From: Urbifossiella limnaea | Lineage (GTDB): Bacteria > Planctomycetota > Planctomycetia > Gemmatales > Gemmataceae | Direction of reading: 5' to 3' | DNA: 64,000 bases | NCBI RefSeq assembly: GCF_007747215.1 | Contig: NZ_CP036273.1 | Span: forward strand, 5,936,322 to 6,000,321 | Part shown: positions 1 through 64,000 of the stretch, in pieces | Layout of the letters: each line of letters starts with the position of its first letter | How positions within the stretch are numbered: position 1 is the first letter of the stretch | Notes under the pieces: model-generated | Told to the model about the DNA's origin: nothing | The model's input: only the letters and a program-made list of their open reading frames with translations | Database searches by the model: none | Made by a program: the position numbers and the translations under genes

Positions 1-1
1 C

Positions 2-187
2 GGCCGGCTGATCCCTGTCGTGCGCAAGTGCTTTGCCCGATTCCACAAGCCGGTCAGGGGCAAGTTGACCCAGGTCGGACAGCTCGCGCGTCCCGAGAGC
101 GAAGAGACGCACCTGCGAACCCGCTTCCAGGGGCGGTGGCAGGAGGCGATCACCGACCTCGAGCATTATTTCGGGCTGCGGAGTTGA
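2..187 (+). CDS. 3' end of an unrecognised protein gene (5' truncated by the window edge)
   Basis: An open frame runs from base 2 to a TGA at 185-187 and gives the last 61 residues of a protein. It is rich in Arg, Lys and Gln and ends in EHYFGLRS. I do not recognise a domain in so short a tail; a sulfotransferase or glycosyltransferase-like C-terminus is possible but unsupported. The moaE start follows only 6 bases after the stop, so the two genes are probably co-transcribed. Confidence 0.5.
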   Translation, partial: GRLIPVVRKCFARFHKPVRGKLTQVGQLARPESEETHLRTRFQGRWQEAITDLEHYFGLRS

Positions 188-193
188 TGCCTC

Positions 194-604
194 ATGGTCC
201 GCCTCACCCCCGACCCCATCGACTACCACGCCCTCACCGAGAGCGTGCGCGGCCCCCGGTGCGGGGCCGTCGCCCTGTTCCTCGGCACCGTCCGCGAACT
301 CACCGGCGACCGCGTCACCACCCGCCTCGACTACCAGGCCTACCCCCCCATGGCCGAGAAGAAACTCGCCGAGGTCGAGGCCGAAGTCCGCCGCCGCTGG
401 CCCGTCGGCGAGGTGGCGCTGGTTCACCGGGTCGGCAGCCTGGACGTCGGCGAGGTGAGCGTCGCCGTGGCCGTCAGCGCGCCGCACCGGGCGGCCGCGT
501 TCGAGGCGTGCCGGTTCGCCATCGATACGCTGAAGGCAACGGCCCCGATCTGGAAGCGCGAGAACGCCCCGGGCGGCGCCGCCGAGTGGGTGGAGGGCGC
601 ATGA
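194..604 (+). CDS. moaE: Molybdopterin synthase catalytic (large) subunit MoaE
   Basis: MoaE transfers sulfur from thiocarboxylated MoaD to cyclic pyranopterin monophosphate, making the dithiolene of molybdopterin in the cytoplasm. The 136-residue protein has the family blocks GAVALFLGTVR (24-34), HRVGSLDVGEVSV (78-90), the SAPHR motif with H98-R99, and the C-terminal KATAPIWKRE stretch with the two active-site lysines (K114, K121). Its length is normal for the family. The TGA overlaps the ATG of the next gene (ATGA at 601-604), indicating translational coupling. MoaA lies two genes downstream; moaC, moaD and moaB are not in the window. Confidence 0.93.
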   Translation: MVRLTPDPIDYHALTESVRGPRCGAVALFLGTVRELTGDRVTTRLDYQAYPPMAEKKLAEVEAEVRRRWPVGEVALVHRVGSLDVGEVSVAVAVSAPHRAAAFEACRFAIDTLKATAPIWKRENAPGGAAEWVEGA

Positions 605-1194
605 CGACGCACACGCCGCCGACCGTGTACCTCGCCCGCCACGGCGAGACCGCGTGGTCGAAGTCCGGCCAGCACACCGGCCGCACCGACATCCCGCTGA
701 CGCCCAAGGGCGAGGCCGACGCCGCGAAGATCGGCGCCCGCCTCGCCGGCACCGCGTTCGCCCACGTGTTCAGCAGCCCGCTGCAGCGCGCGTGGCGCAC
801 CGCCGAGCTGGCCGGGTTCGCGCCGACGCCGGAGCCGGAACTGCTGGAGTGGAACTACGGCGAGTGCGAGGGGCTGAAGACGGCCGAGATTCGCGCCCGG
901 CGCCCCGGCTGGGACCTGTTCCGCGACGGCGCCCCCGGCGGCGAGTCGGTGGCCGACATCCAGGCGCGAATCGACGGGCTGGTGGGGCGCCTCAAAGCGC
1001 TGAGCGGCAACGTGCTGCTGTTCGCGCACGGGCACGTGCTGCGGGTGCTGGCGGCCCGGTGGGTGCGGCAGCCGGTGCCGTTCGGCCGGGCGCTGCTGCT
1101 CTCGACCGCGACCGTCAGCGTCCTCGGGTTCGACCACATGGCGATGGACGAGCCGGCGATCAAGCTGTGGAACGACGACCGGCACCTGCAGTAG
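601..1194 (+). CDS. Histidine phosphatase family protein (phosphoglycerate mutase-like)
   Basis: 197 residues. The N-terminal LARHGETAW (residues 11-19) holds the phospho-accepting His14 in the RHGE motif. SSPLQRAWRTAE and the later FAHGHVLRVLA supply the second Arg and His of the 2H-phosphatase pocket. Substrate cannot be read from sequence; this clade includes phosphoglycerate mutase-like and alpha-ribazole or sugar phosphatases. The start overlaps the moaE stop by ATGA. Its place between moaE and moaA looks like operon membership and does not show a role in cofactor synthesis. Confidence 0.88.
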   Translation: MTTHTPPTVYLARHGETAWSKSGQHTGRTDIPLTPKGEADAAKIGARLAGTAFAHVFSSPLQRAWRTAELAGFAPTPEPELLEWNYGECEGLKTAEIRARRPGWDLFRDGAPGGESVADIQARIDGLVGRLKALSGNVLLFAHGHVLRVLAARWVRQPVPFGRALLLSTATVSVLGFDHMAMDEPAIKLWNDDRHLQ

Positions 1195-1199
1195 TCGTC

Positions 1200-1341
1200 G
1201 GGAGTCTTCGGGAGTGGGGAGTTGAGGAGTCAGAACCGGACAGCCGTGCCCATCCCGCTGACGCTCGCGGCAGCCGGCGCCGGCACGCCGGTCGCCCCGA
1301 CTCCCCCACTCCCGCAGACTCCCGCAGACTCCCGCAGACTC
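1200..1341. repeat. Hairpin element with ACTCCCG-type arms upstream of moaA
   Basis: Bases 1200-1222 (GGGAGTCTTCGGGAGTGGGG plus AGT) are nearly the reverse complement of 1300-1323, differing by one mismatch and one extra base. The right arm continues into three tandem copies of CCCGCAGACT up to 1340. The enclosed 77 bases are themselves GC-rich and partly palindromic (GCCGGCGCCGGC near 1274). It begins 6 bases after the phosphatase stop and ends just before the conserved part of moaA. Confidence 0.75.
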
Positions 1342-2316
1342 ATCGACTCCCACGGCCGCGTCCACACCAACCTCCGCGTCAGCGTCACCGACCGGTGCAA
1401 CCTCCGCTGCACGTACTGCATGCCGGAAGATGTCGTGTTCCGCGACCGCGCCGAGCTGCTGACGTTCGAGGAGATCACGCGCTTCGTCCGCGTCGCGGCC
1501 GGGCTCGGCGTCCACAAGGTGCGGCTCACCGGCGGCGAGCCGCTGGTGCGAAAAGGCCTGGACCGCCTCGTGCGGATGCTGGTCGACGTGCCGGGGCTGA
1601 CCGACCTGGCGCTCACCACCAACGGCGTGCTGCTGGCCGAGCAGGCGGCGGCGCTCCACGCCGCGGGGCTGCGGCGGCTCAACGTCTCGCTCGACACCCT
1701 CGACCCCGGCCGCTTCCGCGAGCTGGCCCGCCGCGACGGGTTGGAGCGCGTGCTGGCGGGGTTGGAGGAAGCGACGCGGGTCGGGTTCACGCGCATCAAG
1801 GTGAACGCGGTGGCGCTGCGCGGCGTGACCGAGCTCGACGCGGTGCCGCTGGCCCGGTTCTGCCGCGACCGCGGCTACGAGCTGCGGTTCATCGAGTCGA
1901 TGCCGATCGGGGCCGACGCCTGGGACCGCTCCCGGGCGCTGCTCGCCGACGAACTGTTGGAGCTGCTCCGCCGCGGGGTGGGGCCGCTGGAGCCGGCGGC
2001 GGGCGCGGACCCGAGCGCGCCGGCTACGGAGTACGAGTACGCAGACGGCGGCGGGCGCGTGGGGGTGATCGCGTCGGTGTCGCGGCCGTTCTGCGGGGCG
2101 TGCAACCGGCTGCGGCTGACGGCCGAGGGGGCGGTGCGGAACTGCCTGTTCGCGCTCGACGAGGCCGACGCCAAGCCGCTGCTGCGGCCGGCGCCGGACG
2201 ACGCCGGGCTCGCCGAACTGCTGCGGCGGGTGGTGTGGGCGAAGTGGGAGGGGCACGGGTTCAACGCGGCCGGGTACGTGAAGCCCGGCCGCACCATGCA
2301 CGCCATCGGCGGGTGA
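1222..2316 (+). CDS. moaA: GTP 3',8-cyclase MoaA (radical SAM); start uncertain
   Basis: First step of molybdenum cofactor synthesis: rearranges GTP to 3',8-cyclo-7,8-dihydro-GTP. The radical SAM motif CNLRCTYC binds one 4Fe-4S cluster and FCGACNRLRL...RNC the second, substrate-binding one. The protein ends in the family's Gly-Gly (HAIGG). No ATG lies in frame before the conserved VHTNLRVSVTDRCN. Candidate starts are TTG 1222, GTG 1246 or CTG 1258, all inside a hairpin element, so the first ~40 residues are unusual, Pro/Ala-rich and repeat-derived. The given start is the longest option. The gene converges with a glycosyltransferase 6 bases away. Confidence 0.9.
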   Translation: MRSQNRTAVPIPLTLAAAGAGTPVAPTPPLPQTPADSRRLIDSHGRVHTNLRVSVTDRCNLRCTYCMPEDVVFRDRAELLTFEEITRFVRVAAGLGVHKVRLTGGEPLVRKGLDRLVRMLVDVPGLTDLALTTNGVLLAEQAAALHAAGLRRLNVSLDTLDPGRFRELARRDGLERVLAGLEEATRVGFTRIKVNAVALRGVTELDAVPLARFCRDRGYELRFIESMPIGADAWDRSRALLADELLELLRRGVGPLEPAAGADPSAPATEYEYADGGGRVGVIASVSRPFCGACNRLRLTAEGAVRNCLFALDEADAKPLLRPAPDDAGLAELLRRVVWAKWEGHGFNAAGYVKPGRTMHAIGG

Positions 2317-2322
2317 CGGCCG

Positions 2323-3621
2323 TCACGCCGCGCGGCGCGGGCGGGCGTCTTCGGCCGGGCGGGCGTGCGTCTCCCGGATCGCGTCCTGCACGCGGTCCAG
2401 CTGCTGGTACAAGGCGCTCAGCGCCTGATACTGCTCGTTCCGCTGGAACTCCAGCATCTCGGCCAGCAGCCGCTCCAGCCGCTCCACCCGCCGGTGCAAG
2501 AGCGGCCGGGCGCACCGGTCGGCCGCCCGCAGCACCTTCGCCGCCGCCGACCGCACGTGGAACTTCACCCGCGACAGCGCCGGCAGGTCCCGGAGGATCG
2601 CCGCCTGCGCCGCCCGCCGGACCTCCGCCGCCCCCGGGTCCGGCTCGCCGCGCGCGCTCACCACGTCGTACAGGCCGAACGCCTCCCGCCCGTACCGCCC
2701 CAGGAGCGTCGCCAGCCCCGCCCGCACCGCCGCGTCCGGCTCGCGCATCAGGTTCGCCGCGTGCGCGAACGCCGCGTCGCGCAGCGGCGGCAGGAGCTCG
2801 GCCGGGAGGTCCGGCGTCAGCGCCGCGGCGCGGATCAGCTCGGGGCCGAACTGGCGGAAGATGCCGCTGGCCGTGTAGCCCCACAGCACGTCGCGGTACT
2901 CCGGCGCCGCGATCCGGGCCATCAGCGTTCGCAGCACCACCTGCTGCGTCTTCTTCCGCTTCTGGCTCTGCGAGTACGACTCGGGCACCTCGCGGACCAC
3001 CGACACCCGCTCCGGCAGGAAGCACACGCCGCGGCGGAACGCCACCACCTGCAGCGGGAACCAGTCGCCGTGCCACTGCAGGTCGGCGTGGTACCCCCCG
3101 GCGGCGAGGAACTCGTCCTTCCGCCAGATCACCGGGCCGGGCACGCCGCACAGGGTCATCCGCGGGGCCAGCTCCTTCGGCGGCAGGTAGCACGCCTCGT
3201 CGGCCCACGGCCCCGGCGACAGGAAGCGCAGCCGCCCGTCGTCGTCCACGCACTCGACGAGGCCGACGGTGATGCCGGCCTCGGGGTGCGCGGCGAACAG
3301 CGCCATCGCCTTCTCGAAGTACCCGGGCAGGACGTAGTCGTCGGACGCGGCGCCGAACACGTACTCGCCGCGGGCCATACCCAGGGCGCGGTTGAGGGTG
3401 GCGATGACGCCGCTGTTCTTCTCGTTCACGTGGAAGCGGACGCGCGGGTCGTGGCGGGCGTACTCGGCGATCACGTCGCGGCTGTCGTCGGTGGACGCGT
3501 CGTCGATGATGATCAATTCGAGGTCGGTGTACGACTGGTCGAGGATGGCCTCGATGCACCGCGGCAGGTACGGGGCGTGGTTGTAGTTGGGCAGAATGAC
3601 CGACAGTTTCGGCACCGTCAT
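2323..3621 (-). CDS. Family 2 glycosyltransferase with C-terminal coiled coil
   Basis: 432 residues. The N-terminal GT-A fold is clear: LSVILPNYNHAPYLPRCIEA at the start, the DDASTDDS nucleotide-sugar motif, and ASDDY as the likely DxD metal site. The catalytic domain occupies about residues 1-230. The C-terminal part is alpha-helical and ends in a heptad-like stretch rich in Leu, Glu and Gln (RRVERLERLLAEMLEFQRNE and onward), probably a coiled coil. The acceptor cannot be predicted. I chose ATG 3621 because the open frame upstream has no glycosyltransferase character and the family motif begins at residue 6. It is convergent with moaA. Confidence 0.85.
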   Translation of the reverse strand: MTVPKLSVILPNYNHAPYLPRCIEAILDQSYTDLELIIIDDASTDDSRDVIAEYARHDPRVRFHVNEKNSGVIATLNRALGMARGEYVFGAASDDYVLPGYFEKAMALFAAHPEAGITVGLVECVDDDGRLRFLSPGPWADEACYLPPKELAPRMTLCGVPGPVIWRKDEFLAAGGYHADLQWHGDWFPLQVVAFRRGVCFLPERVSVVREVPESYSQSQKRKKTQQVVLRTLMARIAAPEYRDVLWGYTASGIFRQFGPELIRAAALTPDLPAELLPPLRDAAFAHAANLMREPDAAVRAGLATLLGRYGREAFGLYDVVSARGEPDPGAAEVRRAAQAAILRDLPALSRVKFHVRSAAAKVLRAADRCARPLLHRRVERLERLLAEMLEFQRNEQYQALSALYQQLDRVQDAIRETHARPAEDARPRRAA

Positions 3622-3933
3622 GACGCCTCCCCACGGGGTCCGGCGCGGGCACCGCCGTATTGGAGGTATCGACCACCGGCGCGGCCGAGTTGACCGGAAG
3701 TGCCGGTTGTGCCGGCGCGGCCGGGCTGGGCGCGGGCGGTGTGCCGCGACCAGAAGTGTTTCCGTCAGCTCACGCGGGGCCCGCCGGCGTTCGGCCGCCG
3801 CGCGAAAACTCATGCGGCAGGATGAGACCGGCGCACCCCAGGCCGGGTTTTCGCGGCCGACGGGTTGTGCGAGACACGACCCGGTCCCATGCTGGTGTGC
3901 CCCCGCCGACCGGCCGATCCCTCCGGGCTTGCC
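3622..3933. other. 312-base intergenic region between divergent genes
   Basis: No credible gene. It must hold the promoters of the glycosyltransferase (leftward) and the kinase (rightward). The leftward strand has GGTCGATACC (3665-3674), an exact 10-base match to a site upstream of the leftward Rieske gene. A weak inverted repeat with CGCGAAAAC arms lies around 3800-3855. Confidence 0.5.
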
Positions 3934-6195
3934 ATGAGCTCCTCGCTCGCCGCCCCCCCCCGCGGAAACGCCCTCCTGCCCGCGGACACGCTCGACGGCA
4001 CCGGCGAAGTCGCCGTCACCCCGGCGTTCACGCTGCTGACACGCCTCCTCGACACCCTCGTCGTCCTCCCCGAGGAGTGGGACGAACTTGCGCCGCGCGA
4101 CCGCGACCTGATCACGCAAGCCCCCGGCACCGACGCCCTCCTCGACCGGCTCGTCACCCGCCACCTGCTGACCGGGTACCAGGCCGAGGCCGTCCGCGAC
4201 GGCCGCGCCGACGACCTGATCCTCGGCCACTACCGCGTCCTCGACGTGCTGGGCCAGGGCGGCATGGGCACCGTCTTCCGGGCCGAGCACCTCCAGCTCC
4301 GCCGGCAGGTCGCGCTGAAGGTCATGGCCCGCGCCATCGAGGGGAACCCGCGGCTGCTGCACCGGTTCTACGCCGAGGCCCGCGCCGTCGCCCGGCTCCA
4401 GCACCCGAACATCATCGGCTGCACCGACGCCGGCCTGGCCGTGCGCTCCGACCCCGCGGGCGGCGCCCGCGACTACTTCGTCATGGAGTTCTACCCCGGC
4501 CAGGACCTGTACCACCTCGTCCGCGAGACGGGGCCGCTGACGCCGCACCGGGCCTGCGACCTGTTCCGCCAGATCGCCGACGCCCTCGCCGAGGCCCACA
4601 AGCACGGCCTCGTCCACCGCGACATCAAGCCGTCGAACGTGCTCGTGACCCCCGACTGGCAGGCGAAGGTGCTCGACTTCGGGCTCGCCCGGCTGCCCGA
4701 CCGCGACGTCACCGAGGCCGGCACGCTGCTGGGCACGGTCGGCTACATGGCCCCCGAGCAGGCCCGCGACCCGCACGCCGTGGACGCCCGCGCCGACCTG
4801 TGGAGCCTCGGCGCCACGATGTACTGGGCGCTGTCCGGCCGCGAGCCGTACCCCGAGAGCGGCAACCCGGTCCGCGACCTGCACCGCCGGTTCAGCACGT
4901 CGCCCGACCCGGTCCGCGCCGTCCGCCCCGAGGTGCCGGCGGAGGTGAGCGACCTCGTCGCCCGGCTCATGGACAACGACCCGGACCAGCGGTTCCCGTC
5001 GGCCCGCACCGTCGCCGCGGCCCTCACCGGGTTCACCCACTGGCTGCCGGCCGGGGCGCCCGCGACGATGCCGCCGGCGAAGGCCGACCGCGTGCGTGTG
5101 TTGCTCGTGGACGACGAGCCGCCGCTGCGGCGGTGGATGACCGCCGTCCTGAAAGGCCAGTACGAGGTGCGCGAGGCGTGCGACGCGGAGACGGCTCTGG
5201 CCGACGTCGTTCGCAACCCGCCGGACGTGATCGTGGCCGACGTGAACCTCCCGGGCCTCAGCGGCCCCGAACTGATCGCCCGCATCCGCGCCACCTGCCC
5301 GGACCCGGACGCGATCAAGATTCTCCTCGTGTCCGGGGCGCTGCCGACGGAGGCGCTCGGCGGGCTGGCCGTGGACGGGGCCGACGACTTCCTGGCGAAG
5401 CCGTTCAGCTCGCCCGACTTCCTCTCCCGCATCCGCTCACTGGTGCTGCGGCGCGGCGGCCGCACCGGGCCGGGCACCGCCGCCGCCGCGTCGAAGGCGA
5501 CGGCGGTGATGAGCCGCGGTTCGCTCGAACGCACGCCACGCCCGGTCGCGCCGCCGGCGCGGCCGACGGCCGCGGCCGAGGCGCTGTCGTACACCGCGTC
5601 GCGGCTCCTGACCGAGACGAACCTGGCGGCCGACGGGCACTGGAGCCGGGTGGGCCGGTACGTGCGGGCGCTGGCCGGGGCCGCCGCCGGCGGCGGCGAG
5701 TACGCCCGGCTGAAGGACCCGACCTACGTGGACCTGCTGGCCGCGGTCGCGCCGGTGTACGACGTCGGGCTGCTGGCCGTGCCGCGCAACGTGCTGATGA
5801 AGCCGGACAAGCTCGACGAGGACGAGCGGAGCGTGGTGCAGTCGCACACCACGGCAGGCAGCGAGGTGCTGATGGCGGTGGCGGGGAAGTTCGCGGCCGA
5901 CGTGCCGAGCCTGCCACTGGCCGCCGAGGTGGCCCGCGGCCACCACGAGCGGTGGGACGGCACCGGCTACCCGGACGGCCTCGCCGGGGCGAAGATTCCC
6001 CTGGCGGCGCGGCTGGTGGCGGTGGCGGCGGTGTACGAGGCGCTGCGGAGCCGCCGCCCGCACCGCCCGCCGCTGAACCACGCCCGCGCGGTGAATCTCA
6101 TCACCACGGAGTCGGCGGGCCACTTCGACCCGACGCTGCTCGCGGCGTTCGCCACCGCGGCCCCGCGGTTCGAGCAGATTCATCAGGGGGGGTGA
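3934..6195 (+). CDS. Ser/Thr protein kinase - receiver - degenerate HD-GYP fusion protein
   Basis: 753 residues in three modules. (1) Hanks-type kinase at about 99-371: glycine loop LGQGGMGTVF, Lys129, HRDIKPSN with Asp230, DFG 248-250 and APEQ; all catalytic residues are present. It is preceded by an ~85-residue leader shared with the kinase at 60515. (2) Response-regulator receiver at 387-505, with DD acidic pocket 393-394, phospho-acceptor Asp436 and Lys489. (3) HD-GYP-like domain at about 565-753 with HHERWDGTGYPDGLAG, but the HD pair is YD (609-610) and the second metal Asp is Ala699. No membrane segment is seen. It may be a cytoplasmic signalling hub. ATG 3934 was preferred over upstream GTG 3865 or ATG 3889, which lie in non-conserved sequence. 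Confidence 0.88.
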   Translation: MSSSLAAPPRGNALLPADTLDGTGEVAVTPAFTLLTRLLDTLVVLPEEWDELAPRDRDLITQAPGTDALLDRLVTRHLLTGYQAEAVRDGRADDLILGHYRVLDVLGQGGMGTVFRAEHLQLRRQVALKVMARAIEGNPRLLHRFYAEARAVARLQHPNIIGCTDAGLAVRSDPAGGARDYFVMEFYPGQDLYHLVRETGPLTPHRACDLFRQIADALAEAHKHGLVHRDIKPSNVLVTPDWQAKVLDFGLARLPDRDVTEAGTLLGTVGYMAPEQARDPHAVDARADLWSLGATMYWALSGREPYPESGNPVRDLHRRFSTSPDPVRAVRPEVPAEVSDLVARLMDNDPDQRFPSARTVAAALTGFTHWLPAGAPATMPPAKADRVRVLLVDDEPPLRRWMTAVLKGQYEVREACDAETALADVVRNPPDVIVADVNLPGLSGPELIARIRATCPDPDAIKILLVSGALPTEALGGLAVDGADDFLAKPFSSPDFLSRIRSLVLRRGGRTGPGTAAAASKATAVMSRGSLERTPRPVAPPARPTAAAEALSYTASRLLTETNLAADGHWSRVGRYVRALAGAAAGGGEYARLKDPTYVDLLAAVAPVYDVGLLAVPRNVLMKPDKLDEDERSVVQSHTTAGSEVLMAVAGKFAADVPSLPLAAEVARGHHERWDGTGYPDGLAGAKIPLAARLVAVAAVYEALRSRRPHRPPLNHARAVNLITTESAGHFDPTLLAAFATAAPRFEQIHQGG

Positions 6196-6201
6196 GCGGA
6201 C

Positions 6202-6276
6202 GAGCGGCCCGCGTCAGCCCGCTGTTCCTCCGCGCGTCAGCGGCGCTCAGGAACAGCCCGCTGACGCCGGCCGCTC
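6202..6276. repeat. Intergenic hairpin with GAGCGGCCCGCGTC-type arms
   Basis: Arms 6202-6229 and 6249-6276 are complementary at 25 of 28 positions, with a 19-base loop. It lies between the convergent kinase and glycine-zipper genes, so it could act as a terminator in both directions. The same left-arm sequence recurs inside the PSD1 gene at 31561 (25 of 28 bases shared), which makes it a repeat family and not only a local terminator. Confidence 0.75.
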
Positions 6277-6302
6277 GCCCGGCTCGTGCAAACGAATCGC
6301 GC

Positions 6303-6806
6303 TCACAGCGTGCGGTCGAAGCCGCCGCGGACGGCGTCGCGCACGTCGGCCCACGCGGACGTCTCGCCCGACGCCTCCCACCCGTCGCGGAGGCTCGTCT
6401 CGACCTGCGAGAACATCATCCCGGGGTGCCGCGCCTGGGCCGCCTGGCCGTACCGGTAGGCCCGCCGCTGCGCGGCCAACTGGTCCTCGCTCGGCTTCGT
6501 GCCGGTGCGGCCGAAGTACTCGCGAATCCAGTTGTCCTCCGTCGTCGGGTCGATGAGTTCGCCGATCCCCTTCCCCGCCAGCCCGCCGGCCGCCGCCCCG
6601 CCGACGATGGCCCCGGCCACGGCGCCGAGCGGCCCCGCCGTGAGGGTGCCGACCGCCAGCCCGGTCGCCACCCCGCCGAGGACGGCCCCGACGCCCGTCT
6701 CGATCGGGTGCGAACCCGGCGTGTTCGTGATCGGGTCCGGGTTCCGCGGCCCGTAGGGCGGCAGGTCGACGGTCTTCTCGGGGTCTGTCGTCGTGCTGGC
6801 GGCCAT
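6303..6806 (-). CDS. Glycine-zipper domain protein
   Basis: 167 residues. A Gly/Ala-rich stretch at about 37-80 (GAVLGGVATGLAVGTLTAG, then GAVAGAIVGGAAAGGLAGK) has the GxxxG spacing of glycine-zipper membrane-inserting segments. The flanks are hydrophilic, with no signal peptide. The C-terminal half (WIREYFGRTGTKPSEDQLAA and onward) is acidic and helical and not recognised further. The start at 6806 has a strong GGAGGA Shine-Dalgarno site 7 bases upstream, favouring it over the longer frame. A role in envelope or stress physiology is a guess. Confidence 0.75.
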   Translation of the reverse strand: MAASTTTDPEKTVDLPPYGPRNPDPITNTPGSHPIETGVGAVLGGVATGLAVGTLTAGPLGAVAGAIVGGAAAGGLAGKGIGELIDPTTEDNWIREYFGRTGTKPSEDQLAAQRRAYRYGQAAQARHPGMMFSQVETSLRDGWEASGETSAWADVRDAVRGGFDRTL

Positions 6807-6910
6807 GAGTCGTCCTCCGGTGAGTGGGCGGCTCACAACAGGCAACCGCTGTGCCGCCGGCACCGGATTCGCATTCGGGTGAAATGAGATCACTCACCCG
6901 GAGGTGCGCC

Positions 6911-7138
6911 GTGCGGTTCTTCAGCTTTCTGGTGCTGGTCGCGTTCGGGGCGGCGGTCGGCTACTTCGCGTACACGAACGGCCACGACGTGTCGGTGAAC
7001 CTGGCCGGCAACGCCGTGTCAGTGTCGGTGCCGGTGCTGGCGCTGACGGTCTACGTGCTCGGGATGCTGACCGGGTGGGCCGTGGTCGGCCTGTTGCGGC
7101 GGTCGTGGAACCGCGTCGTGGAGTACGACGCGAGGTAG
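6911..7138 (+). CDS. LapA/DUF1049-like small membrane protein
   Basis: 75 residues with two hydrophobic helices (about 3-20 and 38-63) separated by a short polar stretch containing FAYTNGHDVSVNLAGNAVSV. This is the layout of the LapA-domain (DUF1049) family of inner-membrane proteins. GTG 6911 was chosen because CGGAGG lies 6 bases upstream and the first helix starts immediately; a longer frame would add a polar head. It is divergent from the glycine-zipper gene. A short inverted repeat (CGGGTGA and TCACCCG, about 6877-6900) sits in the shared promoter region. Confidence 0.65.
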   Translation: MRFFSFLVLVAFGAAVGYFAYTNGHDVSVNLAGNAVSVSVPVLALTVYVLGMLTGWAVVGLLRRSWNRVVEYDAR

Positions 7139-7170
7139 GGGGCGAGCGCCCGGCGGCGTGCGCCCGGGCG

Positions 7171-8178
7171 TCACGCCACGAGGCGCAGCGTCCGCGGTGA
7201 CTCGCCGCGGTAGATCGTGCCGATCCGCTCGCGCGTCAGCCCGAGCACCTTGTCGAACCGGCTCAGCTTCAGGCCCGCGATGCCGGTGTCGTAGTCGGCC
7301 AGGTGGTGGAGCATGTTCACGTCGGCCGTCACTTCGCGGTCGATCTCCCGGGCGAACAGCCGCCGCACCAGCCGCAGCCCGCCCATCGGGCCGGGGTAGC
7401 GCGACTTCGCGTACGTCACCGAGAACAGCCGCGTGCTCCGGTCGTCGATCGGCACGAAGAACAGGTACAGCCGCCACCGCACCATCCCCTCGCGGCTCCC
7501 GTCCGGGCTCGTCCACCAGTGGTCGTACACGCTGTACAGCGGCGAGAAGTACGTCGTCCAGTCGTCGTGGAACGTGTCGCCCGGCTTGATGCCGAGGAAC
7601 CACGCGAACACCGGGTTCAGCCGCTTCGTCGGCCCCTCGTTGATCACACGGACGCTGGAAGCGGTGCTCTCGAACCGCACCTTCACCTCGTTCATCCGCT
7701 CCAGGTCGTAACCGAACGTGGTGTGGACGGTGCCGCTGTGCTCGATCTCGGTGAAATTGTCCACCGCCAGTTCCAGCGGCGCCGGCAAGACGTGGCTGAG
7801 CGTGCACACCGGGTGGAAGCCGTCCGGGGCGAGCCGCGGGAACTCCGGCCTCGACTGGCGGGACTTGAGCCACACCAGGCCGTGCTCCTCGCGCACGTCG
7901 TAGCTGGTGGTGCAGGCGTGGAGCTTCGGGCTGCCGGGGCTCTCGCCGCTGCCGCACGCGTCGAACGTCCACCCGTGGTACTGGCACCGCAGCTTCTCGC
8001 CGACGACGGTGCCGATGCTCAACTTCAGCTTCCGGTGTGGGCAGGCGTCGGCCAGCGCGCCGAGGCCGGCGGCGGTGCGGAACACGGCGATCGGCTCGCC
8101 GGCGACCGTGACGCCGACCGGCTTCGCCCGCAGCTCCGCCGAGCGAAGCACCGGCTGCCAGTGGTCGAGCATCCCCAT
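7171..8178 (-). CDS. Rieske [2Fe-2S] non-heme iron oxygenase, alpha-subunit-like
   Basis: 335 residues. The Rieske centre is CPH (C46, H48) and CQYH (C65, H68). The mononuclear-iron motif DNFTEIEHSGTVH follows (Asp plus two His), then a helix-grip C-terminal domain. This is the layout of aromatic-ring or sterol-type monooxygenases (VanA or KSH-like), which hydroxylate or demethylate using electrons from a separate reductase. No reductase or ferredoxin gene is adjacent. Substrate unknown. GGTCGATACC at 8209-8218, read on this strand, lies 30 bases upstream of the ATG. Confidence 0.85.
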   Translation of the reverse strand: MGMLDHWQPVLRSAELRAKPVGVTVAGEPIAVFRTAAGLGALADACPHRKLKLSIGTVVGEKLRCQYHGWTFDACGSGESPGSPKLHACTTSYDVREEHGLVWLKSRQSRPEFPRLAPDGFHPVCTLSHVLPAPLELAVDNFTEIEHSGTVHTTFGYDLERMNEVKVRFESTASSVRVINEGPTKRLNPVFAWFLGIKPGDTFHDDWTTYFSPLYSVYDHWWTSPDGSREGMVRWRLYLFFVPIDDRSTRLFSVTYAKSRYPGPMGGLRLVRRLFAREIDREVTADVNMLHHLADYDTGIAGLKLSRFDKVLGLTRERIGTIYRGESPRTLRLVA

Positions 8179-8248
8179 GCGTGCAGTCTCCGGGGCGAAC
8201 GGTATCCCGGTATCGACCGCCCCCGCCGGCGTGGTTGACCCAAACCCC

Positions 8249-8254
8249 TACAAT
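8249..8254 (+). promoter_or_regulatory. Candidate -10 element TACAAT, ribE
   Basis: TACAAT ends 6 bases before the ribE ATG, so initiation at the usual distance would give a leaderless mRNA. No good Shine-Dalgarno site precedes the ATG and no clear -35 is seen. Confidence 0.4.
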
Positions 8255-8260
8255 GGGTAC

Positions 8261-8848
8261 ATGTTCACCGGTCTGGTGCAAACGCTCGGCACGGTACGGG
8301 CCGCCGAGGCCGACGGCGACGGCGGCCGCCGCTTCCGCGTGGCCGGGTTCGGCGAGGAACTGGCCGTCGGCGAGAGCGTGGCGGTGAACGGCGCGTGCAT
8401 GACGGTCACCGCCCGCGGCGCCGACGGCTTCGCCTTCCAGGCCGGCCCCGAGAGCCTGCTGCGGACGAACCTGGGGGCGCTGGCCCCCGGCGACGCGGTG
8501 AACCTGGAGCGCGCCCTCCGCGCCGGCGACCTGCTCGGCGGCCACTTCGTCACCGGCCACGTCGACGCCGTGGGGCGCATTGAAGAACGCACCACGACCG
8601 GCGAGTGGGAGACGGTGTGGTTCGGCTTCCCGCCCGGCTGGGACGAGCTGCTCGTGGAGAAGGGCTCGGTGGCGGTGGACGGCGTGAGCCTGACGGTGGT
8701 GGACGTGCGGCCGGACCGGTTCAGTGTGATGCTGATCCCGCACACCCGGGCGCACACCACGCTCGGCCCGAAGGGCGTCGGCGCGGCCGTGAACCTGGAG
8801 TTCGACCTGCTGGCCAAGCACGTCCGCAAACTGGTGCGCCGCGTATAA
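8261..8848 (+). CDS. ribE: Riboflavin synthase alpha chain
   Basis: Catalyses dismutation of two 6,7-dimethyl-8-ribityllumazine molecules to riboflavin and the pyrimidinedione. The 195 residues consist of two lumazine-binding repeats: MFTGLVQTLGTV with VNGACMTVT, and GHFVTGHVDAVG with VDGVSLTVVDV. The N-terminal MFTGLV is diagnostic and fixes the start. No other rib genes are in the window. It is followed after 7 bases by argS. Confidence 0.93.
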   Translation: MFTGLVQTLGTVRAAEADGDGGRRFRVAGFGEELAVGESVAVNGACMTVTARGADGFAFQAGPESLLRTNLGALAPGDAVNLERALRAGDLLGGHFVTGHVDAVGRIEERTTTGEWETVWFGFPPGWDELLVEKGSVAVDGVSLTVVDVRPDRFSVMLIPHTRAHTTLGPKGVGAAVNLEFDLLAKHVRKLVRRV

Positions 8849-8855
8849 CAGCACG

Positions 8856-10679
8856 ATGAACCTGTTGACCCATCTCCGCACCCTGTTCGCGCCGGCGGTG
8901 TCGGCCGCGGCCGCGGACCCGGCGAAGGTGCCGGACTACCTCGCCGCCGTGAAGCCGGCCGGCAACCCCGACCACGGCGACTACCAGGCCAACTTCGCCA
9001 TGGCGCTCGCCAAGGCCGCGGGGAAGAAGCCGCCGGACGTGGCCCGCGAGATCGTCGCCGCCCTCCCCGTGACCACCGACATCGAGCCGCCGACCGTCGC
9101 CGGTCCGGGCTTCATCAACGTCAAGTTCACGCCCGCGTTCCTGGCCCGCGCCGTGCGCGAGCTGGCCACCGACGAGCGCCTCGGCCTGCCGGTCGCGGCG
9201 AACCCGCGGACGTACGTCATCGACTTGAGCGGCCCGAACGTGGCGAAGCCGCTGCACGTCGGCCACCTCCGCAGCACGATCATCGGCGACGCCCTGGTGC
9301 GCGTCCTCCGGGCGCTCGGCCACACCGTCGTCGGCGACAACCACCTCGGCGACTGGGGGACGCAGTTCGGCATCCTCTTGTACGGCTACAAGCACCACCG
9401 CGACGACGCGGCCTTCGCCGCCGACCCGGTCCGCGAGCTGGCCCGCCTGTACGTCGCGGTGCGGAAGCTGTTCAAGCAGGCCGGCGACGACGACGAGGAG
9501 GGGCCGACCGACGACCCGGTGAAGAAGGCCTGCCAGGAGGAGACGGCGAAGCTCCACGCCGGCGACGCCGAGAACGTCGCCCTGTGGCAGACGTTCATGC
9601 CGGCGTGCCTCGAAATGCTCCGCCCGATCTACGACCGGCTCGACGTGAAGATCGACCACGCGCTCGGCGAGAGCTTCTACAACCCGATGCTCCCCGGCGT
9701 CGTGGCCGACCTGCTGGCGAAGGGGCTGGCGCGCGAGAGCAAGGGCGCCGTCGTCATCCCGAACGCAAAGGGCGTGATCCCGCAGACGGACGAGGAGGCG
9801 AAGAAAGAGGAGCCGCCGGCGATCGTCCGCAAGCGCGACGGGGCGTTCACCTACACCACCACCGACCTCGCCACCGTCAAGTACCGGATGGACACCTGGA
9901 AGCCGGACGCGATGCTCTACGTCGTGGACGCCCGCCAGGCGCTCCACTTCAAGACGCTGTTCGCCGCCGCCCGCCGCTGGGGGTACGACCGCGTCGAGTT
10001 CCAGCACGTCCAGTTCGGGTCGATCGTGGGGAAGGACAAGAAGCCATTCCAGACCCGCACCGGCGGCGTGGTCGAACTGTCGTCGCTGCTCGACGAGGCG
10101 GCGGAGGCGGCGCTGACGAAGTACGAGGCGAGCTACGCCGACCGCAAGGCGCACGGCCACGACGTGCCCGAGCTGACGGACGCGGTGAAGCGCGACATCG
10201 CCGAGGTGGTCGGCATCGGCGCGGTGAAGTACGCCGACCTGAGCGGCAACCGCACCAGCGACTACGTCTACGACGCGGACAAGATGACCGCGACGGAGGG
10301 GAACACGGCGAGCTACATGCAGTACGCCTACGCCCGCTGCTGCGCCATCTTCCGCCGCGAGAACATTGACCCCGGCCGCTTCCGCACCGACCCGCCGGCG
10401 GTGATCCTGGGCGAGCCGGCCGAGCGGGCGCTGGCGCTGCAGCTGCTCCGCTTCCCGGAGGCGGTCGAGGCCGCGGCGGCGGACTACCTGCCCCACCTCG
10501 TCACTGGCTACCTGTGGGACCTGGCGAAGGCGTACAGCGTGTTCTTCGAGAACTGCCCGGTGCTGAAGGCGCCGGCGCCCGAGCTCCGCGACAGCCGGCT
10601 GCTGCTGGTGGACCTCGTGGGCCGCACCATCCGACGGGCGCTCGACCTGCTCGGCATCCGCGTCGTGGAGCGGATGTAG
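8856..10679 (+). CDS. argS: Arginyl-tRNA synthetase
   Basis: Class I synthetase charging tRNA-Arg, 607 residues. Features in order: N-terminal additional domain (about 1-110), then the catalytic domain with SGPNVAKPLHVGHLRST containing the HIGH-type motif HVGH. The KMSK-loop region is represented by FQTRTG after KDKKP, as is common in ArgRS. A helical anticodon-binding domain ends in LVGRTIRRALDLLGIRVVER. An acidic insertion GDDDEEGPTDD is present. Co-directional with ribE. Confidence 0.96.
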   Translation: MNLLTHLRTLFAPAVSAAAADPAKVPDYLAAVKPAGNPDHGDYQANFAMALAKAAGKKPPDVAREIVAALPVTTDIEPPTVAGPGFINVKFTPAFLARAVRELATDERLGLPVAANPRTYVIDLSGPNVAKPLHVGHLRSTIIGDALVRVLRALGHTVVGDNHLGDWGTQFGILLYGYKHHRDDAAFAADPVRELARLYVAVRKLFKQAGDDDEEGPTDDPVKKACQEETAKLHAGDAENVALWQTFMPACLEMLRPIYDRLDVKIDHALGESFYNPMLPGVVADLLAKGLARESKGAVVIPNAKGVIPQTDEEAKKEEPPAIVRKRDGAFTYTTTDLATVKYRMDTWKPDAMLYVVDARQALHFKTLFAAARRWGYDRVEFQHVQFGSIVGKDKKPFQTRTGGVVELSSLLDEAAEAALTKYEASYADRKAHGHDVPELTDAVKRDIAEVVGIGAVKYADLSGNRTSDYVYDADKMTATEGNTASYMQYAYARCCAIFRRENIDPGRFRTDPPAVILGEPAERALALQLLRFPEAVEAAAADYLPHLVTGYLWDLAKAYSVFFENCPVLKAPAPELRDSRLLLVDLVGRTIRRALDLLGIRVVERM

Positions 10680-10725
10680 GATTGGTGTGCGAGGGCTCGG
10701 GCTCGGTCGCTTCAGGCCGAAGGCC

Positions 10726-10887
10726 TGACAGCCCTCAGCCCAGGGCAACGCCCTGGGTACGGGAAGCAGACCACCCCCAGCCTGAAGGGCTGGGAGGCTC
10801 GCAGGCCTTCAGCCTGCAACGTTCTTCGCACCGCGTACCCAGGGCGGCGGTCGCTGACGCTCCCTTGCCCTGGGCTGAGGGCTGTCA
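10726..10887. repeat. Large compound palindromic intergenic repeat before obgE
   Basis: The left block (10726-10760, TGACAGCCCTCAGCCCAGGG onward) is the reverse complement of 10835-10887, except for an extra ~18 bases in the right block. The interior carries smaller palindromes: CCAGCCTGAAGGGCTGG (10777-10793) and GCAGGCCTTCAGCCTGC (10801-10817). The layout resembles REP/BIME-type clusters. It fills most of the 254-base argS-obgE gap. Confidence 0.8.
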
Positions 10888-10933
10888 CCCCTTCGGGGTG
10901 AAACCCGGAACCCTGAACCCGAAACTGGCTCCC

Positions 10934-12046
10934 ATGTTCGTCGATCGTGTCGAGTTGTACGTGAAGGGCGGGGACGGCGGCCGCGGGGCCGTGTCGTTCC
11001 GGCGCGAGAAGTACGTCCCGCGCGGCGGCCCCGACGGTGGCGACGGCGGCGACGGCGGGTCGGTCATCGTCCGCGCCGACCCGAACGCCGACAACCTCGC
11101 CGGCCTCACCATGAAGAAGCACTGGAAGGCCAAGAACGGCGAAGCCGGCTCCGGCGCCCGCTGCGCCGGGTCCGACGCCGAGGACGTGATCCTCCTCGTG
11201 CCGCCGGGCACCATCATCCGCGACCGCGACCGCGGCAACGTCCTGAAAGACCTGACCACCGAGGGCGAGGAAGTGGTGGTGGCGAAGGGCGGCCGCGGCG
11301 GCCGCGGCAACCACCACTTCAAGAGCGCCACGAACCGCACGCCGCGCCAGTTCGGGCCGGGCGAGGACGGCGAGGAGCGGCACATCAGCCTGGAGCTGAA
11401 GGTGATCGCCGACGCCGGCCTGGTTGGCTTCCCGAACGCCGGCAAGTCCACGCTGCTGAGCCGGCTGTCGCGGGCCACGCCGGAAATCGCCCCGTACCCG
11501 TTCACCACGAAGCACCCGCACCTCGGCATCGTCACGCTCGGCGACGCCGGCTTCGTGCTCGCCGACCTGCCCGGCCTGATCGAGGGCGCGGCGCAGGGCG
11601 TGGGCCTGGGGCACGAGTTCCTGCGGCACGTCGAGCGGACGCGGGTGCTGGTTCACGTCGTGGAGCCGTTCCCGTCCGACGCCGCCGACCCGGTGAAGAA
11701 CTATCACACCATCCGCAAGGAGCTGGCCGACTACACCATCCCGCTGGACGGCCGGCCGGAGATCGTGTGCGTCAGCAAGGCGGAGCTGCCCGGCGCCGAC
11801 GCCGTGCGCGACAAGTTGGCCGCGGAACTGGGCCGCGAGGTGCTCCTGTTCTCGGCGGTGACCGGTCAGGGTCTGTCGGGGGTGGTGGGCCGGGTGCTGG
11901 CGCTGCTGACGGAACTGAAGGCGGCGGAGCCGAAGGAGGTGCGGCGGCCGCCGGTCGAGTTCCCGACGGAGGCCGCGGTGCGGACCGAGGACTTCAAGAC
12001 GCAGCCGGTGCCGAGCATCACCCCGCCGGCCGACGCGGGGGGGTGA
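10934..12046 (+). CDS. obgE: Obg-family GTPase (ObgE/CgtA)
   Basis: Ribosome-associated GTPase involved in 50S maturation and stress signalling. 370 residues. The glycine-rich Obg fold (about 1-158) has GGDGGRGAVSFRREK and PDGGDGGDGGSV. The G domain follows with P-loop GFPNAGKST, switch FTTKHPHLG, DLPGLIEGA and the guanine motif SKAE in place of NKxD. The short acidic or Pro-rich tail after about residue 335 lacks a clear OCT domain. The start is fixed by the MFVDRVELYVKGG motif. Confidence 0.95.
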   Translation: MFVDRVELYVKGGDGGRGAVSFRREKYVPRGGPDGGDGGDGGSVIVRADPNADNLAGLTMKKHWKAKNGEAGSGARCAGSDAEDVILLVPPGTIIRDRDRGNVLKDLTTEGEEVVVAKGGRGGRGNHHFKSATNRTPRQFGPGEDGEERHISLELKVIADAGLVGFPNAGKSTLLSRLSRATPEIAPYPFTTKHPHLGIVTLGDAGFVLADLPGLIEGAAQGVGLGHEFLRHVERTRVLVHVVEPFPSDAADPVKNYHTIRKELADYTIPLDGRPEIVCVSKAELPGADAVRDKLAAELGREVLLFSAVTGQGLSGVVGRVLALLTELKAAEPKEVRRPPVEFPTEAAVRTEDFKTQPVPSITPPADAGG

Positions 12047-12072
12047 GTCCGTGTTCGTCGGCTCGGGGGTGT

Positions 12073-12118
12073 GTCCGCTTGCGGCTTAGCGTAGGGCAGC
12101 GCTAAGCCGCAAGCGGAC
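12073..12118. terminator. Perfect 19-bp stem-loop after obgE (GCTTGCGGCTTAGC family)
   Basis: GTCCGCTTGCGGCTTAGCG (12073-12091) pairs perfectly with 12100-12118 across an 8-base loop. There is no U-tract, so rho-independent termination is not certain. The core GCTTGCGGCTTAGC recurs in the much longer palindrome at 24054-24123. Confidence 0.65.
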
Positions 12119-12149
12119 TCACCCACGAGCTAAAACCCTTCGAGCCCCC

Positions 12150-12908
12150 ATGCTTCCCGCCGTGGTCGTGGACATCGGCAACACCCGCGTTAAATGGGGC
12201 CGGTGCGCCGCCGACGGCATCGCCGACGTGGTCGCGCTGCCGCCCGACCCCGCGGCGTGGGCCGCGCAGGTCGCCGCGTGGGGGCTCGGCCGCGGCACCC
12301 GCTGGGCCGTCGGCGGCGTCAACCCGCCGGTCGCCGACGCCCTCGCCGCGTGGGTCGAATCCATCGGCGGAACCTGTCATCACTTCCGGTCACCCACGGA
12401 ATTGCCGATCCCGCTCCTGGTGGACGAGCCCGCCGCCGTCGGCATCGACCGCGTGTTCGGCGCGCTGGCGGCCCGGTCTCTCGTCCCCCCCAGTACGCCG
12501 GCCGTGACCGTGGACGTGGGGACGGCGGTCACGGTGAACCTGGTGGACGCGGCGGGGGCGTTCCGCGGCGGCGCCATCTTCCCCGGCCCACGGCTCATGG
12601 CGCTGGCGCTGCGCGACCGCACCGCACAACTGCCGCTCGTCGAACTCACGGGCTCGCCCGAGGGGTTGGGGCCGGCGACGAACACGGCCGCGGCCATCCG
12701 CACCGGGATCGAGTCGGCGGTCGTCGGCGGGGTACACGGGCTGATCTGCGGTGCGCTCGACGCGGCCCCCGCCCCCGGGGCGTGGGTGTTCATCACCGGC
12801 GGCGCGGCCACAGTGCTGGCCCCCTACCACCTGCGGGACGTCACGATGACGCGCGAACCGGCGCTGAACCTCCTCGGCATCCGCCTCGCCGCGGCGGCGC
12901 TGGGGTGA
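12150..12908 (+). CDS. coaX: Type III pantothenate kinase
   Basis: Phosphorylates pantothenate, the first committed step of CoA synthesis. 252 residues with the ASKHA-fold motifs of CoaX: DIGNTRVKWG (8-17), VGIDR, DVGTAVTVNLVD, FRGGAIFPG and the NTAAAIRTG segment. Type III kinases use a monovalent cation and are not inhibited by CoA. The panD gene at 62776 belongs to the same pathway but is far away. Confidence 0.92.
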   Translation: MLPAVVVDIGNTRVKWGRCAADGIADVVALPPDPAAWAAQVAAWGLGRGTRWAVGGVNPPVADALAAWVESIGGTCHHFRSPTELPIPLLVDEPAAVGIDRVFGALAARSLVPPSTPAVTVDVGTAVTVNLVDAAGAFRGGAIFPGPRLMALALRDRTAQLPLVELTGSPEGLGPATNTAAAIRTGIESAVVGGVHGLICGALDAAPAPGAWVFITGGAATVLAPYHLRDVTMTREPALNLLGIRLAAAALG

Positions 12909-13070
12909 GCCTCGCGTGACCACCCCCGGTCACAGGGTTGCCACCGGCCACGGCCCGCCGCCCCACTTCCCCGCGATTTCCCCGTCAATTCTGCACTTCC
13001 GGCCGCCGGCACGCCGGATGCCTTGGAGTGGCCGAACCGACCGCCCGTCGCATCGACCCGGAGCCGTTTC

Positions 13071-14069
13071 GTGCCAACGTCCCGCCGTGCCGCGTTCACC
13101 CTCATCGAACTGCTGGTGGTCATCGCCATCATCGCCATCCTGATCGGGCTGCTGCTCCCGGCGGTGCAGAAGGTCCGCGAGGCGGCGGCGCGGATCAAGT
13201 GCACCAACAACATGAAGCAGCTCGGCCTCGCGCTGCACAACTACGAGAGCGCCCGCGGCGAGTTCCCGATGTCGAAGCGGCTGTTCAAGGACGCCACCCT
13301 CCCCGAGGCGGCTCAGCGGAGCTGGATGCCCGACGCCCTGCCGTACATCGAGCAGGGCGCCCTGCTGGCGCAGTACGACCTGCGGGAGAACTGGTGGGTC
13401 GGCAACAACGGCGTCCTGGCCCAGACGCAGCTCCGCGTCGTGCAGTGCCCGTCCACCCCGAACCCGGACCGCCTCCAGAACAAGATCGAGGTCACCCCGC
13501 CGAACAAGGTCGGCGCCTGCACCGACTACTACGTCGTCGAGGGAATCCACGCCAACTTCAACACCAACGCCGGGCTGACCGGCACGGACCAGGTCACCGG
13601 GGACCGGGCCGGGGCGATGACCGGCTGGACGGCGGTCACGGCCCCGCGGCCGTCCAACCGGATCACGTCGGTCCTCGACGGCACGTCGAACACCATGCTC
13701 GTCGGGGAGAACGCCGGCCGCGAGGACGTGTACCGCAACGGCAAGCTGGCGGCCGCGGCGAACGCGACCACCGCCGCGGCCGACTGCGCCCGCGCCCGCG
13801 GCGGGGCGTGGGCGACGAACGACAACCCGTTCGAGATCGGCCAGCTGGTCAACTGGTGCGGCGGCGGGGCAGCGCCGGGCCTGCCGCCGACGCCGATGAA
13901 GGTGAACGGGTCGAACGAGTGGGGCTACCTGTTCTACTCGATGCACCCCGGCGGCGCGAACGTGACGATGGCCGACGGGTCGGTGCGGTTCGTGCGCGAG
14001 AGCACGCCGGTGCGCACCCTCGGCATCCTCGCCACCCGCGCCGGCGGCGAGGTGGCGCCTTCGGAATGA
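13071..14069 (+). CDS. DUF1559 protein with pseudopilin-type N-terminal methylation motif
   Basis: 332 residues. RRAAFTLIELLVVIAIIAIL near the N-terminus is a type IV pilin-like prepilin peptidase site plus transmembrane helix. The DUF1559 body follows (CTNNMKQLGLALHNYESA, and near the end HPGGANVTMADGSVRFV). These proteins are hugely expanded in planctomycetes; the exact role is unknown, and cell-surface or secretion-associated pseudopilin function is presumed. GTG 13071 is chosen because it places the charged leader (MPTSRR) directly before the motif. Its stop lies in the heptamer hairpin that also supplies the next gene's start. Confidence 0.88.
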   Translation: MPTSRRAAFTLIELLVVIAIIAILIGLLLPAVQKVREAAARIKCTNNMKQLGLALHNYESARGEFPMSKRLFKDATLPEAAQRSWMPDALPYIEQGALLAQYDLRENWWVGNNGVLAQTQLRVVQCPSTPNPDRLQNKIEVTPPNKVGACTDYYVVEGIHANFNTNAGLTGTDQVTGDRAGAMTGWTAVTAPRPSNRITSVLDGTSNTMLVGENAGREDVYRNGKLAAAANATTAAADCARARGGAWATNDNPFEIGQLVNWCGGGAAPGLPPTPMKVNGSNEWGYLFYSMHPGGANVTMADGSVRFVRESTPVRTLGILATRAGGEVAPSE

Positions 14070-14168
14070 CGAATGACGAATGACGAGATCCCGGACGGGT
14101 TGCCCGTGGTTGCGTCGCCGGGTAGTCATTCTTCGTCATTCGTCATTCGTCATTCGTCATTCGTCATG
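14064..14168. repeat. Heptamer hairpin: three ATGACGA units opposite five TCGTCAT units
   Basis: Three tandem ATGACGA copies (14066-14086) face five tandem TCGTCAT copies (14133-14167), with 46 bases between. The arms are fully complementary in several registers. The TGA at 14067-14069 ends the DUF1559 gene inside the first unit, and the ATG at 14166 of the GTPase gene straddles the end of the last unit. Confidence 0.85.
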
Positions 14169-15287
14169 ACCCGCGTGTCCGTCCTCACCCCGGCCGGGTC
14201 CGCCGCCATCGCCACCGTGGCGGTGACCGGCCCCCGCGCGTGGGGGCTGACACGCTGGCTGTTCCGCCCCGCCGGCGGCCGGACGCTGCCCGACGCCCCT
14301 GAGCCACACCGCTTCTGGGTCGGCCGCCTCGCCGACGGCGACGAGGTGGTGCTCGCCGTGCGGGCCGTCACACCCGAGGTGTGTGTCGAGCTGCACGGCC
14401 ACGGCGGCCGCCGCGTCGTGCGGCAGACGGTGGAGGCGTTCACCGCCCGCGGGTGCGTCGAGGACGGGGCCGCCCGCAGCGACGTGTGGGAACTCCTGTC
14501 CCGCGCCCCGACGCTGCGCACCGCGAACATCCTGCTCGACCAGGCGCACGGCGCCTTCGACCGGGCCGTCCGCGCCGCCCTCGTCGCTCTCGACGACGAC
14601 ACAGACGCCCGCCCGCTCCTCGCCGAACTCGCACGCTTCGCCCCAATCGGCCGGCACCTCGTGGAGCCGTGGAAGGTGGTGGTCGCGGGCCCGCCGAACG
14701 TCGGCAAGAGTTCGCTGGTGAACGCGCTGGCCGGCTACCAGCGCGCGGTCGTGTCGCCGACCCCCGGCACGACGCGCGACGTGGTGACGACGGCGCTCGC
14801 GTTCGACGGCTGGCCGGTCGAGCTGGCCGACACCGCGGGGTTGCGCGACGCCGCCGGCCTTGAGGCGGAGGGGATCGAACGAGCGCGGGCGCGGCTGGCG
14901 ACGGCCGATCTGGTGTTGTGGGTGACGGACGCGAGTACGGACGACCCCGAATGGCCCGACGACGAGACGTCTGCCCTCGTTCCCCCGCCGACGACCCGCT
15001 GGGTGCTCGTTCTGAACAAGTCGGACTGCGGCCTCGACCGTTCCCCCAACCAACCCCCCGGTGCGGTTCCTGTCTCCGCCCTGACGGGAGATGGGATTCC
15101 CGGGCTGGCTTCGTGGATCGCCTACCGGCTCGTTCCCGACTCGCTCCCGCCTGGTGCCGCTGTGCCGTACACCCCGGAGTTGGCCGAGACGGTGACTCGC
15201 GCCCACGCCGCGCTGGCATTCGGACAATCGGACGAGGCAGCCCGGCTACTCCGTTCCTGCGTCACCGCCGAACCGCCGGCGGGATAA
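14166..15287 (+). CDS. MnmE/TrmE-like GTPase lacking the C-terminal Cys motif
   Basis: 373 residues. The N-terminal TrmE-like part contains VELHGHGG. The embedded G domain has P-loop GPPNVGKSS, the GTTRD switch, DTAGLR and NKSD. MnmE, with MnmG, modifies wobble uridine (cmnm5U) of tRNAs. Canonical MnmE is about 450 residues and ends in FCIGK, whose Cys is needed for activity. This protein ends LLRSCVTAEPPAG and is shortened, especially in the helical domain. It may be a divergent, possibly non-modifying homologue. ATG 14166 starts the conserved region; the upstream frame is only translated repeat. Confidence 0.8.
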   Translation: MTRVSVLTPAGSAAIATVAVTGPRAWGLTRWLFRPAGGRTLPDAPEPHRFWVGRLADGDEVVLAVRAVTPEVCVELHGHGGRRVVRQTVEAFTARGCVEDGAARSDVWELLSRAPTLRTANILLDQAHGAFDRAVRAALVALDDDTDARPLLAELARFAPIGRHLVEPWKVVVAGPPNVGKSSLVNALAGYQRAVVSPTPGTTRDVVTTALAFDGWPVELADTAGLRDAAGLEAEGIERARARLATADLVLWVTDASTDDPEWPDDETSALVPPPTTRWVLVLNKSDCGLDRSPNQPPGAVPVSALTGDGIPGLASWIAYRLVPDSLPPGAAVPYTPELAETVTRAHAALAFGQSDEAARLLRSCVTAEPPAG

Positions 15288-15350
15288 CGGGTTCGGAACG
15301 GCCGTGGCCGCGGCTGTCGATCCAATATTGATCTTTATGAGTCGGTGACA

Positions 15351-15393
15351 TGTTTCCGCGACCCGACCCCCCTCGGCCGGAAAGAAGAATCCC
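15351..15393. repeat. TGTTTCCGCGACCCG repeat copy 1
   Basis: TGTTTCCGCGACCCG (15351-15365) is identical to 32890-32904. Both copies are followed by a CGGAAA right half that can fold back on TTTCCG. Each lies in an intergenic region just upstream of a rightward gene. Confidence 0.5.
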
Positions 15394-15452
15394 GGCTTGA
15401 GGGTGGGCCGCGGGATACAACAGCGGCGTCCTTCTCCGTTGCGGAGCGTGCC

Positions 15453-16310
15453 ATGCAGCTCGGGAAAGTCCGTCGGCCGAACGGCCGCGTCGGCGTCGTG
15501 CTCGTCGAGTCCGGCCACGTCTTCGACCTCGACATGACCCGCAAGCCGGGCGTCCACACCCTCGCCGACGTGCTCCACGCCCCCGACCCCCTCCGGCTGG
15601 CGCGCGAACTCATCGACGCGGGAAGCACGTCGGAGCCGGCCGGGCGGCAGGTGTATCTGGCGCCGGTGGACAAGCAGGAGGTGTGGGCTGCGGGCGTGAC
15701 GTACAAGCGGAGCAAAGTGGCCCGCGAGGAAGAGAGCAAGGGGGCGGCCCAGTTCTACGACAAGGTGTACACGGCGCCGCGGCCGGAGCTGTTCCTGAAG
15801 GCCACGCCGGCGCGGGTGGTCCACCCCGGCGAGCCGGTGAAGGTGCGGGCCGACAGCACCTGGAGCGTGCCGGAGCCGGAGTTGGCGCTGGTGGTGTCGC
15901 CGGACCTGCGGATCGTGGGGTACACGGTCGGCAACGACATGAGCGCCCGCGACATCGAGGGCGAGAACCCGCTGTACCTGCCGCAGGCGAAGATCTACAA
16001 GCAGTCGTGCAGCATCGGCCCGCTGGTGACGCTGGCCGCGAAGATGCCGCCGCTGGCCGGCGTGGAGATCAAGCTGACGATCAAGCGCGGCGGAACGACG
16101 GCGTTCGAGGGGAGCACGACGCTGGAGCAACTGTCGCGGACGCCGGAGAGCCTGGTCGAGTGGCTCGGCAAGGAAAACGCCTTCCCCGACGGCGCGCTGC
16201 TGCTGACGGGCACCGGCATCGTGCCGCCGGACGAGTTCACGCTGAAGCCGGGCGACGCGGTGAGCATCAGCATCACGGGAATCGGCACGCTGTCGAACCC
16301 GGTGGTGTGA
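15453..16310 (+). CDS. Fumarylacetoacetate hydrolase (FAH) family protein
   Basis: 285 residues. The C-terminal FAH fold is seen in VWAAGVTYKRSK, PELFLKATPARVV, VPEPELALVV (metal-binding acidic residues) and GYTVGNDMSARDIEGENPLY, with the catalytic glycine-rich end LLLTGTGIVPP. The family includes C-C bond hydrolases, decarboxylases and isomerases of catechol or ketoacid breakdown; the exact substrate is unknown. ATG 15453 has GGAG 7 bases upstream, and the upstream open frame is the repeat at 15351. No neighbouring catabolic genes support a specific pathway. Confidence 0.87.
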   Translation: MQLGKVRRPNGRVGVVLVESGHVFDLDMTRKPGVHTLADVLHAPDPLRLARELIDAGSTSEPAGRQVYLAPVDKQEVWAAGVTYKRSKVAREEESKGAAQFYDKVYTAPRPELFLKATPARVVHPGEPVKVRADSTWSVPEPELALVVSPDLRIVGYTVGNDMSARDIEGENPLYLPQAKIYKQSCSIGPLVTLAAKMPPLAGVEIKLTIKRGGTTAFEGSTTLEQLSRTPESLVEWLGKENAFPDGALLLTGTGIVPPDEFTLKPGDAVSISITGIGTLSNPVV

Positions 16311-16357
16311 GGCGATTCGCACAAGTCGCCCCCCGCCGGCACCCGAAGAATCCGGAC

Positions 16358-18478
16358 ATGCGTCACCACCGGAACCGGTTCGCGCTGGAGCGCCTCGAAC
16401 CCCGCGACGTGCCGGCGGCCCAGTTCGCGGCCGTCGGCTCCGACGCCGGCGACATCGGCCGCGCGCAGCTGGTGGACACGGAGACCGGCACGCCGCGCTA
16501 CAGCGTCTTCCCGTTCGGCACCGACTTCACCGGCGGCGTCAGCGTCGCGGCGGGGGACGTGAACGGCGACGGCGTCACCGACCTGATCGCGGCGCCCGGC
16601 GCCGGCGGCGGGCCGGTGGTCAAGGTGTTCGACGGCGTCACCGGGGTCGAACTCTACAACCAACTCGTGTTCGACGCGTCGTTCCGCGGCGGGGTGTACG
16701 TCGCGGCCGGCGACACGAACCTCGACGGCAAGGCGGAAATCATCGCCGGCGCCGGCGAGGGCGGCGGCCCGGCCGTGACCGTCATCGACGGCGGCACCGG
16801 TGCCGTCGCCAGCAGTTTCTTCGCGTACGGCGACGGCTTCCGCGGCGGCGTCCGCGTCGCGGCCGGCGACGTGGACGGCGACGGCCGGGCCGACGTGATC
16901 GCGGGCGCCGGCCCGGGCGGGGCGCCGCACGTGCGGGCCGTCAGCGTCGCGGCCGGCGGCCGGGAACTCGCCAGCTTCCTGGCCTACGACGCCGCCTTCG
17001 CCGGCGGCGTGTTCGTCGCGGCCGGCGACCTCGACGCCGACGGCCGGACCGACATCGTCACCGGCACCGGCGCCGGCGGCGGCCCGCTGGTGAACAGCTT
17101 CCGCGGCGACGGCACCGCGTTCGACTCGTTCGTCATCGGCGACGGCAGCTCCCGGGCCGGCGTCCGCGTCGGCGTCGTCCACCGCGGGTACACCGCCGAC
17201 ATCGCCACCGTCGTCCCCGGCGCCGGCGTCGGCCGCTTCACCCCGACCGGCGAACCGACGGACGCCTCCGGCCTGACGGGGAACGGGTGGGTGAGCGGCC
17301 CCGCGGAGGCGACGCCGGACGCGGCACTACTGTGGAACCAGGTGGCGCTGCGGGCCGTCGCCGCCGACGCCACCCCGGCGCCGGCCGCGGCCCGGGCGCT
17401 GGCGATGCTCCACATCGCCGTCTTCGAGTCGGCGAACGTCATCGTCCGGCGGTACGAGTCGTACAGTTTCACCCCCGGGTCGCCCGACGACGCCGACCCC
17501 GAGGCGGCGGCGCTGCTCGCCGGGGAGCAGGTGCTGTCGGGCCTCTTCCCGGAGCAAGCCACCGAGTTCGTCCGCATCCGCAACGCCCGGCTGGCGCTGA
17601 TCCCGGACGGCACGGCGAAGGACGGCGGCCTCCAGACCGGCGCCCAAGAAGCGGAATTCCTCCTCTTCATCCGGGGGTTCGACGGCTCGGCCGAGGCCGG
17701 CTCGGTGCCGTTCACCCCGGGCACCAACCCCGGCGACTGGCGGCCGACGCCGCCCGACAACGCCCCGTTCCTGCTCCCCGGCTGGGGCAACGTGTCCACG
17801 TTCGCCATCGGGTCGGCGGCCGTGTTCCGCCCGAACGGCCCGCCGGAAGTGTCGAGCCTCGAGTACGCGGCCGAGCTGAACGCGGTGCAGCAACTCGGCC
17901 GGATCGACAGTAGCACCCGCACCGCGGACCAGACGCAGCAGGCGCTCTTCTGGGCCGGCGGGGCGGGCGCGAGCGCCGTGACGCAGGACGTGGTCCGCCG
18001 CGAGAACCTCGACCTGCTCGACTCGGCGCGGGCGTTCGCGCTGGTGGCGATGGCCGCGGCCGACGCCGCGATCGTGGCCTGGGACTCGAAGCTGACGTTC
18101 GCGCGCTGGCGGCCGATCACCGCGGTCCGCGAGGCGGGCGGCGACGACAACCCCGGCACGACTGCGGACCCGACTTGGACGCCGCTACTGGCGACGCCGA
18201 ACCACCCGGACTACATCTCGGACACGGCGGCGGTGACCGCCGCTGGCGCGGCAGTACTGACGGCGCTCTTCGGCGAGGGGTACGCCTTCCGCGCGTACTC
18301 GCCGGCGCTGCCGGGGGTAACGCGGTCCTTTGCCGGCTTCGCCGACGCCGCGGCGGAGGCGGCGCAAAGCGGCGTTTCCGGCGGGGTGCAGTTCCCGTCG
18401 TCGGCCGCGGACGGCCTCGCCGCCGGGGAGGCGGTCGGCGGCGTGGTCGTGGGCACGAAGCTGCGGCCGCTGGCGTGA
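16358..18478 (+). CDS. FG-GAP repeat protein fused to a degenerate vanadium haloperoxidase-like domain
   Basis: 706 residues. The N-terminus RFALERLEPRDVPAA matches the planctomycete LEPR-type leader of exported proteins. Residues about 30-310 hold VCBS/FG-GAP propeller repeats with calcium loops such as DVNGDGVTD, DVDGDGRAD and DLDADGRTD. Residues about 320-706 match the all-helical PAP2/vanadium haloperoxidase fold (TPGTNPGDWRPTPP; DSKLTFARWRPITAVRE). The Lys and Arg of the phosphate/vanadate site are kept. The SGH motif is SDT (Thr623 for the acid-base His), and the R...GGIH segment reads G672...GGVQ678, losing the Arg and the vanadate-linked His. Probably secreted and non-catalytic. Confidence 0.85.
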   Translation: MRHHRNRFALERLEPRDVPAAQFAAVGSDAGDIGRAQLVDTETGTPRYSVFPFGTDFTGGVSVAAGDVNGDGVTDLIAAPGAGGGPVVKVFDGVTGVELYNQLVFDASFRGGVYVAAGDTNLDGKAEIIAGAGEGGGPAVTVIDGGTGAVASSFFAYGDGFRGGVRVAAGDVDGDGRADVIAGAGPGGAPHVRAVSVAAGGRELASFLAYDAAFAGGVFVAAGDLDADGRTDIVTGTGAGGGPLVNSFRGDGTAFDSFVIGDGSSRAGVRVGVVHRGYTADIATVVPGAGVGRFTPTGEPTDASGLTGNGWVSGPAEATPDAALLWNQVALRAVAADATPAPAAARALAMLHIAVFESANVIVRRYESYSFTPGSPDDADPEAAALLAGEQVLSGLFPEQATEFVRIRNARLALIPDGTAKDGGLQTGAQEAEFLLFIRGFDGSAEAGSVPFTPGTNPGDWRPTPPDNAPFLLPGWGNVSTFAIGSAAVFRPNGPPEVSSLEYAAELNAVQQLGRIDSSTRTADQTQQALFWAGGAGASAVTQDVVRRENLDLLDSARAFALVAMAAADAAIVAWDSKLTFARWRPITAVREAGGDDNPGTTADPTWTPLLATPNHPDYISDTAAVTAAGAAVLTALFGEGYAFRAYSPALPGVTRSFAGFADAAAEAAQSGVSGGVQFPSSAADGLAAGEAVGGVVVGTKLRPLA

Positions 18479-18514
18479 GGCGCCGGCGGGCGGGCCGCTC
18501 GCCGGCACTGCTGC

Positions 18515-18520
18515 TACACT
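18515..18520 (+). promoter_or_regulatory. Candidate -10 element TACACT, radical SAM gene
   Basis: TACACT stands out in GC-rich sequence, 25 bases upstream of the GTG start. A GGGGG Shine-Dalgarno-like run lies between. No clear -35 is seen. Confidence 0.4.
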
Positions 18521-18545
18521 CGGGGTATCGCTCCGGGGGTGCGCC

Positions 18546-19757
18546 GTGTTCCTGAAGATGGCCAAGCGGGTGCTCGTCGAGACCGACAAGCGCCTCCTGT
18601 GGAAGCTCGCCTACAACATGGGCGTCGGCGCCGCCCTGTCCGTGCACCGGCACAAGCGCCGCCTCAAGCGCGGGCAGGTGTTCCCGCCGTTCCTGTACAT
18701 TTCGATCATCAACAGCTGCAACCTCCGCTGCCAGGGCTGCTGGGTGGACGTGGCCCACAAGCAGCAGACCATCTCCCCCGACGCCTTCCACCGCCTGATC
18801 CGCGAGGCGAAGGCGATGGGGAACCGCTTCTTCGGCATCGTCGGCGGCGAGCCGTTCATGCACCCGCACCTGCTGGACATGCTCGCGGAGCACCCGGACT
18901 GCTACTTCCAGGTGTTCACCAACGGCCACTTCCTCACCCCCGAGCGCGCCCGCCGCATGTGGCAGCTCGGCAACGTCACGCCGCTGTTGTCGGTCGAAGG
19001 GACCGAGATCGTGTCTGACGAGCGGCGCGGCCGCGGCGGCGTGCTGAGCAAGACGCTGACCGGCGTCAAGAACGCGCTCGACGCCGGCGTGTTCACCGGC
19101 GTGTGCACCAGCGTGTGCCGCACGAACATCGATGACCTGCTGAAGCCGGAGTGGATCGACAGGCTGATCGAGCTGGGCGTGTTGTACACCTGGTTCCACG
19201 TGTACCGGCCGATGGGGCCGAACCCGAACCCCGACCTGTGCCTGACGCAGGACCAGGGCGTGCGCGTGCGGAAGTTCGTGGTCGAGATGCGGGCCACGAA
19301 GCCGATCGTCATCGTGGACGCGTACCACGACGGCGAGGGGAAGGCGCTGTGCCCCGCGGCGACCGGCATCAGCCACCACATCAACCCGTGGGGCGGCATC
19401 GAGCCGTGCCCGATCGTGCAGTTCAGCACGGAATCGATTCACCCCGACGGCCGCACGCTGAAGGACAAGTTCCTCCGCTCGGCGTTCCTGGCCGACTTTC
19501 GCAAGCTGGCCGCCGACACCACCCGCGGCTGCATCGTGCTCGAACGGCCCGACCTGCTGAAGCAACTGGTGGAGGCCCACGGCGCCGCGGACGCCACGGC
19601 GCGCAAGACGGCGCTGGCCGAACTCGGGGCGATGACGCCGCGGCCGTCGCAGTACAACCCCGCCGCCGAGGTGCCGGAGCGGAACCCGCTGTACCGGGTG
19701 GCGAAGCGGCTGTTCTTCAACGACTTCGGCGTCTACGCCGGCCGCCCCCCGGGCTGA
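18546..19757 (+). CDS. Radical SAM protein with C-terminal Cys-rich region
   Basis: 403 residues. IINSCNLRCQGCWVDV carries the CxxxCxxC motif for the SAM-binding 4Fe-4S cluster, at about residue 60. GGEPFMHP is the SAM-binding GGE motif. Downstream, CPAATGISHHINPWGGIEPC resembles the auxiliary-cluster region of SPASM/Twitch-type enzymes. Substrate is not identifiable. GTG 18546 is preferred over ATG 18558 because GGGGG lies at good spacing before it; the two differ by four residues. DinB follows after 46 bases, then oleC and oleD, so a common operon is likely. Confidence 0.82.
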   Translation: MFLKMAKRVLVETDKRLLWKLAYNMGVGAALSVHRHKRRLKRGQVFPPFLYISIINSCNLRCQGCWVDVAHKQQTISPDAFHRLIREAKAMGNRFFGIVGGEPFMHPHLLDMLAEHPDCYFQVFTNGHFLTPERARRMWQLGNVTPLLSVEGTEIVSDERRGRGGVLSKTLTGVKNALDAGVFTGVCTSVCRTNIDDLLKPEWIDRLIELGVLYTWFHVYRPMGPNPNPDLCLTQDQGVRVRKFVVEMRATKPIVIVDAYHDGEGKALCPAATGISHHINPWGGIEPCPIVQFSTESIHPDGRTLKDKFLRSAFLADFRKLAADTTRGCIVLERPDLLKQLVEAHGAADATARKTALAELGAMTPRPSQYNPAAEVPERNPLYRVAKRLFFNDFGVYAGRPPG

Positions 19758-19803
19758 CCGCGAACGCCCACCACGACACGTCCTCCCGCCGCCGAGGTAC
19801 GCC

Positions 19804-20352
19804 ATGCCGACCGACGCCGACCTCGCGGCCGCCTACCGGGCCGGCGGCGCCCGCCCGACCGGAGAGCCGATGCCCGCCGCCGCCGACCTCGCCGAGAACT
19901 ACCTCCGCCCCCTCGCCGACCTCCGCGCCGCCGTCGCCGGCATGACCCGCGAGCAGGTGGTGGCGCGGCCGGTCGCCGGCCGGTGGAGCACGCTCGAAGT
20001 GCTCGCGCACCTGGCCGACTTCGAGCCGGTGTTCGTGGAGCGGATGAAGCGCATCCTCGCCTACGACTCACCACCACTAGCGGCCGCCGACGAGAACCTC
20101 TTCTTCGCGGCGCTCCGCTACCACGACCGCGACGCGGCCGAGGAATTGGCCGTCATCGAGGCGACGCGCGCGAGCGCCGCCCGCCTCATCCGCAGCCTGT
20201 CGGCCGAGCAGCTGGCCCGCACCGGCGTCCACAGCACCCGCGGCCCCCAGACGCTGGAGCAGGTCATCCGCTCGGTGACGGGGCACGTCGCGCACCACCT
20301 GCCGTTCGTCCGCGAGAAGCGGGCGGCGCTCGGGCTGCCGTCGCCCGCATGA
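19804..20352 (+). CDS. DinB-family (DinB_2) metal-dependent protein
   Basis: 182 residues. A four-helix-bundle DinB/YfiT-like pattern is visible: RWSTLEVLAHLADFE (first His) and TGHVAHHLPFVREKR (the paired His near the C-terminus), which together form the three-His divalent-metal site. Some family members are thiol transferases using bacillithiol or mycothiol; others are uncharacterised. Its TGA overlaps the oleC ATG (ATGA at 20349-20352), so the two are translationally coupled. Confidence 0.8.
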   Translation: MPTDADLAAAYRAGGARPTGEPMPAAADLAENYLRPLADLRAAVAGMTREQVVARPVAGRWSTLEVLAHLADFEPVFVERMKRILAYDSPPLAAADENLFFAALRYHDRDAAEELAVIEATRASAARLIRSLSAEQLARTGVHSTRGPQTLEQVIRSVTGHVAHHLPFVREKRAALGLPSPA

Positions 20353-22058
20353 CGGCCCCCCCGCTGAACGTCGCGGCCCACCTCGCCCGCATGGCCGCGG
20401 CCGTGCCCGACCGGCCGGCGCTGCTGCTGCCCGCGCGCCGCGTCCGCCCGCACGGCCACACGCCGCACCGGGCCGTCACCTTCGCGCAACTCGCCGCCGA
20501 CACCGACGCCCTCGCCCACGGCCTCGCCGCCGCCGGCGTCGGGCGCGGCACCCGTGCCGCGCTGATGGTGCCGCCGTCGGCCGACTTCTTCGCCCTCACG
20601 TTCGCGCTGCTGAAGGTCGCCGCCGTGCCGGTGCTCATCGACCCCGGCATTGGCGTGAAGAACCTCGGCACCTGCCTAGCGGAAGCGGAGCCGTTCGCGT
20701 TCATCGGCATCCCGAAGGCCCACGTCGCCCGCCGGCTGCTGGGGTGGGCCAAGAGGACGATTCGCGTCACGGTGAACGTCGGCCGGGGGCGATTCTTCTG
20801 TGACACCGGGGTGTCACGGCTCCGCGCCGCGGGCGCCGGCCGGGGGCCGTACCCGGTGCCGGACGTGGCGCGGGACGACGCGGCGGCGGTGCTGTTCACC
20901 AGCGGCAGCACGGGCGTGGCGAAGGGGGCGGTGTACACGCACGGCGTCTTCGCGGCGCAGGTCGAGATGCTGCGGGCGGTGTACGGCATCGAGCCGGGCG
21001 AGGTCGATTTCTGCACGTTCCCGCTGTTCGCGCTGTTCGGCCCGGCGCTGGGGATGACCTGCGTCGTGCCCGACATGGACTTTGCCCGCCCGGCCCGCAT
21101 CGACCCGCGGAAGGCCGTCGCGCAGGTGGCGCAGTTCGGCGCCACGAACCTGTTCGGCTCGCCCGCCGTGGTGCGTGCGCTCGGCGGCCACGGCGAACGC
21201 CTGCCGAGCCTGAAGCGTGCCATCTCGGCGGGCGCCCCCGCCCGTGCCGACCAGCTCGAGCGCTTCGCCCGGCTGTTGTCGCCCGGCGTGCAGGTGTTCA
21301 CGCCCTACGGCGCGACCGAGGCGCTACCCGTCGCCAACATCGGTAGCGGGGAAATCCTAACGGAGACGCGCCACCTCACCGACGAGGGCAGGGGCGTGTG
21401 CGTCGGCCGGCCGGTGCCGGGCGTCGTCGTCCGCGTCATCCCCATCACCGACGACGCGATTCCGGAGTGGGACGATGCTCGGGTATTGCCCCCCGGCGAG
21501 GTCGGCGAGTTTGCCGTGTGCGGGCCGGTGGTGACGGCGGCGTACTTCGGCCGGCCTGAAGCGACGCGGCTGGCGAAAATCCGCGACCCGCGGACGGGCG
21601 CCCTCTGGCACCGCATGGGCGACGTGGGATACTACGACGACATCGGGCGCTTGTGGTTCTGCGGCCGGAAGAGTCACCGCGTGGTGACCCCGCACGGCAC
21701 CCTGTTCACCGACCAGGTGGAGCCGGTGTTCAACACCGTGGCGGGCGTGTACCGGACGGCGCTGGTCGGCGCGCGGCGCGACGGCGTGACGCACCCGGTA
21801 CTGTGCGTCGAGCGACTCCTGCCCCGGCACTTCCCATGGTCGAAGGTGGACGCCAACTTCTTCGGTTGGCCGTGGGGGAAGATCGTTGACGGTTTGCGGC
21901 AGGTCGCGGCCCGGTTCGACCACACCCGGTCCGTGACGACGTTCCTCAGCCACTCCGGCTTCCCGGTGGACGTGCGGCACAACTCGAAGATCTTCCGCGA
22001 GAAGCTCGCCGCGTGGGCCGACCGCGAGCTCGGCCCGGCGTGGAGGCCGACCGCATGA
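20349..22058 (+). CDS. oleC: OleC: olefin beta-lactone synthetase (acyl-AMP ligase superfamily)
   Basis: 569 residues. The adenylation fold is shown by LFTSGSTGVAKGAVYTH (P-loop), FTPYGATEALPV and GDVGYYDDIGRLWFCGRKSH. The blocks EVDFCTFPLFALFGPALGMT and VPDMDFARPARIDPRKAV are typical of OleC and not of fatty acyl-CoA synthetases. OleC converts a beta-hydroxy acid to a beta-lactone using ATP, in long-chain olefin biosynthesis (OleABCD). It overlaps DinB upstream and oleD downstream by ATGA. OleA and OleB are not in the window. Confidence 0.85.
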   Translation: MTAPPLNVAAHLARMAAAVPDRPALLLPARRVRPHGHTPHRAVTFAQLAADTDALAHGLAAAGVGRGTRAALMVPPSADFFALTFALLKVAAVPVLIDPGIGVKNLGTCLAEAEPFAFIGIPKAHVARRLLGWAKRTIRVTVNVGRGRFFCDTGVSRLRAAGAGRGPYPVPDVARDDAAAVLFTSGSTGVAKGAVYTHGVFAAQVEMLRAVYGIEPGEVDFCTFPLFALFGPALGMTCVVPDMDFARPARIDPRKAVAQVAQFGATNLFGSPAVVRALGGHGERLPSLKRAISAGAPARADQLERFARLLSPGVQVFTPYGATEALPVANIGSGEILTETRHLTDEGRGVCVGRPVPGVVVRVIPITDDAIPEWDDARVLPPGEVGEFAVCGPVVTAAYFGRPEATRLAKIRDPRTGALWHRMGDVGYYDDIGRLWFCGRKSHRVVTPHGTLFTDQVEPVFNTVAGVYRTALVGARRDGVTHPVLCVERLLPRHFPWSKVDANFFGWPWGKIVDGLRQVAARFDHTRSVTTFLSHSGFPVDVRHNSKIFREKLAAWADRELGPAWRPTA

Positions 22059-23047
22059 AGGTGCTCGTCACCGGCGGCGGCGGGTTCCTCGGCGGCGCCG
22101 TCGTGCGGCGGCTCCGCGCCCGCGGCTGGCACGTCCGCTCCCTCACCCGCAGCGCCTACCCCTGGCTCGACGAACTCGGCGTCGAGCAGACCCTCGGCGA
22201 CCTCGCCGACGCCGACGCCGTCGCGAAGGCTGTCGCGGGGACGGACGTGGTGATTCACACCGCCGCGAAGGCCGGCGTGTGGGGCCGCCACGCCGACTAC
22301 GTCGCCACCAACGTCGCCGGCACCGAGAACGTCATCGCCGCCTGCCGCGCGGCCGGGGTGCGGCGGCTCGTCTACACCTCCACGCCGAGCGTCGTCCACG
22401 GCGGCGGCGACCTCGAAGGGGCCGACGAGAGCACGCCCTACCCCGAACACTTCGACGCCGCGTACCCCGAGACGAAGGCCGCGGCCGAGCGCGCCGTCCT
22501 GGCCGCGAACGGCCCCGACCTGGCGACCGTCGCCCTGCGGCCGCACCTCATCTGGGGGCCCGGCGACCCGCACCTCATCCCGCGCGTGCTGACCCGGGCC
22601 CGGGCCGGCAAGCTCCGCCGCATCGGCACCCGGCCCGTGCGCGTGGACGTGACGTACGTCGACAACGCCGCCGACGCCCACGTCCTCGCGGCGGAAAAGC
22701 TGGACATCGGGACCGCCCCCGCGGGGAAGGCGTACTTCATCTCCAACGGCGAGCCCGTCGAGTTGTGGGGGTTCTTGAACCGCGTCCTGGCCGCGGCCGG
22801 CTTGCCACCCGTCACGAAATCCGTGGCGGCGTGGAAGGCCCGACTCGCGGGGCGCGTGCTGGAGGCGACGTACCGCTGGCTGCGGCTGTCGGGCGAGCCG
22901 GCCATGACACGGTTCGTCGCGGCGCAGCTCGGCACGTCGCACTGGTACGACATCGCGGCGGCCCGGCGCGACCTGGGGTACGAGCCGGCGGTGAGCGTCG
23001 ACGAGGGACTGCGGCGGCTGGCGGCGTCGTTCGGCGGGGCGAAGTGA
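22055..23047 (+). CDS. oleD: OleD: NADPH-dependent 2-alkyl-3-oxoalkanoate reductase
   Basis: 330 residues, extended short-chain dehydrogenase. The Rossmann motif VTGGGGFLGGAVVRRL is at the N-terminus. HTAAKAGVWG and RLVYTSTPSVVHGGGDLEGA are highly characteristic of OleD, and YPETKAAAE gives the YxxxK catalytic pair. OleD reduces the beta-keto acid made by OleA to the beta-hydroxy acid that OleC lactonises. The start overlaps the oleC stop (ATGA, 22055-22058), and the two enzymes are consecutive in the pathway. Confidence 0.85.
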   Translation: MKVLVTGGGGFLGGAVVRRLRARGWHVRSLTRSAYPWLDELGVEQTLGDLADADAVAKAVAGTDVVIHTAAKAGVWGRHADYVATNVAGTENVIAACRAAGVRRLVYTSTPSVVHGGGDLEGADESTPYPEHFDAAYPETKAAAERAVLAANGPDLATVALRPHLIWGPGDPHLIPRVLTRARAGKLRRIGTRPVRVDVTYVDNAADAHVLAAEKLDIGTAPAGKAYFISNGEPVELWGFLNRVLAAAGLPPVTKSVAAWKARLAGRVLEATYRWLRLSGEPAMTRFVAAQLGTSHWYDIAAARRDLGYEPAVSVDEGLRRLAASFGGAK

Positions 23048-23129
23048 GGCCCGGTGGTTGACCCGCGGGCGGCCGATTCTCATTCTGACGGTGGGGGGTT
23101 TGTCTCGCACCCCCGCCGCGGGGCTGTGC

Positions 23130-24041
23130 ATGGCCGAGGACGTGATCGTCGCCGACCGGGTGGTCGTCCGGTACCGCGGCAAGACCGCGCTCGACGAGTT
23201 GAACCTGCGCGTCCCGCGCGGCGCCGTCTACGCCTTCCTCGGCGACAACGGCGCCGGCAAGACGACGACGATGCGCATCCTCACCGGCCTGGCCCCGGCC
23301 GACGCCGGGCGGGCGGAAATCCTCGGCCTCGACTGCTACGCCCGCGCCCTGGACCTGCGCCACCGCGTCGGCTACATGCCGGAGCGGCCGCGGTTCTACG
23401 ACTGGATGAAGGTCGCCGACATCGGCTGGTTCACGGCCGCGTTCCACCGGCCCGGCTTCCTGCCCCGCTACCGCGAGTGGACCGACCGCCTCGGCCTCGA
23501 CCCCGCCAAGAAGCTGAAGGAACTGTCCAAGGGCGGGTACGCCCGCGTGGGGCTGGCGCTGGCGCTGGCCCCCGACCCCGAGGTGCTGCTGCTGGACGAG
23601 CCGACGAGCGGCCTCGACCTGCTGACGCGCCGCGAGTTCCTGGCGGGCCTGGCCGACCTGGCGGCGGCGGGGCGGACGGTGCTCATTTCGAGCCACTCGA
23701 TCGCGGAACTGGAGCGGGCCTGCACGCACGCCGGGCTGCTGCGCGACGGGAAGATGATTCTGTCCGCGCCGCTGGGGGAGTTGCGGAAGAAGGTGCGGCG
23801 GATCAGCCTGCGGTTCGCGGAGCAGCCGCCGGACGCCGCGGCGCTGGGGACGGTGCTGACGCGGAACGGCACCGGCCACTTCTGGCAGGCGACGGTGCAA
23901 GACCCCGACCCGGGTGCCGTGAACGCACTTCGCTCGTCGCCGGGCGTGACGGACTTCGAGGACAGTGCGGTGTCACTGGAAGAGGTGTACGCGGCACTGA
24001 TGGCGCGGACCGCGCCGGTGGTGACGCGCGTGGCGGAGTAA
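23130..24041 (+). CDS. ABC transporter ATP-binding protein
   Basis: 303 residues. Walker A GDNGAGKTTT, Q-loop region VGYMPERPRFYDWM, signature LSKGGYARVGLA (variant of LSGGQ), Walker B VLLLDEPTSGLD and the switch His in SSHS. The C-terminal ~80 residues are an accessory domain as in ABC-2 type exporters. The partner permease follows, separated by a perfect 34-bp palindrome. ATG 23130 is used; the upstream frame has no ABC similarity. It may be transcribed with oleCD (83-base gap), but the substrate is unknown. Confidence 0.88.
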   Translation: MAEDVIVADRVVVRYRGKTALDELNLRVPRGAVYAFLGDNGAGKTTTMRILTGLAPADAGRAEILGLDCYARALDLRHRVGYMPERPRFYDWMKVADIGWFTAAFHRPGFLPRYREWTDRLGLDPAKKLKELSKGGYARVGLALALAPDPEVLLLDEPTSGLDLLTRREFLAGLADLAAAGRTVLISSHSIAELERACTHAGLLRDGKMILSAPLGELRKKVRRISLRFAEQPPDAAALGTVLTRNGTGHFWQATVQDPDPGAVNALRSSPGVTDFEDSAVSLEEVYAALMARTAPVVTRVAE

Positions 24042-24053
24042 CGGGGTGGTCCA

Positions 24054-24123
24054 GGAACCCGCGCGGGCGCTTGCGGCTTAGCGCGCCCCGGCGCGCTAAG
24101 CCGCAAGCGCCCGCGCGGGTTCC
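24054..24123. repeat. Perfect 34-bp palindrome with 2-base loop between ABC ATPase and permease genes
   Basis: Bases 24054-24087 and 24090-24123 are exact reverse complements across a CC spacer, a 70-base near-perfect palindrome. It contains GCTTGCGGCTTAGC, also the core of the 12073-12118 hairpin. It starts 12 bases after the ATPase stop and ends 23 bases before the permease start. It could extrude as a cruciform or fold as a very stable RNA hairpin that sets the ATPase:permease ratio. Confidence 0.9.
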
Positions 24124-24146
24124 CGACTCTCATCGCAGGTGCCCAC

Positions 24147-27095
24147 GTGGTCCGGGCGATCGTCTGGAAGGAGTTCCGCGAGCAGGGGCTGATCGGCCTC
24201 ACCCTTGTCGTCCTCGGCGGCGGCGTGCTCGTCGCCGTCGCCGTGCTCGCCGACCCGCCGCAGAAGGGCGCCGCCCCCGGCGACGTGCTCCGCGGGCTCG
24301 GCCCCGGGCCGCTCACCACCCTGCTGCTCGCCGTGACCGCCGGCACCGTCTGCGGCGGGGCGCTGTTCGCCGCCGAGCGCGAGGCCGGCACGCACGGCTT
24401 CCTCGACGCCCTGCCCGTCCCCCGCGCCGGGCTGTGGACCGCCAAACTCCTCGCCGGCGGGCTCCTCGCCGCGTCGCAGGCCGGGCTCGTCATCGCCGCC
24501 GGGTACGCCCTCGGCCTCCTGGCCACGACCGGGTGGGCGTTCGCCGTCGCCGTCTATTCGATGCTCGCGTTCTGCTGGGGCACCCTCGGCTCGACGCTCG
24601 CCCGCACCACGCTCGGGTCGGTCGGCGTGGCGGTGCCGGCGGCCACGCTGTTCGCCATCGCCTACCTGCTGCCGATCACGCTCGTGTTCGCCACGCCGGG
24701 GTCGGCGATCCCGCGGCCGGCGGGGGCGTTCCTGTTCCTCGGGCTGATGTTCGCAACGCCGCTGCTGTGGTCGGCCGCCGCCTACACCCGCCCGGACCGC
24801 GCCCGCGAGGCCGACGACCGCGTGCCGCCGCCGCCGGCCGTGTACCTCGTCGAACCCGCGGCCCCGGTCGTCGAGCAGCCGGTCCGCGCGCGGCGTTCTC
24901 GGTTCGGGCTCCAGGCGCTGCTGTGGCTCGCCGCCCGGCAGCTGACCGGCCCGGGGGTCACGATCGCCGGGTTCGCCGTCGCCGCCGGGCTCACGCTCCT
25001 GCTGCCGACGATCGAGCCGTTCGTGGCGTGGCCGGCCCTCGGGCTCCTGGCCGGCGTGTTCGCCGGCATCACCGCCTTCTCCGACGAGCAGACCACCGGG
25101 AGCGCCCGCTTCTGGGGCGAACAGCGGCTGCCGGCCGGGCGGATGTGGCTCGTCAAGGTGCTGGTTCACCTCGCGTTCGCGCTGCTGCTGGCGGCGCTGG
25201 TCGCCCTGCCGTCGGCGGTCCGGGCGGTGGCCACGGGCGGCGGCGGGATGCGCGCCGAGGCGTTGCTGTCGGCCGTGTTCCGCTCGCTGATGTTCGAGCC
25301 GCGGGTGCTCGGCACCGAAGGGTGGAAGTACCTGCTGGCGCCGGTCGGGTACGGGTTCGCGGCCGGGGTGCTGTGCGGGATGCTGTTCAAGAAGCCGGTC
25401 GTCGGCGCCGGCGTGGCCGGGGTCGCCGGCGGGACGGCGTTCGCGGCCGTTCTGCCGGGCCTCCTCACGGGCGGCACACGGCACCTGTGGCTGTGGCTCC
25501 CGCCGCTGCTGGCGTTGGCCGCCGGCCGCGCCCTGCTGGCGCCGTGGGGCGCCGAGCGCGTCGCCACCCGCCGCGGGCTCGGCCCGCTGATCGGCGGCAC
25601 CGTCGCGGCCGTACTCGCCGTCGCCGCGGGGGCGGCGTATCGCGCCGTCGAGGTGCCGGACCGCCCCGGCGCCACGGACGACGTGGCGTACGTCGAGGAC
25701 GGGCTGGTGACGTTCCAGCAGAACGACACGGGGCGGCAGTTCCGCGCCGCGACGGAGCAGTTCGCGCGGGTCGCGGCCCTGGTGGTGAGCCCCGTGCCGG
25801 GGAAGCGGAACAACCCCGCCGACCGCGTCGAGCAACTCCGCGGCGGCGCCGCCGTCCGCGACGACGCCGACCTCGCCGAGTGGGTGCAGGCGGTGTACGA
25901 CGCCGACCGCCTCGTGCCCGGCCCGGGGCCACTCGCCGGCCCCGCCCCGCCGCCGCACGAGGCGTGGTTCGACCAGGCCGCCGCCGCCGCCGACCCGGCC
26001 CTGCCGGTGGCCGTCTTCGAGCACCCGCGGCTGACGCGCTCCACGTCCGGCTCGCCGACGCTCGAGAGCGGCCGCGGCATGGCGGTAGTCGTCCTGGCGC
26101 ACGGCTTGTACCGCCAGACGGCCGGCGACCCGGCCGCGTTCGCGGCCGACCTGCGCGCCGGGCTCGCCGTCGCCCGGTCGCTGCGGAACGGGTCGCTCAC
26201 CGCGTCGCTCCACCGCGGCAACGACGTGACCGCCCTGGCCCTGGCGGCCGTCGGCCGGTGGCTGTCGCGCGTCGAGAACCGGCCGGAACTCCTCCGCGCC
26301 GTGCTCGACGAGGTGCTCCGCGACGAGCGGGCACTGATGACGCGCCTCCGGCCGGACGGTACGGTCGCGGGGGCGGAACTGCCGGCGACCGGGTGGGGCG
26401 AGCCGTTCGACCCGACGCCGCACCAGCTGGCCGACCGGTACGTCGTCCGCGAGCTGATGAAGGCGCCGAGCGAGTGGCTGCCGGCGATGGTGACGCCGCC
26501 GGGCCGCGACAAGGACGCACCTAACCCCGAGGTCGATCTCGTGTCGTTCGCGTGGAGCGTGCCCTGGGAGCGCGAGCGGACGCGGAGGCTGGTCGCCTAC
26601 GGCCTCGACCCGACCAACGGCGACGACTACCGCCGGCTGACGCTCGGCCGGCCGGGGGCGGCGATGCTGACGGCGCGGACGGGCGCCCTCATCGACCTGG
26701 GGGCCGCCGACCGCGCGCTGCGGGTGGCCCGTCGGGGGCTCGCGGCGGCGCTGGCGTGTCGGCTCTACCACCACGACCGCGGCACGTTTCCACCCGACCT
26801 GTCCGCGCTGGTGCCGGCGTACCTGCCGGAGGTGCCGCCCGACCCGTACGCGCCGGCCGGCACGGCGCTGCGGTACCGCGTGCCGACGGCCGACGAGTTG
26901 CTACAAGACGTGACCGGAACCCCGCCCGGCCGCGGGGCGCCGCCGCCGGTACAGGTGAAGGCCGGGCAGCCGGTGATCTGGAGCGTCGGCCCCGACGGCG
27001 CCGACGGCGGCGGCCGGTCGGCGCCGTTCGTGCCCGGCACGATGGTCCGGGGCGCCGACGTGGTGTTCTTGGTGCCGCTGCCCCCGGACCGGTGA
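24147..27095 (+). CDS. ABC-2 type permease with long extracytoplasmic C-terminal extension
   Basis: 982 residues. Residues 1-500 form two six-helix-like permease halves: helices in GLIGLTLVVLGGGVLVAVAV and onward, a Pro-rich linker near 225-250, then a second set. About 480 mostly hydrophilic residues follow. The tail has FPPDLSALVPAYLPEVPPDP, PAGTALRYRV and WSVGPDGADGGG, a signature otherwise met in planctomycete pseudopilin-like or secreted proteins. The GTG start has AGGTG upstream and follows the cognate ATPase. Substrate unknown. It is convergent with thrC. Confidence 0.82.
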   Translation: MVRAIVWKEFREQGLIGLTLVVLGGGVLVAVAVLADPPQKGAAPGDVLRGLGPGPLTTLLLAVTAGTVCGGALFAAEREAGTHGFLDALPVPRAGLWTAKLLAGGLLAASQAGLVIAAGYALGLLATTGWAFAVAVYSMLAFCWGTLGSTLARTTLGSVGVAVPAATLFAIAYLLPITLVFATPGSAIPRPAGAFLFLGLMFATPLLWSAAAYTRPDRAREADDRVPPPPAVYLVEPAAPVVEQPVRARRSRFGLQALLWLAARQLTGPGVTIAGFAVAAGLTLLLPTIEPFVAWPALGLLAGVFAGITAFSDEQTTGSARFWGEQRLPAGRMWLVKVLVHLAFALLLAALVALPSAVRAVATGGGGMRAEALLSAVFRSLMFEPRVLGTEGWKYLLAPVGYGFAAGVLCGMLFKKPVVGAGVAGVAGGTAFAAVLPGLLTGGTRHLWLWLPPLLALAAGRALLAPWGAERVATRRGLGPLIGGTVAAVLAVAAGAAYRAVEVPDRPGATDDVAYVEDGLVTFQQNDTGRQFRAATEQFARVAALVVSPVPGKRNNPADRVEQLRGGAAVRDDADLAEWVQAVYDADRLVPGPGPLAGPAPPPHEAWFDQAAAAADPALPVAVFEHPRLTRSTSGSPTLESGRGMAVVVLAHGLYRQTAGDPAAFAADLRAGLAVARSLRNGSLTASLHRGNDVTALALAAVGRWLSRVENRPELLRAVLDEVLRDERALMTRLRPDGTVAGAELPATGWGEPFDPTPHQLADRYVVRELMKAPSEWLPAMVTPPGRDKDAPNPEVDLVSFAWSVPWERERTRRLVAYGLDPTNGDDYRRLTLGRPGAAMLTARTGALIDLGAADRALRVARRGLAAALACRLYHHDRGTFPPDLSALVPAYLPEVPPDPYAPAGTALRYRVPTADELLQDVTGTPPGRGAPPPVQVKAGQPVIWSVGPDGADGGGRSAPFVPGTMVRGADVVFLVPLPPDR

Positions 27096-27104
27096 CCCAC
27101 TCGC

Positions 27105-28499
27105 TCAGGCGTACAGCTCGATCGCCTTGACGATCTCGGCCAGGTCGTTCGGCACCTGCACGGCGCGGTTGGCGAACTGCACCCGCTTCACCCCGCGCTT
27201 GCCGAGCTTCTCCGCGAAGTGCGCCGGGTCGGCCGTGTGGTACGCCACCGTCGCGTCCGGGTCCTTCAGCACGTGCCCCGTCAGGATGCACACCACCCGG
27301 TCCGACGGCGCGATCACCCCTTCCTTCACCAGTTTCAGCAGCCCCGCCACGCTCGCCCCGCTCGCCGGCTCGCACCCGAGGCCGCCGGCGCCGACCGTCG
27401 CCTTCGCGTCCAGAATCTCCGCGTCGGTCGCCTCGCGGACCACGCCGCCGCACCGCTCCAGCGCCCGCAGCGCCTTCGGCAGGTTCACCGGCCGGTTGAT
27501 CTCGATCGCGCTCGCCAGCGTGTCCGCCCGCAGGTTCGCCGCGTCCATCGCCGTCATGTAGCGGTCCACCTTGGGGGCGTCGTACGCGCCGCCGTTCCAC
27601 CGCACCCCCTGCTTCTCGTAGAGCTGGTAGAACGTGTTCGCCCCGGCCGCGTTCACCACCGCCAGCCGCGGCGCGCGGTCGATCAGGCCCAGGTCGCGCA
27701 GCTCGGCGAACGCCTTCCCGAACGCCGACACGTTGCCGAGGTTGCCGCCGGGAACGACGATCCAGTCCGGCACCTCCCAGCGGAGCGCCTCCAGGATGCG
27801 CAGCATGATCGTCTTCTGCCCTTCGAGGCGGAACGGGTTCACGCTGTTGACGAGGTAGATGCCGAGCCGGCTGCTCACCTCCTGGACGCGGCGGAGGGCG
27901 TCGTCGAAGTCGCCGGCGATCTGCACGGTCAGGGCGCCGTAGTCGAGTGCCTGCGACAGCTTGCCGTAGCTGATCTTCCCACTGCCGATGAAGATGACGG
28001 CCCGCATCAGCTGCGTGACCGAGCAGTACACGGCGAGGCTGGCGCTGGTGTTGCCGGTGCTGGCGCACGCGGCCCGGCGGGCGTTCACCATGCGGGCGTG
28101 GGTGAACGCCGCGGTCATGCCGTTGTCCTTGAAGCTGCCGCTCGGGTTCATCCCCTCGTACTGGAGGTACAGGCACCCGGGGTTCATCCCGGCGTAGGCC
28201 GCGACGTGGTCGGCGCGCTGGCACAGCGTCTGCCCCTCGCCGACGGTCATGACCTTGTCGGGCGGGGCGAACGGGAACAGCCGGCGGAAGCGCCACACGC
28301 CGGAGAAGTCGAGCGGGTCGGACCGGTTGGCCCACGCCGCTTCGAACTCGCGCAGCGTCTTGGGGACGGGGAGGCGGTCCCAGTCGTAGGCGAGGTCGAG
28401 GAGGCCGCCGCACTTGGGGCAGCGGAACGACGTGTCGGACAGGTCGGCCGTGGCCCCGCACCGGGGGTCGATGCACCGCTGGAACGCGAGGTCGGCCAT
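27105..28499 (-). CDS. thrC: Threonine synthase
   Basis: PLP enzyme converting O-phosphohomoserine to threonine. 464 residues. An N-terminal zinc-ribbon-like region (C9, C14, C27, C30) precedes the fold-type II domain. [11 protein letters not shown] holds the PLP Lys, [10 protein letters not shown] and [15 protein letters not shown] bind phosphate, and [11 protein letters not shown] lies in the C-terminal part. The zinc-ribbon form is the type seen in many bacteria and archaea. No other threonine-pathway gene is nearby. A candidate leftward -10 lies 30 bases upstream. Confidence 0.93.
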
Positions 28500-28529
28500 G
28501 CTCTGCGCCTATGGGAGGGGACCGGGGTT

Positions 28530-28535
28530 ACTGTA
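28530..28535 (-). promoter_or_regulatory. Candidate -10 element TACAGT, thrC
   Basis: On the minus strand TACAGT follows CGA (CGATACAGT), 30 bases upstream of the thrC ATG. It fits the TACANT pattern seen before other genes here. Confidence 0.35.
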
Positions 28536-28554
28536 TCGCTGGCCGGGGGCGCAT

Positions 28555-28637
28555 GAAGGGGTGAAGGAGTGAAGGGGTGAGGGGGTGAGGGGTGGACGAT
28601 TTCTCACCCCCTCACCCCTTCACCCCTTCACCCCTTC
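28555..28637. repeat. Octamer-type hairpin (GAAGGGGT / ACCCCTTC units) between thrC and FHA gene
   Basis: 28555-28589 and 28603-28637 pair at 34 of 35 positions with a 13-base loop. The left arm is a run of near-identical GTGAAGGG units with strong purine strand bias; the right arm is the pyrimidine complement. It lies between divergent promoters. Confidence 0.85.
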
Positions 28638-28678
28638 GTGCGAGTATGAAACCTACCCACGGCCCCGAAGGCGACCGA

Positions 28679-29047
28679 ATGCCCGTACACCTGCTCTCCC
28701 TGACGGACGGCCCCAGCATCCTGGTGGACAAGCCGATCCTGCTGTTCGGCCGCCACGAGGAGTGCGACGTGCAGCTGCACTCGAAGAAGGTGTCGCGGCG
28801 GCACTGCTGCGTCGCCCAGGTGAACGACTACCTCGTCGTCCGCGACCTGGGGAGCACGAACGGCGTGAAGGTGAACGGCCAGCGCGTCGCCGAGGGGAAG
28901 CTGGTGCCGGGCGACGAACTGACCGTCGGGAACTTCAAGTACCAGGTTTGCGGCGACGTGCTCGGCGGCTCGACGGAGCGGCCGCCGGTTCCGAGCGGGT
29001 ACCGCCCGGTGCCGCCCGACGCCGGCACCGACAGCAGCCCGAGCTAG
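28679..29047 (+). CDS. FHA domain protein
   Basis: 122 residues, essentially one forkhead-associated domain. ILLFGRHEECDVQL holds the phosphothreonine-binding Arg, SKKVSRRHC the conserved Ser/His, and VRDLGSTNGVKVNG the SxNG motif. FHA domains bind phosphothreonine, so a partner of the Hanks-type kinases in this genome is likely. ATG 28679 has GAAGG 8 bases upstream; ATG 28646 would add 11 residues. Its TAG and the stop of the opposing gene share the palindrome CTAG at 29044-29047. Confidence 0.87.
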   Translation: MPVHLLSLTDGPSILVDKPILLFGRHEECDVQLHSKKVSRRHCCVAQVNDYLVVRDLGSTNGVKVNGQRVAEGKLVPGDELTVGNFKYQVCGDVLGGSTERPPVPSGYRPVPPDAGTDSSPS

Positions 29048-29415
29048 CCGAGCGGCCACGCCGCGCCGGTCGGCGCCCGCGGCGGCACCGGTCGCGCGTA
29101 GAAGTAAGCTTCGACCGGCCCCGCGTGGTCGGCCACCTCCACCGCCCCGCGCCAGTACAGTGTTGGGCACCCCTCGAAGAAATCGAGTTCTTTCAACTTG
29201 GCGTCCGTCACCTCCCACAGTTCGCCGGACACGGCGAGGCCGGCGGCGGCGTCGGACACGAGGCCAGGGTATGGCCCGAGATCGACGAGGCGGTAGCGCG
29301 GCGCGGTTGCGGCGGGGCCGAGGAAGTGCTGCCCGGAGAGTAGGTCGTGGGCGGCGTGGCCGCGCTTCAGGGTGCCGTACACGAACAGGACGGTCGGCAC
29401 GGGGCGACGCCTCAT
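29044..29415 (-). CDS. Gamma-glutamylcyclotransferase-like (AIG2/GGCT) protein
   Basis: 123 residues. VLFVYGTLKRGHAAHDLL is the signature YGTL phosphate- or substrate-binding loop of GGCT/AIG2 proteins, and SGELWEV carries the catalytic Glu. The family cyclises gamma-glutamyl amines or acts on related isopeptides. The start overlaps the stop of the upstream Uma2 gene in ATGA fashion, so the two are translationally coupled. Confidence 0.83.
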   Translation of the reverse strand: MRRRPVPTVLFVYGTLKRGHAAHDLLSGQHFLGPAATAPRYRLVDLGPYPGLVSDAAAGLAVSGELWEVTDAKLKELDFFEGCPTLYWRGAVEVADHAGPVEAYFYARPVPPRAPTGAAWPLG

Positions 29416-29960
29416 CAGCCCAGGAACTCGCGGACCGGCACGCGGAAGTCGGGGAACACTTCCGGCAGCGTTAGCTCCTCGTCGGCCGTGTGCCGGCGCG
29501 GAAACTCGTCCGGCGTGTACACGCCGACACTCTCCGTGTCCGGGTCGAGCACGCACACGGCCTTGACGCCCGCCTTGAAGTACTCGCCCACCTTCGCGTT
29601 GATCTCCCGCCAGGTGTTCGACGGCGACCGCACCTCGAAGATCAGCTCCGGCGACGGCCAGTACCCCTTCGGCATCGGGCCACGTGGCACGCGGTCGAAA
29701 CTGTAGAACGCCACGTCCGGGCCGCGCACCGTGTCTGGGTCTCGACGGGTCGTTACGCCGCAGCGATTGGAAACGACACGCCCCAGGCCGTTGGCTTTGA
29801 CGTAACCACCAAGGATACCGCCGACATTTGCACAGTAGTAGCCGTGAGCCGAGGTCGGACGGGGCACCTCGACGACACGCCCGCCAACGAGCTCGGTACA
29901 GCGACCGTCGTCGGGTAGGTCGGCGTACTGTTCGGCCGTCAGTAGCACTTCGACGGTCAT
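29415..29960 (-). CDS. Uma2-family (DUF820) putative restriction-endonuclease-like protein
   Basis: 181 residues with the PD-(D/E)xK layout of Uma2 proteins: MTAEQY-like start (LTAEQYADLPDDGR), LVGGRVVEVPRP, VRGPDVAFYS (Asp), SPELIFEVRSPSNT (Glu) and AKVGEYFKAGVKAV (Lys). These are very abundant in planctomycetes and cyanobacteria, and their biological role is unsettled. ATG 29960 begins the family N-terminus. It may be the first gene of a two-gene unit with the GGCT gene. Confidence 0.85.
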   Translation of the reverse strand: MTVEVLLTAEQYADLPDDGRCTELVGGRVVEVPRPTSAHGYYCANVGGILGGYVKANGLGRVVSNRCGVTTRRDPDTVRGPDVAFYSFDRVPRGPMPKGYWPSPELIFEVRSPSNTWREINAKVGEYFKAGVKAVCVLDPDTESVGVYTPDEFPRRHTADEELTLPEVFPDFRVPVREFLG

Positions 29961-29987
29961 GTCGAAACCCAAGGGGTGGTCGGCTCG

Positions 29988-30025
29988 GCCGCCTGCGGCG
30001 TATACGCCGCTACGCCGCAAGCGGC
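29988..30025. repeat. Short hairpin GCCGCCTGCGGCG / CGCCGCAAGCGGC
   Basis: 13-base arms (29988-30000, 30013-30025) pair with one mismatch around a 12-base loop. The motif resembles the GCTTGCGGC repeats at 12073 and 24054 and the sucB-internal element. It lies between the Uma2 and PSD1 genes. Confidence 0.55.
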
Positions 30026-30038
30026 AGCGAAACCCGCC

Positions 30039-32777
30039 TCACTCGATGAAGATGAACTCCTTGGCGTTGAACAGCGCGTGCGCCAGGTCGGCCCAGGCCC
30101 GCGGCTCGCCCTCCCGCGCCGCGTCGGCCACGAAGGCCGTGGCCGTCGCGCGCTCGTCGGCGGTCGGGGCGCGGCCGAACGCCGCGGCGTACATCCGCGT
30201 CACGCGCTCGTCGGCGCTGCCGCCGCCGGCCGTCACCCGGCGCGACCACAGCTCGGCCTGTTGCACCACGAACGGGTTGTTCAACATCACCAGCGCCTGC
30301 GCCGGCACGTTCGACACCGTCCGCTTGCCGATCGCGGAGAACGGCGTCGGGTAGTCGAACGCCACGAACATCGGGTTCAGGAAGTTCCGCCGCACCGCCA
30401 GGTACACGCTCCGGCGGCCGTTCCCGTCCAGCGGCCCACTCGCCGGCTTGCCGCGACCCACCTGGTGCTCCGTCAGGTACGGCAGGATGCCGGGGCCGCC
30501 GATGGTGCGGTCGAGCCGGCCGCTCACGGCGAGCATCGAGTCGCGGATCGCCTCGGCCTCCAGGCGCCGCACGTTCTGCCGGTGCAGCAGCTTGTTCTGC
30601 GGGTCGGCCGTCACCGCCTTCGCGGCCTGCTCCGGCGTCGCCCGGCTGCCCTGGCGGTAGGCCGTGCTCAGCAGCATCAGCCGGTGCATCCGCTTGATCG
30701 ACCACGGCACGCCGCCGTCGCCCGGGCTCACGAACTCGGCCGCGAGCCAGTCGAGCAGCTCGGGGTGCGTCGGCGGCTGGCCCTGGTAGCCGAAGTCGTC
30801 CGGGGAGCGGACCAGCCCCTCGCCGAAGTGGTGCTTCCACAGCCGGTTCACCAGCACCCGCGCCACCAGCGGGTTGGCCGGGTCGGTCACCTTGCGGCCG
30901 AGTTCGAGGCGGCCGCTGCCGGGGCCGGCGAGCGGCGTCTTGTCGAACACTTCGAGGAACGCCCGCGGCGCCTCCACGCCGGGCGTCTTGTGGTTGCCGC
31001 GCACGAACACGCGCTCGTTCCGCCCGGCCGCGTCGCGGAGCGTCGGCGCGAAGGCGATCGGCGGCAGCTTCGCCTCCACTGCCTTGGTGGCGTCGTCTGC
31101 CGGCGGCAGCGGCACCGTGCCAGGGGCCGCGGGGGGGGGGGTGTCCGCGAACCACGCTTCCGTGACCGCCACGAACCCGGGGCCGTCGTCGAGCAGCTCG
31201 AAGTACGCGGGCTGGCCCTTCCACATCCGCAGGTCGTAGACGACCCAGCGGAGTTGCTCCTTGCCGTTCACCGGTTGCGCGAGGCCGCCGTAGATCGGCG
31301 CCTGAATCAGTTGCAACCCGTTGAGGATGAGCCGCGCTTTGCCGTGCTCGCCGGCGACGCGGACGGCGAGGTACGGCTGGTCGATCACGAACGTCGGCGA
31401 GCGGAGGGCGCCGGCGAGCTTGGCGGACTCGCGGCCGCTGTGGGGGAAGCCGTCGCCGGCCCCGGGGCGGAAGGCGAGCCCGGCTGCGTCCCAGCGGGTG
31501 CGCCAGCCGGCGTCGAAGCGCTCGAACGCGGTGGCCTTGGCGCGCCACGCATCGAGTGGCGAGCGGCCCGCGTCCGCGGGCTGTTCCTGAGCACCACCGT
31601 CACGCTCGACAACGGCCCGCTCACGCGGGCCGCTCGCCTTCAGCTCGTCGAGCAGCTTTACCGTCACGCGCTCGTCGCCCACCTCGGCGCGGTGGTAGCG
31701 CGAGCTGCTGAGCACGCCGAACAGCGCGTAGTAGTCCTTCGTGGCCACGGGGTCGAACTTGTGGTCGTGGCAGCGGGCGCAGCTGATGGTGAGCCCCAGC
31801 ACGCCCTTGCCGAACGCGTCGATCTGGTTGTCCACGCGGTCGGCGTACTCCGAGCGCGAGTCCACCGGCGAGTGCTTCCCCTCGCCGAGCCACCAGAACC
31901 CCGTCGCCGTGAGGCTCTCGTTCGACCCGTCGGCCGGGTTCCGCCGCGGCTGCGGGAGCAGGTCGCCGGCGATCAGTTCGGTCAGGAACTGGTTGTACGG
32001 CAGGTCGCGGTTCAGCGCCCGGACCACGTAGTCGCGGTACCGCCAGGCGTCGGCGATGTCGTAGTCGAACTCGTGCCCCTGCGTCTCGGCGTACCGCGCC
32101 AGGTCGAGCCAGTGCCGGCCCCAGCGCTCGCCGTAGCCGGGGTCGGCGAGCAGCTTGTCCACCAGCTTCTCGAAGGCACGCGGGTCGGCGTCGGCGGCGA
32201 ACGCCTCCACCTGTTCCGGCGTCGGCGGCAGGCCGACGAGGTCGAAGTAGACGCGCCGCACGAGCGCCCGCGGGTCGGCGGGCGGGGCGAACGTCAGCCC
32301 CTTCTCGCCGAGCTTCGCCAGCAGCAGCTCATCGATCGTCGCCGCCGCGGGCCGCTTCACCGGCTGGAACGACCAGTGCGCCTTCGCCCGCGCCGCGAGG
32401 TCGAACGCCCCCTTCGGCCCGCCGGCGACGGGTGCCTTCTCGGCCGGCCACGGGGCGCCGCCCTTCACCCACGCGGTGAAGACGGCGATGTCGGCGTCGG
32501 GCAGCTTCCCCTTCGGCGGCATCTTCAGGTCGCCGTCGTAGCGCACGGCCGCGGCGACCAGGTCTTTCGCGGGGCCGGTCTCGCCGCCCTTGTCGAACCC
32601 GGCCTTGGTGTCGAGGCGGAGCTCGCCCTTGTGCTTGTCCTTGCCGTGGCACGACTGGCAGTGCTGTACCAAAAGCGGCCGCACCTTCGCCTCGAAGAAG
32701 GCGTCGTCGACCGGCGCCTGGGCGGCGGCCGGGCCGGCGGCAAGGGCGAGGAGCACGGCAGCGAGCGAACGGGGCAT
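30039..32777 (-). CDS. PSD1-type secreted cytochrome protein (PSCyt1-DUF1549-DUF1553)
   Basis: 912 residues. A signal peptide (about 1-20, ending AAAQA) is followed by a planctomycete cytochrome-c-like domain with CQSCH (C40, C43, H44). DUF1549 follows, with the typical CARCHDHKFDP and GLPPTPEQVEAF. DUF1553 is at the C-terminus (NPLVARVLVNRLWKHHFGEG; PEAIRDSM-like EAEAIRDSML). Such proteins are usually encoded beside a DUF1501 partner; none is here. The middle (about 370-600) contains an extra region with a hairpin repeat translated as residues ~381-407. Function unknown; periplasmic redox or polymer processing is presumed. Confidence 0.9.
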   Translation of the reverse strand: MPRSLAAVLLALAAGPAAAQAPVDDAFFEAKVRPLLVQHCQSCHGKDKHKGELRLDTKAGFDKGGETGPAKDLVAAAVRYDGDLKMPPKGKLPDADIAVFTAWVKGGAPWPAEKAPVAGGPKGAFDLAARAKAHWSFQPVKRPAAATIDELLLAKLGEKGLTFAPPADPRALVRRVYFDLVGLPPTPEQVEAFAADADPRAFEKLVDKLLADPGYGERWGRHWLDLARYAETQGHEFDYDIADAWRYRDYVVRALNRDLPYNQFLTELIAGDLLPQPRRNPADGSNESLTATGFWWLGEGKHSPVDSRSEYADRVDNQIDAFGKGVLGLTISCARCHDHKFDPVATKDYYALFGVLSSSRYHRAEVGDERVTVKLLDELKASGPRERAVVERDGGAQEQPADAGRSPLDAWRAKATAFERFDAGWRTRWDAAGLAFRPGAGDGFPHSGRESAKLAGALRSPTFVIDQPYLAVRVAGEHGKARLILNGLQLIQAPIYGGLAQPVNGKEQLRWVVYDLRMWKGQPAYFELLDDGPGFVAVTEAWFADTPPPAAPGTVPLPPADDATKAVEAKLPPIAFAPTLRDAAGRNERVFVRGNHKTPGVEAPRAFLEVFDKTPLAGPGSGRLELGRKVTDPANPLVARVLVNRLWKHHFGEGLVRSPDDFGYQGQPPTHPELLDWLAAEFVSPGDGGVPWSIKRMHRLMLLSTAYRQGSRATPEQAAKAVTADPQNKLLHRQNVRRLEAEAIRDSMLAVSGRLDRTIGGPGILPYLTEHQVGRGKPASGPLDGNGRRSVYLAVRRNFLNPMFVAFDYPTPFSAIGKRTVSNVPAQALVMLNNPFVVQQAELWSRRVTAGGGSADERVTRMYAAAFGRAPTADERATATAFVADAAREGEPRAWADLAHALFNAKEFIFIE
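31558..31638. repeat. Hairpin repeat inside the PSD1 reading frame
   Basis: GGCGAGCGGCCCGCGT (31558-31573) is the exact reverse complement of 31623-31638. Its left side shares 25 of 28 bases with the intergenic hairpin at 6202-6229. The span is 81 bases, a multiple of three, and the frame is intact. Confidence 0.75.
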
Positions 32778-33079
32778 GAACGTGGTCTCCGGCGGAGACG
32801 AGGCGGCGGGAAGTGTGATTATCCCAGGCCGCCGCCCGCAGGGGAAGCCCCGGAGAAACCCAAACGGAATTCGATCTGTCTATCACACTTGTTTCCGCGA
32901 CCCGCACAGGGGCGCGGCGGAAACAATAATCTCGACCCGATGGAGGCCGTGCGGGTTGGGCCGGCTCTGCGGGGTGGGGCGGTGGGGGGATGGGAAAGTG
33001 GGGCAAAAACCTTGTGCCCGTGCCGAATCCGGGGAGAATAACGATTACCCTTCGGCTGACACCGCGGAGCCGTTTCACC
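32778..33079. other. 302-base intergenic region with repeat copy 2 and divergent promoters
   Basis: No gene is seen. On the minus strand GATAAT at about 32817-32822 could be a -10 for the PSD1 gene. TGTTTCCGCGACCCG (32890-32904, identical to 15351-15365) with CGCGGCGGAAACAA (32913-32926) forms a hairpin. AT-richer GAGAATAACGATTACC near 33043-33058 may be part of the promoter for the rightward gene. Confidence 0.5.
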
Positions 33080-36000
33080 ATGTCGAACTCGACCGACCCC
33101 CGGCCCGAAGACCTGCCGCCGCTGCCGGTCCCGCCGCCCGACCCCGCCGACGACGTGCCGATGGCCCTCGGCGACCTCGACGAGGCGGCGGAAGCCGTGC
33201 CCGCCGCGGATCTGGTCGAGGACGCCGTGGCGTACGACCTGCCGGAAAATCCCGCGGCCCACCCCGGCGAGCGGACGCTCGGCGTCGAGTACCTGTCGGA
33301 GGCCGACGCGACCGGGCTGCCGCCGATCCCGCCGGTGTCGCCGGCCGAGAGCTGGCTGACCGCGGGGGCCGAGCCGGAGGAGATTCCCGACGCGGCGTCC
33401 GCGTCGTCGTCGGCGCTGTTCGACGAGCCGGCGCCGTTCGCGTCGGCCGCCGAGTCCGGCGAGATCGTGGACCTGGCCGGGCCGAGCCCGTCGGCGTCCA
33501 GCCTGTTCGGCGAGTCGGTGCCCGAGGCCGGGCCGGCGTCCGGGTTCATCGCCACGGCCGAAGCCGTCGGCGACTCGGCGGTGAACGTGGACCCGACGGT
33601 CGAGCCGGTGGCGCCGGCGTCCGGGTGGTTCTCCCGCGACGACATCCCGGCCGTGCAGGTGGTGACCGACGGGATCGAGGCGGAGCTGGCCGGCCCGCTG
33701 CCGCCGTCGGCCCACGGCCACGGGTCGGACGTGTTCGCGTCGCCGCCGCCGCCGAGGGCCCTCGGCGACCTGTCGGACGTGATCGCGGCCACCTCGTGGG
33801 CCGGCCCCGCGTCGCCCGCGTCGCCGGCCGGCCGCGGCACCGACCGCACCTCGGACGTCGCGCTGACGTTCGACCAGCCGCCGGGCGGGAGCACCGTGCA
33901 GGAGCCGGCCGACGACCTGCCGGTGGCCGACGACGTGCCCGACGGCGGGTCGCTGTTCGGCGACTCGGCAACGCTCGCCCGCACGCCGCCGCTCCCGGAC
34001 GACGGGGCCGTGGACTTCAGCGCCGCCGACCCCCGCGGGACCGACGCCAGCAGCATCCTCGCCGACCTGAGCGAGCCGGCCGGGCCGCTCACCGACGGGT
34101 CGGCCGTCCGCATCGAGGCGCCGGGCATCGACCCGACGCTGGCGGAGGACGACTTGCCGGCAGCGTTCGCGGCCCCGGACAGCACCGCCGGCCGGGCCCG
34201 GCTGTGGGACGACGGCCAGGACGACGTGGACTTCGACTCCGACCCGAGCAACTCCGACCTGTTCCAGGAGCCCCGCGCCGCCGGCCCGCGGTTCGAGCTC
34301 ACGCCGGACGCGGGCGGGGCCTCCGACCTGTTCGCCGGCGTCGAGGACGGCGAGGAGCCGTCGCTGTCCTCGGCCCAGTCGAGCATCTTCACCACCCCCA
34401 CCGCCCCCCTGACGGGGGGCTCCGGCGCCGTGCGCGTGGAGGGCGACGCGGTCGAGTTCTCGGACCACCCGGACCCGGCGGCCAGTGGCGTCGACTTCGA
34501 CCTGGCCGGCGGTCCGTCGTCCCCCGAGCGAACGCTCCACCGGGCCTTCCCCGATGACGACGAACTCGACCTGACCGACCCGGACGGGGCGAGGTCGCCG
34601 CAGCCGAGCACCGGCGACGTACTGGCCGCGAGCCGGGACGAGGGGGCGGGCTCCGACTGGATGACGGCGATCGAGCCGGCCGCGCCGGCGAGCGGGTCGT
34701 CGCCGAAGAAGGCGGGCCCCGGGTTCGTCGCCGAGCCGGCCGCGCCGGTCCGCGCCGTCCGCCCCGGCACGAGCCAGTCGGGCACGAGCGGTTCGGTGGA
34801 GCTGGACTGGGTGGCCGGGTCGAGCACGAGCGAGTTGCTGCTGACGGAGACGCCGGTGAAGCCGGCCCGCCGCGCCGCCGCCCGCGGCGCGGACGACACC
34901 TCCGGCGAGACGCGCGTCCTGCCCGCGGCGAGCGACGGCGGCGGGGGCGGCGTGAACCGCGGCGCCGGCGTCGGCCTGCTGTTCGGGCTGCTGCTCGGCG
35001 GTGGCATCGCAAGCGGCGTGTACTTCTCCGGCGTCCTCGACCAGGGGAAGACCGGCGGCCCGGTCGCGGTCCTGCCGCCGATCAAGGGGACGGACACGAA
35101 CCAGGCGCCTGTCCCCGGCACAGCTCCGCCCGCGACCCCGGCCGACGCCCGCGCCGCCCTCGACTCCGGCGACCCGGCCCGGGCCCTGAAGCTGCTGGAG
35201 GCCGCCGGAGTGAGCACGCCCGAGGCGAAGGCCAGCCGCGGGCAGGCCCGGCTGCTGGCCCGCCTCCGCGACGCCTCCGCCGTGACCGCCGACGACGCGG
35301 CGCTCAAGGACGCCCGTGCCGACCTCGAAGCCGCGATGGCCGACGCCGACGAGAAAACGGCCGTTCGCGCGGCGGTTCACCTGGGGCTGACGCACGAGGT
35401 GGCCGGCGACCGGGGCAAGGCGAAGCAGGTGTACACGACCGCGGCGGCGAAGTTCCCCAAGGCCGCCGACGTGTTCAAGGCCGCCGTCGACCGCCTCGAC
35501 GCCACCGCCCCGCCGGCAGCGCCCGGGGGTGCCACGTCGTTGCGCCTCAACCCCGCCGACGCCGAGCGGTTCGTGCTCGCGGCGGCGTTCCTGTTCCTGC
35601 AGGACGAACCGGCCGCGGAACCCGCCGAGGCCGGCGGGCAGTTCTGGCGCGCGGTCAACCTCGCCGCCGGCGGCAAGTACGCCGACGCCATCACCGCCAT
35701 CGACGCGGCGAAAAAGGCGCACGCGGAACGCGCCCGCGCCCTGGCCGGCCGCGGCCTCAACCCGCTGACCGACCCGCTGGAGCAAATCTTCCCCCGCAGC
35801 TGCGACGACCTGAAGGCCTACTGGCAACTCCGCCGCACGATCTACGAGCACCCGACGGTCGGCGCCCTGGCCCGCGCCGAGGGCGCCGGCAAGGCACTGG
35901 ACACGTTCGCCGGGTACCGCACCGAGCGCGACACGGCCGTGTCCGACGCCAAGCTCGCCAACGAGAAGCTGGTCGCGGCGCAGAAGGGGCTGCTCGCCGA

Positions 36001-37543
36001 GCAGGAGGCGCTGAAGTCGGAGAAGGCCGCGCTCAAGACCGAGAAGGAGCTGTCGGCGAAGTACGGCGACGACCTCAAGAAGGCGGCCGCCGACCTGACG
36101 AAGGCTAAGACCGATGCCGTGGCGCTGATGAAGGACGCCGTCGCGGCGATGAAGCTGGCCGACGACACCGCCGCGAAGGCCAGGACGCTCGAGGGCGAAC
36201 TCGCGGCCGCGGCCAAGGGCCGCAAAGACGCCGAGGCGGTGGTCGCCGGCGTGGCCGCGGAGCTGAGGGCCGCAAAACTCCTCCCCGAGAAGTACGCCCC
36301 GCCCGAGGTAATCGCCGCCGCGAAGTCCGCCGCCAGCCGCGCGACCGGGCCGGACCTGACGAGCCTCATCCCGCCGGGGTCGACCGCCGCCGTCGGCGGT
36401 CCGGCGACGACCGGGACGCTGGTGGACCTCGCGGCTCGTGCCGGCAAGCTTGACGCAGCCGCGAAGAAGGCCGCCGCCGACCTGCTGACCGCGACGAAGA
36501 AGCACGAGTCGGACTATGCCGCGGCCCGGACCGCCGCCGACGCCGCGCTGAAGAAGGCGACCGACGACGCGGCCAAGCTGCTCGACACGACCCGGACCGA
36601 GGCCGAGAAGCTGTTGACGAAGACGAAGACGGAGGCCGTGACGGAGTTGACCCGCACGAAGGCCGACGCCGAGAAACTGCTGACGAAGACGAAGGCCGAC
36701 GCGGCGGCGGACGTGGCGAAGGCGAAGACCGACGCGGCGGGGATGCTGACGAAGCTGAAGACCGACAGCGACGCGACGCTGGCGAAGCTGAAGACCGACC
36801 ACAAGGCCGAGACGGCGGCGCTGGAGAAGAAGTTGGCCGACGACGCGGCCGCGGCGAAGGCGGCGCTGCTGGTCGCGGAGCGGCAATTCCGCGCCGAGTT
36901 GGCGAACGCAGTGAGCCCGTCCGAGGCGCTGCCGCTGTGGCAGGCCGTGCTGACCGACCTCCGCCGGCCGAGCGACGCCGACCCGGCGCTCGCCGCCGCC
37001 GACCGCGTGCTGAAGTCGGCCGTGCCCGACTCGGAGGCGGCCGCGCGGGCGAACGTGGTGTCGGGCCTGGCGCTGGCGCTGAAGGGCGACACGGCCGCCG
37101 CCCGCGACCGGTTCGAGCGGGCGAAGCGGAGCCCGGCGTACGCCGCGACAAAGGACTGGGGCCGCGCCGCGGACACCGGCCTGGCCGCGCTGACCGACCC
37201 GGCCGCGCCGTCGCGGGTGGCCGTGGACACGACGCGCCGCCGCGACGCGGCCGAGGCGGCGCGGAGCCTGGGGGCGGGGATCGCGGCGTACAACGCGGGG
37301 AACGTCGCGGCCGCCGAGCGGGCGCTGGCCGACGCCGCGTGGCACGACCCGGACAGCCCGCTGCCGTGGTACTTCCTGGGGGCGACGCGGTACGCGGCCG
37401 GCAAGGTGGAGCAGGCCCGCGACGACTTCCGCCAGGGGGCGGTCCGCGAGGCCAAGGGGGCGGTCCCGAGCCGGGTCATCGGCACCGCGATCGCGCCGAT
37501 CCAGGGGCCGGCCCGCGCGGCGCTGGACGCCGTGCGGCCCTAA
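33080..37543 (+). CDS. Giant acidic, single-pass membrane protein with coiled-coil and TPR-like regions
   Basis: 1487 residues, unrecognised as a whole. Residues 1-~610 are acidic, Pro/Ala/Asp-rich and probably disordered (DLPPLPVPPPDPADD and onward). A single transmembrane helix lies near 628-650 (GLLFGLLLGGGIASGVYF). Residues ~690-850 and ~1275-1480 look TPR-like (ARAALDSGDPARALKLLEAA; AIAAYNAGNVAAAERALADA). Residues ~950-1275 form a long Lys/Ala/Asp coiled coil with an imperfect repeat around LLTKTKTEA. It could span the membrane and act as a scaffold. ATG 33080 starts the composition shift. A perfect terminator follows. Confidence 0.8.
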   Translation: MSNSTDPRPEDLPPLPVPPPDPADDVPMALGDLDEAAEAVPAADLVEDAVAYDLPENPAAHPGERTLGVEYLSEADATGLPPIPPVSPAESWLTAGAEPEEIPDAASASSSALFDEPAPFASAAESGEIVDLAGPSPSASSLFGESVPEAGPASGFIATAEAVGDSAVNVDPTVEPVAPASGWFSRDDIPAVQVVTDGIEAELAGPLPPSAHGHGSDVFASPPPPRALGDLSDVIAATSWAGPASPASPAGRGTDRTSDVALTFDQPPGGSTVQEPADDLPVADDVPDGGSLFGDSATLARTPPLPDDGAVDFSAADPRGTDASSILADLSEPAGPLTDGSAVRIEAPGIDPTLAEDDLPAAFAAPDSTAGRARLWDDGQDDVDFDSDPSNSDLFQEPRAAGPRFELTPDAGGASDLFAGVEDGEEPSLSSAQSSIFTTPTAPLTGGSGAVRVEGDAVEFSDHPDPAASGVDFDLAGGPSSPERTLHRAFPDDDELDLTDPDGARSPQPSTGDVLAASRDEGAGSDWMTAIEPAAPASGSSPKKAGPGFVAEPAAPVRAVRPGTSQSGTSGSVELDWVAGSSTSELLLTETPVKPARRAAARGADDTSGETRVLPAASDGGGGGVNRGAGVGLLFGLLLGGGIASGVYFSGVLDQGKTGGPVAVLPPIKGTDTNQAPVPGTAPPATPADARAALDSGDPARALKLLEAAGVSTPEAKASRGQARLLARLRDASAVTADDAALKDARADLEAAMADADEKTAVRAAVHLGLTHEVAGDRGKAKQVYTTAAAKFPKAADVFKAAVDRLDATAPPAAPGGATSLRLNPADAERFVLAAAFLFLQDEPAAEPAEAGGQFWRAVNLAAGGKYADAITAIDAAKKAHAERARALAGRGLNPLTDPLEQIFPRSCDDLKAYWQLRRTIYEHPTVGALARAEGAGKALDTFAGYRTERDTAVSDAKLANEKLVAAQKGLLAEQEALKSEKAALKTEKELSAKYGDDLKKAAADLTKAKTDAVALMKDAVAAMKLADDTAAKARTLEGELAAAAKGRKDAEAVVAGVAAELRAAKLLPEKYAPPEVIAAAKSAASRATGPDLTSLIPPGSTAAVGGPATTGTLVDLAARAGKLDAAAKKAAADLLTATKKHESDYAAARTAADAALKKATDDAAKLLDTTRTEAEKLLTKTKTEAVTELTRTKADAEKLLTKTKADAAADVAKAKTDAAGMLTKLKTDSDATLAKLKTDHKAETAALEKKLADDAAAAKAALLVAERQFRAELANAVSPSEALPLWQAVLTDLRRPSDADPALAAADRVLKSAVPDSEAAARANVVSGLALALKGDTAAARDRFERAKRSPAYAATKDWGRAADTGLAALTDPAAPSRVAVDTTRRRDAAEAARSLGAGIAAYNAGNVAAAERALADAAWHDPDSPLPWYFLGATRYAAGKVEQARDDFRQGAVREAKGAVPSRVIGTAIAPIQGPARAALDAVRP

Positions 37544-37552
37544 CAGCTTGGC

Positions 37553-37578
37553 GAGCCGGGGGCGTCAGCCCCCGGCTC
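37553..37578. terminator. Perfect 11-bp bidirectional hairpin
   Basis: GAGCCGGGGGC (37553-37563), loop GTCA, GCCCCCGGCTC (37568-37578), between two convergent genes, 10 bases after one stop and 13 bases before the other. Stable enough to terminate both transcripts, though without a long U-tract. Confidence 0.7.
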
Positions 37579-37591
37579 ACCGTGTTTCACT

Positions 37592-38239
37592 TCACAGCTT
37601 CTCGCGCTGCTTCTTGATGGCGTCCACGTCCACCTTGTAGCGCTCGTCGCGGGCCTTCACCAGTTCCTTCCGCACGTCGCCCTCCTTGCCGGCCGACCAC
37701 ATCAGCACCGGCGGACCGATCGGCAGGTCCGTCTTCGGGTCGGGCCACGTGTGCCACACCTTGCCCCACGACTTCAGCAGCCCCTTCAGCAGCTTCTCCT
37801 CGCAGTCGATCTTCAGCCCCGGCATGGTCAGCAGCCCGGCGCGGATCTCGTAGTCGTGCGGGTGCCACAGCTGCCGCTCGTCGGCCGGCAACGTCTTGAA
37901 GATGTCGTCGCTGACGATGTACTCGACGCCGATGAGCTTGGCGTTGCCGCGGTCCTTGTCGAAAATCACGCACTGGAACACGCCGTCACGGAGCGGCGTG
38001 CAGTAGTGGTGCGACTCGACCTGCAGCGACGGGTCGGCCTTGCCCACGTGGAAGGCGCAGACGTGGAGCCCGTAGTCGCCGGCGAACTTGGCGGGATTGA
38101 TGTTGGCGTTGCTGGGGGTGGGGTCGGTGCAGGGGCAGCGCGGCGGCGGGTCGGCGGCGAGGTAGCGGGGGCCGACACCGAGCATGGCCGCGCCGCCGGC
38201 GAGGGCGAGCACGAGCGCGATCCGAACGTTGGTCCGCAT
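37592..38239 (-). CDS. DUF1264 / oil-body-associated-protein-like (OBAP) exported protein
   Basis: 215 residues. An N-terminal hydrophobic segment (about 7-25) suggests export or anchoring, then a Cys/Pro-rich stretch (PPPRCPCTDP). The body has GDYGLHVCAFHVGK, ESHHYC and FQCVIFD, IGVEYIVSDDIFKTLP, LWHPHDYE and GKVWHTWPD, which match DUF1264, named for plant oil-body-associated proteins and also found in bacteria. Biochemical role unknown. ATG 38239 leaves a standard leader. Confidence 0.83.
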   Translation of the reverse strand: MRTNVRIALVLALAGGAAMLGVGPRYLAADPPPRCPCTDPTPSNANINPAKFAGDYGLHVCAFHVGKADPSLQVESHHYCTPLRDGVFQCVIFDKDRGNAKLIGVEYIVSDDIFKTLPADERQLWHPHDYEIRAGLLTMPGLKIDCEEKLLKGLLKSWGKVWHTWPDPKTDLPIGPPVLMWSAGKEGDVRKELVKARDERYKVDVDAIKKQREKL

Positions 38240-38297
38240 GGCGAGCCTCGAAACGTGGGGCGGAGAGGTGCGCGGGCCGGACTCGGCCCGTGGGCGG

Positions 38298-38303
38298 ATT
38301 GTA
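38298..38303 (-). promoter_or_regulatory. Candidate -10 element TACAAT, DUF1264 gene
   Basis: On the minus strand GGATACAATCC contains TACAAT, 58 bases upstream of the ATG, in an otherwise GC-rich gap. Confidence 0.35.
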
Positions 38304-38345
38304 TCCGCCGCCCGACCCACAGCGACGGCGAAAGGAGCCCAGCGA

Positions 38346-38379
38346 GTAGCTCTCCTGCGCCAGCCGCCGCAGGAGCTAC
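38346..38379. repeat. Small hairpin GTAGCTC(T)CCTGCG / CGCAGGAGCTAC
   Basis: The 12-base right arm (38368-38379) is the complement of 38346-38359 apart from one bulged T and one extra base. It lies in the gap between the DUF1264 gene and the leftward small ORF, and may end that ORF's transcript. Confidence 0.5.
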
Positions 38380-38396
38380 ATGTCACGAGGAACGCA

Positions 38397-38795
38397 TCAG
38401 CGGCCGGCGTCAGGTGCAGGGCGGGGTTCGGCGCCTGTCGGTTTTAGTCGGGCGAGCAATTCTAATAACGCTGCCCGCGAGCGCTCCGCCGGGCAGCGGA
38501 TGCTGTCCTCGCGTGTCCGGAAGGAATCGCCATCCTGCCAGGACTCGGTGTACCACAGGTTGACGTACCTCCCGTCCGCATACACGCCCACCGACGGCGA
38601 GTCCATGAACTCCGGGTACGTCGAGATGCGGGAGAGGAACAGCCGCATGTGCGACGTACCGAAGTACAGGAGTTTAGTCCGAAGGATGTCGGCGACCGTA
38701 TCCAAGAAGCGAATCATATCCGGCCCACAGTGCCTGGCGCACTCTGGCTGGCAGTAGAAATCGTACACCACTTCGAGATCCCGCACGCCATGCAT
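38397..38795 (-). CDS. Hypothetical protein with Cys cluster
   Basis: 132 residues, not recognised. The N-terminal region has FYCQPECARHCGP, three Cys in a short span that could bind metal. The middle is aromatic-rich (LLYFGTSHMRLFLSRI; VNLWYTESWQDGD). Base composition is a little less GC-rich than its neighbours. The ribosome binding site is weak. It follows the RelE-like gene on the same strand after 49 bases and could belong to the same unit. Confidence 0.5.
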   Translation of the reverse strand: MHGVRDLEVVYDFYCQPECARHCGPDMIRFLDTVADILRTKLLYFGTSHMRLFLSRISTYPEFMDSPSVGVYADGRYVNLWYTESWQDGDSFRTREDSIRCPAERSRAALLELLARLKPTGAEPRPAPDAGR

Positions 38796-38844
38796 CCGCC
38801 GCGCGTCCGTGGCCGAACGGGTAGGGATACCCAGGCATTCTGGT

Positions 38845-39105
38845 TCACGGGTTGAACGGCCCGATCCGGGCGACGGTGACCGATCGGGCCGACTCGTCGA
38901 CCTCGAACATGATCGTCAGCCCCGCCACGAACGTGATCCGCAATCGCCCCGACCGGGATTCACCCTCGGCCAGCGGAGACTGCTTCAGCCGGGCGTTCAG
39001 CCTCTCGACCGCCCCCGCCATCCGCTCCCGCACGTCGACCGGAACCGAGACGTAGCAGTCCGCCAGCCGGTCGAGCGGCTGTTTCAGCCAGGTCAGCGCG
39101 TACAT
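38845..39105 (-). CDS. RelE/ParE-like toxin candidate
   Basis: 86 residues. The pattern (YALTWLKQPLDRLADCYVSV, VERLNARLKQSPLAEGESR, LTIMFEVDESARSVTVARI) resembles RelE/ParE-superfamily folds and planctomycete homologues with a GESR-RxxxxxxxxxxFEVD core. The start overlaps the end of the upstream small gene by 13 bases, the usual arrangement of antitoxin followed by toxin. Ribonuclease or gyrase activity cannot be predicted. Confidence 0.65.
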   Translation of the reverse strand: MYALTWLKQPLDRLADCYVSVPVDVRERMAGAVERLNARLKQSPLAEGESRSGRLRITFVAGLTIMFEVDESARSVTVARIGPFNP

Positions 39106-39344
39106 TGGTCGATCTCTCGCAGCCGTGCCATCACCTGCTCGGCGGTGAACCGGGGGGCGTTCGGGTCCGCCAGCTCGCGGGCCAGTTCCTCGTCGGTCAC
39201 GCCGAACTCGGGGAACGCCATCCCCGGGCGCGGCTCCGGGATGAACCGGCCGAGCACCTTGCCGTCGGGGCCGATCATGTGCTGCACGCCCACCGCCGAG
39301 CCCAACACCGCCGCCAGCGCCTGATCCTGAATGGGAATCGACAT
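39093..39344 (-). CDS. Putative antitoxin of the RelE-like pair
   Basis: 83 residues, acidic towards the C-terminus (FGVTDEELARELADPNAPRF, then a helix VMARLREIDQ). Perfect Shine-Dalgarno site GGAGGAG before the ATG. Size, acidity, position upstream of the RelE-like gene and the 13-base overlap suggest an antitoxin. No DNA-binding motif is obvious. Confidence 0.6.
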   Translation of the reverse strand: MSIPIQDQALAAVLGSAVGVQHMIGPDGKVLGRFIPEPRPGMAFPEFGVTDEELARELADPNAPRFTAEQVMARLREIDQCTR

Positions 39345-39395
39345 CGCTTCTCCTCCGCGGGACTACCCCCATCGTACCCCCCCTGCGGGCGGGCG

Positions 39396-39401
39396 TATAC
39401 T
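39396..39401 (+). promoter_or_regulatory. Candidate -10 element TATACT, pseudokinase gene
   Basis: TATACT is followed by 7 bases and then the ATG at 39409, so a transcript starting at the usual distance would be leaderless. No Shine-Dalgarno site is present. Confidence 0.45.
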
Positions 39402-39408
39402 ACCGGGC

Positions 39409-40797
39409 ATGATCGGCGGGCGGGTCGGGAACTGGTTCGTGGAAGCCCAGATCGGCGACGGGCCGGGCGGGCCGGTCTACGCCGCCCGCGGGTACGACGA
39501 CCCCGCCCGGCGCGCCGCCGTCAAGGTCTTCCCCGCCGCCACCGACCCCGCCTTCCTCGACCGCTTCGCCGGCGAACTCCTCGCCCTCCAGCGGCTCGAC
39601 CACCCCAACATCGCCCGCACCTTCGACAGCGGCACCCACGCCGGCCGGGCCTACGTCGCGTCCGAACTCGCCCCCGGCACCGACCTCGCCAGGCAACTCG
39701 AAACCGGACGCCTGACGTGGCGCGAGGTGCTCGCCGTCGCGGTGGAAGCCGCCCGCGCCCTCAAGCACGGCCACAACCGTAACTTGCTCCACCGCGACCT
39801 CAAGCCGGCGCACCTCGTCCGCGCGCCGGACGGCACCGTGCGGCTCGTCGGGTACGGGCTGGCGAAGGTGTTCCCGCCGCCACTCGACCCGGGCCGCCCG
39901 CTGGGCTCGGCGTCGTACCTGCCGCCCGAGACGGCCGGCGGCAAGCCGCCGACGCGCCGCTCCGATCTCTACGCCCTCGGCGGCGTGCTCTACACACTCC
40001 TCACCGGCCGGCCGCCGTTCGCCGCCGCGACGCTCGTGGAACTCACGCACAAGCACTGCTACGCCCTCCCGGAGCGGCCGCGGATGCTCGCCCCGGACGT
40101 GCCGCTGGAACTCGACGAGTTCGTCTGCACGCTGCTGGCGAAGGAGCCGACGCGGCGGCCGGCGAGTGCCGGGGCGGTGCTCGACGAGCTGGAGCGGATC
40201 CGCGGCAAGCTCGAACGGCAGGGCGAGGCGGTGACGTTCCCGCCGAAGCTGAAGCCGGACACGGCCGAGGCGCCGGCGCTCCCCGCTTCGCTCGGCGGCA
40301 TCGACCCCGATCCCGAGGCGCCGCGGCCGAAGCTGCGCTGGGTGTGGCTCTGGCCGATTCCCGCGGTTTTGGTCGCCGTCGCACTCGGCTACTCCCTCTG
40401 GCCGCGGGGCGACGACTTCGACGACGACGCCGTCCGGGACGTGGTGGCGGCGGGCGTGAAGCCGGTGGTGCGGTCGGACGCCGAGCGCGGGTTCCGCCGC
40501 GGGCTGGCGCTGGCCGAGGCCGGCGAGGCGGAAGCAGCCCGGCGGGCGTGGCTGGCAGTGACCGCCGGTTTCGGCGGCGTCGAATCCGAGGCGAAGTGGG
40601 TGGGGCTCGCGAAGGCCGGGCTGGCGGCGCTGGAGCGACGCGGCCCCGGGGCGCGGCCCGACCGGCGGGCGTTCGACGCGGCACTGGCGCGGGCGAAGGA
40701 GTTGCCGCCGGCGGAGCGGACGGCGGCGCTGGACGCGCTCGCGGAGCTTGTGCGCGACGACCCCGCGGCGCTGGAGGCGGTGCGGGCGGCGCGGTGA
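39409..40797 (+). CDS. Protein-kinase-fold membrane protein, probable pseudokinase
   Basis: 462 residues. Hanks-kinase fold at about 10-275 with VAIK-like AAVKVF (Lys39) and HRDLKP (128-133). However the Asn of HRDxKxxN is His135, and DFG reads GYG (148-150), so both metal-coordinating residues are missing. The glycine loop is also altered (IGDGPGGPVY). A single transmembrane helix lies near 325-345 (WPIPAVLVAVALGYSLW), followed by a helical TPR-like tail to 462. It probably senses or scaffolds and may not phosphorylate. Convergent with the protease gene 3 bases away. Confidence 0.85.
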   Translation: MIGGRVGNWFVEAQIGDGPGGPVYAARGYDDPARRAAVKVFPAATDPAFLDRFAGELLALQRLDHPNIARTFDSGTHAGRAYVASELAPGTDLARQLETGRLTWREVLAVAVEAARALKHGHNRNLLHRDLKPAHLVRAPDGTVRLVGYGLAKVFPPPLDPGRPLGSASYLPPETAGGKPPTRRSDLYALGGVLYTLLTGRPPFAAATLVELTHKHCYALPERPRMLAPDVPLELDEFVCTLLAKEPTRRPASAGAVLDELERIRGKLERQGEAVTFPPKLKPDTAEAPALPASLGGIDPDPEAPRPKLRWVWLWPIPAVLVAVALGYSLWPRGDDFDDDAVRDVVAAGVKPVVRSDAERGFRRGLALAEAGEAEAARRAWLAVTAGFGGVESEAKWVGLAKAGLAALERRGPGARPDRRAFDAALARAKELPPAERTAALDALAELVRDDPAALEAVRAAR

Positions 40798-40800
40798 ACC

Positions 40801-41592
40801 CTACTTCTTCGCCGCCTTCTCGATCACGGCGCGGACGAACGGGCTCTGCACGGCCACCGCCAGGTCCAGCGGGAAGTGGCTCTTCCGCTCCTCGAACGGC
40901 GACGTGACCGTGTTCGTGTGCCGCACCAGCGCGAACACCAGCCCCACCACCAGCGGCTCGCCGTCCGGGTACGCCACCAGCGGGGCGCCGCTGTCCCCTT
41001 CGAAGTGGGCGTAGTCCACCAGCATCGTCTTCGCCCCAGCGGCGGGCGTCAGCGGGTGGGTGGCGATCGAGCCCTTCCGCAGCAGCGGCCACCCGGCCGG
41101 GCTCGCCTCCAGCCGCACCGGGAAGCACGGCACGAACACGTCCTGCCCGGCCCGCACTCTCTTCCGCTTCGCCCACGACTCGTCGGCCACGCGGTCGAAC
41201 GGGAACGGCGCCAGGTCCACGCCCTTCGGCACGTCCACCCGCAGGGCCGCCACATCCAGCTCGGGGTGCTTCGCCCAGAGCAGTTTGTCGCCGTCGCGGG
41301 TGCGAACCTTCCCCTCCTTGCGGGAGAAGGTGCCGCCCTGGCCCGGGGCGCGGTACACGAGCGACACCTCGGGCGTCTTCATGGCGTCGAACACGTGGTG
41401 GGCGGTGACGAGGACGTGGACCGGCTCGCCGTCCGGGCCGGGCACCGCGACGAACCAGCCGGTGCCGGAACTGGCCCCGTTGGTGATGCGGACGGTCGCC
41501 CGCAGCGCGGCCTCGGCCACGTCCTCGGGCGCCGCCAGGGACGGCGCCGCGGCCGCGACGAGGAACAGGCCGAGGGCGAGTGTGAGGCGCAT
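40801..41592 (-). CDS. Secreted trypsin-like (S1) serine protease
   Basis: 263 residues with a signal peptide (about 1-21, ending SLAAP). The triad is visible: His65 in VTAHHVFDA, Asp113 in PELDVAAL and Ser201 in FEGDSGAPLV. GTGWFVAV is the beta-barrel start of HtrA/trypsin-like enzymes. No PDZ domain follows. Probably periplasmic or extracellular; the target is unknown. ATG 41592 gives a normal signal sequence. Confidence 0.85.
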   Translation of the reverse strand: MRLTLALGLFLVAAAAPSLAAPEDVAEAALRATVRITNGASSGTGWFVAVPGPDGEPVHVLVTAHHVFDAMKTPEVSLVYRAPGQGGTFSRKEGKVRTRDGDKLLWAKHPELDVAALRVDVPKGVDLAPFPFDRVADESWAKRKRVRAGQDVFVPCFPVRLEASPAGWPLLRKGSIATHPLTPAAGAKTMLVDYAHFEGDSGAPLVAYPDGEPLVVGLVFALVRHTNTVTSPFEERKSHFPLDLAVAVQSPFVRAVIEKAAKK

Positions 41593-41609
41593 ACGAAGTC
41601 TCCGAAAAC

Positions 41610-41700
41610 GAGCCGCGGCCGTAAGGGAGCGGCTGGCGAACACAGCAGACCGCGGTCGCGGATCACCGGTTCAGCAGCCGCTCCCGTTCGGTCGCGGCTC
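41610..41700. repeat. Intergenic hairpin with GAGCCGCG...GGGAGCGGCTG arms
   Basis: Arms 41610-41635 and 41675-41700 pair at 23 of 26 positions around a 39-base loop. It fills the gap between two leftward genes, the protease and xylA. Confidence 0.75.
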
Positions 41701-41722
41701 GTGAGGCAGTTCGATCAGCCCG

Positions 41723-43039
41723 TCAGCGGATGTAGCGGTTGAGGATGTTCTCGATCAGCTCCTGCCGGCCGCTGACGTTGGCGTCGGCGTCGCCCTTCTT
41801 GAGCATGTACGCCTCGAGGCTGGCGAAGTCGTGCTTGCCGGCCTCGATCTCGGCGCCCACGCCCGCGTCCCACGTCGCGTACCGCTTCTTCACGACGTCC
41901 GCGAGCACGCCGTCCTTGCGGATCGCGGCGGCGATCTTCAGCCCCTGGGCGAAGGCGTCCATGCTGCCGACGTGGGCGTGGAACAGGTCGATCGGCTCGA
42001 AGCTCTCGCGCCGCACCTTGGCGTCGAAATTCAGCCCGCCCGCGCCGAGCCCGCCGGCCGCGAGGATGATGAGCATGCTCTGGGCGGTCAGGTACAGGTC
42101 GGTCGGGAACTGGTCGGTGTCCCAGCCGAGGAGCGGGTCGCCGCGGTTGGCGTCCACGCTGCCGAGCATGCCGTTGGCCGCGGCGTAGGCCAACTCGTGC
42201 CCCATCGTGTGCTTGGCGAGCGTGGCGTGGTTCGTCTCGACGTTGAACTTGAACTCCTTCTCCAGCCCGTAGGTGCGGAGGAAGGCGTGCGAGTTGGCGC
42301 AGTCGAAGTCGTACTGGTGGCTGGTCGGCTCGTGCGGCTTCGGCTCGATCAGGAACGCGCCGGTGAAGCCGATCTTCCGCTTGTAGTCCACCGCCATGTG
42401 GAAGAACCTGGCGAGGTGGTCGAGCTCGCGCTTCAGGTCGGTGTTCCACAGCGTCATGTAGCCTTCGCGGCCGCCCCAGAACACGTAGTTCTCGCCGCCC
42501 AGCTCCTTCGTCACCTCCAGCGCCTTCTTCACCTGCGCCGCGGAGTACGCGAACACGTCGGCGTTGCTGCTGGTGCTGGCGCCGTGGACGAACCGCTTGT
42601 TCGAGAACAGGTTCGCCGTGCCCCACAGCAGCTTGATGCCCGTCTCCTTCTGCTTCTGGCCGAGCTTCTTGGCGACGGCGTCGAGGTTCTTGTTGCTGTC
42701 GGCGAGGGTCTTCCCCTCGGGCGCCACGTCGCGGTCGTGGAAGCAGTAGAACGGCACGCCGAGCTTCTGCATGAACTCGAACGCCACGTCCACGCGCTTC
42801 AGCGCCATGTCGAGCGAGTCGGTGCCGTCCTCCCACGGGCGGATCGCGCAGCCGGGGCCGAACGGGTCGGAGCCGGTGCCGCGGAACGTGTGCCAGTAGC
42901 AGACGGCGAACCGGAGGTGGTCCGCCATCGACTTCCCCTCGACCAGCTCGGCGGGGTTGTAGTGCCGGTAGGCGAGCGGGTTCTTGCTGTCCGGCCCCTC
43001 GTAGGGGATGCGGTCGGGCACGTCGGGGAAGTAGCTCAT
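41723..43039 (-). CDS. xylA: Xylose isomerase
   Basis: Interconverts D-xylose and D-xylulose with two divalent metals. 438 residues, the class II (longer) type. FCFH-like [12 protein letters not shown] gives catalytic His101 and Asp104. [19 protein letters not shown] (metal Glu and Lys), [11 protein letters not shown] and the C-terminal FDAKVRR.S and FHAHVGSMD segments are intact. No xylulokinase or transporter gene is adjacent, so regulation or use in a pentose operon is not indicated. Confidence 0.95.
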
Positions 43040-43097
43040 CGGGCGCTCTCGGGAGGGGGTTGCGGTGTGGGAAACGTAGCGGAATCGGCGGCGGGCG

Positions 43098-43619
43098 TCA
43101 CCCCGCCAGCGCCGCGAGCAGCGCCTTCGTGAACGCCGGCAGGTCGTCCGGGGTGCGGCTCGTGATGACGTGGCCGTCCACCACCACCTCGCGGTCCACG
43201 AACGTCGCCCCGGCGTTCTCCATGTCGTCGCGGATCGAGTGAAACCCGGTCGCCGTCCGCCCCTTCAGCGCGGTCGTCGAGCACAGTACCCACGGGCCGT
43301 GGCAGATCGCCGCCAGCGGTTTGGCCCGCGCGTGCAGCCCGCGCACCAGCTCCAGCATCGCACCCGAGCGCCGCACGTAGTCCGGGGCGAACCCGCCGGG
43401 GATCACCACGCCGTCGAAGTCGGCGGCCTTCGCGTCGGCCGCGGCGAGTGAGGTCTTGGCGGGATAGCCGAGCTTGCTCGGGTACGTCTTGCCGGCCTCG
43501 GGGCCGACGAGCTCCACGACGGCCCCCGCCTCGCGGAGGCGGAGCGTCGGGTACCACAACTCCAGTTCCTCGTACTTCTGTTCGACCAGGACGGCGACGC
43601 GCTTGCCGGACAGGTTCAC
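43098..43619 (-). CDS. DJ-1/PfpI family protein
   Basis: 173 residues. [20 protein letters not shown] carries the conserved acidic residue, and [10 protein letters not shown] holds the nucleophile Cys106 followed by His107. The family includes glyoxalase III, deglycase-like and protease-like proteins; the exact activity is uncertain. The GTG start at 43619 is chosen because GGAG lies 6 bases upstream and the Rossmann strand starts at once; the longer frame runs into the sucA promoter. It is divergent from sucA. Confidence 0.83.
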
Positions 43620-43711
43620 GGCGGGCTCCGGTTGGGAGGGCGGGCGGAGGCCGATTGTACGGACCCATCCGCCAGGCGGGGTTTGGTTCCGGGGCGGGAC
43701 GCCGCTATGAG

Positions 43712-43717
43712 TACAAT
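43712..43717 (+). promoter_or_regulatory. Candidate -10 element TACAAT, sucA
   Basis: TACAATGG 53 bases upstream of the sucA ATG, the same octamer as before ribE. Confidence 0.4.
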
Positions 43718-43770
43718 GGCCCTGTCTGCCCCGGCCCGCCTCTCCACCGGCCGACCCGGAGCGTCCCGCG

Positions 43771-46650
43771 ATGACCGACCCACTCGCCGGCCCGTACAAC
43801 CGCGACCTGCTGGACGCGGTCTACCAGCAGTTCCGCGCCGACCCCGGCTCCGTTGACCCGACGTGGCGGGCGTTCTTCGCGGGGATGGAGTTCGCGGGCG
43901 CGAGTGGCGCCCCGACCGGGCACGCGGCCGGCTCCGACGCCCCCGACCTGCGCCTGCAAACGGGCGTCGTCCGACTCGTGTTCTGGTACCGCCAGGCCGG
44001 ACACCTCCAGGCGGACATCGACCCCCTCCGCACCGAGCCGCTGCCGCCGCACCCGTTCCTCCGGCTCGAAAACTTCGGCCTCTCCGAAGCCGACCTCGAC
44101 CGCACCGTGGACGCCTCGATGCACTTCGGCATCGGCGGCCCGGCGAGGCTCCGCGACCTGATCGCGGCGCTGGAGGACACCTACTGCCGCACCGTCGGCG
44201 TCGAGTACATGCACATCGACTCGCTGGAAGTCCGCCACTGGCTCGGCGGGCGGATGGAGCCGACGCACAACCGGCCCCACTTCCCGCACCGCAAGCAGTA
44301 CCGCACCCTGTTCACGCTCCACCAGGCGGAGCTGTTCGAGAAGTTCCTCCACACCAAGTACGTCGGCCAGAAGCGATTCTCGCTCGAAGGCGGCGAGACG
44401 CTCATCCCCGTGCTCGACGCGCTGGTCGAGCAGGCGCCCGGCCTGGGGGCGAAGGAGCTGGTCATCGGCATGGCCCACCGCGGCCGGCTGAACGTGCTCG
44501 CCAACGTGCTGCGGAAGCCGTTCGAGGAAATCTTCAACGAGTTCGAGGACAACTTCCTCCCCGACTCGTTCAGCGGCGACGGCGACGTCAAGTACCACCT
44601 CGGCTTCTCGGCCGACATCGCCACGGCCGACGGCGGCACCGTTCACCTGTCGGTCGCGCCCAACCCGAGCCACCTGGAGATCGTCAACCCGGTGGTCGAG
44701 GGCCGCGTCCGCGCCAAGCAGCGGCTCCACGGCGACACCGAGCGCACCACCGGCGTCCCCATTCTGATCCACGGCGACGCCGCGTTCGCCGGGCAGGGTG
44801 TCGTCATGGAGACGCTGAACCTCTCGAACCTCGCCGGCTACCGGACCGGCGGCACCGTCCACATCGTCGTGAACAACCAGATCGGGTTCACGACGAACCC
44901 GCGCGACTCGCGCAGCACCGAGTACTGCACCGACATCGCCAAGTACATCCAGGCGCCGGTCTTCCACGTGAACGCCGAGGACCCGGAGGCGTGCGTGTAC
45001 GCCGCGGAGCTCGCGTTCGAATTCCGCCAGCGGTTCAAGCGCGACGTGGTGATCGACCTGGTGTGCTACCGCAAGTGGGGCCACAACGAGGGCGACGAGC
45101 CGGCGTTCACGCAGCCGCTGGAGTACAAGAACATCCGCGCCCGCGACCCCATCAGCAAGGTGTACAGCCGGGCGCTCGTGGAGGGGCCGAGCGCCTTCAC
45201 CGAGGAGATGACCAGCGCCATCGAGACGGAGTTCCACCAGAAGCTGGAGGAGGCGGTTCGGGAGGCCGACCGCGCCGCCGCCGAGTACCGCTCGAAGCTG
45301 GACCAGGCGCTGAAGGCGGTCAAGAGCGGCCCGCCGCGGAAGCGCGGCATGGAAGGGTTCTCCGGCCGCTGGAAGGGGCTCACCAAGGCGTACACCCACG
45401 ACGCGCTTCCCACCGGCGCGCCGCTCGCCACGCTCGACCGCATCGCCGACGCCGTCGGCAGCTTTCCCGAGGGCTTCACCCCGCACGAGAAGCTGCGGCC
45501 GATCCTGGAGAAGCGGCGCGACAACATCAAGAGCCGCAAGCCGGTGGACTGGGGCACGGCCGAGTCGCTGGCGTTCGGCAGCCTGGTGCTGGAGGGCACC
45601 GCGGTCCGCCTCAGCGGGCAGGACAGCCGCCGCGGCACGTTCACCCACCGGCACGCCGTCGTCATCGACTCGACCACCGGCGCGCCGCACTACCCGCTGG
45701 CGAACCTGGACCCGAAGCAGGCGCCGTTCGAGGTGTTCGACAGCTCGCTGTCCGAGATGGCGGTGATGGGGTTCGAGTTCGGGTACGCGATGGACGACCC
45801 CGGCTCGCTGGTGATGTGGGAGGCGCAGTTCGGCGACTTCGCCAACGGCGCGCAGGTGGTCATCGACCAGTTTCTCACGTCGTGCGAGTCGAAGTGGAAC
45901 CGGTCGAACGGCCTCGTGCTGCTGCTGCCGCACGGGTACGAGGGGCAAGGCCCGGAGCACTCCAGCGCCCGGCTCGAACGGTTCCTGCTGATGTGCGCCG
46001 AGGACAACATCCAGGTGGCGTACCCGACCACGCCGGCGCAAATCTTCCACCTCCTGCGGCGGCAGGTGAAGCGGAGCTTCCGCAAGCCGCTGATCGTGAT
46101 GACGCCCAAGAGCCTGCTGCGGCTGCCGGCCGCGGTGTCTCCGGTCGAGGACTTTGCCGCCGGCGGCTTCCGCGAGGTGATCGACGACACGCTGCCGGAC
46201 CCGGCCGCGGTGACGCGCGTGGTGGTGTGCTCGGGCAAGGTGTACTACGACCTGATGGTTCAGCGCGAGAAGCTCGGCACGAAGGCGGTGGCGGTGGTGC
46301 GGCTGGAACAGTTCTACCCGTGGCCGGAGGAGCAACTGCACGCCGTGCTGAGCCGCTACCGCCGCGCGACGGAGTGGGTGTGGGCGCAGGAGGAGTCGCA
46401 GAACATGGGCGGCTGGTTCTTCGTCGAGCCGCGGGTGCGGGCGATGGGGTTCCCGTTCGAGTACGTCGGCCGCGACGCCAGCGCCAGCCCGGCGACCGGC
46501 TCGCACCACGCCCACGAGGTCGAGCAGCGCGAGCTGGTGGAGGCGGCGTTCGGCGGCGCGGTGCCGCACCTGGTGGCGCTGAGCAAGCCGGCGGCGAACG
46601 GGAAGAACGGCAGCCACGCGCCGCAGAAGGCGGAGGCGGGCGCGAAGTAG
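43771..46650 (+). CDS. sucA: 2-oxoglutarate dehydrogenase E1 component
   Basis: Thiamine-diphosphate enzyme that decarboxylates 2-oxoglutarate and succinylates the E2 lipoyl arm in the TCA cycle. 959 residues. The N-terminus (DLLDAVYQQFRADPGSVDPT) is typical. GMAHRGRLNVLANV, HGDAAFAGQGVVMETLNLS, VVNNQIGFTTNP and YRKWGHNEGDEPAFTQP are family-specific cofactor and active-site blocks. The C-terminal transketolase-like domain has PHGYEGQGPEHSSAR. sucB and lpd follow on the same strand. GGAG lies 9 bases before the ATG. Confidence 0.96.
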   Translation: MTDPLAGPYNRDLLDAVYQQFRADPGSVDPTWRAFFAGMEFAGASGAPTGHAAGSDAPDLRLQTGVVRLVFWYRQAGHLQADIDPLRTEPLPPHPFLRLENFGLSEADLDRTVDASMHFGIGGPARLRDLIAALEDTYCRTVGVEYMHIDSLEVRHWLGGRMEPTHNRPHFPHRKQYRTLFTLHQAELFEKFLHTKYVGQKRFSLEGGETLIPVLDALVEQAPGLGAKELVIGMAHRGRLNVLANVLRKPFEEIFNEFEDNFLPDSFSGDGDVKYHLGFSADIATADGGTVHLSVAPNPSHLEIVNPVVEGRVRAKQRLHGDTERTTGVPILIHGDAAFAGQGVVMETLNLSNLAGYRTGGTVHIVVNNQIGFTTNPRDSRSTEYCTDIAKYIQAPVFHVNAEDPEACVYAAELAFEFRQRFKRDVVIDLVCYRKWGHNEGDEPAFTQPLEYKNIRARDPISKVYSRALVEGPSAFTEEMTSAIETEFHQKLEEAVREADRAAAEYRSKLDQALKAVKSGPPRKRGMEGFSGRWKGLTKAYTHDALPTGAPLATLDRIADAVGSFPEGFTPHEKLRPILEKRRDNIKSRKPVDWGTAESLAFGSLVLEGTAVRLSGQDSRRGTFTHRHAVVIDSTTGAPHYPLANLDPKQAPFEVFDSSLSEMAVMGFEFGYAMDDPGSLVMWEAQFGDFANGAQVVIDQFLTSCESKWNRSNGLVLLLPHGYEGQGPEHSSARLERFLLMCAEDNIQVAYPTTPAQIFHLLRRQVKRSFRKPLIVMTPKSLLRLPAAVSPVEDFAAGGFREVIDDTLPDPAAVTRVVVCSGKVYYDLMVQREKLGTKAVAVVRLEQFYPWPEEQLHAVLSRYRRATEWVWAQEESQNMGGWFFVEPRVRAMGFPFEYVGRDASASPATGSHHAHEVEQRELVEAAFGGAVPHLVALSKPAANGKNGSHAPQKAEAGAK

Positions 46651-46704
46651 GCGAGCCGCGCCCCGCGCGGGGCCGGGTGGCGAGTCACATTCGAGGAACC
46701 CACG

Positions 46705-47916
46705 ATGCCGGTCGAGCAGGTGCGGGTGCCGCGGGCGGGGGAGTCGATCGCCGAGGGGACGCTGAACCGCTGGCTGAAGCCGGACGGGGCGTTCGTGAAC
46801 GTGGACGACCCGCTGTTCGAACTCGGCACCGACAAGGCGACGCAGGAGGTGGCCGCGCAGGTCGCCGGAGTCCTCAAGATCCTCGTGAAGGAGGGGGAGA
46901 CGGTCGCCGTGGAATCGGTGGTCGCGTCGATCGACACGGACGCGAAGGCCCCGGCGCCGCCTGCGGCTTCGCGGTCCGCGGCAGCGGAACCGCCACGCGA
47001 AAGCGCAAAGCCGCAGGCGGCAACTCAACCCGCGCCCGGCCCCGCCGCCTCGCGGCTGCTCGCGGAAGCGGGCGTGAGCGCCACCGCGGTGGCCGGAACC
47101 GCCCCCGGCGGCCGCGTCACGAAGGGCGACGTGATCGCGCACACCGACGCGCCGAAGAAGCCCGCGAACGGCACCCCGCCGCCGCCGAAGCCCGCGGCGC
47201 CCGCCCCGGCCCCCGGCTCCCGTATCACCCGTCAGCCGATGTCGCCGATCCGCAAGCGGATCGCGGAACGGCTGCTCGCGTCGCAGAACACGACCGCCAC
47301 GCTGACGACGTTCAACGAGGCGGACATGACCGCCATCCAGGAGCTGCGGGCGAAGTACAACGAGCGGTTCGAGAAGAAGCACGGCGCCAAGCTCGGCTTC
47401 ATGTCCGTGTTCGTAAAGGCGGCGGTCGAGGCGCTGAAGGCGTTCCCGCTCGTCAACGCCCGCATCGACGGCTCCGACATCGTTCACCAGCACTTCTACG
47501 ACATCGGCGTCGCGGTCAGCACCGAGAAGGGGCTGATGGTGCCGGTGCTGCGCGGGGCCGACGACCTCGGTTTCGCCGACATCGAGAAGCGGATCGGCGA
47601 GTTGGCGAAGAAGGCCCGCGACGGCAAGATTTCGGTTACGGACCTGGAGGGCGGCACGTTCACGATCACGAACGGCGGCACGTTCGGGTCGATGATGAGC
47701 ACGCCGATCCTGAACCCGCCGCAGGTGGCGATCCTGGGGATGCACAGCATCATCAAGCGGCCGGTGGCGGTGAACGACGCGGTGGTGATCCGCCCGATGA
47801 TGTACCTGGCTCTGAGCTACGACCACCGCCTCATCGACGGCCGCGACGCGGTGCAGTTCCTGGTGCGGGTCAAGGAGTGCGTCGAGAACCCCGAGCGGAT
47901 GCTGCTGGATATTTGA
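46705..47916 (+). CDS. sucB: Dihydrolipoyllysine succinyltransferase (E2 of 2-oxoglutarate dehydrogenase)
   Basis: 403 residues. Lipoyl domain 1-~78, with the lipoylated Lys in [12 protein letters not shown]. An Ala/Pro linker follows (80-112), then the E3-binding domain (about 113-147, [20 protein letters not shown]), a second linker and the catalytic domain (170-403) with [13 protein letters not shown], whose His is catalytic. One lipoyl domain is normal for SucB. Residues 85-106 are encoded by a hairpin repeat (46956-47021), an unusual origin for linker sequence. Confidence 0.95.
46956..47021. repeat. Hairpin repeat inside sucB linker
   Basis: GCCGCCTGCGGCTT (46956-46969) is the exact complement of 47008-47021. 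The interior has a second partial palindrome (GCGGTCCGC against GCGGAACCGC). The span is 66 bases, a multiple of three. It belongs to the same GCxTGCGGCTT family as 12073, 24054 and 29988. Confidence 0.75.
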
Positions 47917-47924
47917 ATCAGGAG

Positions 47925-48036
47925 GTTGGCCGCAAAAAGGCACAAAAGACGCAAAATAGAAGAGGACGAACTGGGAGTTCGGGTCGAACTCTGTCTCTCT
48001 TCATTTTGTGACTTTTGTGCCTTTTTGCGGCCAAAC
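47925..48036. repeat. Long hairpin with A-rich arms between sucB and lpd
   Basis: The left arm (47925-47957, containing GGCCGCAAAAAGGCACAAAA) pairs with 48002-48036 with about three mismatches over 33 bases. The loop is ~44 bases. It is much richer in A/T than anything around it. It starts 9 bases after the sucB stop and ends 15 bases before the lpd ATG. Confidence 0.85.
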
Positions 48037-48050
48037 TCGGGAGTGCCCTC

Positions 48051-49466
<1,416 letters not shown>

Positions 49467-49478
49467 GTCGAGCGGAAC

Positions 49479-49501
49479 CCGGGGACTGACCGTCCCCGGG
49501 C
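49479..49501. terminator. Perfect 9-bp terminator hairpin after lpd
   Basis: CCCGGGGAC, loop TGACC, GTCCCCGGG, then CTTTCCC. It sits between lpd and the convergent secreted dehydrogenase gene and probably ends the sucA-sucB-lpd transcript. Confidence 0.75.
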
Positions 49502-49512
49502 TTTCCCGTGCA

Positions 49513-52500
49513 TCACTTCTTCAGCGACCTCACCCACTCGCGCATCAGCGCGGCGCCGCGCTCGTCCACCTTCGTGCTCGCCAGCGGCGGCATCTGACCC
49601 GGGCCGCGCAGGCCCAGCCGGTGGACCAGCACGCTCCGCTCCGGGTGGCCCGGCGCCACCAGCTTCGCGTCCGGCAGGTCGAACGTCTGGTGCAGCGGCT
49701 TCACGTCGAGAATCCGCATCTTGTCGAGCTCCCGCGTGAACTCCAGCTCCATCGCCGCGTTGCCGCCGCCGGCCTCGACGTGGCACGACGAGCAGTTCAC
49801 GTGCAGCCACGACCGCGCCCGCGCGTCCAGCGGCTGCTTCGCGTCGTAGGGGTCCACCAGCGCCGTCATGTCGGTCGGGAAGCGCGTGAACAGCGACGAC
49901 GGCCGCGGCTCGCGCTGCCCCGGCTGCTGACCGTTCTCGGCGCCCTTCACGCGGCCCTTCGCCTCGCCGGCCCAGTCGTGGCGGAACAAGCCCAGCCGCT
50001 CGAACGCCCGCACCTGGTTCTCCGGCCGGCCGCCGTAGTCCTGGGTGCGGTTCAGCTGCGACGTGCAGAGGCCGAGCACGTACTCCTGCGCCCGGCTGTG
50101 GCACACCATGCATTCGGCCCGGCTCGGATAGTGCCACGCCACCTTCTCGCCGCCGTTCGGCGTGCGCCGCACGAACTCGCGGTCGGCGCCCGCCGCCGGC
50201 AGCAGCGTCGCGTCGGTGCCCTCCGCGTTCCACTCGTAGCTGTAGCCGTACCACTCGCCGCCCTGCCGCGTCAGGAAGCGCGTCTCCACCCACCGGCGCG
50301 CGTTCGGCCCGCGGTCGACGTGGTCGATGGCGAAGCTCTTCACGATCACCGTGCCGTCGGGGAACGACCAGCCGCGGTTCCCCTTGTAGCCCACCCCGGT
50401 GCCGCCGGGCAGGGCGAGGTAGCGGACCTTGAACAGCCCGTCGGACCAGAACGGCGCGTTCACCGAATACGGCAGCACGCCCGCCGCCATCGTGTGGTCG
50501 CGGACCGACGCGAACAGCCCGCTCGCGGACAGCGTGCGCGGGAAGCCGGTGTCGGCGGGCGCGGGGTTCGGTTCGAGCGTGAAGAACCCGCCCGTCCCGT
50601 CCGCGGCGTGGTCGCAGATCAGCAGTTCGCCGCGGGCGTCGAGCGCGAACGCGGTGATCTTCAGCGTCGTGACGGCGATCTTCTTGTGCCACAGGAGGCG
50701 CGTGCCGTCGTGCTTCACGGCCCAGATGTGGCCCGTGCTGTAGTCGCCGTAGATGTAGGCGCCCACCAACTCGGGTAGCTTCGTGCCGCGGTACACGACG
50801 CCGCCGGTGAGCGACCGCGCCTCGGCGTGCGAGTGCTCGACCGTCGGCGGCGTCACCGGCGTCGGCCCGGCCTTCCGCTGCGGGAAGAACGGGTAGCTCC
50901 CCTCGGTCACGCTCCAGCCGTAGTTGTCGCCCTTCTTCACGAGGTGGGCGTACTCCCACAGGTCTTGCCCGTTCTGCCCGAGCCAGATTTGGCCGCTCAC
51001 CGGGTCGCAGGTGATGCGCCACGGGTTGCGCGTCCCGTAGGCCCACGTCTCGGGCACGAACCGCGCGTCGGTCACGAACGGGTTGTCCGCCGGCACGCTG
51101 TACTGCTTCCCGGCCGCGGGGCGGTCCACGTCGATGCGCAACACCTTTGCCAGGATGCTGTCGGGCTTCTGGCCCACGTTGTTCGTGTCGGAGTCGGAGG
51201 TGCCGTCGCCGCTGGTCACGTAGAACTTGCCGTCGTTGCCGAAGCACATCGCGAGCCCGTTGTGCCCGTCGGACTCCCACTCGATGATGGTGGCGGCGCT
51301 GGCCGCGTCGAGCGCGTACGGCGCCTTCGTCTGCATGGTGTAGCGGGTGACGTGGCACTTCTTCTTCGTCCCCTTCGCGCCGCCGTTCCAGCCGACGTAC
51401 ACGTAGCCGTTCTCGGCGAACTTCGGGTGGAAGGTGAAGTCCGTCGCCGTGCCCTCGTGCGGCGTGTCGAGCAGCTTCACGGCGTCCTTCGCGCTGGCGC
51501 CGTGGTGGGTGAAGCGCCACAGCGTCGTCGGGCCGTAGCTCCGCGGCTGCGTAAGAAGCAACATCTGGTCGGTGCCCGGCACCGGCTTCACCTGGATCGG
51601 GTAGCCGGGCCGGTAGTCGGCGATGCCCCGCACGGCCCGGTACGGCGGCGGCGGGTCGGGGAAGCCGACGACGGTGCTGGTCGTCAGCGGCGGCAGAGAT
51701 TCGAGCCCGACCGGCTGCGCCGACGTGCGGGCGTCGGGGCCGACGAACTTGAGGTCGGCGAAGTCTTCCGTCTGGTGGAAGAACGCGCTCAGTTTCTTCT
51801 CGCGGATCGGGGCCACGCACGACAGCTCGGGGCCGTCCCAACCCTGGTGGTAGTCGAACCGGCACAGGTTGAACGCCCAGCTCTCGCCGGGCGCGGGGCG
51901 GCCGCCGGTCTTGAGGAAGTCGGTCCACGGGATGCGCCCCTCGACGGCCCACCCCTTCGCGCCGCCGGCCTTCGCCGCGTTCAGCGGGCCGTCCACCTTC
52001 ACCCGCGACTCGATGTGGAAGTCGCCGGCCTTCTTCTGCTTCTGGAAGTCGTCGAAGTTCAGCTTCGGGAAGAAGGCGTCGAACTTGGTGTTGAGGGCGT
52101 TCACCTGGAACTCGTAGTAGCCGGCCTTGCCGCGGTCGGGGCGGAAGAACAGTTCGAACACGTCGTCGTTCCACGTGTCGCCGTCGTGCTCCTTCACGGC
52201 GGCGCGGAGGTCGCTGTCCTCCATCTCGGCGAAGAAGTACAGGTACTCGCGGTCCCACAGCAGCCTGGCCTTCGTGGCCGTGCGCGACAGCCGGGCCTTC
52301 TCCTTCAGCCACGGCAGGTGGAACGAGTCGATCGGCTGGGCGTGCGCCCAGGCGGCGTCGTCGGCCTTGCCGTCGAGGCTAATCGGCGTGTCGGCCCAGC
52401 GGCACTCGAAGCGCGTCGGCGGCGCCGCGGCGAGCGGCGCGGGAATGGGGTGGTCCGCGGCCGGCGCGTCGGTGCGGACGGCGAGCACCGCGGCGGCGAG

Positions 52501-52539
52501 GGCGGCGAGGCCGGCGAGGGGGACGGCGCGGCGTGTCAT
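49513..52539 (-). CDS. Secreted CBM9-like / PQQ sugar-dehydrogenase-type / cytochrome c fusion protein
   Basis: 1008 residues with a signal peptide. About 45-255: carbohydrate-binding family 9-like beta domain (ISLDGKADDAAWAHAQPI; DTWNDDVFELFFRP). About 300-660: glucose/sorbosone-dehydrogenase propeller (TDFTFHPKFAENGYVYVGWN; ESDGHNGLAMCFGNDGKFYV; GTRNPWRITCDP). About 690-1005: cytochrome-like C-terminus with two CxxCH motifs (CMVCH, CSSCH). It may oxidise sugars outside the cytoplasm and pass electrons to heme; substrate is unproven. It is divergent from the HAD gene. Confidence 0.85.
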   Translation of the reverse strand: MTRRAVPLAGLAALAAAVLAVRTDAPAADHPIPAPLAAAPPTRFECRWADTPISLDGKADDAAWAHAQPIDSFHLPWLKEKARLSRTATKARLLWDREYLYFFAEMEDSDLRAAVKEHDGDTWNDDVFELFFRPDRGKAGYYEFQVNALNTKFDAFFPKLNFDDFQKQKKAGDFHIESRVKVDGPLNAAKAGGAKGWAVEGRIPWTDFLKTGGRPAPGESWAFNLCRFDYHQGWDGPELSCVAPIREKKLSAFFHQTEDFADLKFVGPDARTSAQPVGLESLPPLTTSTVVGFPDPPPPYRAVRGIADYRPGYPIQVKPVPGTDQMLLLTQPRSYGPTTLWRFTHHGASAKDAVKLLDTPHEGTATDFTFHPKFAENGYVYVGWNGGAKGTKKKCHVTRYTMQTKAPYALDAASAATIIEWESDGHNGLAMCFGNDGKFYVTSGDGTSDSDTNNVGQKPDSILAKVLRIDVDRPAAGKQYSVPADNPFVTDARFVPETWAYGTRNPWRITCDPVSGQIWLGQNGQDLWEYAHLVKKGDNYGWSVTEGSYPFFPQRKAGPTPVTPPTVEHSHAEARSLTGGVVYRGTKLPELVGAYIYGDYSTGHIWAVKHDGTRLLWHKKIAVTTLKITAFALDARGELLICDHAADGTGGFFTLEPNPAPADTGFPRTLSASGLFASVRDHTMAAGVLPYSVNAPFWSDGLFKVRYLALPGGTGVGYKGNRGWSFPDGTVIVKSFAIDHVDRGPNARRWVETRFLTRQGGEWYGYSYEWNAEGTDATLLPAAGADREFVRRTPNGGEKVAWHYPSRAECMVCHSRAQEYVLGLCTSQLNRTQDYGGRPENQVRAFERLGLFRHDWAGEAKGRVKGAENGQQPGQREPRPSSLFTRFPTDMTALVDPYDAKQPLDARARSWLHVNCSSCHVEAGGGNAAMELEFTRELDKMRILDVKPLHQTFDLPDAKLVAPGHPERSVLVHRLGLRGPGQMPPLASTKVDERGAALMREWVRSLKK

Positions 52540-52574
52540 GCGGGCGGCCCGGGGGTGGAGGTGGGGAGGAAAGC

Positions 52575-52580
52575 TATGAT
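52575..52580 (+). promoter_or_regulatory. Candidate -10 element TATGAT, HAD gene
   Basis: AGCTATGATACC in GC-rich flank, 25 bases upstream of the ATG at 52606, with a GGGGG ribosome-binding run between. Confidence 0.4.
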
Positions 52581-52605
52581 ACCCTCGCCGTCCGCGGGGG
52601 AACAC

Positions 52606-53427
52606 ATGCCGCTGCCGTTCGAGGTGCTGAACCCGCGCGTCCGCCGCGGGCCGTTCCGCGCCGCCCTGTTCGACTTCGACGGCACGCTGTCCCTCATCCG
52701 CGAGGGCTGGCCGCGCGTCATGATCGGCATGATGGTGGAACGCCTCGGCGCCCTGGGGTTGGTCCGCGAGCCGGCCGACGAGGTGTGGGGGCTCGTCGAG
52801 CGCTTCGTGATGGAGCTGAACGGCCACCCGACGGTGGTGCAGATGGCCCGCTTCGCCGACGAAATCCGGACCCGCGGCGGCGAACCCGAGCCGGCCGACG
52901 TGTACTTGCAGGACTACCTCGACCGGCTGATGCGCGTCGTGCGGCAGCGGTGGGACGTGCTCGAGCGCGGCATCGCCCGCCCGGCCGCGTGGGTGGTGCC
53001 GAACGCTCACGCGGTGCTCGATTCGCTCCAGTCGCACGGCGTGCCGCTGTTCCTGGCCAGCGGCACCGACCGCGACGCCGTCGTGTACGAGGGGGCGCTG
53101 CTGGACGTGCTGACGCCGTTCGGCCCGCGGGTGTTCGCCCCCTGCCCCGCCGACCCGACGTTCTCGAAGGGCCGCGTCGCCGCCGACCTCCTCCGCGACC
53201 TCGACCTCGGCGGCGACGAGTTGCTCGGCTTCGGCGACGGGGTGGTGGAGACGAAGGAGGTGAAGCGGGTGGGCGGCGTGATGGTCGGCGTGGCGAGTGC
53301 GGAGCCGGGCGAGTCGGGGGTTCACCCCGGGAAGCGCGAGCGGCTGGCCGCGGCGGGGGCGGACGTGATCGTGCCGGACTACGGCTGCCAGGCGGCGCTG
53401 CTGCGGTGGCTGTGGGGGGAGGATTGA
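52606..53427 (+). CDS. HAD-family hydrolase
   Basis: 273 residues. Motif I LFDFDGTLS holds the nucleophile Asp. Motif II is LASGTDRDAV, with Lys in TFSKGRVAADLL, and motif IV GFGDGVVET supplies an acidic metal ligand. A helical cap lies between motifs I and II (about 30-130). Probably a phosphatase or phosphoglycolate-like enzyme; substrate unknown. ATG 52606 is preferred over 52576, which overlaps the -10 element. Confidence 0.85.
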   Translation: MPLPFEVLNPRVRRGPFRAALFDFDGTLSLIREGWPRVMIGMMVERLGALGLVREPADEVWGLVERFVMELNGHPTVVQMARFADEIRTRGGEPEPADVYLQDYLDRLMRVVRQRWDVLERGIARPAAWVVPNAHAVLDSLQSHGVPLFLASGTDRDAVVYEGALLDVLTPFGPRVFAPCPADPTFSKGRVAADLLRDLDLGGDELLGFGDGVVETKEVKRVGGVMVGVASAEPGESGVHPGKRERLAAAGADVIVPDYGCQAALLRWLWGED

Positions 53428-53523
53428 TCCGCCGCGGGCGGCGACCTTCCGCGCCTTGAGGCGCGACCGCACACCTGTCACACTGGTAAAGCCGGCCGCG
53501 CCCGCCGGCCCGGAGCACGGCCG

Positions 53524-54396
53524 ATGTCGATGACCAACTGCCCGTCCTGCGGGCTGCCGCGGGCCGACGAGCTCCTCGCCGTCGCCCCCTGTCCGCTCTG
53601 CGGAGCCGACGGCCATCCCGTCGCCGTCGAAGCCCCGCCCCCTCCTCCCGAGCCGGTCGCGGCACCTCCGCCGCCGGCCGCTGCGAGCTCGCACTTCGGG
53701 CTCGGCCTTGTCATCGGCCTCCTGCTCGGGACCGCCCTCGGCGCCGGCGTCGTCCTCGGCTGGCCGGCGCGGCCGAGCCCCGAACCCGACACCGTCGCGG
53801 CTGCCGCGCCGCCCGCGGACACGCCACCCCTTCCGCCGACGCCGAAGTCGCCGGACGCGCCCGCGGTCGCGCCGCCGACGGTCCCCACGGCGAAGGACAA
53901 GCCGAACCCGTTCCGCCCGACCGGCCCGACGCCGCTCGTGCTCGACAACCCCGACGGCGAGACGCGGCCGGTGGTGCGGCCCGGCGGGCACCTCGTCCTC
54001 GCCGGGCAGGTCAAGCGGCTCGTCGTCCCGGGGCTGAAGGCCGGCGCGGTGCTCGACGCTTCCCAGCTCAGCGCCGCGGAGGTGGAAGTAACCGGGCCGA
54101 TCGACGGCGGCGCCCGGCTCGTCGCCCGCGCCCCCGGCGGCACGGTCGTCTTCCGCGCGACGGTCGACGGCGGGTCGGTCGTGGACGTGGTCGGCCGGCA
54201 GGTGACGTTCGACGCCCCCGTCGGCGGGGCGAACACCCGCGTGACGGTGGCGCTGACGAGCGGCGGCGAGTTGCGGGTGGCGGCGCTGACCGGGTCGGCG
54301 CGGCTGCAATACCGCCGGGCGACCCCGGCCGACCCGCCGGTGCGGCTGTCGGTCGGGCGGGTGACGCCGCCGGCGGTCGTGGTCGAGGTGCCGTGA
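53524..54396 (+). CDS. Zinc-ribbon, single-pass membrane protein with beta-rich C-terminus
   Basis: 290 residues, no named family recognised. An N-terminal ribbon CPSCG...CPLCG (residues 6-27) is followed by a Pro-rich stretch, a membrane helix at about 58-79 (GLGLVIGLLLGTALGAGVVLG), a long Pro/Ala linker to ~135, and a beta-strand-rich domain with repeated polarity (VVRPGGHLVLAGQVKRLVVP; GSVVDVVGRQVTFDAPVGG). Topology is probably N-in, C-out. It lies alone between convergent and co-directional neighbours. Confidence 0.72.
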   Translation: MSMTNCPSCGLPRADELLAVAPCPLCGADGHPVAVEAPPPPPEPVAAPPPPAAASSHFGLGLVIGLLLGTALGAGVVLGWPARPSPEPDTVAAAAPPADTPPLPPTPKSPDAPAVAPPTVPTAKDKPNPFRPTGPTPLVLDNPDGETRPVVRPGGHLVLAGQVKRLVVPGLKAGAVLDASQLSAAEVEVTGPIDGGARLVARAPGGTVVFRATVDGGSVVDVVGRQVTFDAPVGGANTRVTVALTSGGELRVAALTGSARLQYRRATPADPPVRLSVGRVTPPAVVVEVP

Positions 54397-54405
54397 CGCC
54401 GCCGG

Positions 54406-55203
54406 CTACTCCTTCCCCGGCTCCGCGTCCTTGGCGCCGGCGCCGGGCTGCTCCACCGCCCCGGCCACGGTCGTCACCACCTTCACGTTGAACGACCCCG
54501 CCCCCTTGCCGACCGACGTGACGATCAGCCGGTGCTCGCCGCCGCGCTTCGGCTTGTACACGATCCGGCAGTTCGGGTAGCCGCCGCCGTCGTCGTCCTG
54601 GGCCACCACCTTGCCGCCGGCGCCCTCGATCTGCAGGTACGGGTCGAAGTTCCCCTTGTCGGCCCCGTCCACGGTGACGATGTAGATCTGCCCCGCCTTG
54701 AAATTCACCGGGAACGCCTTGTGCGGCCCGCGCTGGCCGCCGCCGGCCGGGTTCGCGTACGGCGGGTCGTTGAACGTCAGCTTCGACTCCTGCGCGACCA
54801 GCGGCTGCTTCGCCATCGGGATCGGCGTCACCGTCACCGAGTAGTTCAGCAACATGTTGTCGAGGTCGTCCTCGCCGACGGTCGGGAGCACGGTCAGGCG
54901 GTACTCGCGGGTCTCCTTCGGGAGCACGTAGGCGCTGAACTGGTCGCCGGTGACGAAGGCGTCGCCGGTGCCGAGGAAGTTGCCCGGCCGGAGGCTGACG
55001 CTGGGGGTGAACCCGTCGGCGTCGACGCGGACGAGGTACAGCTTGCCGACCTCCATGCGGAACTTGTGGACGCCGGCCTTGACCGTGCCCTGGCCGGTGA
55101 ACTCCTTCTCGGCCTTCGGCGGCGGCTGGCCGCCGGCGCCGGGGCCGGTGACGACGAGGCCGCCGAACAGGACGGCGGCGGCGGCGAGGCGGAACAGGCG
55201 CAT
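54406..55203 (-). CDS. Secreted pre-peptidase C-terminal (PPC)-like domain protein, copy A
   Basis: 265 residues. Signal peptide at about 1-25, then beta-rich modules: KAGVHKFRMEVGKLYLVRVD, DGFTPSVSLRPG, and a second unit FKAGQIYIVTVDGADKGNFD, FDPYLQIEGAGGKVVAQDDD, RGGEHRLIVTSVGKGAGSF. The DPYLxxxGxxGxxxAxDDD pattern is that of bacterial PPC domains. It is a tandem paralogue of the next gene with the same domain order. AGAGG precedes the ATG. Function unknown; probably exported. Confidence 0.78.
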   Translation of the reverse strand: MRLFRLAAAAVLFGGLVVTGPGAGGQPPPKAEKEFTGQGTVKAGVHKFRMEVGKLYLVRVDADGFTPSVSLRPGNFLGTGDAFVTGDQFSAYVLPKETREYRLTVLPTVGEDDLDNMLLNYSVTVTPIPMAKQPLVAQESKLTFNDPPYANPAGGGQRGPHKAFPVNFKAGQIYIVTVDGADKGNFDPYLQIEGAGGKVVAQDDDGGGYPNCRIVYKPKRGGEHRLIVTSVGKGAGSFNVKVVTTVAGAVEQPGAGAKDAEPGKE

Positions 55204-55227
55204 CGGGAAACCTCTTTCAGGGACGAA

Positions 55228-55303
55228 GGGACGGAGGGACGGAGGGACAAGAGGAAGAAGGAACGGGGGCAGTTCGGTTCCTGTCCCTCCGTCCCTCCGT
55301 CCC
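55228..55303. repeat. Octamer hairpin (GGGACGGA / TCCGTCCC) between PPC paralogues
   Basis: 55228-55249 and 55282-55303 are exact 22-base complements built from GGGACGGA units; a further unit extends the left arm from 55220. The loop is 32 bases. It starts about 17 bases from the start of copy A and ends 6 bases before the stop of copy B. Confidence 0.85.
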
Positions 55304-55308
55304 AACCC

Positions 55309-56124
55309 TTACTTCTCGTCGATCGGGTTGGACTTACCGCCCTTCGGGGCCGCGCCGCCGGCGCCGGCCACGGTGGTGACGACCTTCAGCCGGTACTCGC
55401 CGGTACGGTTGCCGAGGCCGGTGGCGATCAGCCGGTGTTCGCCGCCGCGCTTCGGCTGGTACACGATGAGGCTGTTGAGGCTCTCGCCGCCGTCGTCGTT
55501 CTCGGCCACCACCTTGCCGCCCGGGCCTTCCACGATCAGGTACGGGTCGAACTGCCCCTGCGTCGCCATGTCGAGGGTGATGATGTAGATCTGCCCGGCC
55601 TTGAAGTTGATGTCGTAGGCCTTGTGCGGGCCGCGGTTCCCGCCGCCGTTCGGGTTCTGGTACACCGGGTCGCCGGCGACCGTCTTGTCCTTCTTGTCCA
55701 GCATCGGCTCCTTGGACATCGGGATGGCGGTGACCGTGGCCGAGTAGTCGAACAGCTGGCCGTCGAGCTCGTCGTCGTCGAGGTTGGGGGTGACGACGAC
55801 GCGGTAGTCGCGGCTCTCCTTCGGCAGGACGTAGCCCTCGAACGAGTCGCCCTCCACGTTGCCGCCCATGAACCCGCTGCCGGTGCGGAGGAACGACCCG
55901 GGGCGGATGAGGACCGACGGGGTGAACCCGTTGGCCTCGACCTTCACCTTGTACATGAAGCCGGTCTGCATGTTGAACCGGTGGACGCCGACCTTGACCT
56001 GGCCCTTGCCGGTCTGCGTCTTGGGGGTGCTGGGCGGCTGGCCGCCGGCGCCGGGCGCGAACAGCACCGCGCCGGCGAGGAGGGCGGCCAGGACCGCGGC
56101 CCGGCGGAGTCGGGTGAGGGACAT
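55309..56124 (-). CDS. Secreted PPC-like domain protein, copy B
   Basis: 271 residues, clearly homologous to copy A: VGVHRFNMQTGFMYKVKVEA, NGFTPSVLIRPGSFLRTG, GYVLPKESRDYRVVVTPN, FKAGQIYIITLDMATQGQFD, FDPYLIVEGPGGKVVAENDD and RGGEHRLIATGLGNRTGEY. Signal peptide at about 1-28. As the upstream gene of the pair it probably carries the main promoter. The paralogues differ in acidity and in a short insertion (GGNVEGDS). Confidence 0.78.
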   Translation of the reverse strand: MSLTRLRRAAVLAALLAGAVLFAPGAGGQPPSTPKTQTGKGQVKVGVHRFNMQTGFMYKVKVEANGFTPSVLIRPGSFLRTGSGFMGGNVEGDSFEGYVLPKESRDYRVVVTPNLDDDELDGQLFDYSATVTAIPMSKEPMLDKKDKTVAGDPVYQNPNGGGNRGPHKAYDINFKAGQIYIITLDMATQGQFDPYLIVEGPGGKVVAENDDGGESLNSLIVYQPKRGGEHRLIATGLGNRTGEYRLKVVTTVAGAGGAAPKGGKSNPIDEK

Positions 56125-56175
56125 CGGGGGGTCTCGGTGCGGGCGGGCCGCCGAAGGGCGGCCGTTCCCGCCGCC

Positions 56176-56181
56176 AGTGTA
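56176..56181 (-). promoter_or_regulatory. Candidate -10 element TACACT, PPC copy B
   Basis: On the minus strand GGTGTACACTGG, 51 bases upstream of the ATG. It belongs to the TACANT set. Confidence 0.35.
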
Positions 56182-56369
56182 CACCGACTCCCGCGGCGGG
56201 GAAAGGAGGTGCAACCGGGGACGTTACGCCACCCCCACGACCGCGACCATCGGCACGACCACCCCTCCCGCCGGCGCGGAAATCCGACTCGCCTATCCAC
56301 TATTCCTGACAAGTCCGGTCCAACGCCGCGTACAACACCAGTGCCCCCACTTCTCCCAGAGGTCGCACC

Positions 56370-58715
56370 ATGACACGCCAGCTCCGCCCCGAGTTGCTTG
56401 AGGACCGCAGCGTCCCCGCCGCGGTCGGTGCCCTCGACCCGTCGTTCGACACCGACGGCCTCGTCCGCACGACATTCGGAGCCACCGACACGGGTAGCGC
56501 CGTCGCCGTCCAGCCCGACGGCAAGGTCGTCGTCGCCGGGCTCACCACCAACGGCAACGACGTGGCCGTCGTCCGTTACAACCCCGACGGAAGCCTCGAC
56601 ACCAGCTTCGACACCGACGGCAAGGCCACCTACGACCTGGGGGCCGGCATCCTCACCCCGCAGATTACCGGCCTGGCCCTCCAGGACGACGGCAAGATCG
56701 TCATCTGCGGGTACGGCAACATCGGCGGCGACGACGACTTCGTCGTGGTCCGACTCAACGCCAACGGCAGCGCGGACACGACGTTCAGCGCCGACGGCCG
56801 GGCCACCCGCAACTTCGCCGGCGGCGGCACCAACGACGACCAGGCGTTCGGCGTGGCCGTCCTCGGCACCGGCGCGACGCGGAAGATCATCCTCGTCGGG
56901 TCCTCCGACCAGACGACCGCTGGCACCGGGTTCGACTTCGCGGTCGCGTCATTCAACGACAACGGCACCACCGACACCGCCTTCAACGCCGGCGGCACCC
57001 CCGGCCGGCTGACCCGCACCCTCGGCGGCACCGACCGCGGCCGGGCCGTCGCCATCGACAGCGCCGACCGCATCGTCGTGGCCGGGTTCACCAACGGCGG
57101 CGGCACGAACGACTTCGGCGTCCTCCGCGTCCTGCCCGCCGGGACCGTCGACGTCGCCTTCAACGGCACCGGCACTCAGACAGTGAACTTCGGCGCCGAC
57201 GACCAGGCCACCAGCGTGGCCGTCCGGCCCGACGACCGCATCGTCGTCGGCGGGTTCAGCGACGCCGGGTTCGCCGACTTCGCCGTCGCCCAACTCACCG
57301 CGACCGGGTTGCAGGACACCGCCGGGTTCAACCCCACCGGCGCCGGCGCCGTCGGCAGCGCCCCCGGCCGGTTCACCTTCAACTTCGGCGCCCTCGGCGT
57401 GGTCGAGCGCGCCAACGCCATCGCCCTCCAGCCGGACGACAAGATCGTGCTCGCCGGGTTCAGCGCCATCAACGCCACCGGCGGCAACCCGAACGACTTC
57501 GCCGTCGCCCGGGTCACCGCCGACGGCAAGCTCGACACCAGCTTCGCCACCGACGGCCGGGCCACCGCCGACTTCGGCGCCGACGACCAGGGCGCCGGCG
57601 CGGCCATCGACAACAACGGCCGCGTCGTCGTGGCCGGGTTCACCACCAGCAACAACGACTTCGCCGTGGCCCGGTTCGTCGGTTCGGTCGAGAAGGGGGA
57701 CCGGGTCGTGGTCGGCGGGTCAACGAACGGCGCCGCCCAGGGCTTCGACCCGAACGCCGCGGGCGTCCTCCCGGCCGTGCAGACGTTCACGGGGGCGCCG
57801 TTCGGCGCCGTCGCCGCGAACGTCCGCACCGCGGTCGGCGACGTGGACGGCGACGGCATCGACGACGCCATCCTGGTGACCGGGCCGGGCGTGGCCATTC
57901 GCGTGGCGGTGCTCAGCGGGGCCGACGGCGCCACTCTGCTGGTCAACCCGTTCGACCCGTTCGGCGGCGGCTTCACCGGCGGCGGGTTCGTCACCGCCGG
58001 CGACTTCGACCTCGACGGCAAGGCCGAGTTCATCGTGACCCCGGACGAGGGGGGCGGCCCGCGGGTGAGCATCTTCACCCGCAACGCCGACGGCACCACC
58101 ACCACGAAGGCCAACTTCTTCGGCATCGACGACGCCGACTTCCGCGGCGGCGCCCGCGCCGCGACCGGCGACGTGGACGGCGACGGCACCCCCGACCTGG
58201 CGGTGGCGGCCGGGTTCGGCGGCGGGCCGCGGGTGGCCCTGTTCGACGGCGGCACCGTGTTCGGCACCCCGACCCGGATCGTGGGCGACTTCTTCGCCTT
58301 CCCCGGCACCGACGCCGTGAACCTCCGCAACGGGGCGTTCGTGGCCGCCGGCGACGTGGACGGCGACGGGTTCGCCGACCTGGCGTTCGGCGGCGGCCCC
58401 GGCGGCGCCCCGCGGGTGTTCGTGCTGAGCGGCGCGCTGGTGAGCGCCGGCAACGTGGGCGGGGCGCAGGCGGCGCCGGTGCTGAACTTCTTCGTGGCGA
58501 ACGACACCGACGACCGCGGCGGGGTGCGGGTGGCCTTGGCCGACCTGGACGGCGACCAGAAGGCGGACGTGCTGGCCGGCAGCGGCCAGAACCGGCCGGC
58601 GGGGGTGCGGGTGTACCTCGGCAAGAACATTACCGGTTCGGCCGAGCCGGCGACGTTCCAGGATCTGGCGTTGTTCGGCGGCGCCGTCCTGCCGGGCGGG
58701 GTGTTCGTGGGGTAA
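56370..58715 (+). CDS. Secreted delta-60 repeat / FG-GAP (VCBS) protein
   Basis: 781 residues. The N-terminus RPELLEDRSVPAA matches the planctomycete LE-x-R-x-VPA leader. About 20-440: delta-60 repeats, each with an LDxSFxxDG start and a QPDGKVVVAG or QPDDKIVLAG core (for example IALQPDDKIVLAGF). About 450-781: VCBS/FG-GAP repeats with calcium-binding loops DVDGDGIDD, DFDLDGKAE, DVDGDGTPD, DVDGDGFAD and DLDGDQKAD. Probably two propellers on the cell surface or secreted. AGAGG lies 6 bases before the ATG. Confidence 0.87.
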   Translation: MTRQLRPELLEDRSVPAAVGALDPSFDTDGLVRTTFGATDTGSAVAVQPDGKVVVAGLTTNGNDVAVVRYNPDGSLDTSFDTDGKATYDLGAGILTPQITGLALQDDGKIVICGYGNIGGDDDFVVVRLNANGSADTTFSADGRATRNFAGGGTNDDQAFGVAVLGTGATRKIILVGSSDQTTAGTGFDFAVASFNDNGTTDTAFNAGGTPGRLTRTLGGTDRGRAVAIDSADRIVVAGFTNGGGTNDFGVLRVLPAGTVDVAFNGTGTQTVNFGADDQATSVAVRPDDRIVVGGFSDAGFADFAVAQLTATGLQDTAGFNPTGAGAVGSAPGRFTFNFGALGVVERANAIALQPDDKIVLAGFSAINATGGNPNDFAVARVTADGKLDTSFATDGRATADFGADDQGAGAAIDNNGRVVVAGFTTSNNDFAVARFVGSVEKGDRVVVGGSTNGAAQGFDPNAAGVLPAVQTFTGAPFGAVAANVRTAVGDVDGDGIDDAILVTGPGVAIRVAVLSGADGATLLVNPFDPFGGGFTGGGFVTAGDFDLDGKAEFIVTPDEGGGPRVSIFTRNADGTTTTKANFFGIDDADFRGGARAATGDVDGDGTPDLAVAAGFGGGPRVALFDGGTVFGTPTRIVGDFFAFPGTDAVNLRNGAFVAAGDVDGDGFADLAFGGGPGGAPRVFVLSGALVSAGNVGGAQAAPVLNFFVANDTDDRGGVRVALADLDGDQKADVLAGSGQNRPAGVRVYLGKNITGSAEPATFQDLALFGGAVLPGGVFVG

Positions 58716-58735
58716 CGCCCGCGCGGGCGCCGGCG

Positions 58736-59596
58736 CTACCAGTCGGCGAGTACCTCGCCGCCGGCCGGGGTGACGGCGCCCCAGAACACGGCCTCATCGA
58801 TACTGGCGCGGAGGTGGCGCACCGAGCCGTCGCCGAGCCCGACGGGCATCGCCGTCGGGTGGCCGGTTTGAGGGATGCGGGGGTCGCAGTTCCGGGTGTA
58901 AGGCGCCGGCGGGCGGACCTGGAACGTCCGCCCGCGCCGGCTGGCGACCGTTCGGCCCAGATTCGCCGCGTCGGAGACCGGGTATACGTCGCTCTCCGAC
59001 GGATACAACAAATCGATCGGGCCACGGTCCGCGAACGTCGCGCGGCGGACAGGGTACCCCACCTTGGACATGCGGAACCAGAATTGTGCCTCGTCCGGGC
59101 CGCACTCGAAGGCGTGGTGCTCTGCGAAGAGGATGGTATTCGACAGGCCGTCGGGAATCGTCCGGTCGAGGAACGGGATGCCTTGGAAGACGTGGGCGTT
59201 TCCGGCGTAGCTCGTGATCGGCAGACTTGCGTCGGTGACGTATGCAGTCGGGTCGAGCGGGCAGATTAAGATGGGAACTCGGCGGTCCATCGCCTTGATG
59301 TCCGATCGGCTGATCGGATAGGCCTCAAGGTACGGCAGCGTCGTAATGAAGATATTGTCCTCGGCGTAGGTGTGCGCTGAGACGAGCAGGCGCGCGTCGG
59401 CGCGCGGCAGGCGACCGTTATGGCTGCCCGCCGCAGTGTGGAGGCCGAGTACGAGTTGCCGGAGTTGGTTGGCGCACCTGGACTGAGCGGCCGCAGCCCG
59501 CACGCCCTGAACTGCCGGAATCAGGAGGCCGATCAAGACGCCCACGATCGCGATGACCAGTAGGAGTTCCACCAGCGTCATGGCCCGGCGTGTCAT
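58736..59596 (-). CDS. DUF1559 protein with pseudopilin-type N-terminus
   Basis: 286 residues. RRAMTLVELLLVIAIVGVLI is a prepilin peptidase-type cleavage and membrane segment. The DUF1559 core follows (CANQLRQLVLGLHTAAGSHN; GLSNTILFAEHH) and ends with GLGDGSVRHLRASIDEAV. GAGGAG lies 7 bases before the ATG. Downstream of, and co-directional with, a small exported protein gene, possibly its partner. Not closely similar to the DUF1559 gene at 13071 outside the family motifs. Confidence 0.87.
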   Translation of the reverse strand: MTRRAMTLVELLLVIAIVGVLIGLLIPAVQGVRAAAAQSRCANQLRQLVLGLHTAAGSHNGRLPRADARLLVSAHTYAEDNIFITTLPYLEAYPISRSDIKAMDRRVPILICPLDPTAYVTDASLPITSYAGNAHVFQGIPFLDRTIPDGLSNTILFAEHHAFECGPDEAQFWFRMSKVGYPVRRATFADRGPIDLLYPSESDVYPVSDAANLGRTVASRRGRTFQVRPPAPYTRNCDPRIPQTGHPTAMPVGLGDGSVRHLRASIDEAVFWGAVTPAGGEVLADW

Positions 59597-59664
59597 AACC
59601 GACTCCTCGTGGCGCAACTCACTCCCTCCTGTCGCGATCGACACATGACCACGACGGCCATTTC

Positions 59665-60144
59665 TTACGGCGGGGGCGGGTCGCCACCGCCCTCGTCGTC
59701 GTCGTTGAAACCCTTCTTGGCCTTGGTCTTGGCCTTGATCAGGGGGTCGGTGGACTTGTAGGCGTGGTCGAGACCCAGGAGACCCTTCTTGAGGGTCATT
59801 TTCCCCTCGACCCAGTACTCGGTGTCGGGGCTCAAACCGGTCACGAGTCCGTCCCAGAACCCATCTTTCGTGTCGGCGGCTACCGTCTTGATCAGGTCTC
59901 CCTGCGCACCGCCTGCCTTGACCGCATACACGTTGACCTCGACCTTGGACACGGACCACCCTTGCGGGTAGATGTAGGTGCCGGTCGGCTGAATCGATGT
60001 CGAAGTCACCCCTGGGCTCGTCGTAGTGAACTCGACCTTCGCCCCTTCGGGCGGGTCCACGAGGTCAGCCCGCGCCTGCCCGCTGCCCAGCAGCACCATC
60101 GCGAGCGCCAGCCCGAGCAGGGCCGGCATCCGACCGCACCTCAT
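59665..60144 (-). CDS. Small exported protein, fibronectin type III-like
   Basis: 159 residues. Signal peptide at about 1-26 (GLALAMVLLGSGQARA). The body is beta-rich with a loose Fn3-like pattern (GLSPDTEYWVEGKMTL). The C-terminus is Lys-rich then Asp/Gly/Pro-rich (KAKKGFNDDDEGGGDPPPP), a disordered tail. No firm family assignment. It lies 68 bases upstream of the DUF1559 gene on the same strand. Confidence 0.65.
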   Translation of the reverse strand: MRCGRMPALLGLALAMVLLGSGQARADLVDPPEGAKVEFTTTSPGVTSTSIQPTGTYIYPQGWSVSKVEVNVYAVKAGGAQGDLIKTVAADTKDGFWDGLVTGLSPDTEYWVEGKMTLKKGLLGLDHAYKSTDPLIKAKTKAKKGFNDDDEGGGDPPPP

Positions 60145-60514
60145 CGCATCCCCCGTGTCATGGTAGCGGATCGATCGTGCGCGCGTCCTGCAACGAGTGC
60201 GTCCTCGGGTGCCGATTGTAATGCCCCCCCCCCATTAACGAATGATGAGAATCCCCACCTTCCCGAACGAGGTTCTCGGACACCGGCCAGTGCCCCCTGG
60301 CCGTAACCCGTCAAGTGCGCTCCGGGCGTCCGGCCTCGCCGGGAGCCCGCGTGGGATGGGCTGAGCTCGCCCGCACTCTGCCGTCAAGCGGGCGCACCGT
60401 CGCGGGCGTGGTGATTTTTTCCCACGTGCCGCGACTCGTGTTCTAAGCTACCAGAAGAATTCGTGCCGTCAGAGTTTGCCCGACCCGCACCGTCGCCCCG
60501 AGCCGGAAGGCCCG
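60145..60514. other. 370-base intergenic region between divergent genes
   Basis: No gene is recognised. It contains a run of nine C residues (about 60226-60234), a short inverted repeat GGCCAG/CTGGCC (about 60282-60302), and a relatively AT-rich patch near 60415-60475 (GTGATTTTTTCCCACG; GAAGAATTC) that probably contains the kinase promoter. Confidence 0.45.
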
Positions 60515-61927
60515 ATGCCGGCACCCGCGTCCGTCCCCGAACTCCTCGACCGGCTCCGCCGCAGCGGCCTCGTGCCGCCCGACCGGCTCGACGGCTTCGT
60601 CGCCGGCCTCGCCGCGTCCGGCCAGTCGCCCGCCACGCCCGCCGCCCTGCTCGACCGCATGGTCGACGCCGGGATGATCACGCGGTTCCACGCCGACAAG
60701 CTCGCCGCCGGGAAGTACAAGGGCTTCCAGATCGGCAGCTACCTGATCCTCGACCAGCTCGGCACCGGCGGCATGGGCCAGGTGTACCTCGCCGAGCACG
60801 CCTCGATGCGGCGGCTCGTCGCGCTCAAGGTGCTGCCGGTGTTCGCCGCCGACGACGCGGTGGCCCGCGAGCGGTTCCTGCGCGAGGCCCGCGCCGCCGC
60901 CACGCTCGACCACCCGAACGTCGTCCGCGTCTTCGACCTGTGCCAGGAAGGCCGGCTGCTCTACCTCGTGATGGAGTACGTGGAGGGGATCAGCCTCCAG
61001 GCGCTGGTGGCGCGCACCGGCCCGCTCGACGTGACGGCCGCGTGTCACTACGCCCGGCAGGTGCTGTACGGCCTCCAGCACGCGCACGACCTCGGCTTCG
61101 TCCACCGCGACATCAAGCCGGCGAACCTGCTGCTGGACCGCTCCGGCGTGGTGAAGATTCTCGACCTCGGCCTGGTCCGCTCCCAGGCCGACGTCCCCGG
61201 CGGGCTGACGTGCAAGCTCGACAACCGCACCATCCTCGGCACCGCCGACTACGTGGCCCCCGAGCAGGCGGTGGACAGCTCGAACGTGGACATCCGGGCC
61301 GACCTGTACTCGCTCGGCGCGACGCTGTACTTCCTGCTCGCCGGCCGGACGCTGTTCCCCGACGGGCGGACGGCGCAGAAGCTGGTGTGGCAGCAGATCA
61401 AGGAGCCGGTGCCGGTCGGCCGGTTCCGGCCGGAGGTGCCGGCGGGGCTGGCGGACGTGGTTCACACGCTGCTGCAGAAGCGGCCCGAGGACCGCTTCCG
61501 GACGCCGGCGGAGGCGTTCGAGGCGCTGGCCCCGTGGGACGACGCCGACGTGGCGGTGCCGCCGGACGAGTGGATGCCGCCGCTGCCGGCGCGGGTGCAG
61601 GCCTCGCGCACCGCCAGCGCCCCCGGCCCCGTGCGGGCGTCGGGCAGCACGTCGCAAATCCTGACGATCGCGATGCGGAGCGGCACCGGGCTGGCGCGCC
61701 GGCCGAACGACCCCGGCTCGACCGCAGTCGGCACCGGCTCCGGGATGCGCCGGGCCGACCCGTCGGCGGAGACGGCGGCGCAGGCGAACGACACGCTCGG
61801 CGACACGCCGGGGCCGCCGCGCCGCCCGCGGGAGCGGAAGGGGTTTCCGCTGCTGGTGTGGGTCGTGGTGTGCGCCGCGGCGGCGGCCGCCGCCGCGACC
61901 GCGGCGGTGGTGACGGCGATGCGGTAG
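60515..61927 (+). CDS. Membrane-anchored Ser/Thr protein kinase
   Basis: 470 residues. An ~80-residue leader (LLDRMVDAGMITRFHADKLA) is shared with the kinase at 3934. Hanks kinase at about 80-340: LGTGGMGQVYLAEH, ALKVL Lys, FVHRDIKPANLL, DLG in place of DFG (Asp kept), YVAPEQ. A Pro/Ser-rich juxtamembrane linker follows, and one C-terminal transmembrane helix (LLVWVVVCAAAAAAAATAAV) with almost nothing beyond it. Catalytically competent by motif. GGAAGG lies 5 bases before the ATG. Confidence 0.88.
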   Translation: MPAPASVPELLDRLRRSGLVPPDRLDGFVAGLAASGQSPATPAALLDRMVDAGMITRFHADKLAAGKYKGFQIGSYLILDQLGTGGMGQVYLAEHASMRRLVALKVLPVFAADDAVARERFLREARAAATLDHPNVVRVFDLCQEGRLLYLVMEYVEGISLQALVARTGPLDVTAACHYARQVLYGLQHAHDLGFVHRDIKPANLLLDRSGVVKILDLGLVRSQADVPGGLTCKLDNRTILGTADYVAPEQAVDSSNVDIRADLYSLGATLYFLLAGRTLFPDGRTAQKLVWQQIKEPVPVGRFRPEVPAGLADVVHTLLQKRPEDRFRTPAEAFEALAPWDDADVAVPPDEWMPPLPARVQASRTASAPGPVRASGSTSQILTIAMRSGTGLARRPNDPGSTAVGTGSGMRRADPSAETAAQANDTLGDTPGPPRRPRERKGFPLLVWVVVCAAAAAAAATAAVVTAMR

Positions 61928-61931
61928 CGTC

Positions 61932-62051
61932 GTTGGCAGTTGTAATTTGTCAGTTGCAATCTGGCTGACGAGCCGCGGTGGCCCCTGATGTGATGCTGGG
62001 GCCTGATCCTCTCGCCAGCCAAGTTACAAATTGCAAATTACCACCAACAAC
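61932..62051. repeat. AT-rich imperfect hairpin between kinase and DUF1080 genes
   Basis: Arms 61932-61972 and 62011-62051 are imperfect complements (TGTAATTTGTCAGTTGCAAT against AAATTGCAAATTACCACC). An inner palindrome GGCCCC/GGGGCC lies in the loop. AT-richer than flanking genes, and placed exactly between two convergent stops. Confidence 0.7.
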
Positions 62052-62686
62052 TATTCCTTGATCACCACGTCCTTGAACTCCACCTTGATGTTGTAGCTCT
62101 GGAACCCGAGGTGCCCCTTCGCCCGCTTCAGGCCGGGGTGGTTCTTCTCGGCGCGGTCCTTGTGGTCGTCCAGGTTCGCCTTCACGAGTTCCTTGCCGTT
62201 CTGCTCGACCAGCACGTCGCGCCCCTTGCACACCACGCGGACGTGGTTCCACTCGCCGATCGGGTTGTTCGCCTGCTGCTTCGCCGGCTGCACGTCGTAG
62301 ATGGACCCGGTGTGCTGGTACGGGGCCAGCTTCGACTTGTACACCTTCTCCCAGCCCTCGTCGTCGATGAGCTGGATCTCCATGCCCTGGTACGCGGGGT
62401 CGCCCTTGGCCGGCGTGCGGAGGCCGATGCCGCTGTTGCCGCCCTCCTTCGACCACCGGTAGCTGAACTTCAGCTCGAAGTCGCCGTACTCCTTGTCGGT
62501 GAGGAGGTAGCCGCCGCCCCCGCTCTTGCACACGATGTTGCCGCCCTCGACGGCCCAGGCGTCGGCCTTGCCGGTGGCCTTCCAGCCGGTCAGGTCCTTG
62601 CCGTTGAAGATCGGGGTGAAGCCGCCGGGCGGCTGGGCGGACGCGGTGCCGGCGGCGGCGACGAGGGCGACGAGCAGGTGGCGCAT
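62051..62686 (-). CDS. DUF1080 (3-keto-disaccharide hydrolase-like) secreted protein
   Basis: 211 residues. Signal peptide at about 1-17. The concanavalin-like DUF1080 fold is seen in [73 protein letters not shown] and [12 protein letters not shown]. Family members are extracellular; some hydrolyse 3-keto glycosides. Strongly expanded in planctomycetes. Shares an overlapping promoter region with divergent panD. Confidence 0.9.
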
Positions 62687-62741
62687 GGAAGGTGACTCCG
62701 GGGGAGGGCTGGGGCACCCGCTCCAACGGGTGGCCCAGGAG

Positions 62742-62747
62742 TAGAAT
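62742..62747 (+). promoter_or_regulatory. Overlapping divergent -10 candidates, panD / DUF1080
   Basis: TAGAAT read rightwards serves panD (28 bases before its ATG). The overlapping TATTCT on the other strand (62743-62748) could serve the DUF1080 gene. Confidence 0.35.
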
Positions 62748-62775
62748 AGGGACGACCCCCGACGAGGACGCCGGC

Positions 62776-63141
62776 ATGCAGCGGGTGATGATGAAGTCGA
62801 AGCTCCACCGGGCGACCGTGACCGCGGCCGACCTCCACTACGAGGGGAGCATCACGCTCGACGCCGACCTCCTGGACGCGGCCGACATTTTCCCGAACGA
62901 GCAGGTCCACGTGTGGGACGTGACCAACGGGGCGCGGCTGGTGACCTACGCGCTGCGCGGCGAGCGCGGCAGCGGGGTGGTGCAGGTGAACGGCGCCGGG
63001 GCACACCTGATCCGCCCCGGCGACGTGGTGATTATTGCGACCTACGCGGTGCTGGAGGACCAGGAGGCGCGGGCGCACGAGCCGCTAGTGGTGCTCGTGG
63101 ACGCGAAGAACCGGCCGAAGGACATGCGGCAGATCGTCTGA
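62776..63141 (+). CDS. panD: Aspartate 1-decarboxylase proenzyme
   Basis: Makes beta-alanine from aspartate for pantothenate synthesis. 121 residues. The proenzyme self-cleaves between Gly24 and Ser25 (HYEGSITLD) to create the pyruvoyl group; Lys9 ([10 protein letters not shown]) is present. [13 protein letters not shown] and [20 protein letters not shown] are conserved. Length and start are canonical. Linked functionally to coaX (12150). Confidence 0.95.
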
Positions 63142-63160
63142 AGCCGCTTGCGGCGATGCA

Positions 63161-64000
63161 CTACTTCACCGGCGGCAGCCCCAGCACCTCGACGGGGCGG
63201 CCGCCGGCCTCCATCACGGTGCCGGCGTCCTGGTGCTTCCACTTCAGGTAGCCCAGCGCCACCGGCGCCCCGAGCCGCGGCGAGTGACAGCTCGACGTCA
63301 CGACGCCGACCTCCTGCCCGTCGCGGAGCAGCTTCGTGCCCGGCGGCAGCGGCCCGCCCTGCAGCACCTTTACCGCCGAGAACGCCCGGTTGACGTGCCC
63401 CGCCCGGTCGCGGGCCATCACGATCGGCTCCTGCCCCAGGAAGCAGCCCTTCGCGTAGCTGACGGCGCGGGCCGCGTTGCCGACCTCCATCACGAACCGC
63501 GTCGCGTCGATGTCCGGGCCGAACACCGGCGTCCCGGCCTCGATCCGCAGCACCTCGAACGTCTCCGCCGTCCCGGGCACGGCCCCCGCCGCTTCGAGCA
63601 AGCCACGCAACCCCTCGGCCTTGTCTGCCAGGCAGACGAGATCGTAGCCGGGCAGCCCGAGCGGGTCGCGGCGGCGGACGCTGGCGACGAGGTGGCTGCC
63701 GAAGGTGCGTTCGACGTGGGCGAACTCCGGCAGGTCGGGCACGGCGTCGGCGAGTGCCTTTTCCAGCACGGCCTTCGCGGCGGGGCCGGCGAGGTGGAGT
63801 TGCGCGAAGTCGGCGGTGCGGTCGGCCAGCTCGACGCGCTCCGAGATGAGGTAGCGGTCGAGGTACTTCAGCAGTTCGCCGCCGCGGCCGGGCGTCGTCT
63901 CGACCCACAGGGCGTGTTCGGTGCCGAGGCGGACGTGGTAGACCCACGCGGCGAACTGTACCTTCGCCCGCGGGTCGCAGAAGTACGCCTCGCAGCCGCC
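63161..64000 (-). CDS. YgfZ/GcvT-like folate-binding protein (5' end beyond the window)
   Basis: 279 residues visible; the frame is open to base 64000 and the start lies outside. YAKGCFLGQEPIVMARDRAG carries the KGCxxGQE signature of YgfZ/IbaG-type folate-binding proteins related to the glycine-cleavage T-protein, used in Fe-S cluster repair. Upstream residues CEAYFCDPRAKVQFAAWV and RGGELLKYLDRYLISERVEL fit the N-terminal fold. The C-terminal barrel ends in GLPPVK. Confidence 0.85.
   Translation of the reverse strand, partial: GGCEAYFCDPRAKVQFAAWVYHVRLGTEHALWVETTPGRGGELLKYLDRYLISERVELADRTADFAQLHLAGPAAKAVLEKALADAVPDLPEFAHVERTFGSHLVASVRRRDPLGLPGYDLVCLADKAEGLRGLLEAAGAVPGTAETFEVLRIEAGTPVFGPDIDATRFVMEVGNAARAVSYAKGCFLGQEPIVMARDRAGHVNRAFSAVKVLQGGPLPPGTKLLRDGQEVGVVTSSCHSPRLGAPVALGYLKWKHQDAGTVMEAGGRPVEVLGLPPVK

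Follow-up and report, generated by a model that had tools for sequence, protein, structure and literature searches.

The vanadate site of Curvularia V-CPO is made up of Lys353, Arg360, Ser402, Gly403, Arg490 and the ligand His496, with His404 as the catalytic residue (PMC9144378). Proteins with the vanadium-haloperoxidase (VHPO) fold that lack halogenase activity are already known, namely NapH3 and MarH2 (PMC12871659). The closest solved relative of the domain described here, by both sequence and structure, is the vanadium iodoperoxidase of Zobellia galactanivorans (4cit, 4usz), which shares the same helical fold. In the literature that we searched, pseudoenzymes of the VHPO fold hardly appear, and planctomycete fusions of a VHPO domain with an FG-GAP propeller were not found. 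The protein of Urbifossiella limnaea described here is encoded in the window, the whole stretch of 64,000 nucleotides that was analysed. What is new in it is a VHPO domain with an erased cofactor site, carried on a propeller, with a canonical-site orthologue in a sister species.

Domain organization of the protein

The reading frame shows no internal stop across its 706 residues, and the G+C content at third codon positions is 0.95–0.97 in both of its halves. A frame error or an assembly artefact is ruled out, as homology is collinear on both sides of every changed residue, the frame is free of stops and the genome is one contig. The features of the locus are summarized in Table 1.

Table 1. 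Features of the FG-GAP/VHPO locus, in positions of the window
Feature	Position	Strand	Remarks and basis
Fumarylacetoacetate-hydrolase-type gene	15345..16310	+	47 bases upstream of the FG-GAP-VHPO ORF; family named from sequence
FG-GAP/pseudo-haloperoxidase ORF	16358..18478	+	706 aa plus stop; translation, ORF list
LERLEPRDVPA motif, aa 10-20	16385..16417	+	planctomycete-type export/surface motif, putative role; sequence
FG-GAP beta-propeller, aa ~23-308	16424..17281	+	Pfam PF01839/PF13517; AF2 of the part alone; Foldseek
VHPO-type helical domain, aa 316-706	17303..18475	+	phmmer, AF2, VIA
In-frame deletion point, aa 537/538	17966..17971	+	TPPGHWN loop of the family absent; alignment
K578 (= Lys353 of V-CPO)	18089..18091	+	retained; alignment, relatives survey
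R585 (= Arg360 of V-CPO)	18110..18112	+	retained, invariant across all relatives; alignment, relatives survey
H616 (= Phe397 halide-pocket position)	18203..18205	+	His in canonical sister L032 too
S621-D622-T623	18218..18226	+	replaces S-G-H (Ser402/Gly403/His404); alignment, relatives survey
G672	18371..18373	+	replaces vanadate-binding Arg490; alignment, relatives survey
Q678	18389..18391	+	replaces vanadate-ligating His496; alignment, relatives survey

The earlier note described an FG-GAP propeller fused to a haloperoxidase fold, and both parts of this description are borne out. FG-GAP PF01839 matches at E 1.4e-14, above the Pfam cut-off, in four stretches of residues ~50–260. Folded alone with AF2, the propeller reaches a pLDDT of 91.9, and the best Foldseek matches of its model include the propellers of integrin alpha and of rhamnogalacturonan lyase. 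The loops DVNGDG, DTNLDG, DVDGDG and DLDADG follow the DxDxDG pattern; all four are of the calcium-binding type and would presumably hold calcium. Across the genome, 114 places resemble the window protein, nearly all of them through the FG-GAP propeller.

The C-terminal domain matches the bacterial vanadium iodoperoxidase 4cit with a phmmer E value of 1e-24 and Curvularia V-CPO with one of about 1e-8. It stays below the cut-offs of the Pfam VCPO models, while canonical-site relatives do match PAP2. The AF2 model of this domain has a pLDDT of about 98 and superposes on 4usz with a Z score of 47.6 (2.3 Å over 379 residues), on NapH3 (8cxl) with 36.2 and on the V-CPO H496A mutant 1vnh with 35.0. 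Sequence match and model agree that the VHPO/PAP2 helical fold is present. Given an alignment of active relatives, however, AlphaFold would give the same fold even if the domain were mildly damaged.

On inspection, the sequence shows no signal peptide of the ordinary hydrophobic type. Comparable LExRxVPA starts are found on other FG-GAP proteins of the same genome, and from this shared N-terminal LExRxxP motif we infer that the whole protein is placed in the envelope or at the surface. The motif is what remains in favour of the earlier description of the protein as secreted. A second ORF with an LExRxVPA start (781 codons, 56370–58712) lies in the same window and contains a propeller-like stretch at ~57700–58700.

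Residues of the vanadate site

Window residues were assigned to V-CPO positions by direct alignment. The seven site residues are K578, R585, S621, D622, T623, G672 and Q678, reading KRSDTGQ against the canonical KRSGHRH. Three of the seven are retained (K578, R585 and S621, the equivalents of Lys353, Arg360 and Ser402) and four are changed: Gly to D622, His to T623, Arg to G672 and His to Q678. The vanadate-binding set is thereby incomplete at the Gly403 and Arg490 positions, and the axial ligand His of the RxxxGxH motif is absent. The same two His positions serve as nucleophile and acid-base residue in PAP2 acid phosphatases, and these are replaced by Q678 and T623. We surveyed the columns in 138 relatives drawn from the family, the class and named genomes, leaving gapped positions out of the count. 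His occupies column 623 in 135 of 136 relatives and column 678 in 131 of 135, and Arg occupies column 672 in 132 of 134; such near-invariance argues that the substitutions are not due to chance.

The motifs and the numbering of Thr623, Gly672 and Gln678 given earlier for an erased site are correct, as is the statement that the Lys and Arg of the first half of the site remain, but Asp622 in place of the motif Gly was omitted from that list. The weight placed on the loss of the SGH His also needs adjustment. The change to T623 is real, yet by itself it is not decisive for inactivity, because the vanadate-bound structure of XhnO11 (9l8x) has SGS where SGH is expected, with Ser at the His404 position. 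Q678 and G672 are predicted to be the decisive changes. The earlier note proposed an alignment check for alternative His or Arg residues filling the pocket, and none was found in the sequence of the VHPO domain. The domain contains two His in all, H352 and H616; H616 is not a replacement ligand, since the canonical sister L032 has the same His alongside a normal ligand.

Origin of the loss

The closest relative, L032 from another species of the same genus (G089), is 59% identical and shows the same FG-GAP fusion, with the canonical motifs VSGHSTF and SRIYCGIH. L033, the orthologue in another genus (G045), also has a canonical vanadate site. The locus itself is conserved: a protein 86% identical to the fumarylacetoacetate-hydrolase-type neighbour adjoins L032, and the neighbour is adjacent in G045 as well. 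Because L032 and L033 are canonical at this same locus, the comparison of sequences indicates that the site loss is derived and occurred in the lineage of the window species. As the same gene keeps the cofactor residues in its relatives, what the window species holds is very probably a dead version of an enzyme that is otherwise active. A single further VHPO was found in the genome, a canonical stand-alone protein (G000:C1:1639011-1640192, minus strand), 43% identical to the window domain and with the motifs YTSGHSSF and SRVYGGIHW. In three species from two genera (the window, L194 at 7606-8515 and L195), the gene immediately preceding the FG-GAP-VHPO gene is of the fumarylacetoacetate-hydrolase type, which may mean a functional link.

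Parallel losses in Planctomycetia

Three more erased proteins, L110, L122 and L127, occur in one other family; the residue table enters them a second time as L185, L175 and L176. Their seven positions read QRSDHRN, VRADHRN and QRSDSRN, respectively. With the window protein, they make up four Planctomycetia proteins without the ligand His. In each, exactly one of the three cationic ligands is gone. All four erased proteins combine Asp at the Gly of SGH with loss of the ligand His, a pairing that no other protein examined shows, and a wider survey of the phylum gave no additional protein of this Asp/Asn-Gln kind.

In a tree computed without the site columns, the window protein pairs with L032 (support 100/100), L122 groups with L127, and L110, on a long branch, groups with L073. 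A single ancient pseudo-VHPO clade that includes the window protein is rejected (p-AU 4e-7), and the erased state needs three changes on three separate branches, so the route of ligand loss appears to have been taken about three times. The orthologues L122 and L127, from two species of one genus (G215 and G221), have upstream neighbours of the same kind. For this pair omega is about 0.05 and a value of 1 is strongly rejected, with synonymous sites near saturation; this points to purifying selection and argues that the erased form is maintained at least here. The pair is also the more suitable one for studies of selection and for assays. Each protein has an LEGRxLLS N-terminus and a segment that resembles an Ig domain on visual inspection.

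Other altered sites were seen among the relatives. L065 (Singulisphaera) and L093 (G203) have Val for Arg490 and SAH for SGH, keep both His and continue into a TIGR03118 domain; judged from their residues, they are a second, milder kind of altered site. L219 (G457:C74) has CGL for SGH and one in-frame stop, and may be a pseudogene.

Rate of evolution and selection

With L033 as outgroup, the VHPO domain of the window protein has 61 private changes against 23 in L032, while the propeller has 19 against 18; the difference in asymmetry between the two domains gives a Fisher p of 0.036. The VHPO branch of the window protein is about twice as long as that of its sister (0.52 and 0.26). In 95 conserved columns L032 departs 8 times and the window protein 22 times; of the latter departures, 4 fall in the 7 ligand columns and 18 in the other 88, so that 70 of the 88 non-ligand columns are kept. 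A codon model rejects omega = 1 on the window branch (2dlnL 39.8), where synonymous sites are saturated, omega is rough and the branch includes time before the site was lost. Two states would agree with these data: a dead domain whose constraint is partly relaxed, or one that is adapting to a new role.

Interpretation of the erased site

The comparisons and the model point, with a probability of about 0.62, to an FG-GAP propeller protein whose VHPO bundle keeps its fold, would be unable to hold vanadate, would have neither haloperoxidase nor PAP2-type phosphatase activity and would persist as a non-catalytic module. Loss of catalysis should be by far the likeliest consequence of the destroyed site: with no vanadate held, neither hypohalous acid production nor PAP2-type phosphatase action would be expected. 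We propose that the anion pocket switched from oxyanion binding to self-neutralization, with the carboxylate of D622 standing in the place of the anion beside the retained R585 and K578, and that the bundle would thus be stable without cofactor. A D622 that stands in for the vanadate anion would explain why Gly-to-Asp is always found with loss of the ligand His. Together, propeller and folded bundle may persist as a module of the envelope or surface, possibly with a part in adhesion or in binding a ligand, and the separate canonical VHPO could supply any haloperoxidase activity. According to the earlier note, the protein looks like a pseudoenzyme that has found a new use as a binding or structural module. 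The pseudoenzyme part agrees with the destroyed site and the probable loss of catalysis; re-use is less secure, as the loss is lineage-specific, the VHPO domain has a higher rate of change than the propeller, and decay is a serious competing explanation.

Such decay, a recent loss without re-use, is on the whole unlikely. Haloperoxidase activity would have become dispensable, the site would have mutated under relaxed constraint, and the domain would be heading to decay with the ORF held open by propeller function and chance. The loss is indeed confined to the window species, with L032 intact, the VHPO branch is about twice as long as the sister's, the VHPO domain but not the propeller is accelerated, 18 conserved non-ligand columns are altered and a loop is deleted in-frame, and the canonical paralogue provides a back-up. 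However, the frame is intact to the C-terminal end of the VHPO domain with normal codon make-up, though a stop there would spare the propeller. Rejection of omega = 1 over the window branch (pre-loss time included), the 70 conserved columns kept and the same erased pattern maintained between two species elsewhere (L122 and L127) also argue against simple decay.

The pocket could instead catalyse a vanadate-independent reaction on the same fold, as NapH3 does, but this seems improbable. In its favour, the structure of NapH3, a VHPO homologue whose reaction does not depend on halogenation, has been solved and aligns to our model with a Z score of 36.2, and NapH3/MarH2-like sequences have been called non-halogenase VHPO homologues (PMC12871659). 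Recurrence of the same substitution set is also what a selected new site would produce. Against it, the other erased lineages differ from the window protein in which cation is lost, and no biosynthetic neighbours are found. NapH3 acts through an active-site His, which is phosphorylated, whereas both site His are gone here. It is highly improbable that haloperoxidase activity persists, with vanadate bound through other residues such as H616. K578, R585 and S621 are kept, H616 is at the pocket and XhnO11 binds vanadate with Ser in place of the SGH His, but the axial ligand His and one vanadate Arg are both absent, H616 coexists with a normal ligand in the sister protein and an Asp beside the oxyanion hole should repel vanadate.

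A non-catalytic module, our preferred reading, may also have a wider form, which we offer as a tentative idea and do not favour. Planctomycetia would repeatedly turn surface-type VHPO domains cofactor-free by changing the ligand His to Asn or Gln and the SGH Gly to Asp and by dropping one cationic ligand; a built-in carboxylate would replace the vanadate anion, and the pocket would be a selected binding or structural site. An active-looking and an inactive-looking orthologue at one locus, together with three parallel coupled losses, make the route from metalloenzyme to cofactor-free protein directly testable. For annotation, a planctomycete protein with a good match to VHPO should not be taken for a halogenating enzyme on that ground.

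Comparison with known systems

L032 and L033 have the same locus and two-domain build as the window protein and differ from it in their canonical vanadate sites. L110, L122 and L127 resemble it in the Gly-to-Asp change in SGH and in the loss of one cationic ligand, with the ligand His replaced by Asn rather than Gln. Unlike the window protein, they keep Arg490 and have lost Lys353, two of them keep the SGH His, and they lie on separate branches. Their N-terminal parts also differ from that of the window protein, being the segment of Ig-like appearance in L122 and L127 and another part in L110. The Z. galactanivorans enzyme has PEYTSGH and SRMYGGIH where the window protein has PDYISDT and SGVSGGVQ, and the window protein adds the propeller. 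NapH3 and MarH2 are non-halogenases of the VHPO fold, like the proposed state of the window protein, but they are biosynthetic enzymes of actinobacteria, their reactions are known or have been proposed, and they are not close in sequence; for NapH3 the match to the window domain is weak (E 0.0014). The Curvularia V-CPO mutants H496A (1vnh) and H404A (1vng) carry laboratory changes at two of the same positions on the same fold. However, these are single engineered changes in an otherwise canonical site.
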